DNA from: Symbiodinium natans
Taxonomy: Eukaryota > Sar > Dinophyceae > Suessiales > Symbiodiniaceae
Direction of reading: 5' to 3'
Assembly: GCA_905221605.1 (NCBI GenBank)
Contig: CAJNDS010002079.1
Coordinates: forward strand, 1,786,001 to 1,850,000
Length of the DNA stretch: 64,000 nt
Below, in pieces: positions 1 to 64,000 of this stretch (position 1 is its first letter; every line of letters starts with the position of its first letter). The position numbers were made by a program, and so were the translations under genes. Below the pieces are notes generated by a model. It made no database searches, had not been told where the DNA came from, and saw only the letters and a list, made by a program, of their open reading frames with translations.

Positions 1-960
1 GAAGGCCAGGCCTGCGTTTGTTTAGGGTTTAGGGTTTAGTCGAGGACATTGAGGGATCAATGGAGCTTTGGAGGCTTTTAGGGTTTAGGGTTTAGTCAAC
101 CCTAAATCCTAAACCCTAAACTCTAACCAGAAATCCGAGCCTCTGAGGCATTCCCGGCCCCGCCGCAGCACCTGTGAGTGCGCGCGGGAGCGCGAGAACG
201 CAGGGCTCAGGGTTCTGCAGGTTTAGGGTTTAGGGTTTAGGATTTATTAGGGTTTAGGATGGTTTAGGGCTTAGGATGGTTTAGGGTTTGGGGTTACTAG
301 GGTTTTCGGGTTTTAGGCTGTAGGTGTTGGGCCCCGAAACTCAACCCCCAGCGGGCTATCTTTCTTGACAGTAAGAGGAAGCTCGGACCTTACACTAAAC
401 TCAACACTGTACACCCAATACGTCCCCCAAACCCCAAGCTCCCAGGGTTTGCGTTCGATACTCCGACGAAGCCGCGAACCTCGAATGAGGGATCAGTGGA
501 AAAAGGCTGCGCTCCCGCTTGCACATCGGCCAAAGCCCACACGTCCGAAGCACACGGTGTTGGTTTTTTTTGGGAGTAGGGTTTAGGGGTCAGTGTGCTC
601 AGAAAGAAGAGGATGTACGTTTTGCTGCACAGGCATTGCCAACTTAATTTCCTACTTGTGGCATAAACCCTAACCCGCCGCTCTCGCTCTAGAAGCCCAC
701 GTGACTTTGAAGGGCTTGAATTCGTGACTAGAGGCCACCATAAACCCTAACCCCTAAACCCTGAACCCTTAACCCTGAAGCCTAAACCAAAACGCCCACA
801 TCATACCTCAAGCACCACCTGAAGAGCCCACAACCTACTTTGTGTTTGTAGGTCATTACCCTTTCTGGGATTCTTAGGGAAGCAACCTACAGAAAAGTAT
901 GTTTGAAGTTCTTGAGATGAACCCTACAAAGCCCTGAGCCGACCTCATCCCTTCACGTAG
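1..960. repeat. Degenerate telomere-like filler
   Basis: Short runs of TTTAGGG and CCCTAAA in both orientations, with many one-base variants, are separated by unique stretches. Apart from the small candidate exon at 131-173 I see no gene, RNA or element here. Confidence 0.85.
131..173 (+). CDS. Candidate short exon, unknown product
   Basis: This 43-base island follows CCAG and ends at CACCT|GTGAGTG, a good match to a eukaryotic GT donor. The second frame reads IRASEAFPAPPQH without a stop. Both flanks are telomere-like repeat. No family is recognised. The donor is the main support, since a frame this short is often open by chance. Confidence 0.25.
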
Positions 961-1050
961 AGGATGCTTTCATTGCAGCGCAGGCACTCTGGCGCCGACG
1001 CCAGCAGGGGAGCCCTGTGTAGCTTCTTGCGGGCTGGGCTTCGGGACCCC
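961..1050 (+). CDS. Candidate exon, unknown product
   Basis: A stop-free + frame of 30 codons reads RMLSLQRRHSGADASRGA and continues to a TAA at 1051, where a TIR element begins. Several AG dinucleotides (GCAGCGCAG) could act as acceptors. No domain is recognised. The TIR element may have cut off the 3' part. Confidence 0.25.
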
Positions 1051-1187
1051 TAAGGGCCCATGTTTAGGGTTTAGGGTTTAGGGTTTAGGGTTTAGGGTTT
1101 AGGTTGCCATACACTTGGGTTCTAAAGTCTCTATATAGGAGGCACTTTAAGGCCCAAGTCTACCCGGTTTAGGTACATGGACCCTTA
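1051..1187. mobile_element. TIR element family C, split by a telomeric array
   Basis: The left end TAAGGGCCCATGT and the right end GTACATGGACCCTTA are the inverted ends seen intact at 32466-32572 and 13469-13571. The interior (CACTTGGG, CTTTAAGGCCCAAGT) also matches. A TTTAGGG array at 1063-1104 sits directly after CATGT, where intact copies have about ten other bases. No coding capacity, so it is MITE-like. Confidence 0.75.
1063..1104 (+). repeat. TTTAGGG array inside a TIR element
   Basis: About six perfect 7-base units lie within the left inverted end of the surrounding family C element. Confidence 0.95.
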
Positions 1188-1477
1188 TAGGGGAATAGTC
1201 AATCCACAACACATAGTGCAAACTCCCCCAAAACCAGGCGGGCCGAAAACCCGAGGCCCAAACTGAGCCACCCGCCACTCGCTGGATTGGCTCCTGTGGT
1301 AGCTGGCTTCATTAGGGTTTAAGGTTGAGGGTTTGGGGTTTAGGGTAAGCTTCGTCAGTCACCACGAATGCACTTCTGTATAAGTTTAAGGCTCCCGCGA
1401 TGGCCTCTGCAATGCCTGCGCACAACACGACACAGACAGACAGAGCCACACAACCCTTAGCCGACCGATACTACACC

Positions 1478-1580
1478 TTGGGATGTTCCCCCCTATACGA
1501 ACAGTCCTTACTGGGGACTATAATAAGGGGGCTACCATAATCCCTATTCAGGACTGTTAGTATAAGGGGAAGCATCCCAA
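1478..1580. mobile_element. TIR element family B (TTGGGATG ends)
   Basis: This palindromic element of about 103 bp begins TTGGGATGTTCCCCCC and ends AGCATCCCAA. Inner arms CAGTCCTTA and AGGACTGTTAGTATAAG also pair. Related copies lie at 15719, 18006, 25505 (half) and 42032. It has no ORF and is MITE-like. Confidence 0.85.
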
Positions 1581-1639
1581 ACCATGCATCCCAATGAATC
1601 CCAAAGCTGAATCCAAAGACCCCCAAACCCTCAAAGCCG

Positions 1640-2158
1640 CAAACCCTCAAACAATAAAACCCTAGAGCCCTAGAACCCTAGAACCCGAGAACTCTAAACC
1701 CTACACCCTGGAACCCTAGAACCCTAGAACCCTAGAAACCTAGATTCCTAGAACCCTAGAACCCTAGAACCCTAGAACCCTAGAACCCTAGAACTCTAGA
1801 ACCCTAGAACCCTAAACCCTAGAAACATAGAGCCCTAGAACCCTATACCCTAAACACTCGAAACCTAGAACCCTGCACCCTAAACCCTGAACCCTACAAA
1901 CCTAGAACCCTGCACCCTAAACCCCAAACCCTCAGAACCTAGAACCCTGCACCCCAAACCCTAAACCCTAAACCCTCCCTAAACCCTAAACCCTAAACAC
2001 CTAGAACCCTGCACCCTAAACCTTAAACCCTAAACCCTAAACCCTAAACCCTAAACCCTAAACCCTAAACCCTAAACACTTAGAACCCTGCACCCTAAAC
2101 CTTAAACCCTAAACCCTAAACCCTAAGCCCTAACCCCGAAACCCTAAACCCTAACATC
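1640..2158 (-). repeat. Variant telomere-like block, CCCTAGAA to CCCTAAA
   Basis: The left half is dominated by an 8-base variant (CCCTAGAA); the right half changes to CCCTAAA with interspersed AGAACCCTGCACCCTAAA units. The grouping of one variant suggests local copying rather than random decay. Confidence 0.95.
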
Positions 2159-2220
2159 CGGACCCAAGGCGCCCCACCGCCGTGGTTGGGCAACGGCCCG
2201 CGAGGCTCCGAGTTGAAGGC

Positions 2221-2292
2221 TTAGGGTTTAGGGTTTAGGGTTTAGGGTTTAGGGTTTAGGGTTTAGGGTTTAGGGTTAGGGTTAGGGTTTAC
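2221..2292 (+). repeat. TTTAGGG array
   Basis: About nine perfect units, in opposite orientation to the block at 1640-2158, from which it is separated by only about 60 unique bases. Confidence 0.97.
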
Positions 2293-3080
2293 GGTTTGGG
2301 ACTTAGGGTTTAGGAGGTTTTTAGGATTTCACGGCTTTCGGGTTTAACCCCTGGCTTGAGGGTGTAGGGTCTATTGGATCTTGAGTATTTCAGGATTTGG
2401 GAGTCAGAGTTTTGGGCTTTTGTAAGGGCTCTTTGTGGCGTTCACAAAAGGGTTTTAGAGTTTTATGGTTTGGTGTTTGCACCTTTTCTCTGTTATTTCT
2501 TAGATGGCGTGTAGGTTTGGGGCGTTCAGGGTTTCGGTTGCAGCGGTTTTGGACTCAAGGCGCTGGAGACTGACATTGGTGGAAGGTCTGATCAGATCTG
2601 TGGTTCTCTTTGGGGCATCTTATGCAAGGACCATCTATGGTATATACGAAGATGTCTATCGGTCCCCCTGAACCCGCCCCAGTAAAGAGGGTCATTGCTC
2701 GGATGACGAGCCCCTTCTAGTGACCCGAAACCCTAAGTCTTAATGTTTCGCGTTTGGGGGCATACTGGGATTCGGGCGTGGGATTTACAATTTCAATAGG
2801 GTTGGGCCTTCAAGGGCATCGACAAAGTTAAGCGGCTTTTCGGGATTCTGGGAGGTTTAGGGTTTAGGGTTGAGGTTTGAGGGTTTAGGGTTTAGGGTTG
2901 AGGGTACCCTGAACCTCAAAACCTCCGGCCTCTAAGCCCCAACAGCCTGACCCACCCGCCCCCATCCCAGAACCCGCAACCCTAAACCCGAAAGCCCTCA
3001 AAACCCTAAACCCTAAACCCCCAAACCCTAAACACGGAAAACCCGACAAACCTGCGAAACCCGACATAAACCTCAAACCC
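2293..3080. other. Low-repeat region, no gene seen
   Basis: G- and T-rich unique sequence with scattered degenerate TTTAGGG units. Open frames on the minus strand are rich in GFRV-type peptides from the repeat and are not taken as genes. Confidence 0.6.
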
Positions 3081-3313
3081 TGAACCCTGAACCCTGAACC
3101 CTAAACCCTAAACCCTAAACCCTAAACCATCCTAAACCCTAAACCCTAAACCCTAAACCCTAAACCCTAAAACCCTAAAACCCTAAAACCCTAAAACCCT
3201 AAAACCCTAAAACCCTAAAACCCTAAAACCCTAAAACCCTAAAACCCTAAAACCCTAAAACCCTAGAACCCTAAAACCCTAAAACCCTAAAACCCTAAAC
3301 CCTAAACCCTAAA
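3081..3313 (-). repeat. CCCTAAA array with a CCCTAAAA core
   Basis: Seven-base units flank a run of about sixteen 8-base CCCTAAAA units (3164-3297). The extra A is shared by neighbouring units, so the variant has spread in tandem. Confidence 0.96.
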
Positions 3314-3347
3314 CGCGCCAACGTCTCGTTAGAGCCAAGTCATAGGA

Positions 3348-3410
3348 CCTGACCGTGGCGGCTTCGAGAAGAGGGCCGAGGCACTGAAGCCTCCGCAACG
3401 CAAGGGTGAA
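3348..3410 (+). CDS. Candidate exon, unknown product
   Basis: The + frame reads PDRGGFEKRAEALKPPQRK, a charged protein-like stretch, and runs into a TTTAGGG array. It is enclosed by arrays of opposite orientation at 3081-3313 and 3412. No family is recognised. Confidence 0.3.
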
Positions 3411-3411
3411 G

Positions 3412-3800
3412 GGGGTTTAGGGTTTAGGGTTTAGGGTTTAGGGCTAGCGTTTAGGGTTTAGGGTTTAGGGTTTTAGGGTTCAGGGTTTTGGGTTTAGGGC
3501 TAGGGTTTAGGGTTTCGGGTTTAGGGTTTAGGGTTTCGGGTTTAGGGCTTAGGGTCTAGGGTTTTGGGGCTTAGGATTTAGGGTTTACGGTTGAGGGCTT
3601 AGGTTATTGGGTTTAGGTTTTTTTTGGTTTTGGGGCTTTAGGGGCGGTAGGGGCGGCAGGGCCTAGTCATTTTAGGCTTTATTTGTTTTGGGGCTTTAGG
3701 GGTTTTAGGGTTTAGGGCTTAGGGCTGTAGGGGCTCGAGGGGCTGCATGGGCCTAAACCCTAAACCCTAAACCCTAAACCCTAAACCCTAAACTTTAAAC
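3412..3800. repeat. Mixed TTTAGGG arrays
   Basis: TTTAGGG units, pure and then degenerate (TTCGGG, TTTTGGG), run to about 3745, then flip to CCCTAAA at about 3755-3800. No gene seen. Confidence 0.9.
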
Positions 3801-4023
3801 CCTAGGGGGGTGTATGGGCTGTGGGGGTGTTGAGGCTTTGGGGGTTCAAGCGTGCGGAGCATTACGGGGCCAAGGTGTCGGGTTTATTGGTTTCAGGGCT
3901 TCAGGGGCGCCAAGGGTTTTGGGGTTGAGGGTTTTTTTTTTTCGGGGCTTTCGGGGTTTTAGGGCTTAGGGCCAACGTTTCCTCAAGGGAGACCTGCAGG
4001 TCAGTGCTTGGAAGCATGAAGTA

Positions 4024-4159
4024 CTTGGAGGTTCATGGTATTTACTTATAACTGTACTCAGAACCGCAATTAAAACCCTCTTAGGGCACTTAGTGGGCTG
4101 ATAAGTGGGTTAATACCACACTTGTAATGGGGGGTTATAGGCACCCTGAACCCCCGAGG
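4024..4159. mobile_element. TIR element family A (CTTGGAGG ends)
   Basis: The element begins CTTGGAGGTTCATGGTA and ends in the reverse complement pattern CACCCTGAACCCCCGAG. TA lies on both sides (4022-4023, 4160-4161), a target duplication typical of Tc1/mariner-like elements. Inner arms (TATAACTGTACT, TACCACACTTGTAAT) also pair. About a dozen relatives lie in the window. No ORF: MITE-like. Confidence 0.85.
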
Positions 4160-4287
4160 TAGACTTACTAGGAGCTTCTAAATACACCCTTCGCACCCTC
4201 CTAAGATGTAGTTGGGGAGCTCACACGTTTTTTTTTCAAGTCAAGTTCGACTCATCAGGGCATGAAAGGCACCTCCACACCTACGGG

Positions 4288-4358
4288 TTCAGGGTTTAGG
4301 GTTTAGGGTTTAGGGTTTAGGGTTTAGGGTTTAGGGTTTAGGGTTTAGGGTTTAGGGT
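4288..4358 (+). repeat. Pure TTTAGGG array
   Basis: About ten perfect units. Confidence 0.98.
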
Positions 4359-4468
4359 AGGGCAAATCTTCAAGTCACTTGCTTCAGGGTCTGCAATGGA
4401 GTCTTGCCTAAAAACCCAAAACCCAAAACTTTTTGGTGAAGAGAAGCAGATCAGAGGCCTCTGCCTTA

Positions 4469-4488
4469 CCCCCCCCCCCCCCCCCCCC
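4469..4488. repeat. Poly-C run (C20)
   Basis: Twenty consecutive C. The proline-rich open frames across it are artefacts of the run. Confidence 0.95.
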
Positions 4489-4720
4489 TCCGTCCCCGGG
4501 CGTCCCCTCTGTTTTCCACACGTTGAAAACACTAGGCCCCCAACCTACCCTGCACTTCAGGTTAGGGTTTATATACAGGGTTCAGGTGCAGGGTTTTGGG
4601 GTATGTGGGCTTTAAGTGACGGGCGGTCTGCCGGAACCCTGGGAACGGGGATCCTATACTACTGCCCAACGCGGAACTCAGGGGATGTTTGTGGCCTCAT
4701 TTTGTGCGGTTTAGGCTCTA

Positions 4721-4870
4721 CCTGGAGGTTCATGGGACTTAATAACCACTTAGAACTGGGCTTATAATCCTACTTATAATAGGGATAACTCCTATAAGGC
4801 CCTTTAGGGGTATTATAAGTGGGGCTATAAGTACAGTTATAATTGGTTAGTAAGTACCATGAACTTCAAG
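4721..4870. mobile_element. TIR element family A
   Basis: Left end CCTGGAGGTTCATGGGAC and right end AGTACCATGAACTTCAAG form an imperfect inverted repeat flanked by TA (4719-4720, 4871-4872). The centre holds CTTATAATAGGGATAAC-like arms. A telomere-like run starts just after it. Confidence 0.82.
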
Positions 4871-5309
4871 TAGGGTTGAGGGTTTAGGGTGCGCCCACCC
4901 AAGAATCGAAGTCCCCTTGTTCGCCCGCTTCTCTCTTTCCCGCAGCACAGCCGCTCAAGACTCACTGCTGTTTGTCCGCGAGGGTGACTCAAGCGAACTT
5001 GCTAGAGGCCTTCCGGTGCAGGGCCTGTGGGGGTTCAGGGGTTCAGGGGTTCAGGGTCTGGGGTTTAGGGTGCTTCCCCAAGCTGGAACATGCAAAGCTG
5101 GGTATCAGTTTGGCATGGTTTGTCATGCCTATAAAAGGTGTTGGGACCCTCAACCGCAGGGTTTCGGGAGACTGAGCCCTTTGCAAAAAGAGCCCCACGC
5201 CTGCAAAACTATCATCTGGCACACTGACCCTACACCCAAAACCCTAAACCACCCTATCAGGTAGAATATACATGCTAATGCCTTCGTGAAGGGGGTCATG
5301 TCTCACTAG

Positions 5310-5372
5310 TGGGCAAGGTCATAGAAAGAGCGGGCAAGGTCATATGCAAAGCGGGCAAGGTCATAGGAAGAG
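5310..5372. repeat. Short tandem repeat, 21-24 bp unit
   Basis: GGGCAAGGTCATA recurs three times, each followed by a variable AAGAGC-like tail. No function is evident. Confidence 0.85.
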
Positions 5373-5671
5373 TTTTCCAAAACCCTAAACCCTGAACCCT
5401 AAACCCTAAACCCTGAACCCTAGAGGGGCCGGGGAGACCCTCTTTTTCCGAGGCTCCCGGGTGTGCCCCCGAACAGCCCATATTAGGAAGCATCTCATAG
5501 GTAAAGCGAAAGAACTTGAAGCGGGCGCTTTAAGGATCAGGGTTTAGGGCCCCTAGGGTCTGGAGCCTAAGGTTTACAGAATTTGGGGACCTTCGTGCAA
5601 GTATCCGAAGAGCCCGGAACCTAAACCCTGAACCCTAAACCCTAAACCCTAAACCCTAAGAGCCAGGAACC

Positions 5672-5758
5672 ATGCACACCGAGATGCAGATCACCTTTGT
5701 GGCCAGCCGGGGATCCACTGAAGTCCGAATGTTGCAAAGCAAGGCAGGGGCGCCTCCC
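5672..5758 (+). CDS. Candidate exon, unknown product
   Basis: The + frame from an ATG reads MHTEMQITFVASRGSTEV and continues to the next TTTAGGG run. The alternating hydrophobic pattern of MQITFVAS is beta-strand-like. No family is assigned. CCCTAAA units lie upstream. Confidence 0.3.
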
Positions 5759-6087
5759 CCCGGCTTGGGGTTTAGGGTTTAGGGTCTTGGGTCTTGGGTC
5801 TTGGGTCTTGGGTTTTGGGTTTTGGGTTTTGGGTTTTGGGGGGTAAAAGCCTAAACCCTCAAATTCCCAACCCCTAAATCTCCAATATCCTAAATGCCTC
5901 AGCCCTTAAGCCCCCAAATCCTCAAACTTTGAACCCGAGAGAGCTCAAGAAGTCCCGCACCCCCGGCCCAAGGGAACTGTTCAGAATTTGGTTAGGCTTT
6001 TTAAGGTTCAGGGCTTGGGGTTTCCAAGCATACGCGCACACTGGCAAGGCTATTGGATTCGGTGGATGTGTTTCTTTGACCCAAAGA

Positions 6088-6275
6088 CAAGGCTTAGGGT
6101 TCAGGGTTTAGGGTTCAGGGTTTAGGGTTTAGGGTTCAGGGCTCAGGGTCCGGTGTTTAGGGGGTACCCTAAACCCTAAACCCTAAACCTTAAACCCTAA
6201 ACCCTAAACCCTAAACCCTAAACCCTGAACCCTGAACCCTGAACCCTGAACCCTAAAGCCTAACCCTAAACCCTA
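6088..6275. repeat. Inverted telomere-like arrays
   Basis: TTTAGGG and TTCAGGG units (6088-6160) meet CCCTAAA and CCCTGAA units (6165-6275) nearly head to head, giving a large potential hairpin. Confidence 0.93.
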
Positions 6276-6323
6276 AACCCTATTCTCTTGAACCACTGAA
6301 GAGGGTGAACCTCGGAGGTTCAG

Positions 6324-6371
6324 CGGATTCTCGATGCAGCGATCGAAGCCGTCGTGAACGCGCCTTGTAAG
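6324..6371 (+). CDS. Candidate exon with GC donor
   Basis: Sixteen codons read RILDAAIEAVVNAPCK, a likely amphipathic helix. The island follows GGTTCAG and ends at TGTAAG|GCCAGT. A GC donor after AAG is unusual in most eukaryotes but common in dinoflagellates. Family unknown. Confidence 0.35.
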
Positions 6372-6418
6372 GCCAGTGGTTCTCTGGGGTTCCAGGTGCG
6401 AGGGTGTCGGGGTTCTAG

Positions 6419-6760
6419 GGTTCTAGGGTTTAGGGTTTGGGGTTTAGGGTTTAGGGTTTAGGGTTTAGGGTCTAAGCCCTAAACCCTAAGTTCTCAATGA
6501 GGTTGCGTCTGGCGGGTGGGGGATCGGCATCCTGCATATGGTTTAGGGTTTAGGGTTTAGGGTTTAGGGTCTAGGGTCTAGGGTCTAGGGTCTAGGGTTT
6601 AGGGTTTAGGGTTAGGGTTTAGGGTTAGAAGCCAGCCGGAGTCCAGACCGCCTATCCCATTCCTCCCGCTCTCGCGGTTGATTGATGGTTTAGGGTTAGG
6701 TTTTTAGGGTTTAGGGTTTAGGGTTCAGGGTTTAGGGTTTAGGGTTTAGGGGTTAGGTTT
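6419..6760 (+). repeat. TTTAGGG arrays with a TCTAGGG sub-block
   Basis: Arrays at 6419-6470, 6540-6622 and 6700-6760 are separated by short unique pieces. At 6565-6598 four adjacent TCTAGGG units share one variant base. Confidence 0.93.
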
Positions 6761-7187
6761 TAGGCGTCAATGCATTCCTGCTCTAAGGTAAACTCGAGCT
6801 TCCAGACGAAGCCCCATAAGGATGAGTAGGAGCTTAGTAGTCCATGACTGGCGTCCAACCCCTAGATACCCCCCCGCCCAAGTTCTTAGATACGTGTGGG
6901 GGCTTGGGGCAACCCAGCAACCCTAAACCCTAAACCCTAAACTATGAAGTAGCGGAGGCCAGGTGCCTGTGCCGGGTCGAGGCATACAAAGCCCTGCCCC
7001 CTAAACACACAGAGCCCTGAACCCCGAAACCCTGAACTTTCTGAACATCCCAAACCCTAAACCCTGAGCTCTAGACCCAAAGAGGACCCAAGCCTCTCAA
7101 ACCTAAGAGGAATACCCTAAACCCTAAACCCTAAACCCTAAACCCTAAACCCTAAACCCTAAACAGTTTCCCTGACCTCCTGTCCAG

Positions 7188-7258
7188 GCACTCCGCCGTC
7201 GCGTGGGGCAGCTGGGATCTTTATTGGGGACGAAAGGAGGGAGGGACCCAGAGCAGCC
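7188..7258 (+). CDS. Candidate exon, unknown product
   Basis: After CTGTCCAG the + frame reads ALRRRVGQLGSLLGTKGG and stays open to the TIR element at 7261. A CCCTAAA array lies just upstream. Basic and leucine-rich; family unknown. Confidence 0.3.
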
Positions 7259-7260
7259 CC

Positions 7261-7439
7261 CTTGGAGGTTCAGGGTTTAGGGTTGAGTGTTTAGGGTTTA
7301 GGGTTTAGGGTTAGAAACCCAATCATAAGCGTAGTTGTAACCCACTTCTAAGCTCCTTGAGTAATGCAAATAGGTTCATAATTGGGTCACAAGTACAGAT
7401 ATAATGGGGTTACTAAGTACCCTGAACTGAACCTCTAAG
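7261..7439. mobile_element. TIR element family A with array in left TIR
   Basis: The left end CTTGGAGGTTCAGGG passes straight into a telomeric array (7276-7312), then resumes as AGAAACCCAATCATAAG, the continuation expected from intact copies. The right end GTACCCTGAACTGAACCTC is present. The array starts exactly after TTCAGGG, a telomere-like motif that belongs to the inverted end itself. Confidence 0.78.
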
Positions 7440-7791
7440 CTGCCGGGAAGAAAAAGGGTTTGGGGGGAAATGGTTTAGGGTTTATAGGGTTTAGGGTTGA
7501 GGGCTGCAAGAGTTGGGAGGCAGGGTTTCAGGGTTTACGCTCGAGGGTTGCGGGTTTCAGTCTTTAGAGTTTCAAGTTTTCAGAGTGCAAGCTTTTCAGG
7601 GTTTAGGGTTGAGGGGGTTCACATTCTTAGCCATTCTGAGAAAGCCTCAGAAAGCAATCCCCCCAAAACCCCCAAGCCTGAAAGCCCCCCCAAAAGTGTA
7701 AGCACCTCAACCCTCTAACCCCGGCCACGTAACTTGGGTGATTTGGAACATTTCCTCGTCGCAGACTTGCCCCGTAAACCCGAAACCCTAG

Positions 7792-7901
7792 CCCAGAGGG
7801 TCCATTTGTAGTACCATTATGGAATTAGGTACCCAAAACCTTATTTAGTATGGTTTTTGGGTACCTAAATCCATAATAGTAATACAAATGGACCCTCTGG
7901 G
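7792..7901. mobile_element. Near-perfect palindromic TIR element
   Basis: CCCAGAGGGTCCATTTGTA opens and TACAAATGGACCCTCTGGG closes the element. Inner arms GGTACCCAAAACC and GGTTTTTGGGTACC pair almost completely, so the whole 110 bp can fold as one hairpin. Single copy here. Confidence 0.88.
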
Positions 7902-7919
7902 TAACCCTAAACCCTACAT

Positions 7920-8003
7920 TCGCTGTCCTTTGCTGGCTGCGGCGACGAAGTCGTGGCAACCCTCCGATGCCGCAGGCTCCTCCACTGGCGTCCATGCCCC
8001 TGG
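7920..8003 (+). CDS. Candidate exon, Ubl-like start possible
   Basis: The + frame SLSFAGCGDEVVATL followed by RCRRLLHW resembles the first beta-hairpin of a ubiquitin-like domain (strand, turn with D-E, strand), but the match is short. The other two frames are also partly open. It ends at a palindromic element (8008). Family assignment is speculative. Confidence 0.22.
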
Positions 8004-8007
8004 TTTT

Positions 8008-8159
8008 TTAGTAGGGAATGGGGAATGAGGTACCTCTATATACCACGGTTTAGGGTTTAGGGTTTAGGGTTTAGGGTTTAGGGTTTAGGGTTTAGGGTTT
8101 AGGGTTTAGGGTTTAGGGTTTAGGGTTTAGGGTACCTCATTCCCTTATTCCCTACTAAG
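8008..8159. mobile_element. Palindromic element with telomeric core
   Basis: The left arm TTAGTAGGGAATGGGGAAT then GAGGTACC is mirrored by GGTACCTCATTCCC and CCTACTAA. Between them are CTCTATATACCACGG and about twelve TTTAGGG units (8048-8131). Either the array grew inside a MITE or the element carries it. No second copy is present for comparison. Confidence 0.8.
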
Positions 8160-8174
8160 AACCAGCCAGGCCAG

Positions 8175-8258
8175 GTCAGAGTGTGCCTCATTCTGGGGCA
8201 TCGCAGCCATCGCTGGGAGCTTGTGTGGGTGCGAGCTCACGTTCGGCTGCAGACCCAA
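8175..8258 (+). CDS. Candidate exon, unknown product
   Basis: Following CCAGGCCAG, the + frame reads VRVCLILGHRSHRWELVWV and on to a TGA at 8259. It is hydrophobic and protein-like. A CCCTAAA array follows after about 25 bases. Family unknown. Confidence 0.3.
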
Positions 8259-8284
8259 TGAAAAAGCCAATAAAACCAAACCCT

Positions 8285-8595
8285 CGAATCCCAAACCCTA
8301 AACACTAAACCCTAAACCCTAAACCCTAAACCCTAAACCCGAAACCCTAAACCCTAAACCCTAAACCCTAAACCCGAAACCCTATCCGGGGATTCTATCT
8401 ATAGGGCCCTTACGGAAGGGGGTTCCTACGGCCGCCGAGGCTTCCCTAGCGTTCCATAGGCCCCTAATTTGCATGCTAAACCCTAAACCCTAAACCCTAA
8501 ACCCTAAAACCTAAACCCTGAACCCTAAACCCTAAACCCTAAACCCTAAAACCCTAAACCCTAGCCCTAAACCCTAAACCCTAAACCCTAAACCC
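8285..8595 (-). repeat. CCCTAAA arrays
   Basis: Two arrays (8285-8385 and 8477-8595) flank 90 unique bases in which GGGCCCTTACGGAAGGG and ATAGGCCCCTAA resemble decayed TIR ends. No gene. Confidence 0.93.
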
Positions 8596-8741
8596 TATAG
8601 TTTATCTTTTGTTAACGGGCCTCTGTGTCTTGCCTGAGTGTTGCAAGGCCAGCCTCTTGTCTGTAGAGTTCTCAGGGGAGGGGGGGGGGGCGTTCCTGAC
8701 TGCTGAACCCGCAACAAAGAAGCACCTGCAACAACAAAAAA

Positions 8742-8925
8742 TAACCCTAAACCTTTAACCCCCAAACCCCAAACCCCAAACCCTAAACCCTAAACCCTAA
8801 ATCCCAAACCCCAAACCCTAAACCCTAAACCCGAAGCCCGAGGATGACGCAACAAAAAAACAACCCTAAACCCTAAGCCCTAAGCCCTAAACCCTAAACC
8901 CTAAACCCTAAACCCTAAACCCAAG
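8742..8925 (-). repeat. CCCTAAA arrays around AACAA-rich spacers
   Basis: Degenerate and pure units; AACAAAAAAACAACCC-type spacers occur twice (about 8725 and 8851), so array plus spacer may have been duplicated. Confidence 0.85.
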
Positions 8926-8940
8926 AGCTCTTTAGACCCC

Positions 8941-9018
8941 AGGCAGCGTCTCCGCAAGAAGCTCGGGAAAGTGCTTCATCAGGAGGAGTTCGAACAGGCC
9001 AGAGCTCTGCTTCGAGTT
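8941..9018 (+). CDS. Candidate exon, helical product
   Basis: The + frame reads RQRLRKKLGKVLHQEEFEQA and then RALLRV before a stop at 9019. This is an amphipathic, charged helix, one of the more convincing protein-like islands. An acceptor-like CCCCAG lies at its start (8937-8942) and arrays flank both sides. Family unknown. Confidence 0.42.
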
Positions 9019-9036
9019 TAGCCCTAATCGAGCAGC

Positions 9037-9215
9037 TTAGGGTTCAGGGTTTAGGGTTTAGGGTTTAGGGTTTTTAGGGGTTTTAGGGCTTTTAGGGTTT
9101 AGGGTTTAGGGTTTAGGGTTTAGGGTTTAGGGTTTAGGGCTTAGGGTTTAGGGTTTAGGGTGTCGGGTTTAGGGTTCAGGGTTCAGGGTTCAGGGTTTAG
9201 GGTTTAGGGTTTAGG
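9037..9215 (+). repeat. TTTAGGG array with TTCAGGG sub-block
   Basis: About 20 units; adjacent TTCAGGG units near 9172-9195 again show clustering of a variant. Confidence 0.95.
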
Positions 9216-9660
9216 GGAAAAATCAAACCCCCTTTTGTCTTCGTGTTCGGGACCCCTTGCACCAAGCGCTGCTGAAGTAAAGTTCAGTCACCGGGCAGGG
9301 ACCTTTTCAGGGAGCCTACTTGGAGGTCCCACAATAAGTGTAATCAAATTTCCACGCATCATCCCCTAATAGCACCCTAATGGGTTCTAACAAGCGTCAT
9401 ATGCACAGGTGCAATCGGAGCCATGATCCTCCAGTGGGGATTTCGGTTTTTCGGGTTTTTAAAAGTTTCCCTGCCTTCGAACACCAAACTCCCAACCCCA
9501 AACCTTAAACCCTAATCCCTACACCCTGAACCCCAAAATCCAAAACCCCAAACCCCAAACCCCAAACCCTAAACCCTAATACCTAACAGTAGTATAAAAC
9601 CCGAAATCCTAGTCCCTAAGACGAAACTCGAGGACTCCAAAGCCTTTTCTTGGAGTTTCC
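9216..9660. other. Unique and degenerate sequence, no clear gene
   Basis: Around 9318-9440 the text ACTTGGAGGTCCC with CACCCTAATGGGTTCTAAC resembles a badly decayed family A element. The rest is CCCTAAA-type filler (9490-9595). Confidence 0.5.
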
Positions 9661-9661
9661 C

Positions 9662-9962
9662 GGGTTTAGGGTTTAGGGCTTTAGGGTTTAGGTTGTAGGG
9701 TGTAGGGTTTAGGGTTTAGGGTTTAGGGTTTAGGGTTTAGGGTTTAGGGTTTAGGGCTAGGGTTTAGGGTGTAGGGTTTAGGCTTTAGGGTTTACAGTAC
9801 AAACGACCCGGAGAGGCGCCTCAGGGCTGGGAAGGGCAGGAGCCGTCGAAGAGAACTTCGTGGCAGTTAGGGTTTAGGGTTTAGGGTTTAGGGTTTAGGG
9901 TTTAGGGTTTAGGGTTGAGGGTTGAGGGTTTAGGGTTTAGGGTATAGGGTTTGTAGGGTTTA
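9662..9962 (+). repeat. TTTAGGG arrays
   Basis: Two blocks (9662-9795, 9867-9962) mostly of perfect units, around a GC-rich island of about 70 bases. Confidence 0.95.
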
Positions 9963-9965
9963 GGG

Positions 9966-10187
9966 GACGACTTCAACCTCACGACGGACAAGCTCGCAGC
10001 GCAATACCTGAGGGTGCTGCAGTCGCGCTCGAGGTGAAAGGAAAGACAACTCAGTGTCAATTCCGAGATCACGGACGCCGGCTCATTGCGGTTGAAGGAA
10101 TGCCCGCCGAAGCTGGCTGGAATTGAGCAACTCAAGACATCTCGTGCTCAGTTCGAGGCAGCGGCAAAGTCATTGGGGTTTAGGGCC
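9966..10187 (+). pseudogene. Exon-like frame broken by one TGA
   Basis: One + frame reads DDFNLTTDKLAAQYLRVLQ up to a TGA at 10035 and continues in the same frame as LSVNSEITDAGSLRLKE, AGIEQLKTSRAQFEAAAK to 10187. Both parts look helical and charged. Possible readings: a decayed exon, an exon ending at CTCGAG|GTGAAA, or chance. The minus strand is also open here for over 60 codons, which lowers confidence. Confidence 0.3.
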
Positions 10188-10547
10188 TGAGAGCTTAGGG
10201 CTTCGGGTCTAGGGTGGGAGGTTGCTGAGCAGTTTTACCTGGTAGAGCCGCATTCTTGCGGGGGAGGTTCTTTGGAGCCGTGCTTAGAGCCGCCCATACG
10301 TCATTTCATACCTTCCTAGAATATGACTCACTTGTTCAGGGCCGGCCGGGTCTTGCAATACCCAAAAACCTAATCTCTAAACCTGATGTAACCGTTAACC
10401 CCTAAACCCTTTAAGCGCTGATGACGGTTACTTGCGGGAACTGGTGACCCAAGCTTGGCCCAAAACCGTAAAACCCAACTCCCCTAAACCCTCGCGCAGC
10501 CCCTAAACCCTAAACCCTAAACCCCTCAGGGTTCAGGATTTAGGCTT

Positions 10548-10667
10548 TTCCTTCCAAAGAAGACCGATATCAGACCTCAGGCACTGGCAATCTTCAAGCA
10601 ACGCGAGACTGAGCTGATCTTGACTGAGGAGGCGGCTTTTTTGCAATGTTGGGGCCAGCCCAGGGTT
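10548..10667 (+). CDS. Candidate exon, helical product
   Basis: Forty codons read open: KKTDIRPQALAIFKQRETEL then ILTEEAAFLQCWGQPR, ending at TAG in the next repeat. Balanced composition with a strong helix pattern. CCTCAG at 10575-10580 could be an internal acceptor. Family unknown. Confidence 0.42.
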
Positions 10668-10856
10668 TAGGGCTTAGGGGTCTAGGGTTTCGGGTTCAGG
10701 GTTCAGGTTCAGGGTGTAGGGGCGTATCGGTTTAGGGGTTCAGGGGTTTAGGGGTCAAGGGCCTTGGATGGTTGAGGAAGTCAGACTAGCGCGGAAAGTA
10801 AACCCTGTAAGCTACGAAACAACCGGTTGAGTCTTGAACCTCCAAAAAGCTACAAA

Positions 10857-11200
10857 CCCTAAACCCTGAGCCCTAAACCCTAAACCCAGACCCCTGGGCC
10901 CTGAACCCTAAACCCTAAACCCGAAACCCTAAGCCCTAAATCCTAAACCCTAAACCCTAAACCCTAAACCCTAAACCCTGCGCCCTAAACGCTGAACCCA
11001 GAACCCTGCACCCAGAACCCTACCTTGGCACCCTAAGGGTTTAGTCTTCTTGCTGGGAAGGAGGCCTCGTTGAAGGAAGACTCGCGACTGGGCCGCCTAA
11101 ACCCTAAACCCTAAACCCTAATCCTAAACCCTCAACCCTTAACCCTGAACCCTAAACCCCTAAACCAGACCCTAACCCTAAACCCTCAACCCTAAACCCG
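10857..11200 (-). repeat. CCCTAAA arrays, partly degenerate
   Basis: Arrays at 10857-11005 and 11097-11200 surround a unique piece holding a reversed unit. No gene. Confidence 0.92.
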
Positions 11201-11694
11201 GTTGTTCTAAATTCCCCATGGGTTCATTCTAAATTCCCCCAAGCTTGGGTTGGGAGACGATGTGGCAGCCAGCCAAAGTCCAAGCACCCTAAAACCTAGT
11301 TAACCTGTTCATCGATGGTTTCGTACCTCAAACTATAAACCTTACACTTACACTCTTAATCCTTAAACTCCGGAACGCGAATCCCAAGCCCCCTAGTCCC
11401 TAATCTGATCTACCCGAAACGTTTATTGTTTTGGAGTTTTAGGGTTTCGGGTTGAAGATACCTCCCAAAGAACATACGATGACAAGGTAGGCGTGCCTTT
11501 TTTTGTGAGGATGCCCTCTTTCCTACTGGTGCCTTGTAACCCTTCAAGTATGCTTGAGATTTAGGGTTGAGGGTCTAAGGTTGATTCAGATAGAGGCTTT
11601 AGGGTACCTTCTTATGGCCGGAGTTATAACAAGGTAGGGCGTTAGAAGAGGTCATTCCCTCAGAACCATAGCTTGGTATTTCCCCTCAATAATA
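11201..11694. other. Unique region, no gene seen
   Basis: Contains the repeated phrase TTCTAAATTCCCC (11207 and 11226) and an AT-richer stretch; otherwise unremarkable. Confidence 0.5.
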
Positions 11695-11786
11695 GGGGGG
11701 GGGGGGGGGGGTAACCCTTCTATATTCCCGATATGAATTGCTACTTTTTGCATAGGAATGTGTGCCCCCCCCCCCCCCCCCCCCCC
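11695..11786. repeat. G17 ... C22 homopolymer pair
   Basis: G17 (11695-11711) and C22 (11765-11786) lie 53 bases apart and could pair as a hairpin stem. A similar C-then-G pair is at 39619-39707. Confidence 0.93.
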
Positions 11787-11962
11787 AATTTGCGGAAGCC
11801 CGTATTTGGGGGGCTCGAAGAACCCTACTTGTGTCCCCCAAAACCCTAAACCCTAAACTCTAAACCCGAAACCCTAAACCCTAAACCCTAAACCCCAGAC
11901 CCTTAGATCTAAAATGGAAAGACCCCACAGCAGGGCCTTGAGGGTTGTAGGGGGGCCGAGTA

Positions 11963-12156
11963 CTTGGAGGTTCATGGTGCTTAGCAACCCACTTCTATCT
12001 GTACTTGTTACTTAATTCTAACCCTAATAGGGTTCTTAAGGAGCTTATAAGTGGGTTCTAGCTACACTTCTAATTGGGTTTCTAACCCGAGGCCCTAAAT
12101 CCTAAATCCTAAATCCTAAACCCTAAACCCTAGACCCTAGACCCTGAACCTTCAAG
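11963..12156. mobile_element. TIR element family A with array in right TIR
   Basis: The left end CTTGGAGGTTCATGGTGC is intact and flanked by TA (11961-11962). On the right, TAATTGGGTTTCTAA passes into CCCTAAATCC/CCCTAAACCC units (12085-12141) and then CCCTGAACCTTCAAG with TA. The array sits just inboard of the CCCTGAA of the inverted end, mirroring the copy at 7261. Confidence 0.78.
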
Positions 12157-12236
12157 TAGACTCAGGGAAGAGGGTCGTGACTCTCCAACGAACTCGCCGC
12201 TTTCCTCTGAGCCGCCGGGGGCCCGGAGAGGGGCTT

Positions 12237-12308
12237 TGGGTTTAGGGTTTAGGGTTTAGGGTTTAGGGTTTAGGGTTTAGGGTTTGGGGTTTAGGGTTTA
12301 GGGCTTAG
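12237..12308 (+). repeat. TTTAGGG array
   Basis: About ten units, one with a TTTGGGG variant. Confidence 0.96.
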
Positions 12309-12498
12309 GGGCGGTTTCGTTAGTTTTTATCAGGGGTTTGTAGGGTTAAATATAGAGGGTCATTGTAGGCATATAGGGTTCCATCAGGGTTGTTTAGGGA
12401 TTTGTAGGGCTTACATAGAGGCATGATAAAAGGGTTTGCAGAAGCCTACGCCCCCAACCCTGAACCCTAGTAAACCCGAAACACACCATGAACCACAA

Positions 12499-12544
12499 GG
12501 GGGGGGGGGTACCATGGGGGTGGGGGGGGGGGGGGGGGGGGGGG
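12499..12544. repeat. Poly-G tracts
   Basis: A G11 run and a G23 run (12522-12544) separated by TACCATGGGGGT; quadruplex formation is plausible. Confidence 0.93.
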
Positions 12545-12911
12545 CTGTGAATGCTGGCGCATATGGGGGTTTGCAGGGCTTAGAGGGCGTATGGGTTTAT
12601 AGGGTTTGTTTATAGGGGTATAATTGTCTGGTTCATAGGGTTTGGTGTGTCTGTATCGAAGGCCCTTAATGGACTTCTGAACCCTTGAGAAACCCCTAGG
12701 GTTTAGGGTTTAGGGTTTGGGTTTAGGGTTTAGGGTTTAGGTTTTAGGTAACCCAAACCCAGACAGGCCCGATAAGCCCAAAAATCTGAACTGCCCCTCA
12801 ACTCTCAACCCCACAAAGCCCTACAAAGCCCTGTAGAAGCCCCAAACCTCAACCAAGGACTAGGTCCAGTTTGAAACTTTAGACCCGAAATCCTAAACCC
12901 TAAACCCTAAA

Positions 12912-13040
12912 CTGGGAAGCTCCGAGGTCCTTCTCAAGGCAGACAACTCTCGAGCCCGTGATCGTGAACGCAGGCGCCTCATGCTCGAGCGGAATGCCCT
13001 GCTCCCTGGCCTCATTTCCGTTTTGTTACCACACAGTGTT
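12912..13040 (+). CDS. Candidate exon, basic helical product
   Basis: A + frame of 43 codons reads LGSSEVLLKADNSRARDR then ERRRLMLERNALLPGLISV up to a TAG at 13041. Charged helix followed by a hydrophobic stretch. GGGAAG and CCGAG give acceptor-like AGs, and CCCTG|GCCTCA a GC donor-like site. Family unknown. Confidence 0.4.
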
Positions 13041-13223
13041 TAGGGTTGAGGGTTCAGGGTTCAGGGTTTAGGGTTTAGGGTTTAAAGTCTAGGGTTTAGG
13101 GTTTAGGGTTTAGGACAGCTGCTGCCATCTTGATTATGCTTGTTCTCCCTTGGCTCCATGGTGGTGCGCACCGTTGCCGCAGTCACCATGGGTTCTTACT
13201 TCAGAGTAGAGGAGTGTTACCGA

Positions 13224-13285
13224 AAGGGTTCCTATATAGTAGCTTTAGGGCCCAACTATATACCTTGTGGGGACATGAACCCTTA
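13224..13285. mobile_element. TIR element family C, right half
   Basis: TATAGTAGCTTTAGGGCCC and GGACATGAACCCTTA match the right half of the intact copy at 32466-32572. The left half is missing. Confidence 0.65.
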
Positions 13286-13304
13286 GGGTTCGATTGATCT
13301 GCAC

Positions 13305-13645
13305 AAGGACATCCGGAGCTTTGGTTGCTCGAAAATTCGGCTTTTGCAGTGCCAAGGTAGTACGTCGAGGACGTCCGAATCTCTGGTGCTCGAAAATCGA
13401 CTTTTGTACAAACGCAGCACATCCGGAGGTCCAGTGGCTCGAAGGTCGGGCGTTTGTAGTACAAACCCTAAGGGTGCATGTCCCCACAAGGTATATACTT
13501 GGGCCCGAAAGCTACTACATAGGAACCCCTTTAAGGCCCGAGTATATACCATAGAGGTACATGGACCCTTTGGGAAAGGTAGTCTTCCGGAGGACGTCTG
13601 GAGCTCCGGTGGCATCAAAGGCGTTCTTTTGTGATCCCATGAAGC
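13305..13645 (+). repeat. Tandem repeat of about 50 bp, interrupted
   Basis: Units start with ACATCCGGAG or ACGTCCGAAT and continue GGTTGCTCGAAAATCGGC, CTTTTGTACAAAC. Three lie at 13305-13463 and a fourth (GACGTCTGGAGCTCCGGTGG) at about 13594-13645, after an inserted family C element. The long minus-strand frames here (up to 185 codons) read through both and show no domain. Confidence 0.78.
13469..13571. mobile_element. TIR element family C inside a tandem repeat
   Basis: Ends TAAGGGTGCATGTCCCC and GTACATGGACCCTT, with inner arms GTATATACTTGGGCCC and GGCCCGAGTATATACC. It separates units three and four of a 50-bp tandem repeat, so the repeat came first. Confidence 0.85.
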
Positions 13646-13816
13646 TCTTCGTATCCCCATGTGGTCTCTCACTGTTTCGGCTCTACGCTGGCATAATAAT
13701 GTCAAGGTTCCCTTGCAATGCCCCAAAAAGAGCGGTGCGCGTTTCGATTCCCATGTACGGCCTGTAGGGTTTCGGGTTTGGGGTTTAGAGATCCGATTGC
13801 TGGCCTGAATCCTAAG

Positions 13817-13864
13817 TGTTGAGAAGGTCACCTTCAACAAGTGTTGAGAAGGTCACCTTCAACA
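13817..13864. repeat. Tandem duplicated hairpin
   Basis: The 23-base palindrome TGTTGAGAAGGTCACC plus TTCAACA occurs twice with a 25-base period. Each copy is its own reverse complement apart from the centre. Confidence 0.93.
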
Positions 13865-13945
13865 TCTGGTGGGTACGACAAAAGCTTTTTGCCAAAATAG
13901 GGATCCCCTGATTCAGGGTACTGAAGTACCCTGTATGATTAGCAT

Positions 13946-14003
13946 TGGGTTGTAAGTACAGTTATAGTTGTTCTACTTCTACGAAGTACCATGAGCCTTC
14001 GAG
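13946..14003. mobile_element. TIR element family A, right half
   Basis: GTAAGTACAGTTATAG and GTACCATGAGCCTTCGAG followed by TA match the right side of intact copies. The left side is absent. Confidence 0.65.
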
Positions 14004-14206
14004 TAATATACCCCAGAAAATGATAGAATAGATGACCCCGCAACCCTTATTTTCGGAAAACAAATTAAGCACAAATCCCCTCCAAGCCCTAAAACCGTGT
14101 TTCCCTTTCGAGACCCCAATGAAACCCGTAGCCCAAGTCAGGCACGGATCCTGATCCCATACCACCCTATGACCCCTGAGCCCTTGAATCCTATTCCCAA
14201 CTCCTA

Positions 14207-14407
14207 GGGTTAGGGTTTAGGGTTTAGGGTTTAGGGTTTAGGGTTTAGGGTTTAGGGTTTAGGGTTTAGGGTTTAGGGTTTAGGGTTTAGGGTTTAGGGT
14301 TTAGGGTTTAGGGTTTAGGGTTTAGGGTTTAGGGTTTAGGGTTTAGGGTTTAGGGTTTAGGGTTTAGGGTTTAGGGTTTAGGGTTTAGGGTTTAGGGTTT
14401 AGGGTTT
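14207..14407 (+). repeat. Longest pure TTTAGGG array
   Basis: About 28 units with no visible mismatch. Unique sequence on both sides makes it interstitial. Its purity beside decayed arrays suggests recent formation or active homogenisation. Confidence 0.98.
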
Positions 14408-14940
14408 GCTTGCGCGAAGACCTGAGCCTGCAAGCACATGAATCACGGCCCAGCAGCACCAAGTCCTATTAGCCTAAACCCTCAACCCCCAAAGCCTGAA
14501 CCCGAAACCCCTCCCATCCTTATAAACCCCAACCCAAAGAACCCTAACATATAGTTTAGGGTTTAGTGCAAGGTTTCCCTGCACCTAGAAGCCAGAGTCC
14601 TATCCCAAGTCTAAAAACGCCCCCCCCCCCCTCCTAACCCTAAACCTTAAAACCTAAACCCGAACGTGTATATATATATATATGCATATGTATATGACAA
14701 ACCTCATGCTTAGAATTACTGTATCTGGATGTTCGAGTTGGGTTCATGGGCTTGGGCAGGAAGATCTGTGGTTTTGGGCTATAGTTGGAGGCGCTGGCTA
14801 TTGCTGGGGTTTCGGGTTCAGGGTTTGTGGGGTTTAGGGACAGGGTTTAGGGTTGAGGGTTTACGGTTTAGGGTTGGGGGTTTAGGGCTGAGGGTTTAGG
14901 GTGTAGGGTTGGGGGTTTAGTGAAACGCTCAACCCTGCTT
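14408..14940. other. Filler with TA microsatellite
   Basis: Degenerate CCCTAAA then TTTAGGG units, a C11 run at about 14620 and a TA repeat at 14669-14696. No gene. Confidence 0.6.
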
Positions 14941-14942
14941 GC

Positions 14943-15041
14943 AGCACGCAAGGTACGGCTGCATTTGCAGTCCCAGTTCCGGTCATCGCAGTGCCATATT
15001 TCGTGCCGGTGCTCGACTCTCTGGCGGCATCTAACTGGGCT
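14943..15041 (+). CDS. Candidate exon, hydrophobic product
   Basis: The + frame reads GTAAFAVPVPVIAVPYF then VPVLDSLAASNWALG. The V/P/A-rich stretch could be a membrane segment or compositional bias. Acceptor-like CACGCAAG precedes GTACGG. Family unknown. Confidence 0.38.
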
Positions 15042-15491
15042 CTAGGGTTTAGGGTTTAGGGTTTAGGGTTTGCGGCTTAGGGTTTCGAGTCTAGGTTTTA
15101 GGGTTCGGGGTTTAGGGTTTAGGCTTTATAAAGGGTTCAGGGTTCAGGGTTCAGGGTCTAGTGTTTCTCTAAGTAGTTACCTGTGAATAGGGTCCCTTTC
15201 CTCCCGATTCTGAAGGATGGGGACAGGATATATGGGGGTCGCAGTGCAACTACCCGTACAGTTGCGGGTTGTGCGTGAAGGTGGCACAAGGGTAGCCAGG
15301 TGAATTTGGGCCCACAGGAAAGAAACCCTGAAACCTCAATCCGCGTGAAAATCCCTAAGGCCTAAAACCTAAACCCGAATTCATTCTTGTGGGCAAAAGC
15401 AGAACGGAAGCAAGTCCGACTGAGCCCCCAACCCCAAACCCGAAACCCCATTCCCAAACCCCAAACCCCTTGAGATCATGAGATGAATTAG

Positions 15492-15578
15492 GCGGCACCT
15501 CCGCAGAGAGTGGCACCGATGCAGCCTTACGAGCGCCACGCAGAAGAGGCACGTGTGGATTCGTTTCGGGTTTCGGGT
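15492..15578 (+). CDS. Candidate exon, unknown product
   Basis: After an in-frame TAG the + frame reads AAPPQRVAPMQPYERHAEEA then RVDSFRV. CTCCGCAG gives an acceptor and GAGGCAC|GTGTGG a donor-like GT. The minus strand is open too. Family unknown. Confidence 0.35.
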
Positions 15579-15718
15579 TTAGAGCTAGGGTTTTGGGTTT
15601 AGGGTTTAGGGTTGGAGTTTGGGGTTTAGGGTTGAGGGTTTGGGGCTTGTGGGCTTTCACCGGTTTGGTGCGCAATTAGGCTTCAGGCTCAAAGGTTTAG
15701 GGGTTTAAGGGTTATGAA

Positions 15719-15818
15719 ATGGGATCTTCCCCCCTTATACTCACAGTCCTTAATTGAGATCATCACAGGGGAATATCATCCCTAATCAGGACTTTTAGTA
15801 TAAGGGGGATGTTCCAAG
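15719..15818. mobile_element. TIR element family B
   Basis: ATGGGATCTTCCCCCCTTAT and TATAAGGGGGATGTTCC are inverted ends; CAGTCCTTAATTGAG and ATCAGGACTTTTAG pair inside. A CCCTAAA array begins at once on the right. Confidence 0.82.
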
Positions 15819-15821
15819 CCC

Positions 15822-16240
15822 TAAGCCCTAAACCCTAAACACTAAAACCCTAAAACCCTAAACCCTAAACCCCTAAACCCTGAAACCCTGAAACCCCTAA
15901 ACCGTTTATGTTCCGTTCGTAGGTTGCCGCGACGTCGCCTGTACCGAGTGCCCAGGCAGCTGGGGTGGGTTTGGGGTTTGGGTTTAGGGTTTAGGGTTGG
16001 TTTAGGGTCTAGGGTTTGGGGTTTAGGGTTTAGGGTTGAGGGTTTAGGGTTTAGGGTTTGCGGCTTAGGGTTTCGAGTCTAGGTTTTCGGGTTCGGGGTT
16101 TAGGGTTTGTTAGGTTCTGGCGTTTGGGGTTTAAGGTTTAGGGTATAGGGTTTAGGGTTTAGGGTGTAGGGTGTAGGGTTTAGGGTTCAGGGTTTGGGGT
16201 TTGGGGTTTAGGGTTTAGGGTTTGGGTTTTGGGGTTTGGA
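15822..16240. repeat. CCCTAAA block then long degenerate TTTAGGG block
   Basis: CCCTAAA (15822-15905), a 70-base unique piece, then TTTAGGG with TTTGGGG and TGTAGGG variants (15975-16240). The phrase GCGGCTTAGGGTTTCGAG recurs at 15072 and 16059, so a block with flanking text was copied within about 1 kb. Confidence 0.9.
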
Positions 16241-16780
16241 AAAGTTCTGTGGCCCAGAGCACTAGAACCCATGATAAGTTTCAGCTTTCTTGCGCACCCC
16301 CAAGAGCACCTGAGTTTTCAGGTTTAGGGTCTAGGGTTTAGGGTTCGATCCATTGGATAGGTTTGTTGGTTTTGGGTTTAGGGCTTAGGGTTTGGCAGTT
16401 TTCATCGCCCTTCCTTGCTATTACACGCCCAACCACTTCTAAGGAATATTCACGGGGGTATGCTGTAGTAGTTTAGCCGGCCTTGAGGCATCATAGAGTA
16501 TATTCCGCATGTTGCGGGCAACTGTTATAGGCACCTTTCGGGAGGTGGGTGGGTACCTTTTGGAACCTCGGGTTACGCACCTTCCTTGAACCCCCCCCCT
16601 TAACTACCCTAAACCCCAAGCCATAAATCTCAAACCCTACCCCTAAATCCTAAACTTAAACCCTAAACCCCAAAGCTCCCTTAAAAACCCTGTCAACTGT
16701 GCAAGGTTTCGGGCGAATGAAAGGCCCGTCTTTGAATTTGTGCGGTTTGCATAGGCTTCGAGTTTCCGGGCCAAGGTCAT
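16241..16780. other. Unique and degenerate sequence, no gene seen
   Basis: Short TTTAGGG runs at 16320-16350 and unique text; no convincing exon or element. Confidence 0.5.
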
Positions 16781-16950
16781 ACCCCTTAACCCTAAACCTT
16801 AAACCCTAAACCCCAACCCCGAAACCCTAAAGCCTAAACCCGAAACCCGAAGCCCCAAGCCCTAAACCCTAAACCCTAAACCCTAAACCCTAAACCCTAA
16901 ACCCTAAACCCTAAACCCTAAACCCTAAACCCTAAACCCTAAACCCTAAG
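16781..16950 (-). repeat. CCCTAAA array, decayed left, pure right
   Basis: Mismatched units to about 16860, then about 13 perfect units to 16950. Confidence 0.96.
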
Positions 16951-16970
16951 CCCTTCTTTCGCCGGTGCAG

Positions 16971-17045
16971 GCGCCGGGCAGCGTGGAGTTTGAGAAGATG
17001 TCGTTCGAACGCTCTTGCTCCTTGCCTCGCATGACCCTGAAAGAG
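16971..17045 (+). CDS. Candidate exon, unknown product
   Basis: GCCGGTGCAG|GCGCCG is a strong acceptor context after a pyrimidine-bearing stretch. Twenty-five codons read APGSVEFEKMSFERSCSL then PRMTLKE to the next TTTAGGG array. Family unknown. Confidence 0.42.
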
Positions 17046-17215
17046 GGTTTAGGGTTTAGGGTTTAGGATTTAGGGTGTAGGATTTAGGGTGTAGGATTTA
17101 GGGTTTAGGGTTAGGTGTTCAGGGTTCAGGGTTCAGGGTTTAGGGTTGAGGGTTGAGGTTAGGTGTTCAGTGTTTAGGGTTTAGGGTATCGGGTTACGTG
17201 TTCAAGGTTTCAGGG
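17046..17215 (+). repeat. Degenerate TTTAGGG array
   Basis: Includes repeated GGATTTAGGGTGTA units (17068-17100) and TTCAGGG units. Confidence 0.9.
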
Positions 17216-17365
17216 TTAGGGTTGGTTTTGAAGCTCTGCGGGCCCTCAATCCCTGCATCACCCCATTCAACTCAAGCAACTTTTTCACGTCCATAGGCAC
17301 CCAAACCCACCCCCATGATCGGATTGTGGGTGCTCCTCTGCCTACAGACACTCCAAAAAGGTCTG

Positions 17366-17508
17366 ATTGGAGGTCCAGGGGGCACTTCGAACCCAACTAC
17401 AAGTGTAGTGACAACCCACTTCGAGAAGCCCTTAAGCACCCTAATAGGGTTCTACTTGGGTTACAAGTACAGGTATACTTGGGTTACCAAGTACCATGAA
17501 CCTCCAAG
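17366..17508. mobile_element. TIR element family A
   Basis: TTGGAGGTCCAGGGGGCAC and GTACCATGAACCTCCAAG form the ends, TA follows on the right. Inner CAACTACAAGTGTAGTG and TACAAGTACAGGTATAC arms pair. Complete, without an array. Confidence 0.85.
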
Positions 17509-18005
17509 TAAGGTTCGAGCTAAGGCACCCGGACCACAGATGAAGGGGCTTCGACCACTCTTTCCGCCATGGACGACGAGGTGCCAATGGGTAGGGCTGA
17601 CTGTCTTCCCCTATAAGGCTCTGAGGACGCATATTTTCGGTTTATTGGCCCCCCAAAGAAGGGCCTTCTTGTGTAATTAAGGTTTTTGGGCTATTTTGAG
17701 CCATAGGGTTCCAGATCTGTTGGAGTGCCGTAGCAGAACTTCTGAACCCAGATACCTACGCCCGAACCTTTACGACTAAACGGCCCTAAATCTGCCAAAG
17801 ACTCCTCCTCTACAGTTTACAGTATCATCTGACACGACTCAGGTAGACGAGAATGTGGGTTTTCGGAGTTGTTTTTGAGGTAGGGGTTTCGGGGTTCAGG
17901 GGTGTAGGGAGGCGTAGGGTTTCGGGGTTTCAGGGGAGGTTTCGGCTCGTACGGGTTTAGGGAATTTTGGCTTAGGCTTCGGTGTTTGGGGCAAAACGCA
18001 GAACC
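17509..18005. other. Unique region, no gene assigned
   Basis: Contains GGCTATTTTGAGCC (about 17689), also seen at about 26937 in a similar context; otherwise G-rich unique sequence. Confidence 0.45.
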
Positions 18006-18106
18006 TTGGGATGTTACCCCTTATACTAGCAGTGCTTATTAGGGATTCTCGTACCCCCTATTCTAATCTCTACTAAGGACTCTTCGTATAAGAGGCAGCA
18101 TCCCAA
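18006..18106. mobile_element. TIR element family B
   Basis: TTGGGATGTTACCCCTTAT and AGGCAGCATCCCAA at the ends; inner AGCAGTGCTTATTAGG and TAAGGACTCTTCGT pair imperfectly. Confidence 0.82.
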
Positions 18107-18217
18107 CTCCAACCCCACACCCTAAGCCCCAAACCCTAAACCCTAAACCCTAAACCCCACACCCTAAACCCTAAACCCTAAACCCTAAACCGCAAGCTCT
18201 CGGTATTGGCACCGCAG

Positions 18218-18286
18218 GACGACATCGCTGATTTTCGCCTTGACTGGCTCCGCGCTGTTACCGAAGGACAACACATGACTACTATT
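18218..18286 (+). CDS. Candidate exon, unknown product
   Basis: GGCACCGCAG is followed by a + frame DDIADFRLDWLRAVTEGQ then HMTTI to a TAG. Balanced, soluble-helix composition. The frame also extends upstream as KLSVLAPQ. Arrays flank it. Family unknown. Confidence 0.42.
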
Positions 18287-18332
18287 TAGGGTTTGTAGGT
18301 CTAGGGTTTAGGGTTTAGGGTTCAGGCTTAAG

Positions 18333-18486
18333 AACCCGAAAGAAATACATAGAATTATCATGTTGTTTTATAAGAACCCAAAAGAAACACAAACAAAATA
18401 TATTCCATTCTTTTTCTAAGAACCCAAAAGAAATACATAGAATTATCACTTTATTGTTTTATAAGAACCCAAAAGAAAGGGTTCTT
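18333..18486. repeat. AAGAACCCAAAAGAAA tandem repeat
   Basis: AAGAACCCAAAAGAAA recurs four times (first copy AAGAACCCGAAAGAAA), alternating with ACATAGAATTATCA and TTGTTTTATA. AT-rich and quite unlike its surroundings. Confidence 0.9.
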
Positions 18487-18770
18487 AAGCAAGTAGTGGG
18501 AAGACGGGTTGAGCGGTTGAGGGGAGCTTCTTACTGCACCCTGTGGTTCGGGGCTTGCTTTTGTATGATCTGGTGTACTTGCCACCTTTTTGCAATCTCT
18601 TGCACGACCCCCCCCCCAAAAAAAAAAAAAAAAAACGTCATGAACTAAAATATTAGTAAGATCAACAATGCAAGAAAGAAATAGTTAATGCAAAAAAGAC
18701 AAGACAAAAGGCAGGTCTTACTCAGCCCTCGAGTTGCAGGGTGAAACGCCCCCTATCCCTATGATCCCAT
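18487..18770. other. AT-richer unique region with C9-A18 run
   Basis: A C9 run followed by about 18 A (18609-18635), then A-rich text. Polypyrimidine/poly-A pairs recur at 33787, 35398 and 53455. No gene. Confidence 0.6.
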
Positions 18771-18775
18771 CACGG

Positions 18776-18854
18776 TTTAGGGTTTAGGGTTTAGGGTTTA
18801 GGGTTTAGGGTTTAGGGTTTAGGGTTTAGGGTTTAGGGTTTAGGGTTTAGGGTT
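18776..18854 (+). repeat. Pure TTTAGGG array
   Basis: Eleven perfect units. Confidence 0.98.
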
Positions 18855-19009
18855 ACGTACCCTGTCTTCTTTGTTCAGTGTTAAGGGTTCCCTAGGTAGG
18901 AACTTTGTGCAGGAACGTGTAGAGGTCGCTGTGTACTTTTCGGAAGCAAGGGCAGGGATGGATTTGACACAAAACCCTAAACCCTAAACCCTAAACCTAA
19001 ACTGCTCAG

Positions 19010-19062
19010 GAGTAGCCGCACCAGTCGAGCGCACGTTCATCCAGTTCAACACAAAGCTGCAG
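19010..19062 (+). CDS. Candidate exon with GT donor
   Basis: Between TGCTCAG and CTGCAG|GTGACC the + frame reads VAAPVERTFIQFNTKLQ. Phrases like RTFIxF are, to my recollection, frequent in dinoflagellate predicted proteins, but no family is named. The donor matches a canonical GT site. Confidence 0.42.
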
Positions 19063-19147
19063 GTGACCGCTCGCTACTTTAGTCTGGGGCATGCGGGTAG
19101 TTCTCTAAGTTAGGGTTTAGGGTTTAGGGTTTATGGTTTAGGATCCC

Positions 19148-19285
19148 TTTTTCAAGGGTGCCGGCGTATTTTGGGTACTCTCCAAGTATCTGATATCTCC
19201 GAGCAAAGGCACTCGGGCCAAGAATGTTTCAGACGCAGCTCCTCAACATGTGCTCCGCTCTTTGGCTGAGTACCCCTCATATGCC
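19148..19285 (+). CDS. Candidate exon, unknown product
   Basis: Forty-six codons open on the + strand: FFKGAGVFWVLSKYLISPS, KGTRAKNVSDAAPQHVLRS, LAEYPSYA, ending where a CCCTAAA array begins. Good protein-like composition. Another + frame is also open for part of it. It is 85 bases from the preceding exon candidate but in a different frame. Confidence 0.42.
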
Positions 19286-19618
19286 CTAAACCCTAAACCC
19301 TAAACCCTAAACCCTAAACCCTAAACCCTAAACCCTAAACCCTAGGTACGGGACCACATTCAGGGCCCACAGAAGTCCCCTTAGAACCCATGGTTCCGCC
19401 GTTTGGGGCTCTCAAGCAACATGGTAGAAGAGGCCCCCGGCCATAGACCCCTCTAAACACCGAAGTTCAAGCCTAGGGTTGAGGGTTTAGGGTTTAGGGT
19501 TTAGGGTTTTGGGTTTAGGGTTTAGGGTTTAGGGTTTAGGGTTTAGGGTTTTGGGTTTTGGGTTTAGGGTTTAGGGTTTAGGGTTTAGGGTTTAGGGTTT
19601 AGGGTTAGGGTTAGGGTT
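19286..19618. repeat. Opposed telomere-like arrays
   Basis: CCCTAAA (to 19345), 130 unique bases, then TTTAGGG with TTTTGGG variants (19475-19618). Confidence 0.94.
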
Positions 19619-20490
19619 CTCAGTGTATCAGACCCGCCCCTTCCAGATCCCAAAGCCTTCTCCTTTGTAGGAGAAGTACTACAACTTCCCTGAGAGGATG
19701 CTCAGGCAACCTACACAAAAAGTAGTTTTGGGGGGTCCTTGAGGTAAACCCTGAGCCCGAAACCCCGGTTTTGTTGTGGCGTCTTCATTCTAAGCCTTAC
19801 GCCCGAAGTCCCGGCCGCGAGGTGAACCACAGGCGTTCGCGCTCTCGCTGAGGCCGGCGCCCTCAACCCTAAACCCGAAACCCAAACCTTGCCTACAGAG
19901 AATCCAATGCCCCCATCATTAGATCCGGAATGTCCTGAAAACTTCCTGGGTTCCTATTTCTTAGGTTGAGTGAAGTCTCCACTTCTCAGGGCTCAGTATG
20001 TGGGAGTGTCCGAAAGTTAGGGTAAGCCCTATAGACCCTGAACCCTTGCAAAGAAGAAGGCCTCTTTTAAGTCTTGAAATCCCAAAGGTTTAGGGTTTAG
20101 GGTTGCTTCTGCAGCCCCAGTGTTCCCTCTTCATGTACCTGGACTCTTTGGGAAAGAGATATGTGGTTCACAGCCTATGGGTTTAGGGTTTAGGGTCTAG
20201 GGTTTAGAGCAATTCCCTTCGCCCAGACGAAGCCCTCAACCCTAAACCCGCCAACCCATCTAAGGTTGGAACCATGGGTATAAATGGTGAAATCACAAGG
20301 GACCCACATGAAGAGGGCGCTAAACCCCAAGCCCTACGGCCGAAACCCTAAACCCTAAACCCATACTTGAGAGCCCTAGACCCAAGCAACAGGCGAGGCG
20401 GGGAAGAATCAGATCCCCGTTGCAGCAGGCGCGTTGGCTAGGTCGTCACACCCAGCGGCTCCAATCAATGTAGCATTAACCCTTTATAGG
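19619..20490. other. Mixed unique and degenerate sequence
   Basis: GGCAACCTACACAAAAAGTAG with CTTGAGGTAAACCC (19703-19750) resembles GCAACCTACAGAAAAGTA at 883-960, a possible further repeat family. Short TTTAGGG runs at 20088 and 20180. No convincing gene. Confidence 0.5.
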
Positions 20491-20494
20491 ATTT

Positions 20495-20558
20495 TTTTAG
20501 GGTTTAGGGTTTAGGGTTTAGGGTTTAGGGTTTAGGGTTTAGGGTTTAGGGTTTAGAC
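20495..20558 (+). repeat. Pure TTTAGGG array
   Basis: Nine units. Confidence 0.97.
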
Positions 20559-20647
20559 CCACCAAGAAAGAAAGTTCTGGGTTCTTAAGGTACGGTTTAG
20601 GGCTTGGAGGCTTGGGGTTTAGGGTTGAGGGTTTAGAGTAGAGTTTA

Positions 20648-20777
20648 CTTGGAGGTTCGTGGTGTTTAGCAACCCACACTTCTAACCTAATTATGACCCT
20701 GTTAGGGTATGTAACAGGCTCATTAGTAGGTCATGACTACACGTATAATTGGGCTATAAGCACCCTGAACCTGCAAG
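20648..20777. mobile_element. TIR element family A
   Basis: CTTGGAGGTTCGTGGTG and AAGCACCCTGAACCTGCAAG with TA on both sides (20646-20647, 20778-20779). Complete copy without an array. Confidence 0.87.
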
Positions 20778-20779
20778 TA

Positions 20780-21268
20780 GGATCCTTAGCAGACTCCTAA
20801 AAAAATCCCCAAACTTGAGCCCCCCCCCGCCCCCACCCCCCCGCCCCCACCCCCTAAATCCTAAACCCTCAACCCTGAACCCGTATCGTGATACGCTGAT
20901 ACGGATGCCCCCGCTCATGAACCGCGCATTATGCCGTCTGCATCCTAATAATGCGCTTCTGCCCGCCAGCCCTCTCCGACTTACGATGCGTGTGCACCTG
21001 CGCGAGTGCCTTGCACGTGATGAGTACATGATGAATATGTTCAGCGTGTACAACGCATGATTGATGCACATGTTTGTGATGACATTGGCTGGCCAGACTT
21101 GTGTATTTGAAGGACCGACATCATGGGGAGTGTGGATACGCATGAGTGAACCTAGTCGCTCTGACTCCGGCAGGCCTTGTCGGATTATATATGTGGGGTT
21201 CTAAACCATGTGGGCCAAATGAAAATACACTGCCACGGCGAGGAACAGGCGACTCTTTTCGAGCCTTG
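20780..21268. other. Unique island, possible gene fragment
   Basis: From 20880 to 21260 there is no telomere-like repeat. A + frame reads RMPPLMNRALCRLHPNN then ALLPASPLRLTMRVHLREC before stopping at 21058. The sequence opens with a small palindrome (CGTATCGTGATACG). The frame upstream runs through CCCTAAA and C-rich text. No family is recognised. Confidence 0.35.
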
Positions 21269-21362
21269 GAAACCCTAAACCCTAAACCCTAAACCCTAAA
21301 CCCTAAACCCTAAACCCTAAACCCTAAACCCTAAACCCTAAACCCTAAACCCTAAACCCTAC
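21269..21362 (-). repeat. Pure CCCTAAA array
   Basis: Thirteen perfect units. Confidence 0.98.
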
Positions 21363-21365
21363 AAA

Positions 21366-21428
21366 ATGCGTGTCCCGATCGACTGCGAGGTGCAGATCTT
21401 CATGTGCCGCGTTCCCTTTCCTGGCTGA
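21366..21428 (+). CDS. Candidate exon, unknown product
   Basis: Directly after the array, ATG starts MRVPIDCEVQIFMCRVPFPG and a TGA. Alternating strands are plausible. No splice signal is needed for this frame, but it is short. Confidence 0.33.
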   Translation: MRVPIDCEVQIFMCRVPFPG

Positions 21429-22160
21429 TTCGTCCTACAGAAAAGTAGGTGTCGTGTTGTTCAGGGTTTTGGGTTTAGGGGTCTATTTGGGGTTTGGGGT
21501 TTAGGCTTCATGGGTTAAGGTACACCTAGAGAACCTGGGAAATGTTTACCTTTGTTTCCGCGCAGGTTGTTCGACTAAGTTGCGGACGCTTTAGTGTTGC
21601 TTGGCAGCACATTAAATGGGTGTTTTTCTCCGAAAATCCCTAAACCTGAACTAATCCTTAATCCCGTGGCTTGAAGGTCGTTCTGAGGCTTGGGCTGCCA
21701 GGTTTCGGGTTTAGGGTTCAGGCCTTAGGGTTTAGGCCTTAGGGTTTAGGGCTTAGGGTTCAGGGTTTAGGGTTTAGGGTTTACGGGAGTAGAGGAGTAG
21801 AGGAGTACTCCTGTGGCTGGGTGGCCCAGCGAGACCGTGCACTTAAGCACAGTCCTAGGGGCTCATTCGACCATTCTCCAATGTACGGGTGTTCTGGAAT
21901 GCCGGCTATAGCTCTGGGCCCCAGGCCCTAGAAAAAGCATGGTGATTTTGGGTTTGTGGTTTGGGGTTTAGGGTCTAGGTTCCGGGTTTTTTCTGGTTTA
22001 GGGGACAGGGTTTAGGGGGCTGCGGCATAGGGACTGGGTCCCCCAAAAACCCACAACTCTTCAACCTGTGGGTTCAGGGTTGCTGGTTTTCGGGTTTTAG
22101 GGTTTAAGCTTTTAGGGTTTTGGGGCTTCGGGTTTCGGGTTTAGGGCGTGTTGGATGCAA
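21429..22160. other. Degenerate TTTAGGG filler
   Basis: TTTAGGG, TTTTGGG and TTTCGGG variants around 21470-21500, 21690-21785 and 21950-22140. No gene. Confidence 0.7.
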
Positions 22161-22166
22161 GCGCGC

Positions 22167-22286
22167 TTTGTGAGCCCGCATTAGTCTGCACACCTACTCA
22201 CCCCAAGACCGCCCGCTTACAACTCTTTTGTGAGCGCGCCTTAGTCCGCAGACCTACTCACCCCAAGACCGCCCGCTTACAACTCT
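22167..22286. repeat. Two-copy tandem repeat, 60-bp period
   Basis: TGTGAGCCCGCATTAGTCTG and the following 40 bases repeat exactly 60 bases later with six differences. ACCGCCCGCTTACAACTCT ends both units. Confidence 0.97.
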
Positions 22287-22394
22287 AATGGAGTTAAGGC
22301 CTTCATTTTTTTAAATCAACACGTACTCGTGATGCAAGGTGGTGTGCCCGACCTTGATATGCAACTCCTCACTGAAGCCACCTATGAGTTGCAT

Positions 22395-22850
22395 CACATG
22401 GGTCGCCTGGAGCACTTGGGACACTAGGGTTGCTTGGGGTCATGTCATATTTGGGAGAGCTGGGAAAATTGGGTGACCTGCGACATTTAGGGCGCTTGGG
22501 TCGCTTAGGATGCAGGTGCCTGCACTTGGAACACTTGGGTCACTACCAGTGGTGTGCTACGGGGCACGTGGGTCACTTAGATCACTTTGTGACACTCCAG
22601 GCACACTTGGGACCTTGGCCTCACCTGGGCCTCTTGAGCACTTGGGTCACATTGAACACTGGGGGGGAGCACTTGGAGCACAGTTTGGGTCGCTTGGGAC
22701 TCGGGACACTTGGAGGAGCACTTGGGGGGGGGGGGGGGCACTGGCACTGGGGACACCTCATTCATTTGGTCACTTGGGACACTCGTGTTCTCTGGATCAC
22801 TTGAGACGCTTGGGCCAACTCACTTGGGGCCCTTGGGTCATTTTGTGAGA
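22395..22850. repeat. CACTTGGG-rich minisatellite
   Basis: CACTTGGGA, CACTTGGGT, CTTGGGACAC and similar 8-10-base words recur over 450 bases with variable spacing and a G12 run at about 22724-22738. All three + frames are open for long stretches because the unit lacks stops, so the L/G-rich frames are not taken as genes. Confidence 0.85.
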
Positions 22851-22869
22851 CGTAAGACACTTGGCCACA

Positions 22870-23700
22870 GGGTTGCAGGGTTTAGGGCTTCAGGGAGCAG
22901 GGGCTCAGGCTTTTCGGGTTCAGGGTATAGAGAACCTTTCCCCTTACCAGAAACCTGCAGAATTACAACTAACCCCCTTAGAAGGTCGTGCTAGAGCTGC
23001 AAGGAAGCTTAAACCCTCAACCCTAAAGCCTAAACCCTAAACCCGAAATCCTAAACCCCAAGCCCGAAACCCTAAACCCAAAAACCTAACCCAAACCCCT
23101 AAACTCTAGTGGCAGGTCACACGGCTAAAGTTGCTGTGGCCGGGGTCTTCCCAGAGATGGCTTAGGCGGGCTGAGGGCGGGGGGGCTTGGGGTTTAGGGT
23201 TCAGGGTTCCGGGTTTAGGGCTAAGGGTTTAGTAGGGTTTAGGGTTCAGGGTTTCAAGGTTAGTATAAGGGTTTAGGGTTTAGGGTCTGGGGTTTCAGGG
23301 TTCAGGGCTTAGGCTTTAGAGTTTTGAGTTTTTGGATTCAGGGTTTCGGGCTTAGGGCTGAGCGAGGAGCTTAAGGTGGGTGCTTTCAGGCCCAGGGTTT
23401 AGGGCCCTCTAAGTGAACCTTGTTTTTTTTCTTAATATTACGGGGTTCTTTGGGCGGGTGAGTATTTCACGTCGCTTGACTTGTGAAAGCTAGAGCATGA
23501 CGTGCTGCACCCTAAACCCTAGACCCTGGTTCAATGTGTTGAGTGCGTTGGGTTACTTTGTGTCATGGCCTTGACGCGTCGGACTTTTCTATCTGTATCC
23601 CGAACCTCCAGGCAACTCCAGCACCAACGAGCTCTCGACCCCAAACCCTGCACCCTCAACCCCATCGGCAGCACCCTCGTTGTTTTCTCGCTGGGAGCTG
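22870..23700. other. Degenerate telomere-like filler
   Basis: CCCTAAA-type (23010-23110) and TTTAGGG-type (23185-23400) units with many mismatches; 23540-23700 is unique with a weak + frame starting MALTRRTFLSVSRTSRQ. Confidence 0.55.
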
Positions 23701-23715
23701 AATACTCCGCGTATA

Positions 23716-23800
23716 ACCAGTATGAAGATATGGATGTAGTTACATTCTAAGTACGGCTATGACTGGCTTAGGCTTATTGCGTACCGCATGAACCTCCAAG
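23716..23800. mobile_element. TIR element family A, divergent
   Basis: The right end GTACCGCATGAACCTCCAAG plus TA is clear; inner CTAAGTACGGCTATGAC also fits. The left end is lost or diverged. Confidence 0.6.
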
Positions 23801-23802
23801 TA

Positions 23803-25200
23803 GGCTTTGCAAGTTCTGTTGACCTCGCAAGCCTTCACTCTTTGCTGCATCTCCCGTCAGCGAGGTTGAGTGGGACATCGATTACTGAGACCGGGGTCGG
23901 TATTAAGGTTCCTGTCACTTTGAGGAAAATCTTGAATTGGGTTTACGGCAGTAGCTGATGGTGGTGTGCGATAGACACGATAGATGTTCCCTCTCTTGCA
24001 TTGGTATTCAACCATTATAAGATTTGAAGCACAGGGCGACGAGATAGTCGTGCTGACTTGGGCCCCTTTACTGTAAATCCCAACAAGCAATCTCCAATCT
24101 TTAGCGCTGGAACTCTATAAATCCAATCCGAAACAGGCTTTGGCCGACCTGGAAAACCGCCCAGGTTTAGGGGGTCTAACCCTAAACCCTAAACCCTACA
24201 AAAGTGCAGGGTGCAGGGTTTAGGGGCTCAGGGTTTAAGGGATTACGGCGTGCGCTTTGCGAATATCTATATATACATATAAACACACATTTTATAGTTT
24301 TTTGCATATGTGTGGTATGGGGTACCATTTCGGGGAGGCAAGTTGTAACAACTCGTTTCGTGTAACCCCCCCCAAGCCTCTAATACACCAAACCCCAGCA
24401 AATATTCTCAAATTATGGATCCGGACCTCGACTAGCCTCGACAATAAGCCACCCATCTCTTGGGAATAGGGTTTAGAGAACTCGAACCTACACCCCAAAA
24501 AAACTACACCTAAACCCTCAAACCCCAGACCTTAATTGGGATTTCAAAGGGGCCCATGGCCTTTATAATTCAGTGTTCCCAGTGGGACCTACGTGCCCGG
24601 AAACTTTCCTAACCGGAGCTGCCCCATGGCGTCTCTGCGATTCCTATACTTGGAGTTTCAGGGTTTAGGGGTTTTGGACTTGGGGTTTAGGGCTTAGGGT
24701 TCATGATTGGGTTTGGGGTTTAGGGTTTTTAGCGTTTAGGAAGTTAGGGTTTAGGGTAGAGCAGGACTTCTGGGGTTATAGGGGGTACTGGGCTCGAAAG
24801 CGCTGATAGAGTGGTAAGGGCTCGCTTAGTTTTGTTGGGGCTTCCCCAAATCACCCTAAAAGCCCTAAAACCCTGATAACCCGCAGAACCCTTAAAAACA
24901 CCCATAAACCCCACAAACCCATATCCATAATTCCTAAACCCTAAGCCCTATAAACTCTAAACCCTAAACCCTAAACCCCAAACCCTAAACCCTATAAACT
25001 CTAAACAGTCAATGACGCCCTGAAAAACTTGGGCACGGCACCAGGCTTTCGTTCGGTCCATGGTGGGTTCAGAGCAAGCCTTGGTCTGATTTGGGCTTTA
25101 GGGGGTTTAGGGTTTAGGGCTAGGGTTAGGGGTTAGGGTGTAGGGGTTTTAGGGTTTTAGGGTTTCGGGGTTTCGGGGTTTCAGGGTTTCGGGGTTAGGG
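23803..25200. other. Unique and degenerate sequence, no gene assigned
   Basis: 23820-24170 is free of telomere-like units, but no frame is convincing. 24650-24760 and 25090-25200 hold degenerate TTTAGGG; 24900-25010 CCCTAAA. The repeated phrase CTATAAACTCTAAAC (24950, 24993) is a local duplication. Confidence 0.45.
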
Positions 25201-25211
25201 GCCCGCAAAGC

Positions 25212-25345
25212 TGCAGTTACCACACATAACGCTCGCCCACCCTGCATGGAAAGACGTTCACAGGGCGCTCCTGCAACAAATTTAAGCCATTGGCAAAGAT
25301 CCTGCCAAGCTGACGTCTGAGAGTTTGCACTTCGAACTCTAAACC
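25212..25345 (+). pseudogene. Exon-like frame broken by one TAA
   Basis: LQLPHITLAHPAWKDVHRA then LLQQI stops at a TAA (about 25284) and continues in the same frame as AIGKDPAKLTSESLHFEL. Both halves look protein-like. Another + frame is open through the same stretch, so this may be a coincidence. Confidence 0.25.
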
Positions 25346-25504
25346 CTAATTGAGCCCTAAGCCCTAAGCCCTAAACACTAGCCCGAAACCCTAGCCCTAA
25401 ACCCTGAAACCTGAACCCTGAACCCCCAAGGCATGTCTATAGGGCCCACAAGTCCCACCCCAGCAAACCCAAATGGGGGTTTCCGAAAGTAGGGGTACCA
25501 TATT

Positions 25505-25602
25505 CTGGATCCTTACTAGATACAAGAGAGTCCTTCTATTCGAAGGTTTATTTCAGGTATCATCCCTATTAAGGACTGTTAGTGTAAGGGTGAACATCCC
25601 AA
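25505..25602. mobile_element. TIR element family B, right half
   Basis: AAGGACTGTTAGTGTAAGG and GTGAACATCCCAA match the family right arm; the left arm is scrambled. Just upstream GGGGGTTTCCGAAAGTAGG resembles the end of the element at 59236. Confidence 0.65.
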
Positions 25603-26700
25603 GTTTTGACTCATAACCCTCAACCCTCTCGGGTCTTAAAGTACTTGCTACATACTGAGCATGCGGGGGGCACGCACCATTTTTTGCTTAAGCAACCCCC
25701 TCCCCAATAAATAGGCAAAATGCGATAATAAAGAAATACATATACAATGACTAAGTAAAAAAACGAGTAAATATCAATATAAATACAGTAGTAGTTTCTA
25801 TTTTCATCAAATATTCTTCCTAATAAGGGCTTAAAAGGTCTGTGATTTTAACGCTACGCGACCCGCCTCGGCCCGGCCCAGCGCATCCGCGTGAGCATGG
25901 TGATTCCGCAGCGCCCAAGTCGCTGGACCCCAAACAATAAGGGTTGGGTTTAGGGTTTAGGGGTTAGGGTTCCGGGTTTATGGTTTGGGGTTTAGGGTTG
26001 AGGGTTAGTTAAGGGTTGAGGGCTTAGGGCTCAAGGTTCACGGTTTGGGGTTTCGTGTTTTTGGGTTTAGGGTTCAAGCCAAACCAAAGGGGGGGAGGGG
26101 GTCGGGGCAGGGGGGGAGGGGGGGGGCAGAGGGAGGGGGGGAGGATTTGGAGGGGGGTTCTCACAACCGATACACCTTCGGCCCGAGCCCTCGACGGATT
26201 GATTTTATCATTTTGGGGTAGACGGGCCCTGGGGGCCTGAGGGCAAACTTGGTTTCATCCCGAAATCTGAAGTCAACCAGGGGTTTAGGGTTGAGGGGTG
26301 AGGGTTTAGGTTGAGGGTCTGGGGTTTGTGGTTTGGGGTTCTATCTGCCCCAAGAACGTACACCCTCCCGCCCTTGAGGGGGTGGGGTGGGTTGGGGGGC
26401 GTGTGTCAGGTCGGTAGGGTCTGTTGGGTATGGGGCTAAGGGTCTTTCGCTATGCAAGTAGGTGTAAAAGAATAAGCAAATCATAACTGGCCTTGAATAA
26501 GCCACCTCTTAACCCCAAACCTCGCCACAGCAGCCGAACAACCCCGAAGCCCTAACCCCTGCATGTTGAAAAGCTCAGGCTTAAGCAAATTCCGGACTCC
26601 AGACAGTCGTTTCTGTGTAGGAAGATGCACCAGGGATGAGAGTGCTTCTCGAGCATGCTCGGGGTCCCTTGCAGGGCTCTACATGGATGCGAGGGCCTAC
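25603..26700. other. AT-rich patch, then G-rich filler
   Basis: 25680-25850 is A/T-rich. CGCATCCGC|GTGAGC near 25890 is a donor-like site behind a short open + frame (PAQRIR). 25940-26350 is degenerate TTTAGGG with G-rich runs at 26087-26160. No gene is called. Confidence 0.5.
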
Positions 26701-26762
26701 CCTAAACCCTAAACCCTAAACCCTAAACCCTAAACCCTAAACCCTAAACCCTAAACCCTACA
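26700..26762 (-). repeat. Pure CCCTAAA array
   Basis: Nine units. Confidence 0.97.
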
Positions 26763-26822
26763 CCTACAAAGAACCAGTGAGTTCAGGACGCAGGCGGTCT
26801 AGGCTTCTCGGGCTTTTCAGGT

Positions 26823-26880
26823 AGTACTCTGAAGCCCTTTTGACTGAGTACGTAGGGTTAGTAAGTTGGGTGGAAGGGAT
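26823..26880. mobile_element. TIR element family D, single arm
   Basis: AAGCCCTTTTGACTGAGTA and GTAGGGTTAGTAAG match one arm of the palindrome at 50209-50291. Confidence 0.6.
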
Positions 26881-26889
26881 AGGAATACC

Positions 26890-27760
26890 CAAAGGCCCTA
26901 AGGACCGATATTTCGGGGTTTGGGGGAGGTTTCTTGGCTATTTTGAGCCTTGGAGAGAAGGTTTCTAGGGGATCCCAAGCAGACTCTATATTTTCCTTGG
27001 GAATTGTTTTTCTGTGTATATGAAACCCAAGAGGATATTAAAGATTGTGTTTTTATTAAGGTTGTAATGGGAGTATAGGACTTACTACGTCAAAGGAGCT
27101 TCCCAAGTCGGGCCTGCAGGGTCTCGGGTTGCAATAGAGGGGCCTTACAAATTCGGATATGGTTTTGGAGGGAAAAGTTCTAGTACAGTTCTGAAAAGGA
27201 CCATAAGGGAACACTAGCATCATAACAATGTAATAGTACAAATAGTAAGAATACAAATGCTAATATGAAGCAGAAGAATACAACTAGAGATATTAGTTTA
27301 GTTTTCAGACTTCCGGGGTTGCAGGGTTCCAGGGTAGAAGGCTCTTGCAGGGTTGAGTTTGTTCAGGTGTTAGGCTGTCAGAGCTTTTGAAGCTTGCTCA
27401 GGGTTTCTGGAACCCTGGGCAGGCGTATCAACCCTAAGCCCGCAACCCTAAACCCCCTAAACCCCTGAACTCTTTACCGTTTGGTGTCACATTCAGGTTG
27501 CAGGGTGTGTGTTCCATTTTTCGGTTTGCGCAGGCCCTTAGGTGCAGAGCTTCGGGAGTCTAAAGAATTACCTGAAATCACCCAGGGTTTTTCATGCAAT
27601 CCTTTTGCAAAATTATAGAACTCTACCAACACTGTGCCTAAACCCCAACCTTTAGGCCCTTTTAAGGACAATTTCCGTCATTGAGGGGCCAGGAGGTGAC
27701 CCCGATTGCTTGGTTTTTAGGATGAATTCACCCTCTGAGAACACAGCCTTCTAAGGAAGC
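26890..27760. other. Unique region, no gene assigned
   Basis: Few telomere-like units. Minus-strand frames of 60-66 codons exist (27056-27256, 27474-27671) without recognisable domains or splice context. Confidence 0.4.
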
Positions 27761-27869
27761 ATTAGGGTTTAGGGGTTTAGGGTTCAAGGTCTAGGGTTTA
27801 GGGTTTTGGGCTTCGGGCTTAGGGTTTAGGGTTTAGGATTTGGGGTTTGGGTTTTAGGGTTTCGGGTTC

Positions 27870-28050
27870 AGGGTTTAGGGTTGAGCTTGCTCATCGAAGC
27901 ATCTTCCTGTTTAACGCGCTCACACAAATTCCGTGGTTCCAGCTCTCAATTCTACAGGTTCTCGGTAGCCTCCGGCACAAAGCTTCCCCGACAAGATTCG
28001 ATGTCAGGGGACCCCTCATAGCAGGAACGCACAGAAAGATTTGGGTTGAA
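27870..28050 (+). CDS. Weak candidate exon
   Basis: A + frame reads ELAHRSIFLFNALTQIPWF then QLSILQVLGSLRHKASPTR between degenerate TTTAGGG runs. TTCTACAG|GTTCTC at about 27957 carries both an AG and a GT. Family unknown. Confidence 0.27.
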
Positions 28051-28548
28051 GGGCTTGAGGGTTTAGGGTTTAGGGTTTAGGGTTTGGGGTTATGAACCCG
28101 AACCCTTTTCAACCTTTCAGGGTTTAGGGTTCATTCAATGTAGCTCCCGGGCACGAAACTCCAAATCGGACTCGGCCGAGTTGATACAACCCGATAAAAA
28201 CGGGGCTTAGGGTTTAGGGTTTAGGGTTTAGGGGTTAGGGTTTAGGGTTTCGGGTGGATGTTTACTTACTCTGTGTTAGAAGATCTTTCGGAGGGTTCAT
28301 ACGCCAGCTGGACACCTGCACTCTACAAACGTAAACCGGGTAATATATGTAAACCCTGTATATCCTGCAGACCCTGTAAAACCCTAAGCCCTATAAACCC
28401 TGTAATTAATCCCGTTCAAGAACCAGTCGTTAAGACCACTAGCCCCAAGCATCCGTCATCCCGAGCAGGGTTTAGGGTGAAGGGTTTAGACTCTAAACCC
28501 CAAAACCCTGAACCACAAACCTCAAACCCTAAACCCTAAACCCTAAAT

Positions 28549-28737
28549 CGCAAGAGTGGACCAAGAATCAGGCTGGAGGATACCGAGGACCTTTTCGTGG
28601 TGTGTAACAGCAGTTTAACACCATCTTTCATTTCAAGTCTCTTGACTCGCGCCGGCTGTGTGGATGCACGCTGCGCCTCATTTCCTCAAGGATCTCGAGC
28701 TGAGCCCCTGAGAAAGAAGGTTTTGGCTTGTAGGGCT
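28549..28737 (+). CDS. Candidate exon region, unknown product
   Basis: Sixty-three stop-free codons: RKSGPRIRLEDTEDLFVV, CNSSLTPSFISSLLTRAG, CVDARCASFPQGSRAEPL, then KKVLACRA and a TAG. TTTTCGTG|GTGTGTAAC offers a donor within it, so only the first part may be coding. The longest such island. Family unknown. Confidence 0.4.
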
Positions 28738-28799
28738 TAGGCCCCTCTAAGCCCTAAACCCTAAACCCTTTAGGCTTAACCGAGGCCTTCTGAGAAGGA

Positions 28800-28876
28800 T
28801 AACCCTAAACCCTAAACCCTAAACCCTGAACCCTGAACCCTGAACCCTGAACCCTGAACCCTGAACCCTGAACCCT
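28800..28876 (-). repeat. CCCTAAA to CCCTGAA array
   Basis: Three CCCTAAA units are followed by about eight CCCTGAA units, another block of a single variant. Confidence 0.97.
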
Positions 28877-28958
28877 TAGGGTAAGGGTTGAGGGTTTCTG
28901 GTTCTAGTCTTTCTGTCTGCTTCCGGTACTAAGGCCTATTCAGTAGGTTGTTGTCCTC

Positions 28959-29127
28959 GGACCCAGAGTAGGCCCTTATTCCCTTCTTTAGGGTTTTGGG
29001 TTTAGGGCTTAGGGTTCAGGGTTCAGGGTTTAGGGTTTAGGGTTTTGGGTTTAGGGTTTAGGGTTCAGGGTTTAGGGTTCAGGGTTTAGGGTTTAGGGTT
29101 TAGGGTGCACGCTTTTAGAGCTACTAA
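28959..29127. mobile_element. Element family E with telomeric core
   Basis: GACCCAGAGTAGGCCCTTA starts and GTGCACGCTTTTAGAGCTAC ends the copy. Between them 28989-29105 is TTTAGGG with TTCAGGG variants. The next copy (29128) has only TTTAGGGTTTAGG at this position. Confidence 0.6.
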
Positions 29128-29226
29128 GACCCAGAGTAGGGCCATACTCTCTTTCTTTAGGGTTTAGGTTCCCGTGTAAGCCCCGTTACACCAAAGAACA
29201 GGGTGCCCTTTTTTTTGTTGGCTACT
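29128..29226. mobile_element. Element family E, short-core copy
   Basis: GACCCAGAGTAGGGCCATAC, CTTTAGGGTTTAGG, GTTACACCAAAGAACAGGG. It lies directly after another copy and has a two-unit telomere-like core. Confidence 0.6.
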
Positions 29227-29229
29227 CTT

Positions 29230-29320
29230 GGGTCCCTAAATCCAAACCCTAAACCCCTAAAACCTAACCCTAAACCCTAAACCCTAAACCCTAAACCCTA
29301 ACCCCTAAACCCCTAAAACC
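29230..29320 (-). repeat. CCCTAAA array, mixed unit length
   Basis: Seven- and eight-base units alternate (CCCTAAA, CCCCTAAA). Confidence 0.92.
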
Positions 29321-29361
29321 TATAACCCTGAATCTGTCCGCGTGCTTTGGGTTTTCCTCAG

Positions 29362-29451
29362 CTATGTCCCTTGAGACATTAGCGCCCAAGGAGTTTGAAA
29401 CAATTTCGCCTTTGGGCGCCAGGCAATGCGTGCCTGTGGCGAGTGGCTTAT
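29362..29451 (+). CDS. Candidate exon with strong acceptor
   Basis: TTTGGGTTTTCCTCAG is a pyrimidine-rich acceptor, the best in the window. The + frame reads MSLETLAPKEFETISPLG then ARQCVPVASG. No domain is recognised. Confidence 0.45.
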
Positions 29452-29461
29452 TTTTTAGGGG

Positions 29462-30520
29462 GTGTAGGGTTTAGGGTTTAGGGTTAAGGGTTAAGGGTTG
29501 GCCCTAGAGGGTATTTTTGCTTAGGTTGTTTCGAGCTAGGCTTAGGGTTTAGGGCTTTTGGGGGCTTTCGGGTCGAGGGCCTACCCTCACCTTGTACCCC
29601 GAGCAATCAAGGCGTTATGGCCCAGTGACTCCCTTAAACCGAAACCTTTCTACCCTACACCCTACACTCTAAACCTTAGGGGATTATAAGGAGGGACCCC
29701 TAGAAGGGACCCCTAGAAAAAAGCCCTTAACCCTATTCCCATGTGTAAGCCCTATATATATATATACATACGGTATATAGTCCCTATATACTTAAGTAGC
29801 CCCTACATTACCGTAAGGTCCCTTATAAGGGTGCCTCCTTTAGTCCCTTGAGAAACACCCTAGAACCCTGAACCTCCCAGTTCCCCAAAGTCCAACTCAC
29901 AGCACAGAACCTGCCAGGCCGGCGTTGCCCAAACCCAGGTATATGGTTTGGGGTTTAGGTGTTTGCTTTTCGGGTTTAGGGTTACAAAGACAGATAGGAA
30001 ACCACGCACACACGCACAAGCAATATATTCATTCCGATTATCCCCACCATACAGCAACTTGACGTGGGAGCCCTGTTGCCGTTTTCGGACAGGTAATCAT
30101 GAGCACTTCACACCCCGCGCGGGGCCGAAAATTTCGATTGAAACCCTGAACCCTCAGGCAAAGGCCTTCGTAGAGGTGGTGTTTTTTGAGTTTTTTTTTG
30201 TGCCTCAAGGTAGACCCTAAACCCTGCCCTAAACCTCCTAGGTAGGATAAGGGGGGCCCTTAAAAGGGAACCCCTTCTGAACCCTCTTCTGGCTCTCTTA
30301 AACAGGGACCTTATTCAGAGGGTCTATATCCCCAAGGGTCCCCCTAATCCTATGCCCTAAACCCAGGGTTAACACTAAAGCCTAAGCCACCTCTCCTGCG
30401 CGCACCCCACTTAGATAATTCGGCAGAGAGGGTCAGGTCAGGTCGGCATGCGGATTTCGGCCGGTTGCCCATGAGAGTCGCCTTGGAGCTTCCCACCATT
30501 TCCTTTTTAGGGGTTTAGGG
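29462..30520. other. Filler with repeat-derived fragments
   Basis: 29690-29850 has TA repeats (29754-29768) and palindromic pieces (AAGGTCCCTTATAAGGG) like decayed TIR elements. A + frame at 30057-30150 (LTWEPCCRFRTGNHEHF) carries ACAG|GTAATC. No gene is called. Confidence 0.45.
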
Positions 30521-30523
30521 GTT

Positions 30524-30850
30524 TAATCCGTTCCCCCTAATATTAATACCCCCCCAATATAAAGAACCCCCTGGCCCAAAATCCCGATCCCGTGCCTGTC
30601 CCTATTAAAACCTCTACAGAGAGAGGGGGGAGTTAGGGGGGGGGAGGGTTGGAAGCCGGAAGCAGAAACATGAACCTTTTCCAAACGTAGCTGTCTAGGC
30701 TTAGGCTGGGCTGCTGAGCCAGCGTGCTGCAATAAGGACGGGCTGGTTTTTCGGACAAACGATAAGAACCCCCCCTAATACAAAAAACCCTTTGGGGGTT
30801 TTTATACAAGGGAGGGGGGGGGGGCCTTTAATATTAGGGGGAACGGATTA
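30524..30850. mobile_element. TIR element inserted in a TTTAGGGG array
   Basis: TAATCCGTTCCCCCTAATA and TATTAGGGGGAACGGATTA are perfect inverted ends 327 bp apart. Inner C-rich and G-rich arms (TACCCCCCCAATATAAAG; GGGGTTTTTATAC) also pair. The flanks on both sides are TTTAGGGG-type repeat, so the element landed in, or recombined with, an array. No transposase frame. Confidence 0.82.
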
Positions 30851-30854
30851 GGGG

Positions 30855-30908
30855 TTTAGTGTTTAGGGTTTAGGGTTTAGGGTTTAGGGTTTAGGGTTTA
30901 GGGTTTGG
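30855..30908 (+). repeat. TTTAGGG array
   Basis: Seven units following the element at 30524-30850. Confidence 0.96.
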
Positions 30909-31067
30909 GGAAACCCCCAACCCCTGAATCCTCATCAACAGCAAGCCTCATTGGAACCCTTCCCTGCTTAAAAGGATTTTAGTTCCCTGAACGCTCAGCC
31001 CCACAAACCCTGAACCTTGTGATCCCAAGGCCCTTCAAGCCCTAAATTAAGCACCAAACCCGAAACC

Positions 31068-31247
31068 CGAAACCCGAAGCCCTAAGCCCTAAGCCCTAAA
31101 CCCTGAACCCTGAACCCTGAACCCTAAACCCTGAACCCTAAACCCTAAACCCTAAACCCTAAACCCTAAACCCTAAACCCTAAACCCTAAACCCTAAACC
31201 CTAAACCCTAAACCCTAAACCCTAAACCCTAAACCCTAAACCAAACC
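31068..31247 (-). repeat. CCCTAAA array, decayed left, pure right
   Basis: CCCGAAA, CCCTAAG and CCCTGAA variants give way to about 15 pure units. Confidence 0.97.
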
Positions 31248-31377
31248 TTAGAAGTAGTGACTCGTAGTGACGGGCGCGGCTCGTGTGGGCTTCTGCCATT
31301 CGATCGTGGAGCGTTTCGGGACTCCGCTGTCCGACCCATGGCCAGGAGGCCTCCTACCCCCTATCCTTCCTGTGCGT

Positions 31378-31520
31378 CAGGGTTTAGGGTTTAGGGTTTA
31401 GGGTTTAGGGTTTAGGGTTGAGGGTTGAGGGTTGAGGGTTGAGGGTTCCGGGTTCAGGGTTCAGGGTGTAGGGTTTAGGGTTTAGGTTTTTGGGGTTTTG
31501 CGGCTTAGGGTTTAGGGTTG
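31378..31520 (+). repeat. TTTAGGG and TTGAGGG arrays
   Basis: Five TTTAGGG units, then four consecutive TTGAGGG units (31418-31446), then mixed. A new block-wise variant. Confidence 0.95.
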
Positions 31521-31674
31521 CCCCTCTTATGTGCGTCCGGTTTTATACCGTAGCCCTATATCCATGAAGTAACTCTAAGGGGTAGACCCCAAGTCGTAAG
31601 TCCCTACACACTTCGGGTGTCACTTCAGGACTCCAGAAACATTTTTGAATAGGCTTTAGGTTTCAGGGTTTAGG

Positions 31675-32012
31675 GTTTAGGGGTTTAGGGTTTAGTTTAG
31701 GGGGGGGGTTCAGCTACCAGTGTTTTTAGGGTTTAGGGTGATAGAGTTTTATCGTTTTGTGTCTAAGGATGTAGGGGTTGGTTTAGGGTTTAGGGTTTAG
31801 GGGTTTAGGGGTTTAGGGGTTTAGGGGTTTAGGGGTTTAGGGGTTTAGGGGTTTAGGGGTTTAGGGGTTTAGGGGTTTAGGGGGTTAGGGGTTTAGGGGT
31901 TTAGGGGGGGTTTAGGGGTTAGGGGTTTAGGGGTTTAGGGGTTTAGGGGTTTAGGGGTTGAGGGGTTAGGGTTTAGGGTTTAGGGTTTAGGGTTTAGGGT
32001 TTAGGGTTTAGG
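31675..32012 (+). repeat. TTTAGGGG block ending in TTTAGGG
   Basis: About 20 consecutive 8-base TTTAGGGG units (31795-31965) with few errors, then seven-base units. The extra G shared by all units is a clear sign of tandem spread of one variant. Confidence 0.97.
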
Positions 32013-32094
32013 TCCTCTTGTTGACCAGAAGCCATAGCCCTGCAGTCATTTGGGTCTCATGGGTAGTAGTAAGTAGGTTCCGGGAGTCCCGGAG

Positions 32095-32155
32095 ACCCTA
32101 AACCCTAAACCCTAAACCCTAAACCCTAAACCCTAAACCCTAAACCCTAAACCCT
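32095..32155 (-). repeat. Pure CCCTAAA array
   Basis: Eight units. Confidence 0.97.
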
Positions 32156-32358
32156 GAGCCAGTAATGACTATCTCTTAGGTATGAGGCCGGTTGCACTAC
32201 TTATCACTCCGCTCAAAAACAACACACATGCCCCTCGATTGATAAACCATTAGGCCTTACTCAGGCCCCGCCAGCCTGAACATTTGCAGAGCCAGAACTC
32301 AGGGCAAATGGGAGGCCCCCCCCCCCTCTCTGCCTCTCCGCGCGCTCCTCCGCTTGTA

Positions 32359-32460
32359 TAGCATGGTCAGGCAGCTGCTGCGTCGTGTGCGCACTCGGCC
32401 AAAAACGACTCCAAATGAAGTGCCGGGCATTTTCTTTTGACCAGATCCCGGACATGAAAT
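32359..32460 (+). CDS. Weak candidate exon beside a TIR element
   Basis: A + frame reads CALGQKRLQMKCRAFSF then DQIPDMKCN up to the family C element at 32466. With the element removed between its GCAAC repeats it would continue RPCAEKA and stop. Other frames on both strands are also open, so this stays tentative. Confidence 0.25.
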
Positions 32461-32465
32461 GCAAC

Positions 32466-32572
32466 CCTAAGGGTCCATGTACCCATATAGTATATACTTG
32501 GGGCTTAAACCGGCTCCCATATGGTAGCTTTAGGACCCTAATATGTACTATATAGGTACATGGACCCTTGGG
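32466..32572. mobile_element. TIR element family C, intact reference copy
   Basis: CCTAAGGGTCCATGTACCC and GGTACATGGACCCTTGGG are inverted ends; GTATATACTTGGGGC and CCTAATATGTACTATA pair inside. GCAAC on both sides (32461-32465, 32573-32577) is a candidate 5-bp target duplication. This copy shows what other family C copies looked like before interruption. Confidence 0.87.
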
Positions 32573-32577
32573 GCAAC

Positions 32578-33060
32578 AGACCTTGCGCCGAAAAAGCTTA
32601 GGAGAAGAAAGCATCCCAATATCTCACGTCTGCCTGGAAACCCGCACACCTGGCGCACTCCTGCACAGGGGATGTGCCTTAGGAGTTGGGTGCAGGATGT
32701 TTTTAGCCAGAGTTGTGCCGCCAGAGATGTGCTGTCGGACTGGAGGCTGCCAAGAGAATGCATTTCGCGCAGTACCGAAGCTTGGTAGCCCAGAGGTAGC
32801 CTTGTTCCGGGCTCCCTTATGAAACCTAGACAACCAAAAAAAGGGGGGTACCCTCATATTGAAACTGTGGCTTCTGGGCTACCAAGGAGGAAGAAGAATC
32901 GGCTTCCGTACTGGAACCACAGATCACAAAACCTCCTGCAAGCAAGGGGGGCCTTGTTTTACCGTGCGAGCAGGCCTAGGAGCCTCTTGCCATCGGAAAT
33001 ACCTGGTCCACGTGCCCAAACGAGAGCATGGGTTGATGGGTGGATCCACGAGGCCACGTG
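32578..33060. other. Unique region, no gene assigned
   Basis: Both strands hold frames of 70-85 codons (for example 32568-32822 + and 32624-32857 -). The two strands are open over the same bases and neither has a recognisable domain, so no choice is made. Confidence 0.4.
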
Positions 33061-33165
33061 TAGGGTTTAGGGTTTAGGGTTTGGGGTTTAGGGTTTAGGG
33101 TTTAGGGTTTAGGGTTTAGGTTTTAGGGTTTAGGGTTTAGGGTTTAGGGTTTAGGGTTTAGGATC
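33060..33165 (+). repeat. TTTAGGG array
   Basis: About 15 units with one TTTGGGG and one TTTTAGGG variant. Confidence 0.97.
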
Positions 33166-33181
33166 GTGGGCCCTGATCTCT

Positions 33182-33334
33182 TTGCGAACTTTTTTCTGTC
33201 GGTTCAAGCTCTGCAAGAATCGCATGACGGTCCTTTGGGCTGAGCATTTTGCGCCGGTCCTCTCCCTTCCGTCTGTGGCACGAAGTGTCCGAAGGGTTGG
33301 GACCAGTGAATCCCGGACATCTGCGAAGCCTAGG
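33182..33334 (+). CDS. Candidate exon, basic product
   Basis: Fifty-one codons: LRTFFCRFKLCKNRMTVL, WAEHFAPVLSLPSVARSV, RRVGTSESRTSAKPR, then TGA. Minus-strand frames of similar length overlap, so strand is uncertain. A family A element follows. Confidence 0.33.
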
Positions 33335-33362
33335 TGAAGGAAGGGTCGGGTCCACGTTCCCA

Positions 33363-33570
33363 CTTGGAGGTTCAGGGCACTTAGAACCCAAGTATACAAG
33401 TAGTTCCAACCCACCCATGAGCCCTGTTATTATACTTGGGATATAAGTACAGCTATCATGGGGTTTAACCCTAAACCCTAAACCCTAAACCCTAAACCCT
33501 AAACCCTAAACCCTAAACCCTAAACCCTAAACCCTGATGATCGGGTTACCAAGTACCAGAAACCTCCAAG
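33363..33570. mobile_element. TIR element family A split by a CCCTAAA array
   Basis: Both ends are clear (CTTGGAGGTTCAGGGCAC; GTACCAGAAACCTCCAAG). At AGCTATCATGGGG the element stops, CCCTAAA units run from about 33467 to 33535, and it resumes as ATCGGGTTACCAAG. Intact copies read TATAATTGGGTTACC there, so AT.xGGG appears on both sides of the array like a short target duplication. Confidence 0.85.
33467..33535 (-). repeat. CCCTAAA array inside a TIR element
   Basis: About ten perfect units within the family A element at 33363-33570. Confidence 0.98.
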
Positions 33571-33642
33571 CGCCCTCCTCTCCTTGCTTCCTGTGGCGCC
33601 CGCACGGTCCATGGTGAAGCACCGGTGATGCCCGAAAGTCAA

Positions 33643-33990
33643 AGATATATATATATATACATACATATATATAAATATAAATGAATATATATATATATAC
33701 ATATACATAAGTATATATATATATATATGTATATAAGGTGTCGGAATAAGTACTTAGGGTCCCTCGAGAATTATACTACAAGTACCCCCCCCCCAAAAAA
33801 AAAACTATTCTAGTTACTAAGGCTCCTGTAGTATGCATATCTATATATATATACATACATATAGACACACACACATACACGCACATGTACGTGTGTATAC
33901 ATACATATATGCACAGACACATATGTGTGTATGTGTATGTATATATGGAATTATTTTTTTATTATACGTGTGTGTGTGTGTGTTGTGGGT
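33643..33990. repeat. TA, CA and GT microsatellites
   Basis: TA tracts (33645-33740), CATA/CACA tracts (33840-33950) and a TG tract (33968-33984). Open frames of Y/I/H or V/C residues on both strands are artefacts. Confidence 0.95.
33744..33828. repeat. Copy 1 of a C-run/A-run repeat family
   Basis: AATAAGTACTTAGGGTCCC, CTACAAGTACCCCCC, A9, CTATTCTAGTTACTAAG. It resembles 35330-35432. Confidence 0.6.
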
Positions 33991-34122
33991 GCATGCGTTG
34001 GTTTTATGTTGCTTATGTACGATTTTGTTTGTCTGCATCTTACTGTGATTCGTTTGTTCTCGTCTGTCGATGGGACTTTATGTCTATCTGCGTCGTTGAC
34101 ACAGCTGTGTTTTGTTTGTTTG

Positions 34123-34245
34123 CTTAGTAACCCGATTATAACTGTACTTATACCCCAATTATATCCCTGTTAGGGACCTAACGGGCTTGCAAGTGTGTTA
34201 TAACTACACGGATAATTTGGTTGCTAAGTACCCTGAACCTCCAAG
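34123..34245. mobile_element. TIR element family A, left end truncated
   Basis: CTTAGTAACCCGATTATAAC through GTACCCTGAACCTCCAAG. The first ~17 bases (CTTGGAGG...) are missing, replaced by TTTGTTTG text. Confidence 0.78.
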
Positions 34246-34312
34246 TCTAGTTATATGGGGGGGTTTCCGACAGTAGGGGGTGCCCGTTTGGGGTTCCTCC
34301 AATGAGGATCAT

Positions 34313-34582
34313 TCCCTAAACCCTAAACCCTAAACCCTAAACCCTAAACCCTAAACCCTAAACCCTAAACCCTATGAGTATGTGTAGGATTCTGTAGGAT
34401 GTCGAGATGGCAGTAGGAGGTCATGAGGACCCTGAGCTGCACCTCGTGATATCCCCCCACCTCAGCTCCTAGGGTGTGTAGAAAGGCGGGCACAGAGGCT
34501 TAGGGTTTAGGGTTTAGGGTTTAGGGTTTAGGGTTTTTGGTTTAGGGTTTAGGGTTTAGGGTTTAGGGTTTAGGGTTTAGCC
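34313..34582. repeat. Opposed arrays around a unique spacer
   Basis: CCCTAAA (34313-34373), 120 unique bases, then TTTAGGG (34499-34582). Confidence 0.96.
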
Positions 34583-34794
34583 TTCAGGGTTGCGGGTCCC
34601 GGGAAGCTAAGATGGGGCTCTTTCTAATCAATCGAAAACTGCAAGGTAGCCACAAGAAAAGTTGGACTTCGCCAGCAGGCAAATCCTTACACTTTCCGGC
34701 GTACATTCACAAAAGGCTAAACCCTACTGAAACTGAAGTTTCAGCTTTTGGTGGGTCGGGGTAGCGGACAGTAGGCTTCAGGGTTTCGGGCTGC

Positions 34795-34899
34795 TTGCCA
34801 TCTGCTGTGCCTATCCCACAGTCCGCTCTGTACAGCGAAGGGCTTGCCTTGAGGCACGCCCTTCGACAGCAAGTGCAAAGCTGGACGTCGCCAAACCTG
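34795..34899 (+). CDS. Candidate exon with acceptor, unknown product
   Basis: CTGTGCCTATCCCACAG is a pyrimidine-rich acceptor at 34821. The frame reads SALYSEGLALRHALRQQV then QSWTSPNL to a TGA, also open upstream as LPSAVPIPQ. Helical, soluble. A minus-strand frame overlaps. Family unknown. Confidence 0.42.
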
Positions 34900-35054
34900 T
34901 GAAAGTTCAAAGCCCTAGACCCTAGCCCTAAACCCTAAACCCTAAACCCTAAACCCTCGCATGCATTCCTTATTATGGCTCCCTGGCTTCAGCTTCTGGG
35001 ACAGTTCTGAGGGGGCCCTTGAGGTTTTTGGATCCAACAGTGGGAAGGGGGGGG

Positions 35055-35155
35055 GTGGGTTTAGGGTTTAGGGTTTAGGGTTTAGGGTTTAGGGTTTAGG
35101 GTTTAGGGTTTAGGGTTTAGGGTTTAGGGTTTAGGGTTTAGGGTTTAGTATTTAG
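35055..35155 (+). repeat. Pure TTTAGGG array
   Basis: Fourteen units after a G9 run. Confidence 0.98.
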
Positions 35156-35329
35156 TTCAGGGTCGTAATGAGAGTTCGCCAATTGTTGGCACACTGAGGG
35201 CCTGCCCAAAACTCCCTTTAAAACTCCCGAAGCCCTATACACCAGGGTTTAGGGTTTTAGGGTTTAGGGCCTCAACTCCCAAAAACCCTTAAACTTGAGC
35301 CCTCTAGACCCCAAGATAATTCTAAATGG

Positions 35330-35432
35330 TTCTATAGGGGTCGGAACCATTTCTAATATTATTCCCTTAGGACCCCTATATACATCTACTATGATACCCC
35401 CCCCCCCAAAAAAAAAAAAACCTATTCTAATT
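35330..35432. repeat. Copy 2 of a C-run/A-run repeat family
   Basis: GGGGTCGGAACCATTTC, CTATGATACCCCCC, A12, CCTATTCTAATTATTAG. The C-run then A-run then CTATTCTA order is shared with 33744-33828. Confidence 0.6.
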
Positions 35433-35479
35433 ATTAGCCCTAAACCCTAAACCCTAAACCCTAAACCCTACATTACACC

Positions 35480-36600
35480 CCCGTGTTGCTTGGGAATCGA
35501 GCGGCGTCCAGCCCAAATCAGCCCTGGAAGTAGGCGCCAGGTCCCGCACCGACTTGTAGCAGGCTGGTTTTAGAAGATTAGGGTTGAGAAGTTTAGGGTT
35601 TAGGGTTTGGGGTTTAGGGTTTAGGGTTGGGGTTTGGGGTTTAGGGTTTAGGGTTTAGGCGCTCAGGTTCGGGGTGTAGGGGTTTAGTGTTTAGGTTTGG
35701 GGTTTAGAGGTTTAGGCTTTAGATTAGGGGTTTAGGTTTGGGGTTTAGGGGTCTAGAGGGATGTTTTCGGGTTTAGGGGTCTAGGGTTCCGGGTATAGTT
35801 TCATTAGGGTTAGGTTTAGCAGTTTAAGGAGTTCAGGGTTTAGAGGTTTAAGAGCTTAGAGCTCACGCGCTTTGATTCTACCCTTAACCCCAAGCTGAAA
35901 ACAGCAAGATAAAACTAAACCCTCAAACCCAGGAAGAAGAGGCGTTAGGTTCCTGGTGTCGCGTCGCCAGGGTTTACTGTTACAAGGTAGGACCGTGGGA
36001 TCTTCCATAGTTCCCTTGTTGGCTTTTAAGAGGATCATATTTATTGTAGGAATTAGGAATTGGGGTTTTAGGGATTCGGGTTTAGAGTCTGTCTGTGGGG
36101 AAACCCTACTTTCAGAGCTTTCTGGATCTTATCGCGCTTAGAAGTTTTAGGCATTCAAAGGCTTCTTTGGGGTTTGGGGTTTCCAGAGAATCGGGGATTT
36201 CGGGGTAGGGTTGCAAGGGTTTCCAACCACGCTTATGCTAGCAAGGGGTGCTTGTAGAGTTGATGCTGCTTAGAGCTCTAACTTGTTCAGGGCTTTGTTT
36301 GGGGTTTATGGTCAGGCCTTCATCGGGCTTAGTTTTTAGCGCTTCAGTGTGTTCCGCCAGGACTTATAGAGTTCAGGATTTAGTTAGAAAGCTTTGTTAA
36401 GTTGTTTGTCACTGAGTTTATGTCTGGCAGGGCGTTCAGGGTGCTTCCTAGAGATTTCAGGGTTTAGGGTAGCTCCTATAGGACTTTAGGTTTTCAGAGG
36501 GCTTAGGGCTTAGGGCTTAGGGCTTAGGTTTAGGGTCTAGGGTTTAGGGTTTAGGGTTTCGGGTTTAGGGCTTAGGGTTTAGGATTTAGGGTTTAGGGCG
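35480..36600. other. Degenerate filler, no clear gene
   Basis: TTTAGGG-derived text with many variants (35580-35860, 36470-36600). A weak + frame (CLGIERRPAQISPGSRRQ) lies at 35486-35570. The rest is G/T-rich unique sequence. Confidence 0.5.
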
Positions 36601-36623
36601 TTTAGCAGGGCAAACAAGACGGA

Positions 36624-36809
36624 ATGCCGGCCCTCCCCGCCGAAGCCAATCATACAGCAGGCAAAGGTTCAGAGAAACCATTATTCGTTCATGGGCTCCT
36701 CAGGGGGGCACCCGCTCGTTTTTGTAGGTTACCTAGGAAAGACCTACAAGATGTATCTGAGACATTTAAGATCGCTTGCACACTGCCTGGCAACTTATCA
36801 AGTCCCTAA
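36624..36809 (+). CDS. Weak candidate exon region
   Basis: Sixty-one codons from an ATG: MPALPAEANHTAGKGSEKP, LFVHGLLRGAPARFCRLPR, KDLQDVSETFKIACTLPGN. It contains AAAGACCTACAAG and GTAGGTTACC pieces shared with other sites (883, 37645). Product unknown. Confidence 0.28.
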   Translation: MPALPAEANHTAGKGSEKPLFVHGLLRGAPARFCRLPRKDLQDVSETFKIACTLPGNLSSP

Positions 36810-36964
36810 ACCCTATGGTGCCTTGATAAAAAGGTTAGCCCTAGACCCTAAACCGTAAAACAAAACAGTGCTCCCTGCTTTGGGAGGGTCCTTTTGCGGG
36901 GTGTCGTCCTTTGGGTCCTGTGACATCACCCGCGCGTGCATCTGGAAAACAGATGGAGCTTCCT

Positions 36965-37172
36965 GAACCCTAAACCCTAAACCCCAACCCCAAACCCCAA
37001 ACCCCAAACCCTAAACCCTAAACCCTAAACCCTAATTCCTAAACCCTAAACCCTAAACCCTAAACCCTAAACCCTAAACCCTAAACCCTAAACCCTAAAC
37101 CCTAAACCCTAAACCCTAAACCCTAAACCCTAAACCCTAAACCCTAAACCCTAAACCCTAAACCCTAAACCC
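36965..37172 (-). repeat. Long CCCTAAA array
   Basis: CCCCAAA variants first, then about 19 perfect units (37036-37172). Confidence 0.98.
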
Positions 37173-37300
37173 AAAGCCTAAGCCTTTAAGTCTGTGAGGC
37201 CTGTGATGGTGTTGGGACTTCCGAGGCGCTGGTGCAGAGGGGGGGGGGGGGCGCGGGGGCTGAGGGTTTAGAGTTTAGGTTCTTTTCCCTTCGGGAGCGT

Positions 37301-37357
37301 CCCTAAACCCTAAACCCTAAACCCTAAACCCTAAACCCTAAACCCTAAACCCTAAAC
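37301..37357 (-). repeat. Pure CCCTAAA array
   Basis: Eight units. It follows a G12 run at 37240-37251. Confidence 0.97.
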
Positions 37358-37439
37358 CGCCAGTCCTCAGCTCCAAGCCATCCCTCGCTTTGGGCATCCC
37401 TTATCAGAACACGCGGAGGGGTTTAGGCGGGTTAGGGTG

Positions 37440-37990
37440 CCTACAACCCTAAATCCTTAACCCTTAACCCTAAACCCCTTAAATCCTGAAACCCTCAAAC
37501 CCTGAAACCCTTAAACCCTAGACCCTAAACCCCGACCCTAGGCCCTACAAATCCGAAACCCTAAACCGGGGAGTCTTTACGTGGAGGCCGCTGAGTCACG
37601 ATCGGCCCCGACTCCCCCAACCTTCAACACCCCAAACTGCTTGTGCAGGTTACCTGGGAATTCTATAGTGTTTGTTTAGCGTACTTGCCCTACAAAAACC
37701 CTAAACCCTAGACCCTAGACCCTAAACCCTAAACCCTAACCCTAAGACCCTAAATGCTAAACCCGAAACCCTAAACTTCACTCCCGGGGAAGGTCGCGAT
37801 GTTCCCTGCAGAGTCTCTGTCCGAGCCTTGCACGTCGAACTCGCCGCCATTATCCCCTGGACCCCCCCGAGGGTTTAGGGTTTCGGGTTAGTGTTTAGGG
37901 TTTAGGGTTTCGGGTTTAGCGTTTAGGGTTTAGGGTTTCGGGTAACCTTCAGCCCTAAACCCACAAGCCCCGAACCCTAAACCCTTGAGC
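37440..37990. repeat. Degenerate CCCTAAA and TTTAGGG filler
   Basis: A weak + frame VAMFPAESLSEPCTSNSP lies at 37790-37866 between the two orientations. Confidence 0.7.
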
Positions 37991-38072
37991 CCACCACGCC
38001 CCCTGAGCACGGGATCTTTCAAAAACCCTCGATGGGGCAGATGGTTTGGGGTTGAAGGTTTGTGGATGTCCT

Positions 38073-38208
38073 CTTGGAGGTTCATGGTACTTAGTAAGCC
38101 AATTGTCGCTGCACTGGTAACCCAGCTAGACCCCATTAGGGCACTTAAGGGGCTTACTAGTGGGTCTTAGCTGCACTTTTAATTGGGTGATAAGTGCCCT
38201 GAACCAAG
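38073..38208. mobile_element. TIR element family A
   Basis: CTTGGAGGTTCATGGTACTT and AAGTGCCCTGAACCAAG with TA after it. The right end has lost CTC from ACCTCCAAG. No array. Confidence 0.84.
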
Positions 38209-38394
38209 TAGGGATTAGGGTTTATTTAGGTTCAGGGTTTAGGATGTAGGGTTTGGAGCTTCGGGGTGTGGGGTTTGGACGCCATAACCCCTATCACTTG
38301 AAGCCGATTATAGTCCGACCACCTGCCTTCCTTTTGCCATGATTGTTGACCCTTTCCTGCCCGCCCTCACGTCTTGAAGGGGTTGGAGTCTGGC

Positions 38395-38475
38395 TAAACC
38401 CTAAACCCTAAACCCTAAACCCTAAACCCTAAACCCTAAACCCTTAACCCTTAAACCCTAAACCCTAAACCCTTA
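38395..38475 (-). repeat. CCCTAAA array with CCCTTAA variants
   Basis: About eleven units. Confidence 0.96.
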
Positions 38476-38774
38476 AACCAGCTTCGGGTTCCTGAGTTCA
38501 GGGCATCCCTGAGAATTTTAATATGACTAATCGAAACTGAAGGGCCCAGAGTTTAGGGTTTAGGGTTTAGGGTCTGTGTAGTTGATCTCTGGCCGTAGCA
38601 GGAAAACATATTATATGTGCCTTAAGCACCTACGAGTTTGTGGGCTCTGCAAGGGGATTCATATCATCCCATCGATGAGTCTAAGACTTTGTGGCTTTGT
38701 GGTGCTATACTGTAACTTTAGATCCTTAGCCTTTTTGGCTTTTTTGGGTTGCTTAACAAGGCAGCTAGAAATTT

Positions 38775-39050
38775 CCTAAACCCTAAACCCTAAACCCTAA
38801 ACCCTAAACCCTAAACCCTAAACCCTTCTGACTGCAGCCAAGAAAAGCTTTGTGTAGGATCCACTAGTAACCTGCAGAAGAGTAGGTTTAGGGTTCTTGA
38901 GGAAGCACTTTGGAGTCGAGTTCTTGGCGTTTAGGGTTTAGGGTTTAGGGTTTAGGGTTTAGGGTTTAGGGTTTAGGGTTTTTTAGGGTTTAGGGTTTAG
39001 GGCTCAGGGTTTAGGGTTTAGGGCTCAGGGCTCTAGGGTTGAGGGTGCCG
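38775..39050. repeat. Opposed arrays
   Basis: CCCTAAA (38775-38826), 100 unique bases, TTTAGGG (38932-39050). Confidence 0.95.
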
Positions 39051-39245
39051 GTTTAGGGTTTGGCGCATAGGGTTTCTTCATTCCAAGCCGACAGATGAGT
39101 CAGATGACCCCCGAAAGCACGGAGTGCCCGCCCCAAACCCCCCCAAACTTCGACTTAGAGTGTGAGGGATTAGGGTTCATGGGTTTAGGGTTTATGGGTT
39201 TAGGGTTTAGGGTTGAGGGTTTAGGGTTTAGGGTTTAGGCTCCAA

Positions 39246-39326
39246 ACGCCCGCTACAAGGCTGCTGGCCCGCCTCAGGGGTGAGCTTGAGGAGGAGAGGC
39301 GGCGCACGGCCACGCCACTCTGGCTG
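39246..39326 (+). CDS. Candidate exon, charged helix
   Basis: The + frame reads TPATRLLARLRGELEEER then RRTATPLWLG between TTTAGGG arrays. GCCTCAGGGGTGAG holds both AG and GTGAG sites, so the limits are unclear. Family unknown. Confidence 0.37.
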
Positions 39327-39339
39327 GGGTTTCGAGTTC

Positions 39340-39452
39340 GGGGTTTAGGGTTTAGGGTTTAGGGTTTAGGGTTTAGGGTTTAGGGTTTAGGGTTTAGGGT
39401 TTAGGGTTTAGGGTTTAGGGTTTAGGGTTTATCGTTTAGGGTTTAGGGTTTG
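39340..39452 (+). repeat. TTTAGGG array
   Basis: About 15 units, one TATCGTT variant. Confidence 0.97.
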
Positions 39453-39618
39453 TCCAGGTTGCGGGGGGGTTCTGTGTGGTTTCTGTGGGCGCACCTGGTG
39501 TGTGAACTCAAGGATGCCCTTCTGAACGCCCTAAACCTTAAACATTAAACCCTAAACCCTAAACCCTAAACCCCAAACCCCAAACCCTAAACCCTAATGT
39601 TGCACTGTCTTTAGTATG

Positions 39619-39707
39619 CCCCCCCCCCCCCCCCCCCCCAACAAATTTGGACCCTCTATAAACGCGTGGCCCGGCGACCCCCCCAAACAAATTGGGGGGG
39701 GGGGGGG
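39619..39707. repeat. C21 ... G14 homopolymer pair
   Basis: C21 (39619-39639), ACAAATTTGG, then CCCCCCCAAACAAATTGG and G14 (39694-39707). The AACAAATT-G motif accompanies both runs. Confidence 0.93.
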
Positions 39708-39724
39708 AACCGCCCTCAGGGCCT

Positions 39725-39900
39725 CAAGCCTTTAGGACCTCAAGGCCTGAAGCTTTCCAGCCTTTAAGATTCCTGGAGCCCAAGGCCCTCGGGGCCTCAA
39801 GCCTTACTGCGTAAGCCCTTAACCCAAAACACAAACCCTCAAAAAAAAATCATCCGAAAAAAAACTTGTTATTATAGAGGGTAGCCAGACAAACTTACTA
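39725..39900. repeat. Duplicated module, copy 1
   Basis: CCTGGAGCCCAAGGCCCTC, GCCTCAAGCCTTACTGCG, CTTAACCCAAAACACAAACC, A9 and AAAAACTTGTTATTATAG. Copy 2 lies at 40028-40155. Confidence 0.88.
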
Positions 39901-40027
39901 AAAACAGTCTGACCGGCCCGTGGGCTACCTATCACAAAATTTGTTTGGGGCCTCGTTTCGTAATGAATTTCCATTAGGATTTACATGGGATTGGCCGGGC
40001 TTAGATTTCTGGATTCTCCGCGCTCTG

Positions 40028-40155
40028 GCTCTTTAAGGTTCCTGGAGCCCAAGCCCTCAGGGCTTCAAGCCTTACTGCGAAAGCTCTTAACCCAAAGCAC
40101 AAACCCTTAAACAAAAAAAAAACGTCCGGAAAAAACTTGTGATAATAGCGGGTAC
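40028..40155. repeat. Duplicated module, copy 2
   Basis: CCTGGAGCCCAAGCCCTCAG, CTTAACCCAAAGCACAAACC, A9, AAAAACTTGTGATAATAG, collinear with copy 1 about 290 bp upstream. Confidence 0.88.
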
Positions 40156-40233
40156 CCTGAACAAACTCGGTTCGCTGAATAAATTTTCGAAACTTGTGAT
40201 TATAGACCCTCCTTATACTAAAAGCAGTCCAAC

Positions 40234-40365
40234 ATTAAACCCTAAACCCTAAACCCTAAACCCTAAACCCTAAACCCTAAACCCTAAACCCTAAACCCTA
40301 AACCCTAAACCCTAAACCCTAAACCCTAAACCCTAAACCCTAAACCCTAGCCCTAAACCCTAAAG
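40234..40365 (-). repeat. Long CCCTAAA array
   Basis: About 17 units, nearly pure. Confidence 0.98.
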
Positions 40366-40380
40366 CACCTGAGACCCAAG

Positions 40381-40435
40381 GCTCGAGGCCGAGCTGCGAG
40401 TCAGACTCCTGGAGCAGTTGATTAGGGGGTCTAGG
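40381..40435 (+). CDS. Candidate short exon, coiled-coil-like
   Basis: GAGACCCAAG|G is acceptor-like. The frame reads LEAELRVRLLEQLIRG, a heptad-like helix. Very short; family unknown. Confidence 0.3.
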
Positions 40436-41310
40436 GCTTGGGGGTGTTTAGGGTTTAGGGTTTAGGGTTAGGGTTTAGGATATGGGGTTTAGGGCTTAGG
40501 GGTAGTGTTAGCAAGGTTTGTGGACCTAAACCCTAAGCCCTAAAACCTAAACCGTACACCCTAAACCCTAACCCTAAACCCAAAGTGACATGTATATTGA
40601 AGCCTTAGTGACATTGGTGGGCAATTGTCATTTCTTGAGACTTAGGGTTTAGGGCTCTAGGGTTTGTGACACAGGGTTTACGGCCTTCGGGATTGGGGGG
40701 CCTACTGGGGGTTTGGATAGATTGAACTTTGCATTTCTTAATATGAAGGAGTTCTCTGGGTGGGTATGTAGAACTCCGGTTCACAACACATTGCTTGACT
40801 TGTGAATGCCTGGACTTGAGATGCTGAATCCTAAACCTTAAACCCAACAGCTCCCTAAGGAGGTGAAGCTTTCTTGGACACCGGAGGGTTCAGGGAAATT
40901 CCTTAATATGGTCCCTTATCTAAAGTATGTAGTACTGGGCTTTTTGGGGTTTAGGGCTTAGGTTTGAAATATAATCGAGGCTGACTGGTCCGTAAATTGT
41001 TTAGGGTTTTAGGGTTCAGGGTTTAGGTCCTACCGCAGGGGTAGTACCGCAAGTGCCCTCAAAACCCTAAACCCTAAACCCTAAAACTGTTTTGTGCACC
41101 TCTTGAGGTTTTGGGTTTCTTTGGGCAGTGGGATGCCGGGTTTCGGCCTTGGGGTTAGTGTGGATGAGCGGTTGAACTCCAAATGTCTATATACAGAACC
41201 CAGCCTTTGGGCATGCCAATAAGCGATCGAAAAGGACTACCAAAACAAGAGTGTAGCTTTTGGGGTTTAGGGTTCAGGGTTTAGGGTTTAGGGTTTAGGG
41301 TTTAGGGTTC

Positions 41311-41424
41311 TGGGATGATGAGCTTTGCAGGGACATGCAAGCGCCAAATCAGCAGCGCACGAAAGCCAAAGAGTTCCGAAAAAGCCCCAAGCTTAGAAAG
41401 CCCATGAGCCCCCCAACTGAGGTT
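41311..41424 (+). CDS. Candidate exon, charged product
   Basis: Thirty-eight codons: WDDELCRDMQAPNQQRTK, AKEFRKSPKLRKPMSPPTE, then a stop in the next repeat. A second + frame from ATG (MMSFAGTCKRQISSARK) is also open. Family unknown. Confidence 0.35.
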
Positions 41425-41529
41425 TAGGGCTTAGGGGCCTTAGTCCCGAAGCCTCCGAAACCCTTCAAACACCTCAACTCTTACTTCGGGAGAGCAGTCC
41501 TGACACCCTAAGCTACCATGTTGGGGGTT

Positions 41530-41586
41530 TTAAGGGTTTAGGGTTTAGGGTTTAGGGTTTAGGGTTTAGGGTTTAGGGTTTAGGGG
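41530..41586 (+). repeat. Pure TTTAGGG array
   Basis: Eight units. Confidence 0.97.
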
Positions 41587-42031
41587 GGGTGTTGGGCCTC
41601 GGGGTTTAGGGCCTTAGACCCTCAACCCCAGGCTCTCGCACGAACCTTCGACCAATGGCTGGGCCGCTGAACAGTTCTTTCCTGTAGGGCCTTTTTTGGG
41701 GCCATGGGATGGGCCAGAGGCTTCCGAGGTTTAGGGTTTCGGGCGAACTAAGGAGGTGTGTAGAATTTTGGGGGGCAAGCCTGCCCGGAAAAAACAAACA
41801 TCCTGATCCACGCCTTCAGAACCCAAAATGGAATAGGGACTCAGGCTTCAAGGGCTCAGGACATAGGGGTGTAGGGTTTTGGGTCTGAGGCTCCAAACCT
41901 TACAGGGTTTAGGCTTGTTTAGGGTTTAGGGTTTACGGATTCCAAAACTCATGCACCAAGCTGATTTGTCCAGGCCGGCTACCCAGTCAAGAGCCCGCGG
42001 AGGCCGGAAGCTCACCCTTAACCCTTAACTA

Positions 42032-42134
42032 GGGATGTTCCCCCTTATACTAACAGTCTTTACGAGGTATTATAGTACCCCCTACTAGAATCCCTATCCT
42101 ATTAAGGACTGTTAGAAAAAAAGGTGAACATCCC
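42032..42134. mobile_element. TIR element family B
   Basis: GGGATGTTCCCCCTTATAC and AGGTGAACATCCC; inner TAACAGTCTTTACGAGG and TTAAGGACTGTTAG pair. Best preserved copy apart from an A-run in the right arm. Confidence 0.87.
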
Positions 42135-42167
42135 AGCCTTAACCCTTAGCTGTGAACCCTTAACCCT

Positions 42168-42283
42168 TACCTGGGAAGCTCTTTTGACTTAGGAAATCTA
42201 CGTAGTACCCCCCCCCCCCCGAAACCTTGTCATAATCCCCATCGCCCAACTTACTAATCCTACATACAGAAGGCGTCTTCGAG
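42168..42283. mobile_element. TIR element family D, with C12 insertion
   Basis: TACCTGGGAAGCTCTTTTG, ACTTAGGAAATCTACGTAG, a C12 run, then CCCAACTTACTAATCCTAC and GAAGGCGTCTTCGAG. The arms match the copy at 50209. Confidence 0.68.
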
Positions 42284-42291
42284 CCTTTGTG

Positions 42292-42366
42292 TCTAAGGGT
42301 AGCTACATGGTCGCAACATGAAAGGGTTCTGAAGAATGTGCCCTTGGGTGTGATAGGGTATACCCT
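42292..42366. repeat. Repeat family F copy (ACATGGTC)
   Basis: GTAGCTACATGGTCGCAAC, GTTCTGAAGAATGTGCCC, TTGGGTGTGATAGGGTATA. Related text at 52016-52100 and 59641-59722. Confidence 0.6.
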
Positions 42367-42420
42367 AAACATCCCTAAACTCTAAACTTTACTAAGCCCT
42401 CAAACCTGGAAACCCTAAAC

Positions 42421-42508
42421 CCTAAACGGACCCAAAAACCCATGCGGCCTCTGCGGCAATCAGCGAAGGGTGCTGCGGAGATCGGCACGGAGTACGGGGC
42501 TTTGGGGT
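42421..42508 (+). CDS. Weak candidate exon
   Basis: A + frame reads MRPLRQSAKGAAEIGTEYGA between repeat-derived stretches; product unknown. Confidence 0.25.
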
Positions 42509-42699
42509 TTAGGGTCCCAGGTTTAAGCTTGTACTGGGGTTGATTTGGAGGAACTCATAGCAACTCAAGTTTCTACAGGGCCCCCACCCCGGTTTGTGGC
42601 TTTAAGCATAAGAATCATAGTAGGAACTGTCTCCTTCGGGAACGTCGTAGAATTCGCTACAACTTCGACTACGAAGCAACTGAGGGAGTAGCCTAAGCC

Positions 42700-44120
42700 T
42701 AGAACCTGAAGTCATCCCTAAACCCTAAACCCGAAACCCTCAACCCTAAACCCTCAACCCTAAACCCTAAACCCAAGCCACTGAACCTCGAACAGGCAGG
42801 ATGGGCTCAAGGGCTTTTCGGTTCAGGTACAGGATGAAAGTTCGGCCCACGACCCAAAGTCATGAGTTTACAAGACCCTCAGGGTTCAGGGGTTTGGGGT
42901 TTAGGGTACACGGAACATCTGCGCTGGAGAGGTGTGCGGATCTGCCTCAACGTGGCTCTCAAAGCAACGTGCCGGTCCCCCCCCTGCGGGGGTTAGGGGT
43001 GAGGGGTTAGTGTTTCGGGCTTAGGGCTTGGGGACTAGGCCTCGAAATAGGGATTTAGGGTTTTCTGGTTGAGGTTTAGGGTTAAGGGTTTAGGGTTTAG
43101 AGTGTAGCGTCTAGAGTTGTTTTCAACGCTGGGGTGTTGGTACGCCAAGCATTACCCTTCGATCGGCCCTAAACCACAAAGCCTCAAAGGCGATGAGGTT
43201 CAGGATTTCGTTTTGGGGTTGCAGTCTTCGGATTTCGTATTTCCCTAGGCTCCCTTTAGGGGTTGGGTTTAGGGTAAACCGAACCTGCAGTTCTCGTGCT
43301 TCGGTGTTGGCTCTTACGCACTCCCACGAGTTCAAGAGAATGCATCTAAATAGGGTTCCGTGTACCTCAATCTTGTAGGGTTTAGGGTTCAGGGGTTTAG
43401 GGTTGCAGGGTTCTAGGGTTTGTGGTTTAGAGGTCCATGTGCCCTTAAAGTACATACTTAGCCGTCCCCCTGAGAGAAAAAAAAAAGGCACGTGGTACCT
43501 ACTTTCGGGCTCGTTTCCCTGGGGCAGTGATATGAGCCTTTTCCGCAAGATCCATTTTGGGGTTTAGGCCTTTAGAGAGTTGAGGGTTTAGCTTAGGGTT
43601 TGGGATTTAGGGTTTAGGATGTAGGGTCATGAACGACTGTGGGCCCAAGTATCGTGGATTCTTTTGGTTTTGTTCAACATGTCCTGTTTCAAACCGCATC
43701 AGCATCTTCATGGAGAGAACTGAGACGCCCAAAACCACCAAAACACTAAACAGCTATCCTAAGACCTAGGCCCAAAGCCAAACACCCCAAATCCCAAACC
43801 CCCCCACCCGAAATCAGCCCCAACACCCACCCCAACATCCTAAATTCCGACGGCCCCAAGCCCTAAACCCTGCTCACTGCTCACCAAACGTCCTAAACCC
43901 CAATCCCGATAAGACCTAAAGCCTGACAAAGCCCGAAAACCCTGGTCCCTTGACCCGACAGAGCCCTAAACCCCTGAAACCCTAAACCCTAAGCCCGAAA
44001 CCCTGCACAGCCTGAACCTAAAAGCCTAAACCCTAACCCTAACCCTTGTATAACCCTAAACCCTAAACCCTAAACCCTAAACCCTGAACCCTGAACCCTG
44101 AACCCTAAACCCTAAACCCT
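42700..44120. other. Degenerate CCCTAAA/TTTAGGG region
   Basis: A minus-strand frame at 43123-43548 (141 codons) runs through CCCTAAA-derived LNPKP text and a family C-like piece (GTCCATGTGCCC, 43433), so it is not called a gene. 43720-44000 is C/A-rich decayed repeat; 44045-44120 is CCCTAAA and CCCTGAA array. Confidence 0.55.
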
Positions 44121-44132
44121 ACACCGACAAGC

Positions 44133-44219
44133 CTTGAGCTGCAAGAGGACCTCCGCGTCCCGCGCTACGTGTTTCTCCCGCTCTCGCCCAGCGAGGCCTG
44201 GACACACCGGTGCAGGGTG
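44133..44219 (+). CDS. Candidate exon with GT donor
   Basis: The + frame reads LELQEDLRVPRYVFLPLSPS then EAWTHR. CTGCAAG is acceptor-like and ACACCG|GTGCAG a GT donor at 44210. Balanced composition; family unknown. Confidence 0.42.
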
Positions 44220-44671
44220 TAGGGTTTAGGGTTTAGGGTTTAGGGTTCAGGGTTTAGGGTTTATGTTTTAGGGTTTAGGGTTTAGGACTCAAAGTTTTGT
44301 ATCCGTTGGCATTTGGTTTGGGTTTAGAGTGCAGTCTGCGTTTTGAGCTTCAGGTTTAGAGACGTGTGTTTCTAAGGGTTATAGGGTGCAAGGGTTCAGG
44401 CTGCTTCTAAGCCATAAACCCTAAGCGCGAAACCCTAAACCCCAACCCAAAAACTCTTCTCAGAGTGCCAGCACATTGCTCAGAGGATAGATGCCAAACT
44501 CGAAAAGCACCCCACACCAGTCATCCTAAAGCATAGTACTTAAAAAGGCCCAAAGCCTGACCGCAAACCCTACAAAGCCCTCTACCCCCCAAGCAGGTGT
44601 TGAGAGCCCTCCAGCAGCCCAGCGTCGATCTGCAGCAGGACCGCATTGCTCGTTGCTAGACTTCTAATTCC

Positions 44672-44785
44672 CTAAGGCGCCATATGTGCCTTTTTAGTAC
44701 ATAATTCGGCCTAAAGCTACCATGTGTGAACCCGCTAAGACCCAACGTTGTACTGTTTTTCGGTACTTGTACATGTGACCCTGAG
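44672..44785. mobile_element. TIR element family C, divergent
   Basis: CTAAGGCGCCATATGTGCC and GTACTTGTACATGTGACC at the ends; GGCCTAAAGCTACCATGTG inside. Below the similarity of the other copies. Confidence 0.6.
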
Positions 44786-44874
44786 GGATTGCGGGCTTGG
44801 GGGTTTAGGGTTTTGGGCACAGGCAAACGTCAAGCAGCACGTGATGTAGCTTGCCGGTCCCTGATATGCGTAAA

Positions 44875-44995
44875 TGAATACATATACACCTACACACACA
44901 TATATCTATGTACACACACACACATATATACATATATATATATACATTCATACATATTTATATACACAAACATACATGCATACATATATAAACTT
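44875..44995. repeat. CATA/CACA/TATA microsatellite
   Basis: Alternating purine-pyrimidine tract; ATACATATATATATATAC and similar. Confidence 0.95.
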
Positions 44996-45154
44996 GGGCC
45001 TTAGAGCATTCCCGTGTAGTAACTTTAGTCTAAGGTTCGTGTGGAGAGGAGAAGATCTGCCTCTCGCTTGACCGACATAGCGTGGCGGTTGCACTTGGCG
45101 AGGCGTGGGTTTTAGGGTTTGACCCTAAAACCTAAACACTGAACCCTATCATAG

Positions 45155-45218
45155 TTTAGGGTTTAGGGTTTAGGGTTTAGGGTTTAGGGTTTAGCGTTTA
45201 GGGTTTAGGGTTTAGGGA
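45155..45218 (+). repeat. TTTAGGG array
   Basis: Nine units. Confidence 0.96.
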
Positions 45219-45900
45219 CCCTACTCCCTCGGCTTTCACATGGGATCTCTACTCAGCTACACTTCTGGACGCAAGGCCTATTCTTGTAAGTCATTGCCAG
45301 TAAGTTGCTGCAACCCAGGGCCCCCGCCCCACCCCAAAAAAGGGCGAAACAAAAGAAGGGTTTAGGGTTTAGGGTTCAGGGTTCAGGGTTTAGGGTTTAG
45401 GGTTTAGAGTTAGGGTTGAGGGCGGGGCGACTTGCATCGAGGGCGCGCGACGCACGGGATATTTTCAGAGTAGCTTACTGAGCTGAGTGTAGTTCACTCT
45501 ACGCCTGGCCACCCGAAACCCTAGGTCCCGTTCAGGGTTTGGGGCTTCGGGTTTAGGGTTAAGGGTTTAGGGCCTCAACCTCAAAATTCTATATTCCCAA
45601 ACGCCTGGATGAATGTCCTGATGCCATTTGCCAAAGCCGCTTTGGCCCAGAAGGATCATGTTAAGTACGGTTTTTGCTTACTCCCACTATAGGGCTTAGG
45701 GTTTAGGGTTTGGGGTTTGAAGTTTAGGGTTTAGGGTTTAGGGTTTACTCCCTAAGGCTCCCTAAGCTTGCCTGAGGCTCCCTAGGTACCTAGCCCGCAT
45801 GAACCCCCTTCCTTAAGAACCCTATAGTGCCATATCGGAGAGACCAACCCAAAAACCCTAAACCAAAGAACGCCCCAGCCCCCCTCCCCAAAAAAATAAA
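45219..45900. other. Mixed filler, no clear gene
   Basis: Short TTTAGGG runs (45360-45415, 45690-45745). CCTAAGGCTCCCTAAG and CTGAGGCTCCCTAGG (45750-45790) form a small direct repeat. Confidence 0.5.
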
Positions 45901-45911
45901 TTAAAAAATCA

Positions 45912-45959
45912 ATATATATATATATAGTTATATACAAATCCGTAAGCCCAAGATCCCCA

Positions 45960-45992
<33 letters not shown>
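45912..45992. repeat. TA tract and C30 run
   Basis: TATATATATATATA (45912-45926), then a 30-base C run (45963-45992), the longest C run in the window. Confidence 0.96.
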
Positions 45993-45995
<3 letters not shown>

Positions 45996-46638
45996 CAAAA
46001 ACAAACAACTCCCCAAGAGCCCCGAAACCCCGAAGCCCCAGACCCCCCAAAAAGAACCAAACCCAAGAACAGACAAACGCCAAAATCCCAAACCCCAAAC
46101 TCAAAAAGACAACGAAGCCAAAAACATACCCAAACCGAAACGGGAAAACTTCAACCTGAATACCCCAAACCCCTGTAGAATCCCCACTCCTCCACCCTCA
46201 AGCCCCAAAAGCCCCAACCTCAAGAATCCGAAGCCCGAAAACTTCCCAAGCCCAACTTTGCAGTCCCTCCCTTGAGGCCCTGGAGCTGGGTGATGGGATC
46301 AGCGACACTCAGGCAATGTCAGCATTACAGGCTCCCGTACTTGCTTCCTGGGTTTAGGTTAAGGATGTTTAGGAGTTTTAGGCTTCGGGTTTCGTGTGGT
46401 AGGGTTTGGTACGGCTTACGGCTTAAGGAGCCTGGACTAGGCAAAGAAGCCATGTATGGCCTCAAGCAAATGCCCAAACTCTAGGGTCTATAGGGTTCAG
46501 GATTTAGGGTTTAGAATGTAATAGTATAGGGTTTAGAGTTTAGGGCTTAGGGTTCAAGGCGTCCCATCATCTTTCAAGGTTCCCTCTTGTATCAGCTTTC
46601 CCCTGGCCCCCGTTTGACGAACAAAACCCTAAGCCCTA

Positions 46639-46770
46639 CTTGGAGGTTCTTGGTACGCAGGAACCCAATTCTACTTGTACTTATAACCCAAAGCCAGGGT
46701 ACTTAAGGGGCTAAGACTGCGGGTTATGACTACACTTCTAGTTGGGTTATAAGTACCCTGAACCTCCAAG
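46639..46770. mobile_element. TIR element family A
   Basis: CTTGGAGGTTCTTGGTACG and AGTACCCTGAACCTCCAAG, TA before and CA after. Complete, without an array. Confidence 0.88.
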
Positions 46771-46805
46771 CATACTCGAGAACCATTTCAGGCGTGTAGG
46801 CTTAG

Positions 46806-46988
46806 CCCGAAACCCTAAACCCTAAACCCTAAACCCTAAACCCTAAACCCTCAACGCAAAGAGACTCGGGTCAAGAGGTTTCCGTGTGGAGAGCTGAGGG
46901 TTTGCAGGGTCGTCGCGTTTAGGGTTTTAGGGTTTAGGGTTTAGGGTTTAGGGTTTAGGGTTTAGGGTTTAGGGTTTAGGGTTTAGGG
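46806..46988. repeat. Opposed arrays
   Basis: CCCTAAA (46808-46850) and TTTAGGG (46918-46988). GGTCGTCGCGTT occurs before (46908) and after (46988) the second array, which looks like a direct repeat bracketing it. Confidence 0.93.
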
Positions 46989-47117
46989 GGTCGTCGCGTT
47001 ACCCGTGTTTGTTTCTTTCGTTCGTCCCCCCTGGAGCCAACAGCCCCTGTAATGGTTGTGGCTTGGGGGGTTGATGTTATTCCTACATGCTAAGACGCTG
47101 ATCCTTAAACACCTCCT

Positions 47118-47150
47118 TACTTGAAGGTTCATGGCCAGTAATGTTCTTCC
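47118..47150. mobile_element. Family A left-end fragment
   Basis: TACTTGAAGGTTCATGG followed by unrelated sequence. Confidence 0.55.
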
Positions 47151-47159
47151 AGGTAGAGC

Positions 47160-47550
47160 CAAAACCCTAAAACCCAAAACCCCACCCTCCGAAACCTGAA
47201 ACCCCCTAAAGCCTTCACACCTCAAGCCAAAACTCTAGAACCATAAAACCCTACGTCCTGACACCCTGAAACCCCAAAAACCCTGAGACCTCAACCCCAA
47301 ACCTTGAACCCTAGACCCGAAAACCGCCTAAACCCAAAAACCGTTAGACCCCACATTGAGAACCCAGTACCTGCCTTTTTGCTAGGTCATTATGTGTAAG
47401 CTCCTTATGGAGTTCTCAGACAACCCTAAAACCCCAAACATCCGCCAAAACCAAAAACCCAAAACCCTAAACCCTAAACCCTAAATAACCCTAAACCCTA
47501 AATAACCCTAAAAACTGATAAACCCTAAACCTTGAACCAGAACTCCCAGG
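47160..47550 (-). repeat. Degenerate CCCTAAA filler
   Basis: Heavily mutated units. CCCTAAATAA repeats near 47470-47510. Confidence 0.75.
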
Positions 47551-47555
47551 CCCCT

Positions 47556-47622
47556 TACTTGGAAGCCCTTCTGACTTAGCAAGCAGGGTTGGTAAGATAG
47601 GTCTACGGGGATTATAATGGGG
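47556..47622. mobile_element. Family D left half ending in an array
   Basis: TACTTGGAAGCCCTTCTGAC and GCAGGGTTGGTAAG match the left arm; the right arm is missing and TTTAGGG units start at 47623. Confidence 0.65.
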
Positions 47623-47726
47623 TTGAGGGTTTAGGGTTTAGGGTTACCCTAAACCCTAAACCCTAAACCCTGAAACCCTGAAACCCTGAAACCCTAAGCC
47701 CTAAAACCCTAAAACCCTAAACTACG

Positions 47727-47860
47727 AAGTTAAACGAGCTTCTCAGTACAGCCTCAGCTCCGCAACAGGCCCGGCTCTTTGAGCCCACTCCGCTTGACGA
47801 GCCGGAGCCCGCCCCTGACGTAGGCGTCGCGATGCTCACGTGGGGGTGGGCGTTTCTGGG
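47727..47860 (+). CDS. Candidate exon, acidic product
   Basis: About 44 codons: KLNELLSTASAPQQARLF, EPTPLDEPEPAPDVGVAM, LTWGWAFLGSG. CGCAACAG|GCCCGG is acceptor-like. The proline/acid-rich linker composition is unlike the repeats around it. Family unknown. Confidence 0.42.
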
Positions 47861-47861
47861 T

Positions 47862-48100
47862 TCAGGGTTTAGGGTTTTGGGTTTTGGGTTTTGGGGTTTG
47901 GGGTTTGGGGTTTAGGGTTTAGGGTTCAGGGTTTAGAGGGTTGAGGGTTGAGGGTTGAGTTTTTTCGGGTTTCCCGGCTGCAGGCTTTTGCGGTTTGAGG
48001 GTTCTTGGTGTGGAGAGGAGTTTCGGGGGCTTAGGGTTTGCTGATGTGATCACGTATTGTGTTGAGGGTTTTGGGTTTTGGGTTTAGGATTTAGGGCAAG
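47862..48100 (+). repeat. TTTAGGG/TTTTGGG/TTGAGGG arrays
   Basis: Three TTTTGGG and three TTGAGGG units occur in small blocks. Confidence 0.88.
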
Positions 48101-48382
48101 TTTCACAGTTCAGGGCCATGTTTTGTTTCACGGTTCAAGGCTGAGGTTTTGAGCTTAGAGTTAGGGTTTTCAGTGTCTCGGCTGGTGGTGTCTTGGAGTT
48201 CTTTGTTGCAACCGAGAGAGTTGTTTTGCGGTCTGTTTGTTTCCCATGTGGCGTGTCGTCGTGTGCAGCGTGGGTGTCTGCTATTTTGTAGGTGTCTCGC
48301 ACCGCCCTCAGCAGCAGATGGCGGCATGTGACGCCAGCCGGCCTTTTCTTAGGTTTCCCTGCCTGCCTGCCTCTGCCTCCCA

Positions 48383-48475
48383 CTCTCTCTCTCTCTCTCT
48401 TGCTTTCTCTCCCTCTGTCTCTGTCTATCTGTTACTCTTTACCTCCCTCTCTCTCTTTCTCTGTCTCTTTGTTGC
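48383..48475. repeat. CT-rich tract
   Basis: TCTCTCTCTCTCTCT and CTCTGTCTCTGTCTAT-type text. Strand asymmetric; S/L-rich frames across it are artefacts. Confidence 0.92.
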
Positions 48476-48826
48476 AAAAACTCAATTTGAAAAAGCCTGC
48501 GCCGCAGCCTTTCATTGCCTTTCATCGAGAACATAAGGAAAACGACATGGTCCCTTAGCTTTCTTTTTGAAGGGTTTGAAGCGCGCGACCCAAGATTTCT
48601 AGAAGGTTTCTCAGGGGCAGTAGACAAGGCTTTGCAAAACTCAAGGCCCATACTAACCCCCGGGCAACTACCCTCCCAGAGAAAGGTGGAGGGCAGTTGA
48701 TGCATGTAGCCGAGTATTCTGGTGAATGCGTGAATGCGTACCCTGAACCCTGGAGGGGGTTTAGGGGTTTAGTTAAGGGTTTGGGGTTGAGGGTTTAGGG
48801 TTTAGGGCTAGGGTTTAGGGCTCAGG

Positions 48827-48917
48827 GTAGCGGATGCCGTGAAATTTGCTGACCGAGGGGAAGGAACCCACCATTCCCCAGTCGGAGCGCAGTGTGCGAA
48901 GCTCGGCTTCGGTCCAG
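48827..48917 (+). CDS. Candidate exon with canonical GT donor
   Basis: The frame reads VADAVKFADRGEGTHHSPV then GAQCAKLGFGP and meets GGTCCAG|GTACGTCC, an almost ideal donor at 48918. CTCAG at 48821-48825 is acceptor-like. The frame stays open after the donor for another 17 codons. Family unknown. Confidence 0.45.
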
Positions 48918-48965
48918 GTACGTCCATCATGCTGCCTCCTGAGCCGAGGTCGGCCAAGGGACTTT

Positions 48966-49072
48966 TGGGGTTTAGGGTTTAGGGGTTTAGGGTTTAGGGG
49001 TTTAGGGGTTTAGGGGTTTAGGGGTTTAGGGTCAAGGGTTTCGGGTTTTAGGGTTTAGGGTTTACGGGTCAG
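48966..49072 (+). repeat. TTTAGGGG array
   Basis: Eight-base units predominate. Confidence 0.95.
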
Positions 49073-49393
49073 GGGAGGGCTGAGGTCTTTACCAACAGTT
49101 GAGAGCTTAGCGTTTTGGGATGTTCGTTGAACAAAATTCGGCCGCAGGTCGCGAAGACGAATCGAAACCCCATCCACAATCGTGCCGGGCTTCGATGTGG
49201 AATGTGCCGGATAGTTTTATCGGCCCTATAACCCGAAGCCCTAAACCCTAAATCCGAAACCCCCTTTACAACCGCAGCATGATGCGAGTCGTGTCTTGAT
49301 TTTGGCACTCCCGCGAGCCTCTAAACTCTAAACCCTAAACCCTAAGCCCGAAACCCTAGTTTAAACCCTACATGGAGCTTATAGCCCCGCCAG

Positions 49394-49457
49394 GAGCCCG
49401 CCCGAGGATGATGCGATTGATTTGTCGGCATCCTTTCAAAGTGACCCGGGTGCACTG
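49394..49457 (+). CDS. Candidate exon with AG and GT borders
   Basis: CCCCGCCAG|G and GTGCACTG|GTGATG bracket 64 bases reading SPPEDDAIDLSASFQSDPGA. Acidic. Followed directly by a TTTAGGGG block. Family unknown. Confidence 0.4.
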
Positions 49458-49462
49458 GTGAT

Positions 49463-49598
49463 GGGTTTAGGGGTTTAGGGGTTTAGGGGTCTAGGGGTTT
49501 AGGGGTTTAGGGGTTTAGGGGTTTAGGGGTTTAGGGGTTTAGGGGTTTAGGGGTTTAGGGCTTAGGGCTTAGGGCTTACGGTTTAGGGTTTAGGGTTT
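49463..49598 (+). repeat. TTTAGGGG block
   Basis: Twelve 8-base units then TTAGGGC and TTTAGGG units. Confidence 0.97.
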
Positions 49599-49599
49599 A

Positions 49600-50205
49600 G
49601 TGAATTGGGCCCCAAAAACTAAACCCCAAAGCTTAAACCCTCAACGCCAGGCCAGAATCAGGGAAGCCGGTGGTTGAGGGGCTCGGCCCCCTGAGCCCTG
49701 AACCCTGAACCCTAAACCCTCTTCGCTCGCTTTTTCTACTATTTGCTTAACAACCCCCCCCCCCCCCCCAAAAAAATGGAATAAGTTGAATACAATCCTT
49801 ACAAGGGCAATATAGAGATAATTGGTGTGTGTTTTTGGTGGGCTCTTCAGCAAATAGTAGTTTTGTGTTAGCTTTCCTTGCCCCATGAAACAAATGAGGG
49901 TGCCCTGCCTGCTCCTCGGTGTAAATCCGAAACAGAAAGGTTCCTTCGATGTTTGATACAAGGGTTTAGGGTTTAGGGTTTAGGGTTTGGGGTTTAGAGC
50001 TCTCGGAAGAAGTTCCCCTAAGCCCTCAGCCTAATCCCTACGCCCCAAGCCTCCAACCGACCCCAAACCCCTATAACCCCTAATCGCAAACCCTAGACCC
50101 TAAACCACCCTAAACCCTAAACCCTGTAAACCCCCAAACCCTCAACCCCCAAACCTTACCCTAAACCCCCAAGCTCTAAACCCTAATCCCTGAACTCCCA
50201 AAATC
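49600..50205. other. Filler with C15 run
   Basis: A C15 run at about 49755-49769 followed by A6; CCCTAAA-derived text 50030-50200. A minus-strand frame (49641-49961) spans the G-run and shows no domain. Confidence 0.5.
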
Positions 50206-50208
50206 TCA

Positions 50209-50291
50209 GCTCTTTTGACGCAGGAAGTCTACTTAGAATCCCCATATCCCGCCTTCCCAACCCTACTTCCTAAGTCAACAGGACTTCCAAG
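50209..50291. mobile_element. TIR element family D, complete
   Basis: GCTCTTTTGACGCAGGAAG and CTTCCTAAGTCAACAGGAC with TTCCAAG at the right, followed by TA. The family end TACTTGGA is shared with family A. Confidence 0.78.
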
Positions 50292-50309
50292 TAGCCCTAA
50301 ACCCACACC

Positions 50310-50375
50310 CTAAACCCTAAACCCTAAACCCTAAACCCTAAACCCTAAACCCTAAACTCCTAAACCCTAAACCCT
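50310..50375 (-). repeat. CCCTAAA array
   Basis: Nine units. Confidence 0.96.
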
Positions 50376-50479
50376 AATTCCAAGTAAACTCCCAGTCCCT
50401 ACTCCCCAGGTGCTCACTCCGTGGGTTCTCCCCTCCGGCTGCCGCCTCCGTGGCCCATCCGAGGCACTCTGCAGGTTCG

Positions 50480-50645
50480 GGTTTAGGGTTTGGGGTTTAG
50501 GGTTTAGGGTTTAGGGTGTGGGGTTTTAGGGTTTAGGGTTTAGGGTTCAGGGTTTCAGGGGTTCACGGTTTCAGGGGTTCAAGGGTTCAGGGGTTCAGGG
50601 GTTCAGGGGTTCAGGGGTTCAGGGGTTCAGGGGTTCAGGGGTTCA
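50480..50645 (+). repeat. TTTAGGG then TTCAGGGG block
   Basis: From 50574 nine or more consecutive TTCAGGGG units: the 8-base length plus a T-to-C change shared by all. Confidence 0.96.
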
Positions 50646-50649
50646 GTGT

Positions 50650-51240
50650 GTGTAGAGTGTACAGTTTTTCGGATGGTACACCTGAACCCTAAAAGCATAA
50701 GGTTTGGGCTCCGGAAGGGATGAACGTTTACGGGTCAGGGTTAAGGTTTGGGAGCTGCAGCAAGCAGGGGCACTAGCTTCGTTCAGTTTGCGTTGGCGAG
50801 GAGTTTGGGAGAAACTTGACGCCGGCATTTCTCTTTGGCTTGCGGTTGCATAGCAGACAGCGGGCTGCTGAAGTTCGTCTATGGAGTCATTGTTCGAGGA
50901 AAGGTGGCCAACAGCAACATGCAGACTCATAGTGTCGTGGCTGCTTTGTCTGCACTTGTGGCGTTCACATTTTGACCCACTTCATCAGGTTGACTCATAG
51001 TCAGGTGTCGGAATTCGGTGGTCAGCTACAGTTCGAAGCCACCGCCTGGACTGACGGTGTCTACTTTCGCTGCGAGTTACAGTGCTTATGCGACTGAGGC
51101 CTCAATACGTGATGCTGAAGCAGCAATTGCTCCTCGCACGTTGGGTCGTTCGGAGCAAACTGCTTTCGCACAAGCAGCAATGTCGCTGCAGCTGTCTGCA
51201 GCGTGGCTCCACTACCAAACATGCCTGCAATGATGCTTAC
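50650..51240. other. Unique region, possible coding sequence
   Basis: No telomere-like units from about 50770 to 51240. A + frame from 51018 reads YSSKPPPGLTVSTFAASYSA, YATEASIRDAEAAIAPRTLG, RSEQTAFAQAAMSLQLSA; a minus frame (50643-50930) reads MSLHVAVGHLSSNNDSIDEL. Alanine- and serine-rich. No family recognised and strand undecided. Confidence 0.33.
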
Positions 51241-51292
51241 AGTGCTTGAGGTTTAGGGTGCGGCTTTAGGTTGTCCGGCTTCGGTGAAGCTA

Positions 51293-51390
51293 GGATGCCC
51301 GATAGTGTCCTCATTCCCTTGTTGAGGGGCTTAGGTTCCCTTATAAACCCCTTTACACCGAAAGGGCACTCTTTTTAATCCTAGGGCACT
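51293..51390. mobile_element. Element family E, no array
   Basis: GATGCCCGATAGTGTCCTC, CTTAGGTTCCCTTATAAAC, CCGAAAGGGCACTC. Shows the core without a telomeric array. Confidence 0.68.
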
Positions 51391-51660
51391 GAGTGGTTAG
51401 GGTATTTAAGGTACCAGGAACCAGGGTCTCATAGGACTCTACCTCGAACCCTTAAGGTTGTGTGTACCCTTTGGCTTGGAGACCCTCTTAAAGATCCTCT
51501 AAGGGAATATTCGGAATAAAGGGGTCACACTCGGAGTATACTAACGCAAGCTCTTGGGGTCCTTAGGGGTCCGAGTATGCTTCCTTGAGGGTCTCAACTT
51601 CAAGGTGCAGCCTCAAGTGCGTGCTGACACAATGGCATCAAATTCCACAGCCTGACCCCC
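51391..51660. other. Unique sequence with TIR-like pieces
   Basis: CTCGGAGTATAC (51531) and GTCCGAGTATGC (51568) are near copies; probably a decayed element. No gene. Confidence 0.4.
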
Positions 51661-51663
51661 TAG

Positions 51664-51740
51664 GCATACTTAGTATCCCGTATTCCCTTTAGTCAGCCCG
51701 ACTTATTAACCCTACTTCCTAAGTCAAAAGAGCTCTCAAG
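51664..51740. mobile_element. TIR element family D
   Basis: GCATACTTAGTATCCCG and CCTACTTCCTAAGTCAAAAG, AGCTCTCAAG, then TA. Confidence 0.65.
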
Positions 51741-52015
51741 TAAAGGCCCAGTCCCGAACCTCACAACCTTAATAATGCCTAATCGCACATGAGATCCCGA
51801 AACCCCGAACCCTGAACCCACACCTCAACCCCCAACCACTTCGTCCCTAAAACCTGAACCTTAAACCTTGTACCCTACACCCTCAACCCTGGATTTCCAT
51901 GCCTAGGGACCCTCAACCCTACATGGTCACTTCTCTAAAGTATGGTCCCGTTGCCACGCCTTGTATTAGTGAGACCCAAAAGCGCCTCTCTCCCTCATTC
52001 CCGATCATCTAAGCG

Positions 52016-52100
52016 TAGTTACATGGTCCCTCGGTATGGCCCTTTAAAGGGGACCCTATATACCCTCATAAATCCCAAGGGCTCATACTTCAGAAGCCTC
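52016..52100. repeat. Repeat family F copy
   Basis: GTAGTTACATGGTCCCTC, GGACCCTATATACCCTC, GGCTCATACTTCAGAAGCC. Related to 42292 and 59641. Confidence 0.6.
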
Positions 52101-52135
52101 TAAGGGAGGTAGGACCCGAATACGGGACCTTCTAT

Positions 52136-52282
52136 TGCAGGTTCAGGGTACTTATCACCCAGTGACGTACAGGTGTAGTCATGACCCACTTCTTAAACCC
52201 CTGAAGTACCCGAATGGGGTTATAAGCTGGTTATAAGTACAGATATTATTGGGTTAAAGCACCATGAATCAGAACCGCCAAG
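52136..52282. mobile_element. TIR element family A
   Basis: TTGCAGGTTCAGGGTACTT and CACCATGAATCAGAACCGCC, AAG, then TA. Inner arms CAGGTGTAGTCATGACC and TATAAGTACAGATATTA present. No array. Confidence 0.82.
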
Positions 52283-52309
52283 TAGAATCCCCGACTATGC
52301 TCAGCTGAT

Positions 52310-53090
52310 CTCCGTTTCAGGTCGAGACTGGCTGCCGCCTCCACGAGCTACGTAGCTGAGCGGCTACGCAGCTCCACGTAGGATTTGGGGTTCAGATGGT
52401 TTTCCTCGGCCCTAAGCCCTGAACCCTAAACCCTAAACCCTAAACCCTAAACCCTGAAACCTCAGCCGGTGGAGTGTTTGTTTATTTTCTGTTCAGGGCT
52501 CCGAGGGTTTGTGGCTTGGCTTGTAGGGCTTTCGGGCGGTTAGGGCTTGTAGGCTCTGAAGGTCCTTTGGACATTAGACATTTTCCTTTTTCGTTTTAAG
52601 AGGATCATATCCGGGAACATTTTTCAGAGGGCTTTAAGGGCAATCCTAGTAGGGTTTAGGGCTTACGGCCTTTAGAGCTGTGGGGATCTGGGGCTTATAG
52701 GGTTTAGGATTTAGGGCCTTTTGCTTGGCACTGCTTAGGGTTCTGTGGGTTTCCTGGGTTCAGGGCCAGGTAGATTACGCTTCAAACCTTTCTGAGATGG
52801 CACTCATCGGGGGTTTACCTTTGTGGAGGGTTTGGGGTACCCTATTCCCTAGGTCGGAATTCGTAAGCCCTAGAAACCCTAAACCCTATGCCCCCATGAA
52901 GTCAAGAAAAATGTATGGGACATATTACTTGTAGGAGTATATGAAGGGGAACACATAGCATCTTTAGGGGTCCACGACTCCCTTGACGTGAAGTTTCGAC
53001 TGCAGGGTGTTTAGGGTTTAGGGTTTAGGGCTAGGGTTTAGGGTTTGGGGTTTAGGGTTTGGGGTTTAGGCTTTAGGGTTTAGGAAGTCC
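52310..53090. other. Unique and degenerate sequence
   Basis: CCGTTTCAG|GTCGAG at about 52321 starts a short open frame VETGCRLHELRS. 52500-52950 is unique with weak frames; 53008-53090 is TTTAGGG-type repeat. Confidence 0.45.
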
Positions 53091-53096
53091 CCGCCG

Positions 53097-53187
53097 AGCT
53101 CCCCAACACGGGGAGCTTGGCGCGCTTGACCTTCTGCCATCAAGGCGGCCCCTTTGGCCCTGGAAGGCCACAGAGAGTTGAGCTGAG
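53097..53187 (+). CDS. Candidate exon, unknown product
   Basis: The + frame reads VPAELPNTGSLARLTFCHQ then GGPFGPGRPQRVEL between TTTAGGG arrays. TTTAGGAAG is acceptor-like. Family unknown. Confidence 0.4.
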
Positions 53188-53194
53188 GGTTTGT

Positions 53195-53295
53195 GGGGTT
53201 TAGGGTTTTTAGGGTTTAGGGTTTAGGGTTTAGGGTTTAGGGTTTGGGGTTTAGGGTTTAGGGTTTAGGGTTTAGGGTTTAGGGTTTAGGGTTTG
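53195..53295 (+). repeat. TTTAGGG array
   Basis: Fourteen units, nearly pure. Confidence 0.97.
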
Positions 53296-53299
53296 GTTG

Positions 53300-53712
53300 G
53301 TAGGCGTAGGCCCACATTCCAACTTTTAGTGTTCAGGTTTCCGTATTTCCCCTTTTAAATCAATTTAAAGGGTACCCTTTTTTATCTTGGGTATAGTAGG
53401 GTTCAGGGTTTAGCAAAAGGCTTGGAACCTGTGAGCCTTCCCTTCCTCAAGCCCCCGCCCCCAAAAAAAAAAAAAAACAATAAATAAAAATAGAAAAGCA
53501 AGAAAACATAAGAAAATATAAAGAAGCTTGAACCCCGCAAAGGCAGCTCCTAAGCCCTATCAGAACTTTAAGCCCTAAAGCCCCCCGTCAATGCCCTGAG
53601 CCCGACAAGTCCCATAAACCTTGTGAGCCCTTGTGAGCCTTATAACAAGTATAAGCCGCATCATCCCTGCAAATAAGAAGAGTCCCCCTAATCTCCGAAA
53701 AGAGACAAAACT
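53300..53712. other. Unique region with C/A run
   Basis: CCCCCGCCCCC followed by A14 (53460-53477) and A-rich text; no gene. Confidence 0.5.
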
Positions 53713-53716
53713 CTAA

Positions 53717-53770
53717 CCCTAAACCCTAAACCCTAAACCCTAAACCCTAAACCCTAAACCCTAAACCCTG
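53717..53770 (-). repeat. Pure CCCTAAA array
   Basis: Seven to eight units. Confidence 0.97.
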
Positions 53771-53877
53771 AGAGACCTAAAGGCCTCAACTCTTTGAGGT
53801 CGCGGCCCGTGCAAGAAAGTTCCGAGAGCCTGCTTCGCAGTGAAGCCAAAGAGGGCACAAGAAACACGCTCAGGGCT

Positions 53878-54475
53878 TAGGGTGTAGGGTTTAGGGTTTA
53901 GAGTTTGGGTTTCGGGTTTAGGGTTTAGGGTTTAGGGCTTCGGGTTTAGGGTTTAGGGTTTCGGGTTTAGGGTTTAGGGTTTAGGGTTTGGGGTTTGGGG
54001 TTTAAGGGTTTAGGGTTTAGGGTTTAGGGTTTAGGGGTCGCAGTTTGACAGCGGCAGGGCTTTATGCGCCCTAAGCCCAAAATGATAAGGTCTAGGGTTT
54101 GGGGCCTCGGGTCTAGGGTTTACGGTTTGGGCTTTCGGACAGTTTTGATTCAAGGTCCAAAAAACCTCAAGCCCCAACCACACTTGGACCCCCGACTGCG
54201 CCGTCTGACTCAATGCTCAGGAGGCTGACGGTTTGTACCAATAATGCGGTTTAGGGTTTATATAGGGTTTAGGGTTAGGGTTTAGGGTTTAGGGTTTAGG
54301 GCTTAGGGCTTAGGGTTTAGTGTTTAGGGTTTAGGGTTCAGGGTTTAGGGTTTAGGGTTTGGGTTTAGGGTTTCGGGTTTAGGGTTTCGGGTTTCGGGTA
54401 TAGGGTTTACGGTTTTCGGTTTACGGTTTACGGTTTAGGGTTTAGGGCTTATAAGGTTTAGGGTTTAGGGTTTCC
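53878..54475 (+). repeat. Long degenerate TTTAGGG block
   Basis: Arrays at 53878-54037 and 54246-54475 with TTTCGGG and TTTACGG variants in small groups. The gap has a minus-strand frame ending in repeat-derived text, not called. Confidence 0.92.
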
Positions 54476-54555
54476 CTAAACCCATGCACACTAAACCCTT
54501 GGAGCCTGAGACCCTAAACGACACGCAACCGCTGCATCCTCAGCACGCCGGCTCA

Positions 54556-54645
54556 CCCTAAACCCTAAACCCTAAACCCTAAACCCTAAACCCTAAACCC
54601 TAAACCCTAAACCCTAAACCCTAAACCCTAAACCCTAAACCCTAA
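54556..54645 (-). repeat. Pure CCCTAAA array
   Basis: Thirteen units. Confidence 0.98.
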
Positions 54646-54894
54646 GCCGCATACCCCAAATCCCTTTGCTTGAGCCCTTCGTAGCGTCTCATCCTGGTGG
54701 CGCGCTGGGTTTCGGAGGCCTAAGGTCCAGGGTTTATTGTTAGAACTTCTGGAGCCGTTCGGGTTTTGGGGTTTGCAGGTTTCAGAGTGGCCTTCAGGGT
54801 TCTTGGGGTTTGTAAAGTTTTTTTTTCCCCGGGCACCCCCAAACTCCGCCAAAACCCAGGGAACGGCGTCAGCCCTCAACCCCTCACTCCGCAA
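54646..54894. other. Unique region, strand undecided
   Basis: A minus-strand frame (MRSEGLRADAVPWVLAEF, GGARGKKNFTNPKNPEG) is open for 88 codons but ends in repeat-derived GFRV. No domain. Confidence 0.35.
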
Positions 54895-55135
54895 CCCTAC
54901 CCCCTAAACCCCCTAAACCCTACAACATCTCCCCTAAACCCCTAAACCCCCAAACCCCCAAACCCCTGAACCCCCCAACCCGAACCCTATACACCCTAAA
55001 CGCCTAAACCCTAAACCCTAAACCCTAAACCCTAAACCCTAAACCCTAACCCTAAACCCTATATAAACCCTAAACCCTATATAAACCCTAACCCCTAAAC
55101 GCCTCAACCCCTAAACACCTAAGCTCTGAACCCTA
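54895..55135 (-). repeat. CCCTAAA and CCCCTAAA block
   Basis: Seven- and eight-base units; CCCTATATAAACCCTAAA occurs twice (55058-55092). Confidence 0.94.
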
Positions 55136-55151
55136 AACACTCAACCGCGGC

Positions 55152-55211
55152 ATGACGTCCACTCCGCCTGACGAGGATGAGCTGTTGAGGCCACTGAGCG
55201 AAGCTTCTAAG
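55152..55211 (+). CDS. Candidate exon with GT donor
   Basis: From ATG: MTSTPPDEDELLRPLSEASK, ending at TCTAAG|GTCC. Acidic start; resembles in style the TPLDEPEP stretch at 47727. Family unknown. Confidence 0.38.
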
Positions 55212-55214
55212 GTC

Positions 55215-56030
55215 CTTTTTTGGGGTTTTTAGGGCCTTTAGGGTTTAGGGTCATAAGGTTCAGTGTTCTGTGTTCAGGGTCATACGGTTTAGGGACTAGG
55301 GTTTTAGGGTCTCGGGTTTTGGCTTTGCTGTAATGCCGCGGGGAACGAATGGCGTACGACTTGTGCTCTTTCGGGATGCCTGGGCCTAACTATGACGTCA
55401 GTATCACCTGATCAGAGATACCGTCAGAAACCGAAGCTCTAACCCCAAAACCCAAACCGCAAACCCCAGGCCCTTTATCAAGACTAAGGCCCAAATCCCA
55501 AACCCTAAACCCCAAGCGCCAGGAACTGCGCCTTTAAGGGCTAAAGTTCCACTGAGTCGTTTGGGCTGTAGGACTACTCAAAGCAATCGTTCGGCGTCGG
55601 CTTAAGGCAATGTTTCAGTCAACCTCGAACCACCCCATAGTGCATCCGTGCATCGGGTCTAGGTTTCAGGGGAGTCAAAAGCCTTGTGGCCCCTAAACCC
55701 CAAGCCCCGTGCCACATCATCTACACCCGGGCTACAGTTTCTTACCCCCCCGCCCCTCCCAAAAAAAAATCAAAGAAGCAAAAGCACCTAATATACCTAA
55801 GCCCTAAGTCCAACGCTTCCTTTCTCCTCTGCCAGGACCCCACCTACAGGAACCCATAAATGTGTCTTTAATGAATGGCCTGTATACCTCTTTGGCTATG
55901 CACGGCCCGAAGCCCTAAACCCACACCCCAAATACCCTCAATACCCGAGCCATTGTTCTAAGCGCCCCAAGGACCCATACCCCGAAATAGCCCGAGTACT
56001 CCTAAGACCCTCAATACCCTAACTACTCTA
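55215..56030. other. Degenerate filler
   Basis: TTTAGGG and CCCTAAA-derived text, a C/A run near 55745-55770, and unique stretches without a convincing frame. Confidence 0.5.
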
Positions 56031-56035
56031 AACCC

Positions 56036-56112
56036 TAAATCCCAAACCCTAACTACCCTAACTACCCTAACTACCCTAACTACCCGAACTACCCTAACTA
56101 CCCTAACTACCC
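56036..56112 (-). repeat. CCCTAACTA array
   Basis: Eight consecutive 9-base CCCTAACTA units, a variant not seen elsewhere in the window. Confidence 0.97.
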
Positions 56113-56135
56113 TTGAAACACCTCAATTGGCGAAG

Positions 56136-56230
56136 CTCTGGGCCAGCGCGAGGCGCGCCGTGTCCGAAGCTCCTGCGGCTATGAGATCCATCTACCGCCT
56201 GGAGGCAATCCTTTTGTACGGGCTCGCAAG
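56136..56230 (+). CDS. Candidate exon with GT donor
   Basis: The frame (open from 56112) reads LAKLWASARRAVSEAPAA then MRSIYRLEAILLYGLA and ends at CTCGCAAG|GTGTCA, a good donor. GGCGAAG precedes it. Strongly helical. One of the best exon candidates; family unknown. Confidence 0.47.
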
Positions 56231-56245
56231 GTGTCAGCGGGGGAG

Positions 56246-56295
56246 GTTTAGGGTTTAGGGTTTAGGGTTTAGGGTTTAGGGTTTAGGGTTTAGGT
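56246..56295 (+). repeat. TTTAGGG array
   Basis: Seven units. Confidence 0.97.
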
Positions 56296-56535
56296 TTTAC
56301 GCTTCAAGGTTTGGTGGGATACTTGACTACAGCTTGTGACGGAGGGTATTCCATCCTCCGAGGGTTGCAGCCGTAAGGGTTTAGGGTTTAGGGTTTGGGG
56401 TTTCGGGTTTTGGGTTTCGGGTTTTGCGTTCCGAAGTATAATCCGCACCAGACGACTCGAAGGGCTAATATTCAACTAGGAGCCTTCAGGAAATTAAAAA
56501 AGGGTCCCCAAAACCCAAGGGTGCAACCTTAAGGG

Positions 56536-56615
56536 TCCCCTAAACCCTAAACCCTAAACCCTAAACCCTAAACCCTAAACCCTAAACCCTAAACCCTAAA
56601 CCCTAAACCCTAAAC
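56536..56615 (-). repeat. Pure CCCTAAA array
   Basis: Eleven units. Confidence 0.98.
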
Positions 56616-56635
56616 ATAGAGTTCTGTTGATACCC

Positions 56636-56716
56636 ATGCCGCAGCTGCAGCGTTTGGAGGCCGTGAGCCCGCGCAGGGTGGCCTGCCATGAAATGCCCAG
56701 GCTGTACAAAAGAGCC
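56636..56716 (+). CDS. Candidate exon, unknown product
   Basis: ATG starts MPQLQRLEAVSPRRVACHEM then PRLYKRA before a TAA in the next array. Lies between two CCCTAAA arrays, about 400 bases upstream of the Ubl gene. Confidence 0.33.
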
Positions 56717-56795
56717 TAAACCCTAAACCCTAAACCCTAAACCCTAAACCCTAAACCCTAAACCCTAAACCCTAAACCCTAAACCCTAAACCCTA
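56717..56795 (-). repeat. Pure CCCTAAA array
   Basis: Eleven units. Confidence 0.98.
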
Positions 56796-56918
56796 CGTGT
56801 AAGTCAGCATACTGGTGGGCAATAGGAAGGAGCACCGGGGCTTAATTCTATGCTTCCTCTTGCTGACACCTCATGGCCGGCCTTCTTGGAGGAGCAGTGC
56901 GGCGCTTTCTGAGCCTGG

Positions 56919-57085
56919 GATGCCCAGTAGTGCCCCTATTCCCTTTTTGGGGGGTTTAGGGTTTAGGGTTTAGGGTTTAGGGTTTAGGGTTTAGGGTTTA
57001 GGGTTTAGGGTTTAGGGTTTAGGGTTTAGGGTTTAGGGCCCTTTAAGCAAAAAAGGGGCGCCCTTTTAAAAGCCTAGGTTACTGT
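56919..57085. mobile_element. Element family E with telomeric core
   Basis: GATGCCCAGTAGTGCCCC, TATTCCCTTTTTGGGG, then about twelve TTTAGGG units (56953-57038), then CCCTTTAAGCAAAAAAGGGG and CCTAGGTTACTGTGCAG. The copy at 61007 reads TTTAAGGGTTCCCTTATAG in the core, so the array replaces or expands that short motif. It lies just upstream of the Ubl exon. Confidence 0.78.
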
Positions 57086-57128
57086 GCAGCCTAGGAGCTG
57101 GGTAAGCGACAGCCACCTGGAACAGCCC

Positions 57129-57206
57129 ATGCTGAAGTCGGCGGGAGATGGGGAGATGCATCGCATCTTTGCGGTATCGGGGGAAACGGTGGCCACGATA
57201 CCCCTG
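57129..57206 (+). CDS. Ubl-domain gene, candidate exon 1
   Basis: From ATG at 57129 the frame reads MLKSAGDGEMHRIFAVSG then ETVATIPL. MHRIFAVSGETVATIPL has the strand-turn-strand layout that opens a ubiquitin-like domain. An inner ATG (57156) is an alternative start; the frame is also open upstream. The exon would end at CCCCTG|GAG (57206), where a TIR element follows. The next pieces at 57321 and 59414 supply the helix and the C-terminal strands. Ubl domains joined to ankyrin repeats are, as I recall, common among predicted dinoflagellate proteins; the cellular role here is unknown. Confidence 0.6.
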
Positions 57207-57209
57207 GAG

Positions 57210-57319
57210 CCCTGGGGACGAAATGAACCCTAAAATTGGGGTCATATACCCTCTACTACTTTGATTTCTGTTAAGGTAATATGAGCCCTAAACCCTTTTA
57301 GGGTTCATTTCGTCCCCAA
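57210..57319 (+). mobile_element. Inverted-repeat element acting as a possible intron
   Basis: CTGGGGACGAAATGAACCC, TAAAA opens and TTTTAGGGTTCATTTCG, TCCCC closes this 110 bp element. GGAG flanks it on both sides (57206-57209, 57320-57323). Splicing G|GAG...AAG|GAG (57207-57320) or exact excision both join CCC CTG to GAG AAG GCC ATG in frame, uniting the two Ubl pieces. This matches what is known as an introner: a transposed element that is spliced. The GA donor would be non-canonical but is reported in dinoflagellates. Confidence 0.68.
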
Positions 57320-57320
57320 G

Positions 57321-57418
57321 GAGAAGGCCATGGACGTGAGGTCCGCGAAGCAGTACCTTCAGGGCATCTGTGGCGAAGCTCGGTTCCGACTGCGGCTGCT
57401 CGGTGAGGGTGGCAACTT
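57321..57418 (+). CDS. Ubl-domain gene, candidate exon 2
   Basis: Continuing in frame: EKAMDVRSAKQYLQGICG then EARFRLRLLGEGGN. DVRSAKQYLQ is the Ubl helix, CGEARFRLRLL the following strand, GEGGN the turn. Helix, then CG..RFR.RLL, then G is a pattern I know from Ubl domains of dinoflagellate proteins. The exon can end at AACTT|GCGCC (GC donor, 57419) or, less likely, at CTGCTCG|GTGAGG (57402). The reading stays open to a T-run at 57441 and a TTTAGGG array. Confidence 0.62.
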
Positions 57419-57449
57419 GCGCCTGACCTTGATTTGCAAGTTTTTTTTT

Positions 57450-57524
57450 AGGGTTTAGGGTTTAGGGTTTAGGGTTTAGGGTTTAGGGTTTAGGGTTTAG
57501 GGTTTAGGGTTTAGGGTTTAGGGT
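57450..57524 (+). repeat. TTTAGGG array in the presumed second intron
   Basis: Ten to eleven perfect units between Ubl pieces two and three. Confidence 0.97.
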
Positions 57525-57715
57525 GTGCCAGGGGAGGGCGCGCGCTCGGGTGTGAAACACCCCGGGCCGCGCGCTCGCGTTGCCCGTCAACCCACCCCGG
57601 CCACCCAAACTCTATTAGGGTTTAGGGTTTATGGAATTTATTTTCTTGTGCTCTGATGCTTGCTTTGATGTTTTTAAAGTTGCGCTGTTAGGGTTTAAGC
57701 TGGGGTTGGGGGTAG

Positions 57716-58650
57716 CCTCGGCCCTTTTCGGGCCTTCGGCGTGTCAGGGCCCATAGAGGCCCTTATTTATTTGAAGGTCAGGGAAACCCTTTGTGCCTGC
57801 TCCTGGATTCCCCTTCTTTAAGAGCCTCAAGCCTTTTGGTGGCTCTTGGGGCCTTTTGGGGGCTTCCTGGGGGCTTTCCTGGCCCTTCCGGGGTAAAACG
57901 AAGGAAAAAACCATCAATTTCAGTACCAAAAAATCGCATTTTTCATTGCGGGTACGGGCATCCTGGGGTCCCCCTTCTCTTAGGGGGCCTTTTGAAGCCT
58001 TTTGAAGCCTTTTGGTGGCTCTTGGCGTCTCTCGGGGCCTTGTTCGGACCTTCGGCGTGTCAGGGGCCGTAGAGGCTTTATTCATTTGAGGGTCAGGGAA
58101 CCTATTAAATTTTTTCGCAAATGAGTATTTCAATCGCTAGGGCTTAAGCTGGTGTTCGGGGTAGCCTCGGCCCTTTTCGGGCCTTCGGCACGCAAGGGCC
58201 CGTAGAGGCCCTTATTTGCTTGAAGGCCTTCGCAGGGTTTTGCGGTGTTAGGGTTTAAGCTGGGGTTCGGGGTAGCCTCGGCCCTTTTCGGGCCTTCGGC
58301 ACGCCCTTGCTGATTTGGGGGCTTCCTGGGGTTTTCCTGGTCTTTTGGGATGAAATGGAGGGGTGCCCAAATCAATTTCAGTACTAAAAAAAAACATTTT
58401 CATTGTGGGCAGGGGTGCCTAAAACCATCATTTTCAATATTCAAAAATCGCATTTTTCATTGTGGGCACGGACAAATCTTGCAAAACATCGCATTTTTCA
58501 TTGCGGGTACGGGCATCCTGGGGTCCCCCTTCTTTTAGGGGGCCTTTTGAAGCTTATGAAGCCTTTTGGTGGCTCTTGGCGCCTTCTTGGGGGCTTCCTG
58601 GGCTTTCCTGGCGCTTCTGGTGTAAAATGGAGAAGTGCGCAAAACCATCG
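57716..58650. repeat. Modular dispersed repeats in the presumed intron
   Basis: CCCTTTTCGGGCCTTCGGC occurs at about 57721, 58169 and 58281; GTAGAGGCCCTTATTT twice; CATTTTTCATTGCGGGTACG with the next 25 bases at 57937 and 58492; CTTTTGGTGGCTCTTGG three times. Modules recur in mixed order. No telomere-like unit occurs here. Frames on both strands (up to 174 codons) are made of these modules and are not called genes. Confidence 0.85.
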
Positions 58651-59235
58651 ATTCCAGATAAAAAAAATTTTCATTGATGGCACGGCCCTCTTCGCCTGGG
58701 CGCCCTTTGGCGCGGAGGGCCTTCCTCTAGCCCTGAACCCCAACCCTGACCCCGGGGCGGGTTCTCTTGGCAGGGCCCTTGCTTGGCGTGGGGGGTTGGG
58801 GCCCGGCTTTTGGTTGCGCGGGGCAGAAGAGCAACCAGCCTGCCTGGACCCCTCGCTAGCCTCCTGGTCCAGGAATCCAGCTACCAGGGGCCAGGGGGCC
58901 CGAGGGGGGGGGCCCGGCAAACCCTGAACCCAAAACCCTGAACCACCTCTGGAGGCAAAGGGTTACGATTTGGGGTTATACTTTAGCGACGCTAAGGCCA
59001 TCCCTTAGCCGAGTACTGACGTTGTCGTAAAAAAGGCCGGTGTCCGTTGGCCTGTCCAGGACAGACGGTGAGGCTTAACCCTTACCTTTCCGTTTCTCTT
59101 TTCGCTTGGGCGCTCGGGCTGTAAGGCCCTCGGCCGGGTCTGTCGCTCGACGGAAGCGACCCCTCACTTAGTTTAGGGTTTAGGGTTCTATGGGCCCTAA
59201 CCCCTATCTGAGCCCTGTTAAAGCCCAAAAACATG
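58651..59235. other. Unique region of presumed intron
   Basis: GC-rich 58680-58920; CCTGTCCAGGACAG (59052) is a perfect small palindrome. One TTTAGGG pair at 59171. No gene called. Confidence 0.5.
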
Positions 59236-59375
59236 TGGGGGTTTACGAAAATAAGGGATCCCTAATATAGACCCCCACAGAATAGGATCCCCTTTTTGGG
59301 GGTCGTTATTATTATTATAAGGGAATCCTACCATTTGGGGATCTATATTAGGGGTCCCTTGTGTTCGTAAACCCC
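59236..59375. mobile_element. Palindromic TIR element
   Basis: GGGGGTTTACGAAAATAAGG and GTGTTCGTAAACCCC; inner GATCCCTAATATAGACCCCC and GGATCTATATTAGGGGTCCC pair over nearly 40 bases. End-like pieces also at 25467 and 34258. No ORF. It ends 38 bases before Ubl piece three. Confidence 0.87.
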
Positions 59376-59413
59376 TGTTTGACTTTCGAGTGGGCGCCCA
59401 AAACCCACCTCAG

Positions 59414-59513
59414 GCACGATGACACGATCTTCTCCGCGCCGCTGGAGCTGCAGTTGGTGGTTCTGCCCCTCCTCTCCATCTCACAAGGCGAAGCAGATCA
59501 GTTAGCCGCTCAG
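59414..59513 (+). CDS. Ubl-domain gene, candidate exon 3
   Basis: After CCCACCTCAG|G the frame reads HDDTIFSAPLELQLVVLPL then LSISQGEADQLAAQ. S/AP-L-E-LQLVVLPL is the last strand of a Ubl domain. Joined from piece two at the GC donor it gives GEGGNL-HDDTIFSAP, the right spacing for one domain. The tail SxSQGEADQLAA is the kind of linker that leads into ankyrin repeats. The frame stays open to 59640; the true 3' border is not clear. Confidence 0.6.
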
Positions 59514-59640
59514 CCTTTCTTGGTAGCCCCAGTAATGCACTTTTCCTTTTTTTTGGGGTCGTGCTTAAAAGTAACCCAGCCCAAAACAGGGCGCCCTTAT
59601 TTAGTATGGGGCTGTGCTGCAAGCTTTGGTTCTCTAGAGT

Positions 59641-59722
59641 AGTTGTATGGGCCCTCTAAATATGGTCCCTTACCACTTTAACGTGTTCTGAAGTATGGGC
59701 CTTTGGGTTCTATAGGGTATGC
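59641..59722. repeat. Repeat family F copy
   Basis: GTTGTATGGGCCCTCTAAAT, ATGGTCCCTTACC, GTTCTGAAGTATGGGCC, GGTTCTATAGGGTATGC. Best of the three copies. Confidence 0.65.
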
Positions 59723-60070
59723 AAGGGATCTATAAGGCGGTCCCCTTATGAGGTCCATACTACGGACTATGTAAGCTGCCCTAAGAGAGCTTCTGTCCCA
59801 CGCCGGCAAATTCAAAAAATTAGGGGTACCTTAACGTAATGTAGTGGGATGTTTGTAATTTGGGCATATAAGGGGTAGGTAGGGGTATAGCCCCCTATGT
59901 TGGGAAATGCCAATCCCTTCTTGGTCCATTCCCCCCCACCCTTAGTCCCAGCAACTTCCAAAGGTGATAAGCCCTAAAGCAATAAGCAACAAGCAGTGAT
60001 CATAATATTAGATATAGATCAACTTAAGACACTTCAAAAAATGGCTGCTATGGCATATCAACGCATCGTT
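59723..60070. other. Unique region, no gene seen
   Basis: A/T-richer sequence without repeat units or a convincing exon. Confidence 0.45.
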
Positions 60071-60074
60071 GCTT

Positions 60075-60215
60075 GCGAGCACCTAAAACCCTAACCCCTA
60101 AACCCTTAACCTTACACCTAAACCCTAAACTAAACTAAACCCTAAACCCTACTAAACCTTAAAAACCTAAACCCTAAACAAAACCCTAAAACCTACCCTA
60201 AACCCAAACCCTAAC
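60075..60215 (-). repeat. Rearranged CCCTAAA repeat
   Basis: CTAAACTAAACTAAACCC and ACAAAACCCTAAAACC show units with lost or gained C, unlike the substitution-type decay elsewhere. Confidence 0.85.
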
Positions 60216-60486
60216 AAAAAAACCCCCACTTAAACCGCGTTTGGTTGGCTGATTTGAAAAGGCGGAAGCCGTTAGAGGTCAACGATGTGAGATGACCTAG
60301 GAATTGCTGCAACGGCCCGCAGGACCCCGATTGACATCGACCGCTTAGGTCCGGTCCCCCCCCCCAGGGTTTAGGGTTAGGGTTTAGGGTTTAGGGTAGG
60401 GTCTAGGGTTCTAGGGTTTTAGGGTGGTAGTGTCTAAAAACACCAAAGCCTACAACCAACCTCAACCTAAGGGAGGGCGGGAGGCG

Positions 60487-60587
60487 GACTTCGGGTGCCA
60501 CCTCTGCATCGCCGCCGAGCAAGGCCATGCCGAGTCACGCGCTTGCTGCTGGATGCCAGGGCCAACATCGAGGCAGCGCACAACTGG
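60487..60587 (+). pseudogene. Ankyrin repeat fragment with small indels
   Basis: In three + frame pieces: DFG, PPLH; then IAAEQGHAE; then TRLLLDARANIEAAHNW. Together they follow the ankyrin consensus (xTPLHxAAxxGHxEVxRLLLxAGANIEA). The frame shifts near CTGCATCGCC (two bases short) and GCCGAGTCACG (one base short); the shifts add up to three, so the outer parts share a frame and a stop-free reading exists. Either a decayed repeat or a drifted one. It fits downstream of the Ubl pieces. Confidence 0.6.
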
Positions 60588-60635
60588 GTTAGGGTTTTAG
60601 GGTTAGGGTTTAGGGTTTAGGGTTTCTGTTCATGG
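60588..60635 (+). repeat. Short TTTAGGG array
   Basis: Degenerate units directly after the ankyrin piece; a matching run lies upstream at 60366-60425. Confidence 0.88.
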
Positions 60636-61006
60636 TTAAGCGTTTATCGAGATTAGGGTTCACGAGTTCCCGCTTAGGGGTCTAGGTTTTTGCGGGTTCG
60701 GTTTAGGAACCGCCGAGAAATGGAAGAGGTAGCTCAGGGCTCGTTTTACGGGGCTCTAGATGCCACAAACCATATGTATATATATATATATTAGACGATG
60801 GTTACCTATGTACGGATTTAAAAACACGGTCGCAAGCCTCCCCATCGAAATACAACCCCTATATACAAAAGATTCCGATCCCCCCACGTATTCAGCGGGA
60901 TTTTCTACTTCAACAAAGGGGGCTGCTAACAAGCTACTCACGGTAATCCCGACAACATCGTCCCCTCCCCCACCCGCCCCACCCCAGCACCAACTCTGAC
61001 CCGAGC

Positions 61007-61100
61007 GATGCCCAGTAGTACCCTTATTCCTTTTTGGGGGTTTAAGGGTTCCCTTATAGACCTTTAGGCCAAAAAAGGGGCACACTTTTAAGCCCAGGTT
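61007..61100. mobile_element. Element family E, no array
   Basis: GATGCCCAGTAGTACCC, TTATTCCTTTTTGGGGG, TTTAAGGGTTCCC, CCAAAAAAGGGGCACAC. Near twin of 56919-57085 but with a single TTTAAGGG in place of the array. Confidence 0.78.
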
Positions 61101-61143
61101 AATGCGGCAGCATAGTAACCCCACAACACCCACTGGAGGGCGA

Positions 61144-61245
61144 GGGACACTGATGGTCGCAGTCCCTGTAGCTGAGGCAGGGGGCAGGGGTCCACACATG
61201 GAAATCGTGAGCCTACGCTGGAGGCCAGCCCAAATCACGCACCAT
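61144..61245 (+). pseudogene. Second ankyrin-like fragment, decayed
   Basis: GTLMVAV, then after a longer spacer PHMEIVSL in the same frame, and LEASPNHA in another frame. GHMEIVxLLLEAGAN is the ankyrin pattern these resemble. The extra residues in the middle and the frame change near CCTACGCTGGAG suggest decay. Supports an Ubl plus ankyrin gene. Confidence 0.42.
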
Positions 61246-61467
61246 GCCTGACCTTGCCAATGATCAAGTGTTTGCCATTAACTCCGGTCCTGGACAACTT
61301 GCTAAACCCCTAAACCACGAGACCCTTAACCTAAACCCCAAACCATTCGGCGGGCCACTCTTGGTGGTTGCAGTCGCGGTCCTAGTTGGAACAGTAAGGA
61401 TGCCACAGACTACGACAAGGGCAGCAGTGCGCACTGGATCTGCGGCGCACTGGTTTCTCATCAATGA

Positions 61468-61591
61468 CTTAGAGGTTCAGGCGGCACGAATAGGGTTTAG
61501 GGTATAGGGTTTCGGGTTAGGGTTTTAGGGTTTATTAAACTGGGTTGGCGTACACTTCTGATGGGTTTCTAAAGTAACATGAACCTCCAAG
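61468..61591. mobile_element. TIR element family A with internal array
   Basis: Left end CTTAGAGGTTCAGG, then GCGGCACGAA and degenerate TTTAGGG units (61491-61533), then GTACACTTCTGATGGGTTTC and TAACATGAACCTCCAAG with TA. The left interior is missing and replaced by the array. Confidence 0.7.
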
Positions 61592-61907
61592 TAGGAGTTG
61601 AGTGACGTACCATCATTGGGCAAGGGTTTATAGTATAGCAAGCTGAACCGCACCTTCTGCTAGTTCAGGTTACGTACCAAAAGCAGTGAGTAACTTTCTA
61701 GAGCTTAAGCATACAAATAATACTACATTGGTCAACGTCGTAAATTGAACCTTCTGCGGGCTATTTGAGCCCTAGGGATATCGGCGGTTCCTTAACAAAA
61801 CCCGGACAAACCCTGCCCCCGAAACCCGAAACTAGGTTCCTCAACAAGAGCCTCAGACAAAACGCCCAAAACTCAAACCCGAAACCCTAGTATAGGTCCT
61901 AACATGT

Positions 61908-62015
61908 GCCACGGACAGTGCAAAGTGGACCGGCGGCGTGTTTGTTGATGGAAAGAAGGTGCTTCGTCACCGCATGGATGCGAACGGAAGGGACAGCGCT
62001 GTAGCTTGGCAGGGT
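61908..62015 (+). CDS. Candidate exon, unknown product
   Basis: Thirty-six codons: ATDSAKWTGGVFVDGKKV then LRHRMDANGRDSAVAWQG to a TAG. TGGVFVDGKKVL has beta-hairpin character. Between unique sequence and a TTTAGGG run. Family unknown. Confidence 0.42.
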
Positions 62016-62147
62016 TAGGGTTTAGGGGTTCAGGGTGTAGGGTTAGGGTTGAGGGTTTAGGCTTAGAGTAGGCGATCTTGGTGCTTTCGTGGGCAGGGGT
62101 TGAGGGTTGGTTACACTTTGGAGCTTATAGGGGACTTCCGTATTCGA

Positions 62148-62381
62148 AATGTGTTCAAACAAGTGGAGCGAGGAAATTGCGCCAGCATTGCAAAGTGATA
62201 TTCTAGCCGGCTTGGATTGCTCGCGCCAGCGCGGACATCGCAGCCACCGACACTGGGAGGTTTCAGGGTACGGTATACCCACATTAAGAAGTGTCGTTAT
62301 TTTTAAGGGGCTGCGCCCATGGGCGGGCAGCGCACGCAGACGCCCGGGCGAGAGCATTTCAAGCATGTTTGAGGGCCCCTA
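62148..62381 (+). CDS. Weak candidate exon region
   Basis: Seventy-seven codons from ATG: MCSNKWSEEIAPALQSDI, LAGLDCSRQRGHRSHRHW, EVSGYGIPTLRSVVIFKG. A minus-strand frame overlaps. No domain. Confidence 0.3.
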
Positions 62382-62520
62382 AACTCCCTCAAATCCTAAG
62401 CGTTAAGTTTTAAGCATTTTCCGGCCCCTAAACTCCCTTCAAATCTCTAAGCGTTTGAGGGATCCAGAGAATCCTTAAAGTTTTCTAAGCACTTTATACG
62501 GCCCCTAAACTCCCTTTTTT
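62362..62520. repeat. Three-copy repeat (GGCCCCTAAACTCCC)
   Basis: GGCCCCTAAACTCCC occurs at about 62375, 62424 and 62501, each preceded by AAGCA-T/CTTT text and followed by CTTCAAAT or T-rich text. Confidence 0.92.
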
Positions 62521-62574
62521 TCCTAGCCCCGGGCTTAGTCACGTCGATAATTTGCCCGCCTTTGCCCCCCGCGG

Positions 62575-62665
62575 TCCCGCCCGGGAGCCGCTGATGCTCT
62601 GATGCGCGCCTGGGGGTCCCGGGCTGGACCCGCTGATGCTCATGATGAGCGCCCTCTGGGAGCCT
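62575..62665. repeat. Two-copy tandem repeat before a poly-A
   Basis: GTCCCGCCCGGGAGCCGCTG and GTCCCGGGCTGGACCCGCTG begin units of about 42 bases that continue ATGCTC.TGATG-GCGCC. Confidence 0.85.
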
Positions 62666-62688
62666 CCGTGGCGACGCAAAAAACCACG

Positions 62689-62719
<31 letters not shown>
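62689..62719 (+). repeat. Poly-A run (A31)
   Basis: Thirty-one A after CACG. It could be a retroposed tail of the short repeat upstream or a simple run. The lysine-rich frames through it are artefacts. Confidence 0.93.
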
Positions 62720-62721
<2 letters not shown>

Positions 62722-62739
62722 GTTCACGGCGACACGCGC

Positions 62740-62906
62740 CGGGTCGGCGGCAATGGCGTCCGGCCTAATTCTGCTTCGCAGAAGGACCAGAGGCCAGCAA
62801 GGCTATTCCCGGGACACCGGGCTAAAAGGTCAGGCATTTGCTCGGTCCTTTGGGGACCTCGCGCTGCCCGATTTAATGGCTACAACCGCAAGTGCCGCCG
62901 GAACCT
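62740..62906 (+). CDS. Weak candidate exon
   Basis: One + frame from ATG (62750) reads MASGLILLRRRTRGQQG, YSRDTGLKGQAFARSFGD, LALPDLMATTASAAGT; a second + frame is also open. Product unknown. Confidence 0.28.
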
Positions 62907-62930
62907 AAACCCTGATTCAGGTAACGTGAG

Positions 62931-63000
62931 CTCGCGCAAACGGAAAAGAACAAGGATGGGCAGGCCATCTTCGACGAAATTCGGCAGAGCAGGAGGAGAT
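62931..63000 (+). CDS. Candidate exon with GT donor
   Basis: After AACGTGAG the frame reads LAQTEKNKDGQAIFDEIRQ then SRRR and ends at GGAGAT|GTGAGC, a good donor. Charged helix; another + frame is open too. Family unknown. Confidence 0.4.
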
Positions 63001-63129
63001 GTGAGCGGTCTACGGTTTCGGTGTGTTGTTAGGGTTTCGGGTTTTAGGGGCCTAGGGTTTAGGGCTAGGGTTTAGGGCTTAGGGTGAGCGTTCAGGGTTT
63101 AAGGGGCATTAGAGGGGCTTCGCGGGTGT

Positions 63130-64000
63130 GATGAGAGCCGGGGGGGGGGGGTGGTGGGAGAGCGTTTGGCGGGGTGGGGCGGGTGGCGGGGAAAAAGGGT
63201 GGGGTGGCGGGTGAGGGGGTGGGTGGGGGGGGGTGGGGTGGCTGGGGAAGAGGGTGGGGGATTTGGAGGTAAGACGGAGCGGGGGCGGAGCAAGAGGAAA
63301 GAGCCTTAAAGGCAGTCTTTAAAGTCAGGCAAAAGGGGGGTGGGGGGGGGGGTGCGGGGCGGGTGGTGGGGGCGGGGGTGTGGGGGGGGGGGGTGGGGTG
63401 TGGGGGGTGGGGGGTGGGCTCTTTCAAACTCAGTATCAGGGGGGGGGGGTGTTTTTGGTGGGTGGGGGGCGGGGGGGGCCGTGGCGGGCGGGTGGGGGGG
63501 GGGGGGTGGGGGTGGGGTGGGGGGCGGAGAAGGGGGGTGGGCGGAGCAAGCAAGGCAGGCAGGAGCCCTCAAAGGTCAGTCCTAGAAGTGGGGGGGGGGT
63601 TGCGGGGGGGGTGGCGGGGTGCCGGGGGGGTGGGAGGGAAGGGGGGGTGGGGGAGCGGAGGGGGAGGAGTGGGGGGGGGGGGGTTGGGGGGGGGGGGTGG
63701 GGGGGGAAGCGGAATGGGCGGATCAAGCGTAGGGAAAGTCAATCTTGAGAGGGGGGGTGGTGGGGGGGGGGGGGTGTGTGGCGGGTGGCGAGAGAGCCCT
63801 CAGCCATCTAGGGGGTTGCGGGGGCGGGTAGGTTTTTTTTTTTCCTTGGGGGGGAGCGGAGCGGGCGGAGCAAAGCCCTTTCAAGTCGTCTTACAGCAAA
63901 GGGGTGGGGCGGGGGGTGGGGGGGGGGGGGGGGGGGTGGGAGCGGAGGGGGCGGAGCAAGATGGGGGGGGGCATGCACTGGAGCCCTTTAAGTCAGTCTT
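63130..64000. repeat. G-rich satellite with GCGGAGCAAG core
   Basis: GGCGGAGCAAG followed by text near GCCCTTTAAAGTCAGTCTT recurs at about 63284, 63540, 63717 (variant), 63864 and 63950, separated by long GGGGTGGGG tracts. The + strand is extremely G-rich, so quadruplexes are likely. P/H-rich minus frames up to 153 codons are artefacts. The block runs off the window end. Confidence 0.93.

Follow-up and report, generated by a model that had tools for sequence, protein, structure and literature searches.

Introners of Aureococcus and Micromonas, as Huff et al. are said to have found in 2016, are DNA transposons that leave target duplications, a trait shared by the family described below. For Symbiodinium microadriaticum, the legend of Fig. 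2 in PMC9860276 describes introners with terminal inverted repeats (TIRs) in which the 3′ splice site is part of the element and the 5′ splice site is provided by the duplicated target. Introner surveys include one that names S. natans among its genomes (PMC10666404), one of the Symbiodinium group as a whole (PMC11114475), and a further one of Suessiales (PMC10522408); GC and GA donors together are given as 25–74% of Symbiodiniaceae introns (PMC11453091; table in PMC7789003). PacBio IsoSeq has been described for S. natans in PMC8045281. Within a stretch of S. natans DNA of 64,000 nucleotides, here called the window, a Ubl gene is interrupted by a short insert, which is very probably one copy of a family of non-autonomous TIR transposons acting as an introner. 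This interpretation, already put forward in a first-pass annotation of the DNA, is upheld by the high copy number of the family, its TIRs and 2-bp duplication, the GA–AG ends, the restored alignment with paralogues, and the presence of copies in other domains. The element is made up as follows.

57210..57321, forward strand: transposon copy, 112 nt, CCCTGGGG...CCCCAAGG, with 1 mismatch to the family end CCTTGGGG
57210..57235, forward strand: left terminal inverted repeat
57296..57321, reverse strand: right terminal inverted repeat, with the predicted 3′ splice site AAG/G within it
57208..57209, no strand: left copy of the target duplication AG (a 2-bp duplication, as in 73 of 99 family copies)
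57322..57323, no strand: right copy of the target duplication AG (likewise)

The arms at 57214–57235 and 57296–57317 are complementary at 22 of 22 positions, as compared to no match in 100 shuffles of the window, which bears out the strong inverted ends claimed at first; stretched to the ends of the element, the arms differ at one of 26 bases. The initial size of 110 bp has to be corrected, since the element proper measures 112 nt (57210–57321) and the frame-restoring unit 114 nt (57207–57320). The GGAG direct repeat reported for both sides is indeed present at both borders (57206–57209 and 57320–57323), but the target duplication comprises AG only, the longer repeat being due to the terminal GG of the element and a chance GG in the exon. 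A 4-bp GGAG duplication was rejected, because the right-hand GG is part of the element itself and only 13 of the 146 oriented rows analyzed below have GG ahead of the duplicated dinucleotide. When folded computationally as RNA, 57207–57320 forms a stable hairpin of –57.8 kcal/mol (z –9.4). The 64-kb window harbors just one copy of the 22-base arm at up to three mismatches.

Other repeats occur in the window as well. A 241-nt inverted-repeat element at 13257–13497, with 21-base arms containing CCTTGTGGGGACATG, resembles the introner end and perhaps represents a related family, and short elements whose inverted arms (14–23 bases) match exactly are located at 7792–7901, 8021–8144, 30524–30850, 32469–32569, and 32781–32886, the last of which ends CTTGG...CCAAG, followed by G, as expected of an introner. 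Arrays of the telomere-like heptamer, (TTTAGGG)n, are found in both orientations; the 219 exact runs with at least two units cover 10.6% of positions 1–64000, and the heptamer density is 19.5 per kb, versus 10.7 per kb in other loci of this genome (181.5 kb). Insertion as inverted-end elements was rejected as a general explanation of these arrays, since flanking inverted repeats of at least 10 bases were found at 4 of 95 merged arrays, with 6.1 expected from shuffled pairings. The segment 62001–64000 shows a sharp shift in composition (62% GC and a GC skew of 0.42, versus about 50% GC elsewhere).

In the genome assembly from which the window derives (759.4 Mb, 2543 contigs), a 16-base core occurred 356 + 350 times on the two strands, versus 0 + 1 times for the reversed control, and a 26-base end with up to two mismatches 1086 + 1078 = 2164 times, versus 0 + 0. 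The sources read, 111 in total, comprise the window and 110 loci (L001–L090 and L121–L140) taken from the top of the lists of exact matches, so that the sample is biased to well-kept copies. They yielded 99 distinct copies with both ends at most 700 bases apart, no such pair being present in 17 of the 111 sources. The sampled copies end in CCTTGGGG...CCCCAAGG and range in length from 73 to 549 nt (quartiles 111 and 140); with their shortness (median 112 nt), TIRs, and lack of coding capacity (n = 99), they show the traits of MITEs. The interval in L121 was considered as a possible autonomous partner and rejected, as it consists of two separate short copies.

The two bases immediately outside the ends were identical in 73 of the 99 copies, about 6 being expected by chance, and three matching outside bases were observed in 1 of the first 78 copies; the target duplication of the family therefore is two bases. 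In 16 of the 26 copies without this duplication, the ends depart from the consensus by no more than one mismatch. The duplicated dinucleotide was AA or TT in 28 of 73 copies, indicating an A/T-rich insertion preference. Of 1978 candidate copies 40 were scored against the window element, the nearest being 88–93% identical to it; the proposal that the intron was recently gained is thus weak for the window copy. However, within the sample the copies in L083 and L127 are 99.1% identical and have unrelated flanks, which indicates that the family moved recently, even if the window copy is older.

The distribution of the family is uneven: among the first 100 listed matches, 13 are located on contig C147 and 10 on C180, each of about 1.08 Mb, and many contigs contributed one. 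At least two tandem telomere-like heptamers are found inside 17 of the 99 copies (e.g., L007, L015, L018, and L020), and the family TIR itself contains AACCCTAAA.

The gene which accommodates the window copy is proposed to have the following structure.

57156..57206, forward strand: exon 1, beginning at the start codon and coding for the first 17 Ubl residues (MHRIFAVSGETVATIPL), from paralogue alignment starting at the start methionine; end set by the join
57207..57320, forward strand: predicted intron 1, 114 nt, GA...AG, almost wholly introner; its removal restores the paralogue alignment
57321..57418, forward strand: exon 2 of Ubl (EKAMDVRSAKQYLQ...GGN plus two bases of the codon that follows)
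57419..59413, forward strand: predicted intron 2, 1995 nt, GC...AG, with telomere-like arrays; flanking exons homologous to L112 and L106
59414..59510, forward strand: exon 3, Ubl end (HDDTIFSAPLELQLVVLPLLS...), with provisional 3′ end (L112, E 9.3e-5; L106, E 8.5e-4)
60483..60590, forward strand: possible ankyrin-repeat exon in two frames; weak matches, E 2.4 and above

If the element is retained, the reading frame stops 25 codons past the start ATG, while excision of 57207–57320 gives MHRIFAVSGETVATIPL-EKAMDVRSAKQYLQ... in frame. A genome search with 50 residues of the joined sequence resulted in at least 150 scored places at E ≤ 1 (285 candidates). The best 30 of these were made into loci, one of which is the window, leaving 29 for comparison, and these loci are paralogues rather than an orthologous empty site. 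The junction is crossed without a stop in all 29, and in 27 of them no gap occurs within about five residues of it. The alignment of exons 1 and 2 through the junction with 29/29 paralogues sustains the in-frame join as a GA–AG intron. GGAG is found at the junction in 6 of the 27 ungapped paralogues, showing that a member without interruption can carry such a site. Locus L112 aligns with exon 2 as far as L112 residue 66, and from residue 67 onwards with 59415–59504; the join of exons 2 and 3, CTT/GCGCC...CTCAG/GCACG, leads to ...LLGEGGNLHDDTIFSAPLELQLVVLPLLS, an unbroken Ubl end. The paralogue family with Ubl and ankyrin repeats is very large in this genome (at least 150 places), often with long uninterrupted frames.

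That removal of the element restores the Ubl layout, as stated in the first-pass annotation, is corroborated by the paralogue alignment and by exon 3, but the joined window peptide itself does not match the domain in Pfam: its best hit was to an unrelated family (E 0.23), with nothing at E ≤ 0.01. The 83 residues of the joined sequence were also used in a large protein search, which gave no match at E ≤ 0.001. In three paralogues, Pfam ubiquitin was matched by L094 (2e-6; 27.9 bits versus a cut-off of 25.4 bits) and, below the cut-off, by L092 (0.0022) and L112 (0.0085), and strong ankyrin repeats lie beside the ubiquitin match in L092 and L094. The name “Ubl” consequently rests on the paralogues. 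The possible ankyrin exon of the window gene is split over two frames, which may indicate either a decaying gene or pseudogene, or a sequence error; the window gene may thus be decaying.

This split exon is in keeping with the alternative that a MITE landed in a dying Ubl pseudogene and is not spliced at all, the frame being restored on paper only, as it would be for any insertion with a duplicated target site that is removed exactly. Considering that exons 1 to 3 are otherwise intact across the whole Ubl, we regard this explanation as improbable. The introner interpretation predicts, in addition, a G directly before the duplicated dinucleotide NN of copies that interrupt exons. The flanks of the 73 duplicated copies were joined on both strands, resulting in 146 oriented rows (two per copy, not independent); for each row, the longest frame through the join was taken and the base before NN was scored for G. 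A G was present in 55 of the 146 rows, the flanks containing 26% G. It preceded NN in 9 of the 10 rows whose frames have at least 170 codons versus 46 of 136 other rows (Fisher 0.0007), in 14 of 20 at ≥150 codons versus 41 of 126 (Fisher 0.0017), and in 18 of 30 at ≥130 codons versus 37 of 116 (Fisher 0.005). The 18 G rows of the last group would give intron starts GA (10), GT (5), and GC (3). That copies are common and that the needed G is absent in 91 of the 146 rows would suit the pseudogene explanation, but the G is present at the window copy, and family-wide it is enriched in long joined frames. Many copies need not sit in exons.

The search for other genes with the same element at exon-like borders, suggested in the annotation, was successful, as domains of the Tho2, NAD-binding, ankyrin, and DUF4116 types were found to be interrupted. 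The first 54 copies provided 42 G rows and 66 non-G rows, from which 17 of the 19 longest G rows (all but L002 minus, of low complexity, and L006 plus) and, as control, the 28 longest non-G rows were submitted to Pfam. With L138 plus and L140 plus (G) and L123 minus (non-G), which were picked from 8 rows of the later loci, the totals were 19 G rows and 29 non-G rows. Domains above the Pfam cut-offs were Tho2 in L138 (5.3e-17), NAD_binding_1 in L052 (2e-9), and ankyrin in L044 (8.6e-7), all spanning the join, and DUF4116 in L042 (1.8e-24 for the whole protein), where the match extends about six residues past the join. Below the cut-offs, TIR_2 in L041 (2.7e-5), Peptidase_M3 in L030 (2.5e-4), a TNFR-like domain in L079 (0.0011), and Band_7 in L019 (0.0031) also span the join. 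Among the control rows, SnoaL_4 spans the join in L020 (0.0043, below the cut-off), overlapping ankyrin repeats. Join-spanning domains above the Pfam cut-offs hence amount to 4/19 G rows versus 0/29 non-G rows (p 0.02), those at E ≤ 0.001 to 6/19 versus 0/29 (p 0.002), and those at E ≤ 0.01 to 8/19 versus 1/29 (p 0.001), this support covering a minority of the copies. TIR_2 in L053 and RCC1 in L080, which lie beside the join, and VIT1 in the control L045, which ends before it, were not counted as spanning; the ankyrin matches in the G row of L020, with the join at residue 16, were likewise left out.

Repeat-rich introns are often seen in dinoflagellates, and the MITE might accordingly have inserted into an already existing intron. 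However, the intron borders lie within three bases of the element ends, with no older intron sequence left, and an intron is absent from the site in 29/29 paralogues examined, making this explanation very improbable. That the element is cut from the DNA during development, like internal eliminated sequences of ciliates, would fit its inverted ends, short direct repeat, and exact removal, but is least credible of all, as the element is kept in the assembly, the enrichment of G ahead of the duplicated bases in long frames would be expected from splicing and not from DNA excision, and to our knowledge no such developmental DNA removal occurs in dinoflagellates.

According to the introner interpretation, the element, moved by a transposase presumably supplied in trans, would duplicate two target bases on insertion (AG in the window). 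Its right end, CCCCAAG/G, would bring the 3′ splice site, while the 5′ splice site would come from the target, the intron starting with the G just before the duplicated NN, that is, with GA in the window copy and with GT or GC at other copies. Splicing, presumed to take place in the RNA, would remove the element and one copy of (G)NN, and since this copy leaves with the element, the message would regain its pre-insertion sequence. Either orientation should work, because both element ends are alike, and the TIR hairpin may bring the splice sites together.

With CCTTGG/CCAAGG as ends and a duplication of two bases only, any exonic G-N-N, in principle on either strand, would suffice to produce an exact GN...AG intron. 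Given the preference for A/T-rich dinucleotides, such introns would start mostly with GA. We tentatively propose, at somewhat less than even chances, that this one-base rule holds, that the unusual GA...AG introns found in dinoflagellates could derive directly from introners of this kind, and that tolerance of the host towards GA donors lets the family spread. Genome sequence alone points to a transposon family able to generate introns that preserve the frame, and to a simple rule determining which insertions are harmless. If RNA bears this out, the rule predicts which of perhaps a thousand copies are spliced and provides a concrete origin for GA...AG introns, an odd feature of dinoflagellate splicing.

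No printed sequence of the window family was found in the introner literature examined, a search which cannot show that the family is unpublished. Introner family 1 of S. microadriaticum (Gozashti et al. 2022, PMC9860276, Fig. 2B) possesses TIRs, as does the window family, and the example depicted (86725–86839) is of about 115 bp; its duplication is reported as 4 bp, in contrast to the 2 bp observed here. Compared by description, the two may belong to one family or to different ones. Polarella and other dinoflagellates, likened here by description, are stated to contain many introner families with recent activity (Roy et al. 2023, via the review PMC11453091). The introner elements of Amoebophrya (Farhat et al. 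2021, PMC7789003) are alike in having inverted repeats in the intron, direct repeats of 3–5 nt at the ends, and a hairpin, but their splice sites and inverted-repeat motifs are described as very varied, whereas the window family has one shared TIR and GN...AG borders. The Aureococcus example in the legend of Fig. 2F of PMC9860276, with an 8-bp duplication and both splice sites in the element, is unlike the window family. Intron gain via such elements is already known in such algae, and the window element is a clean further example.
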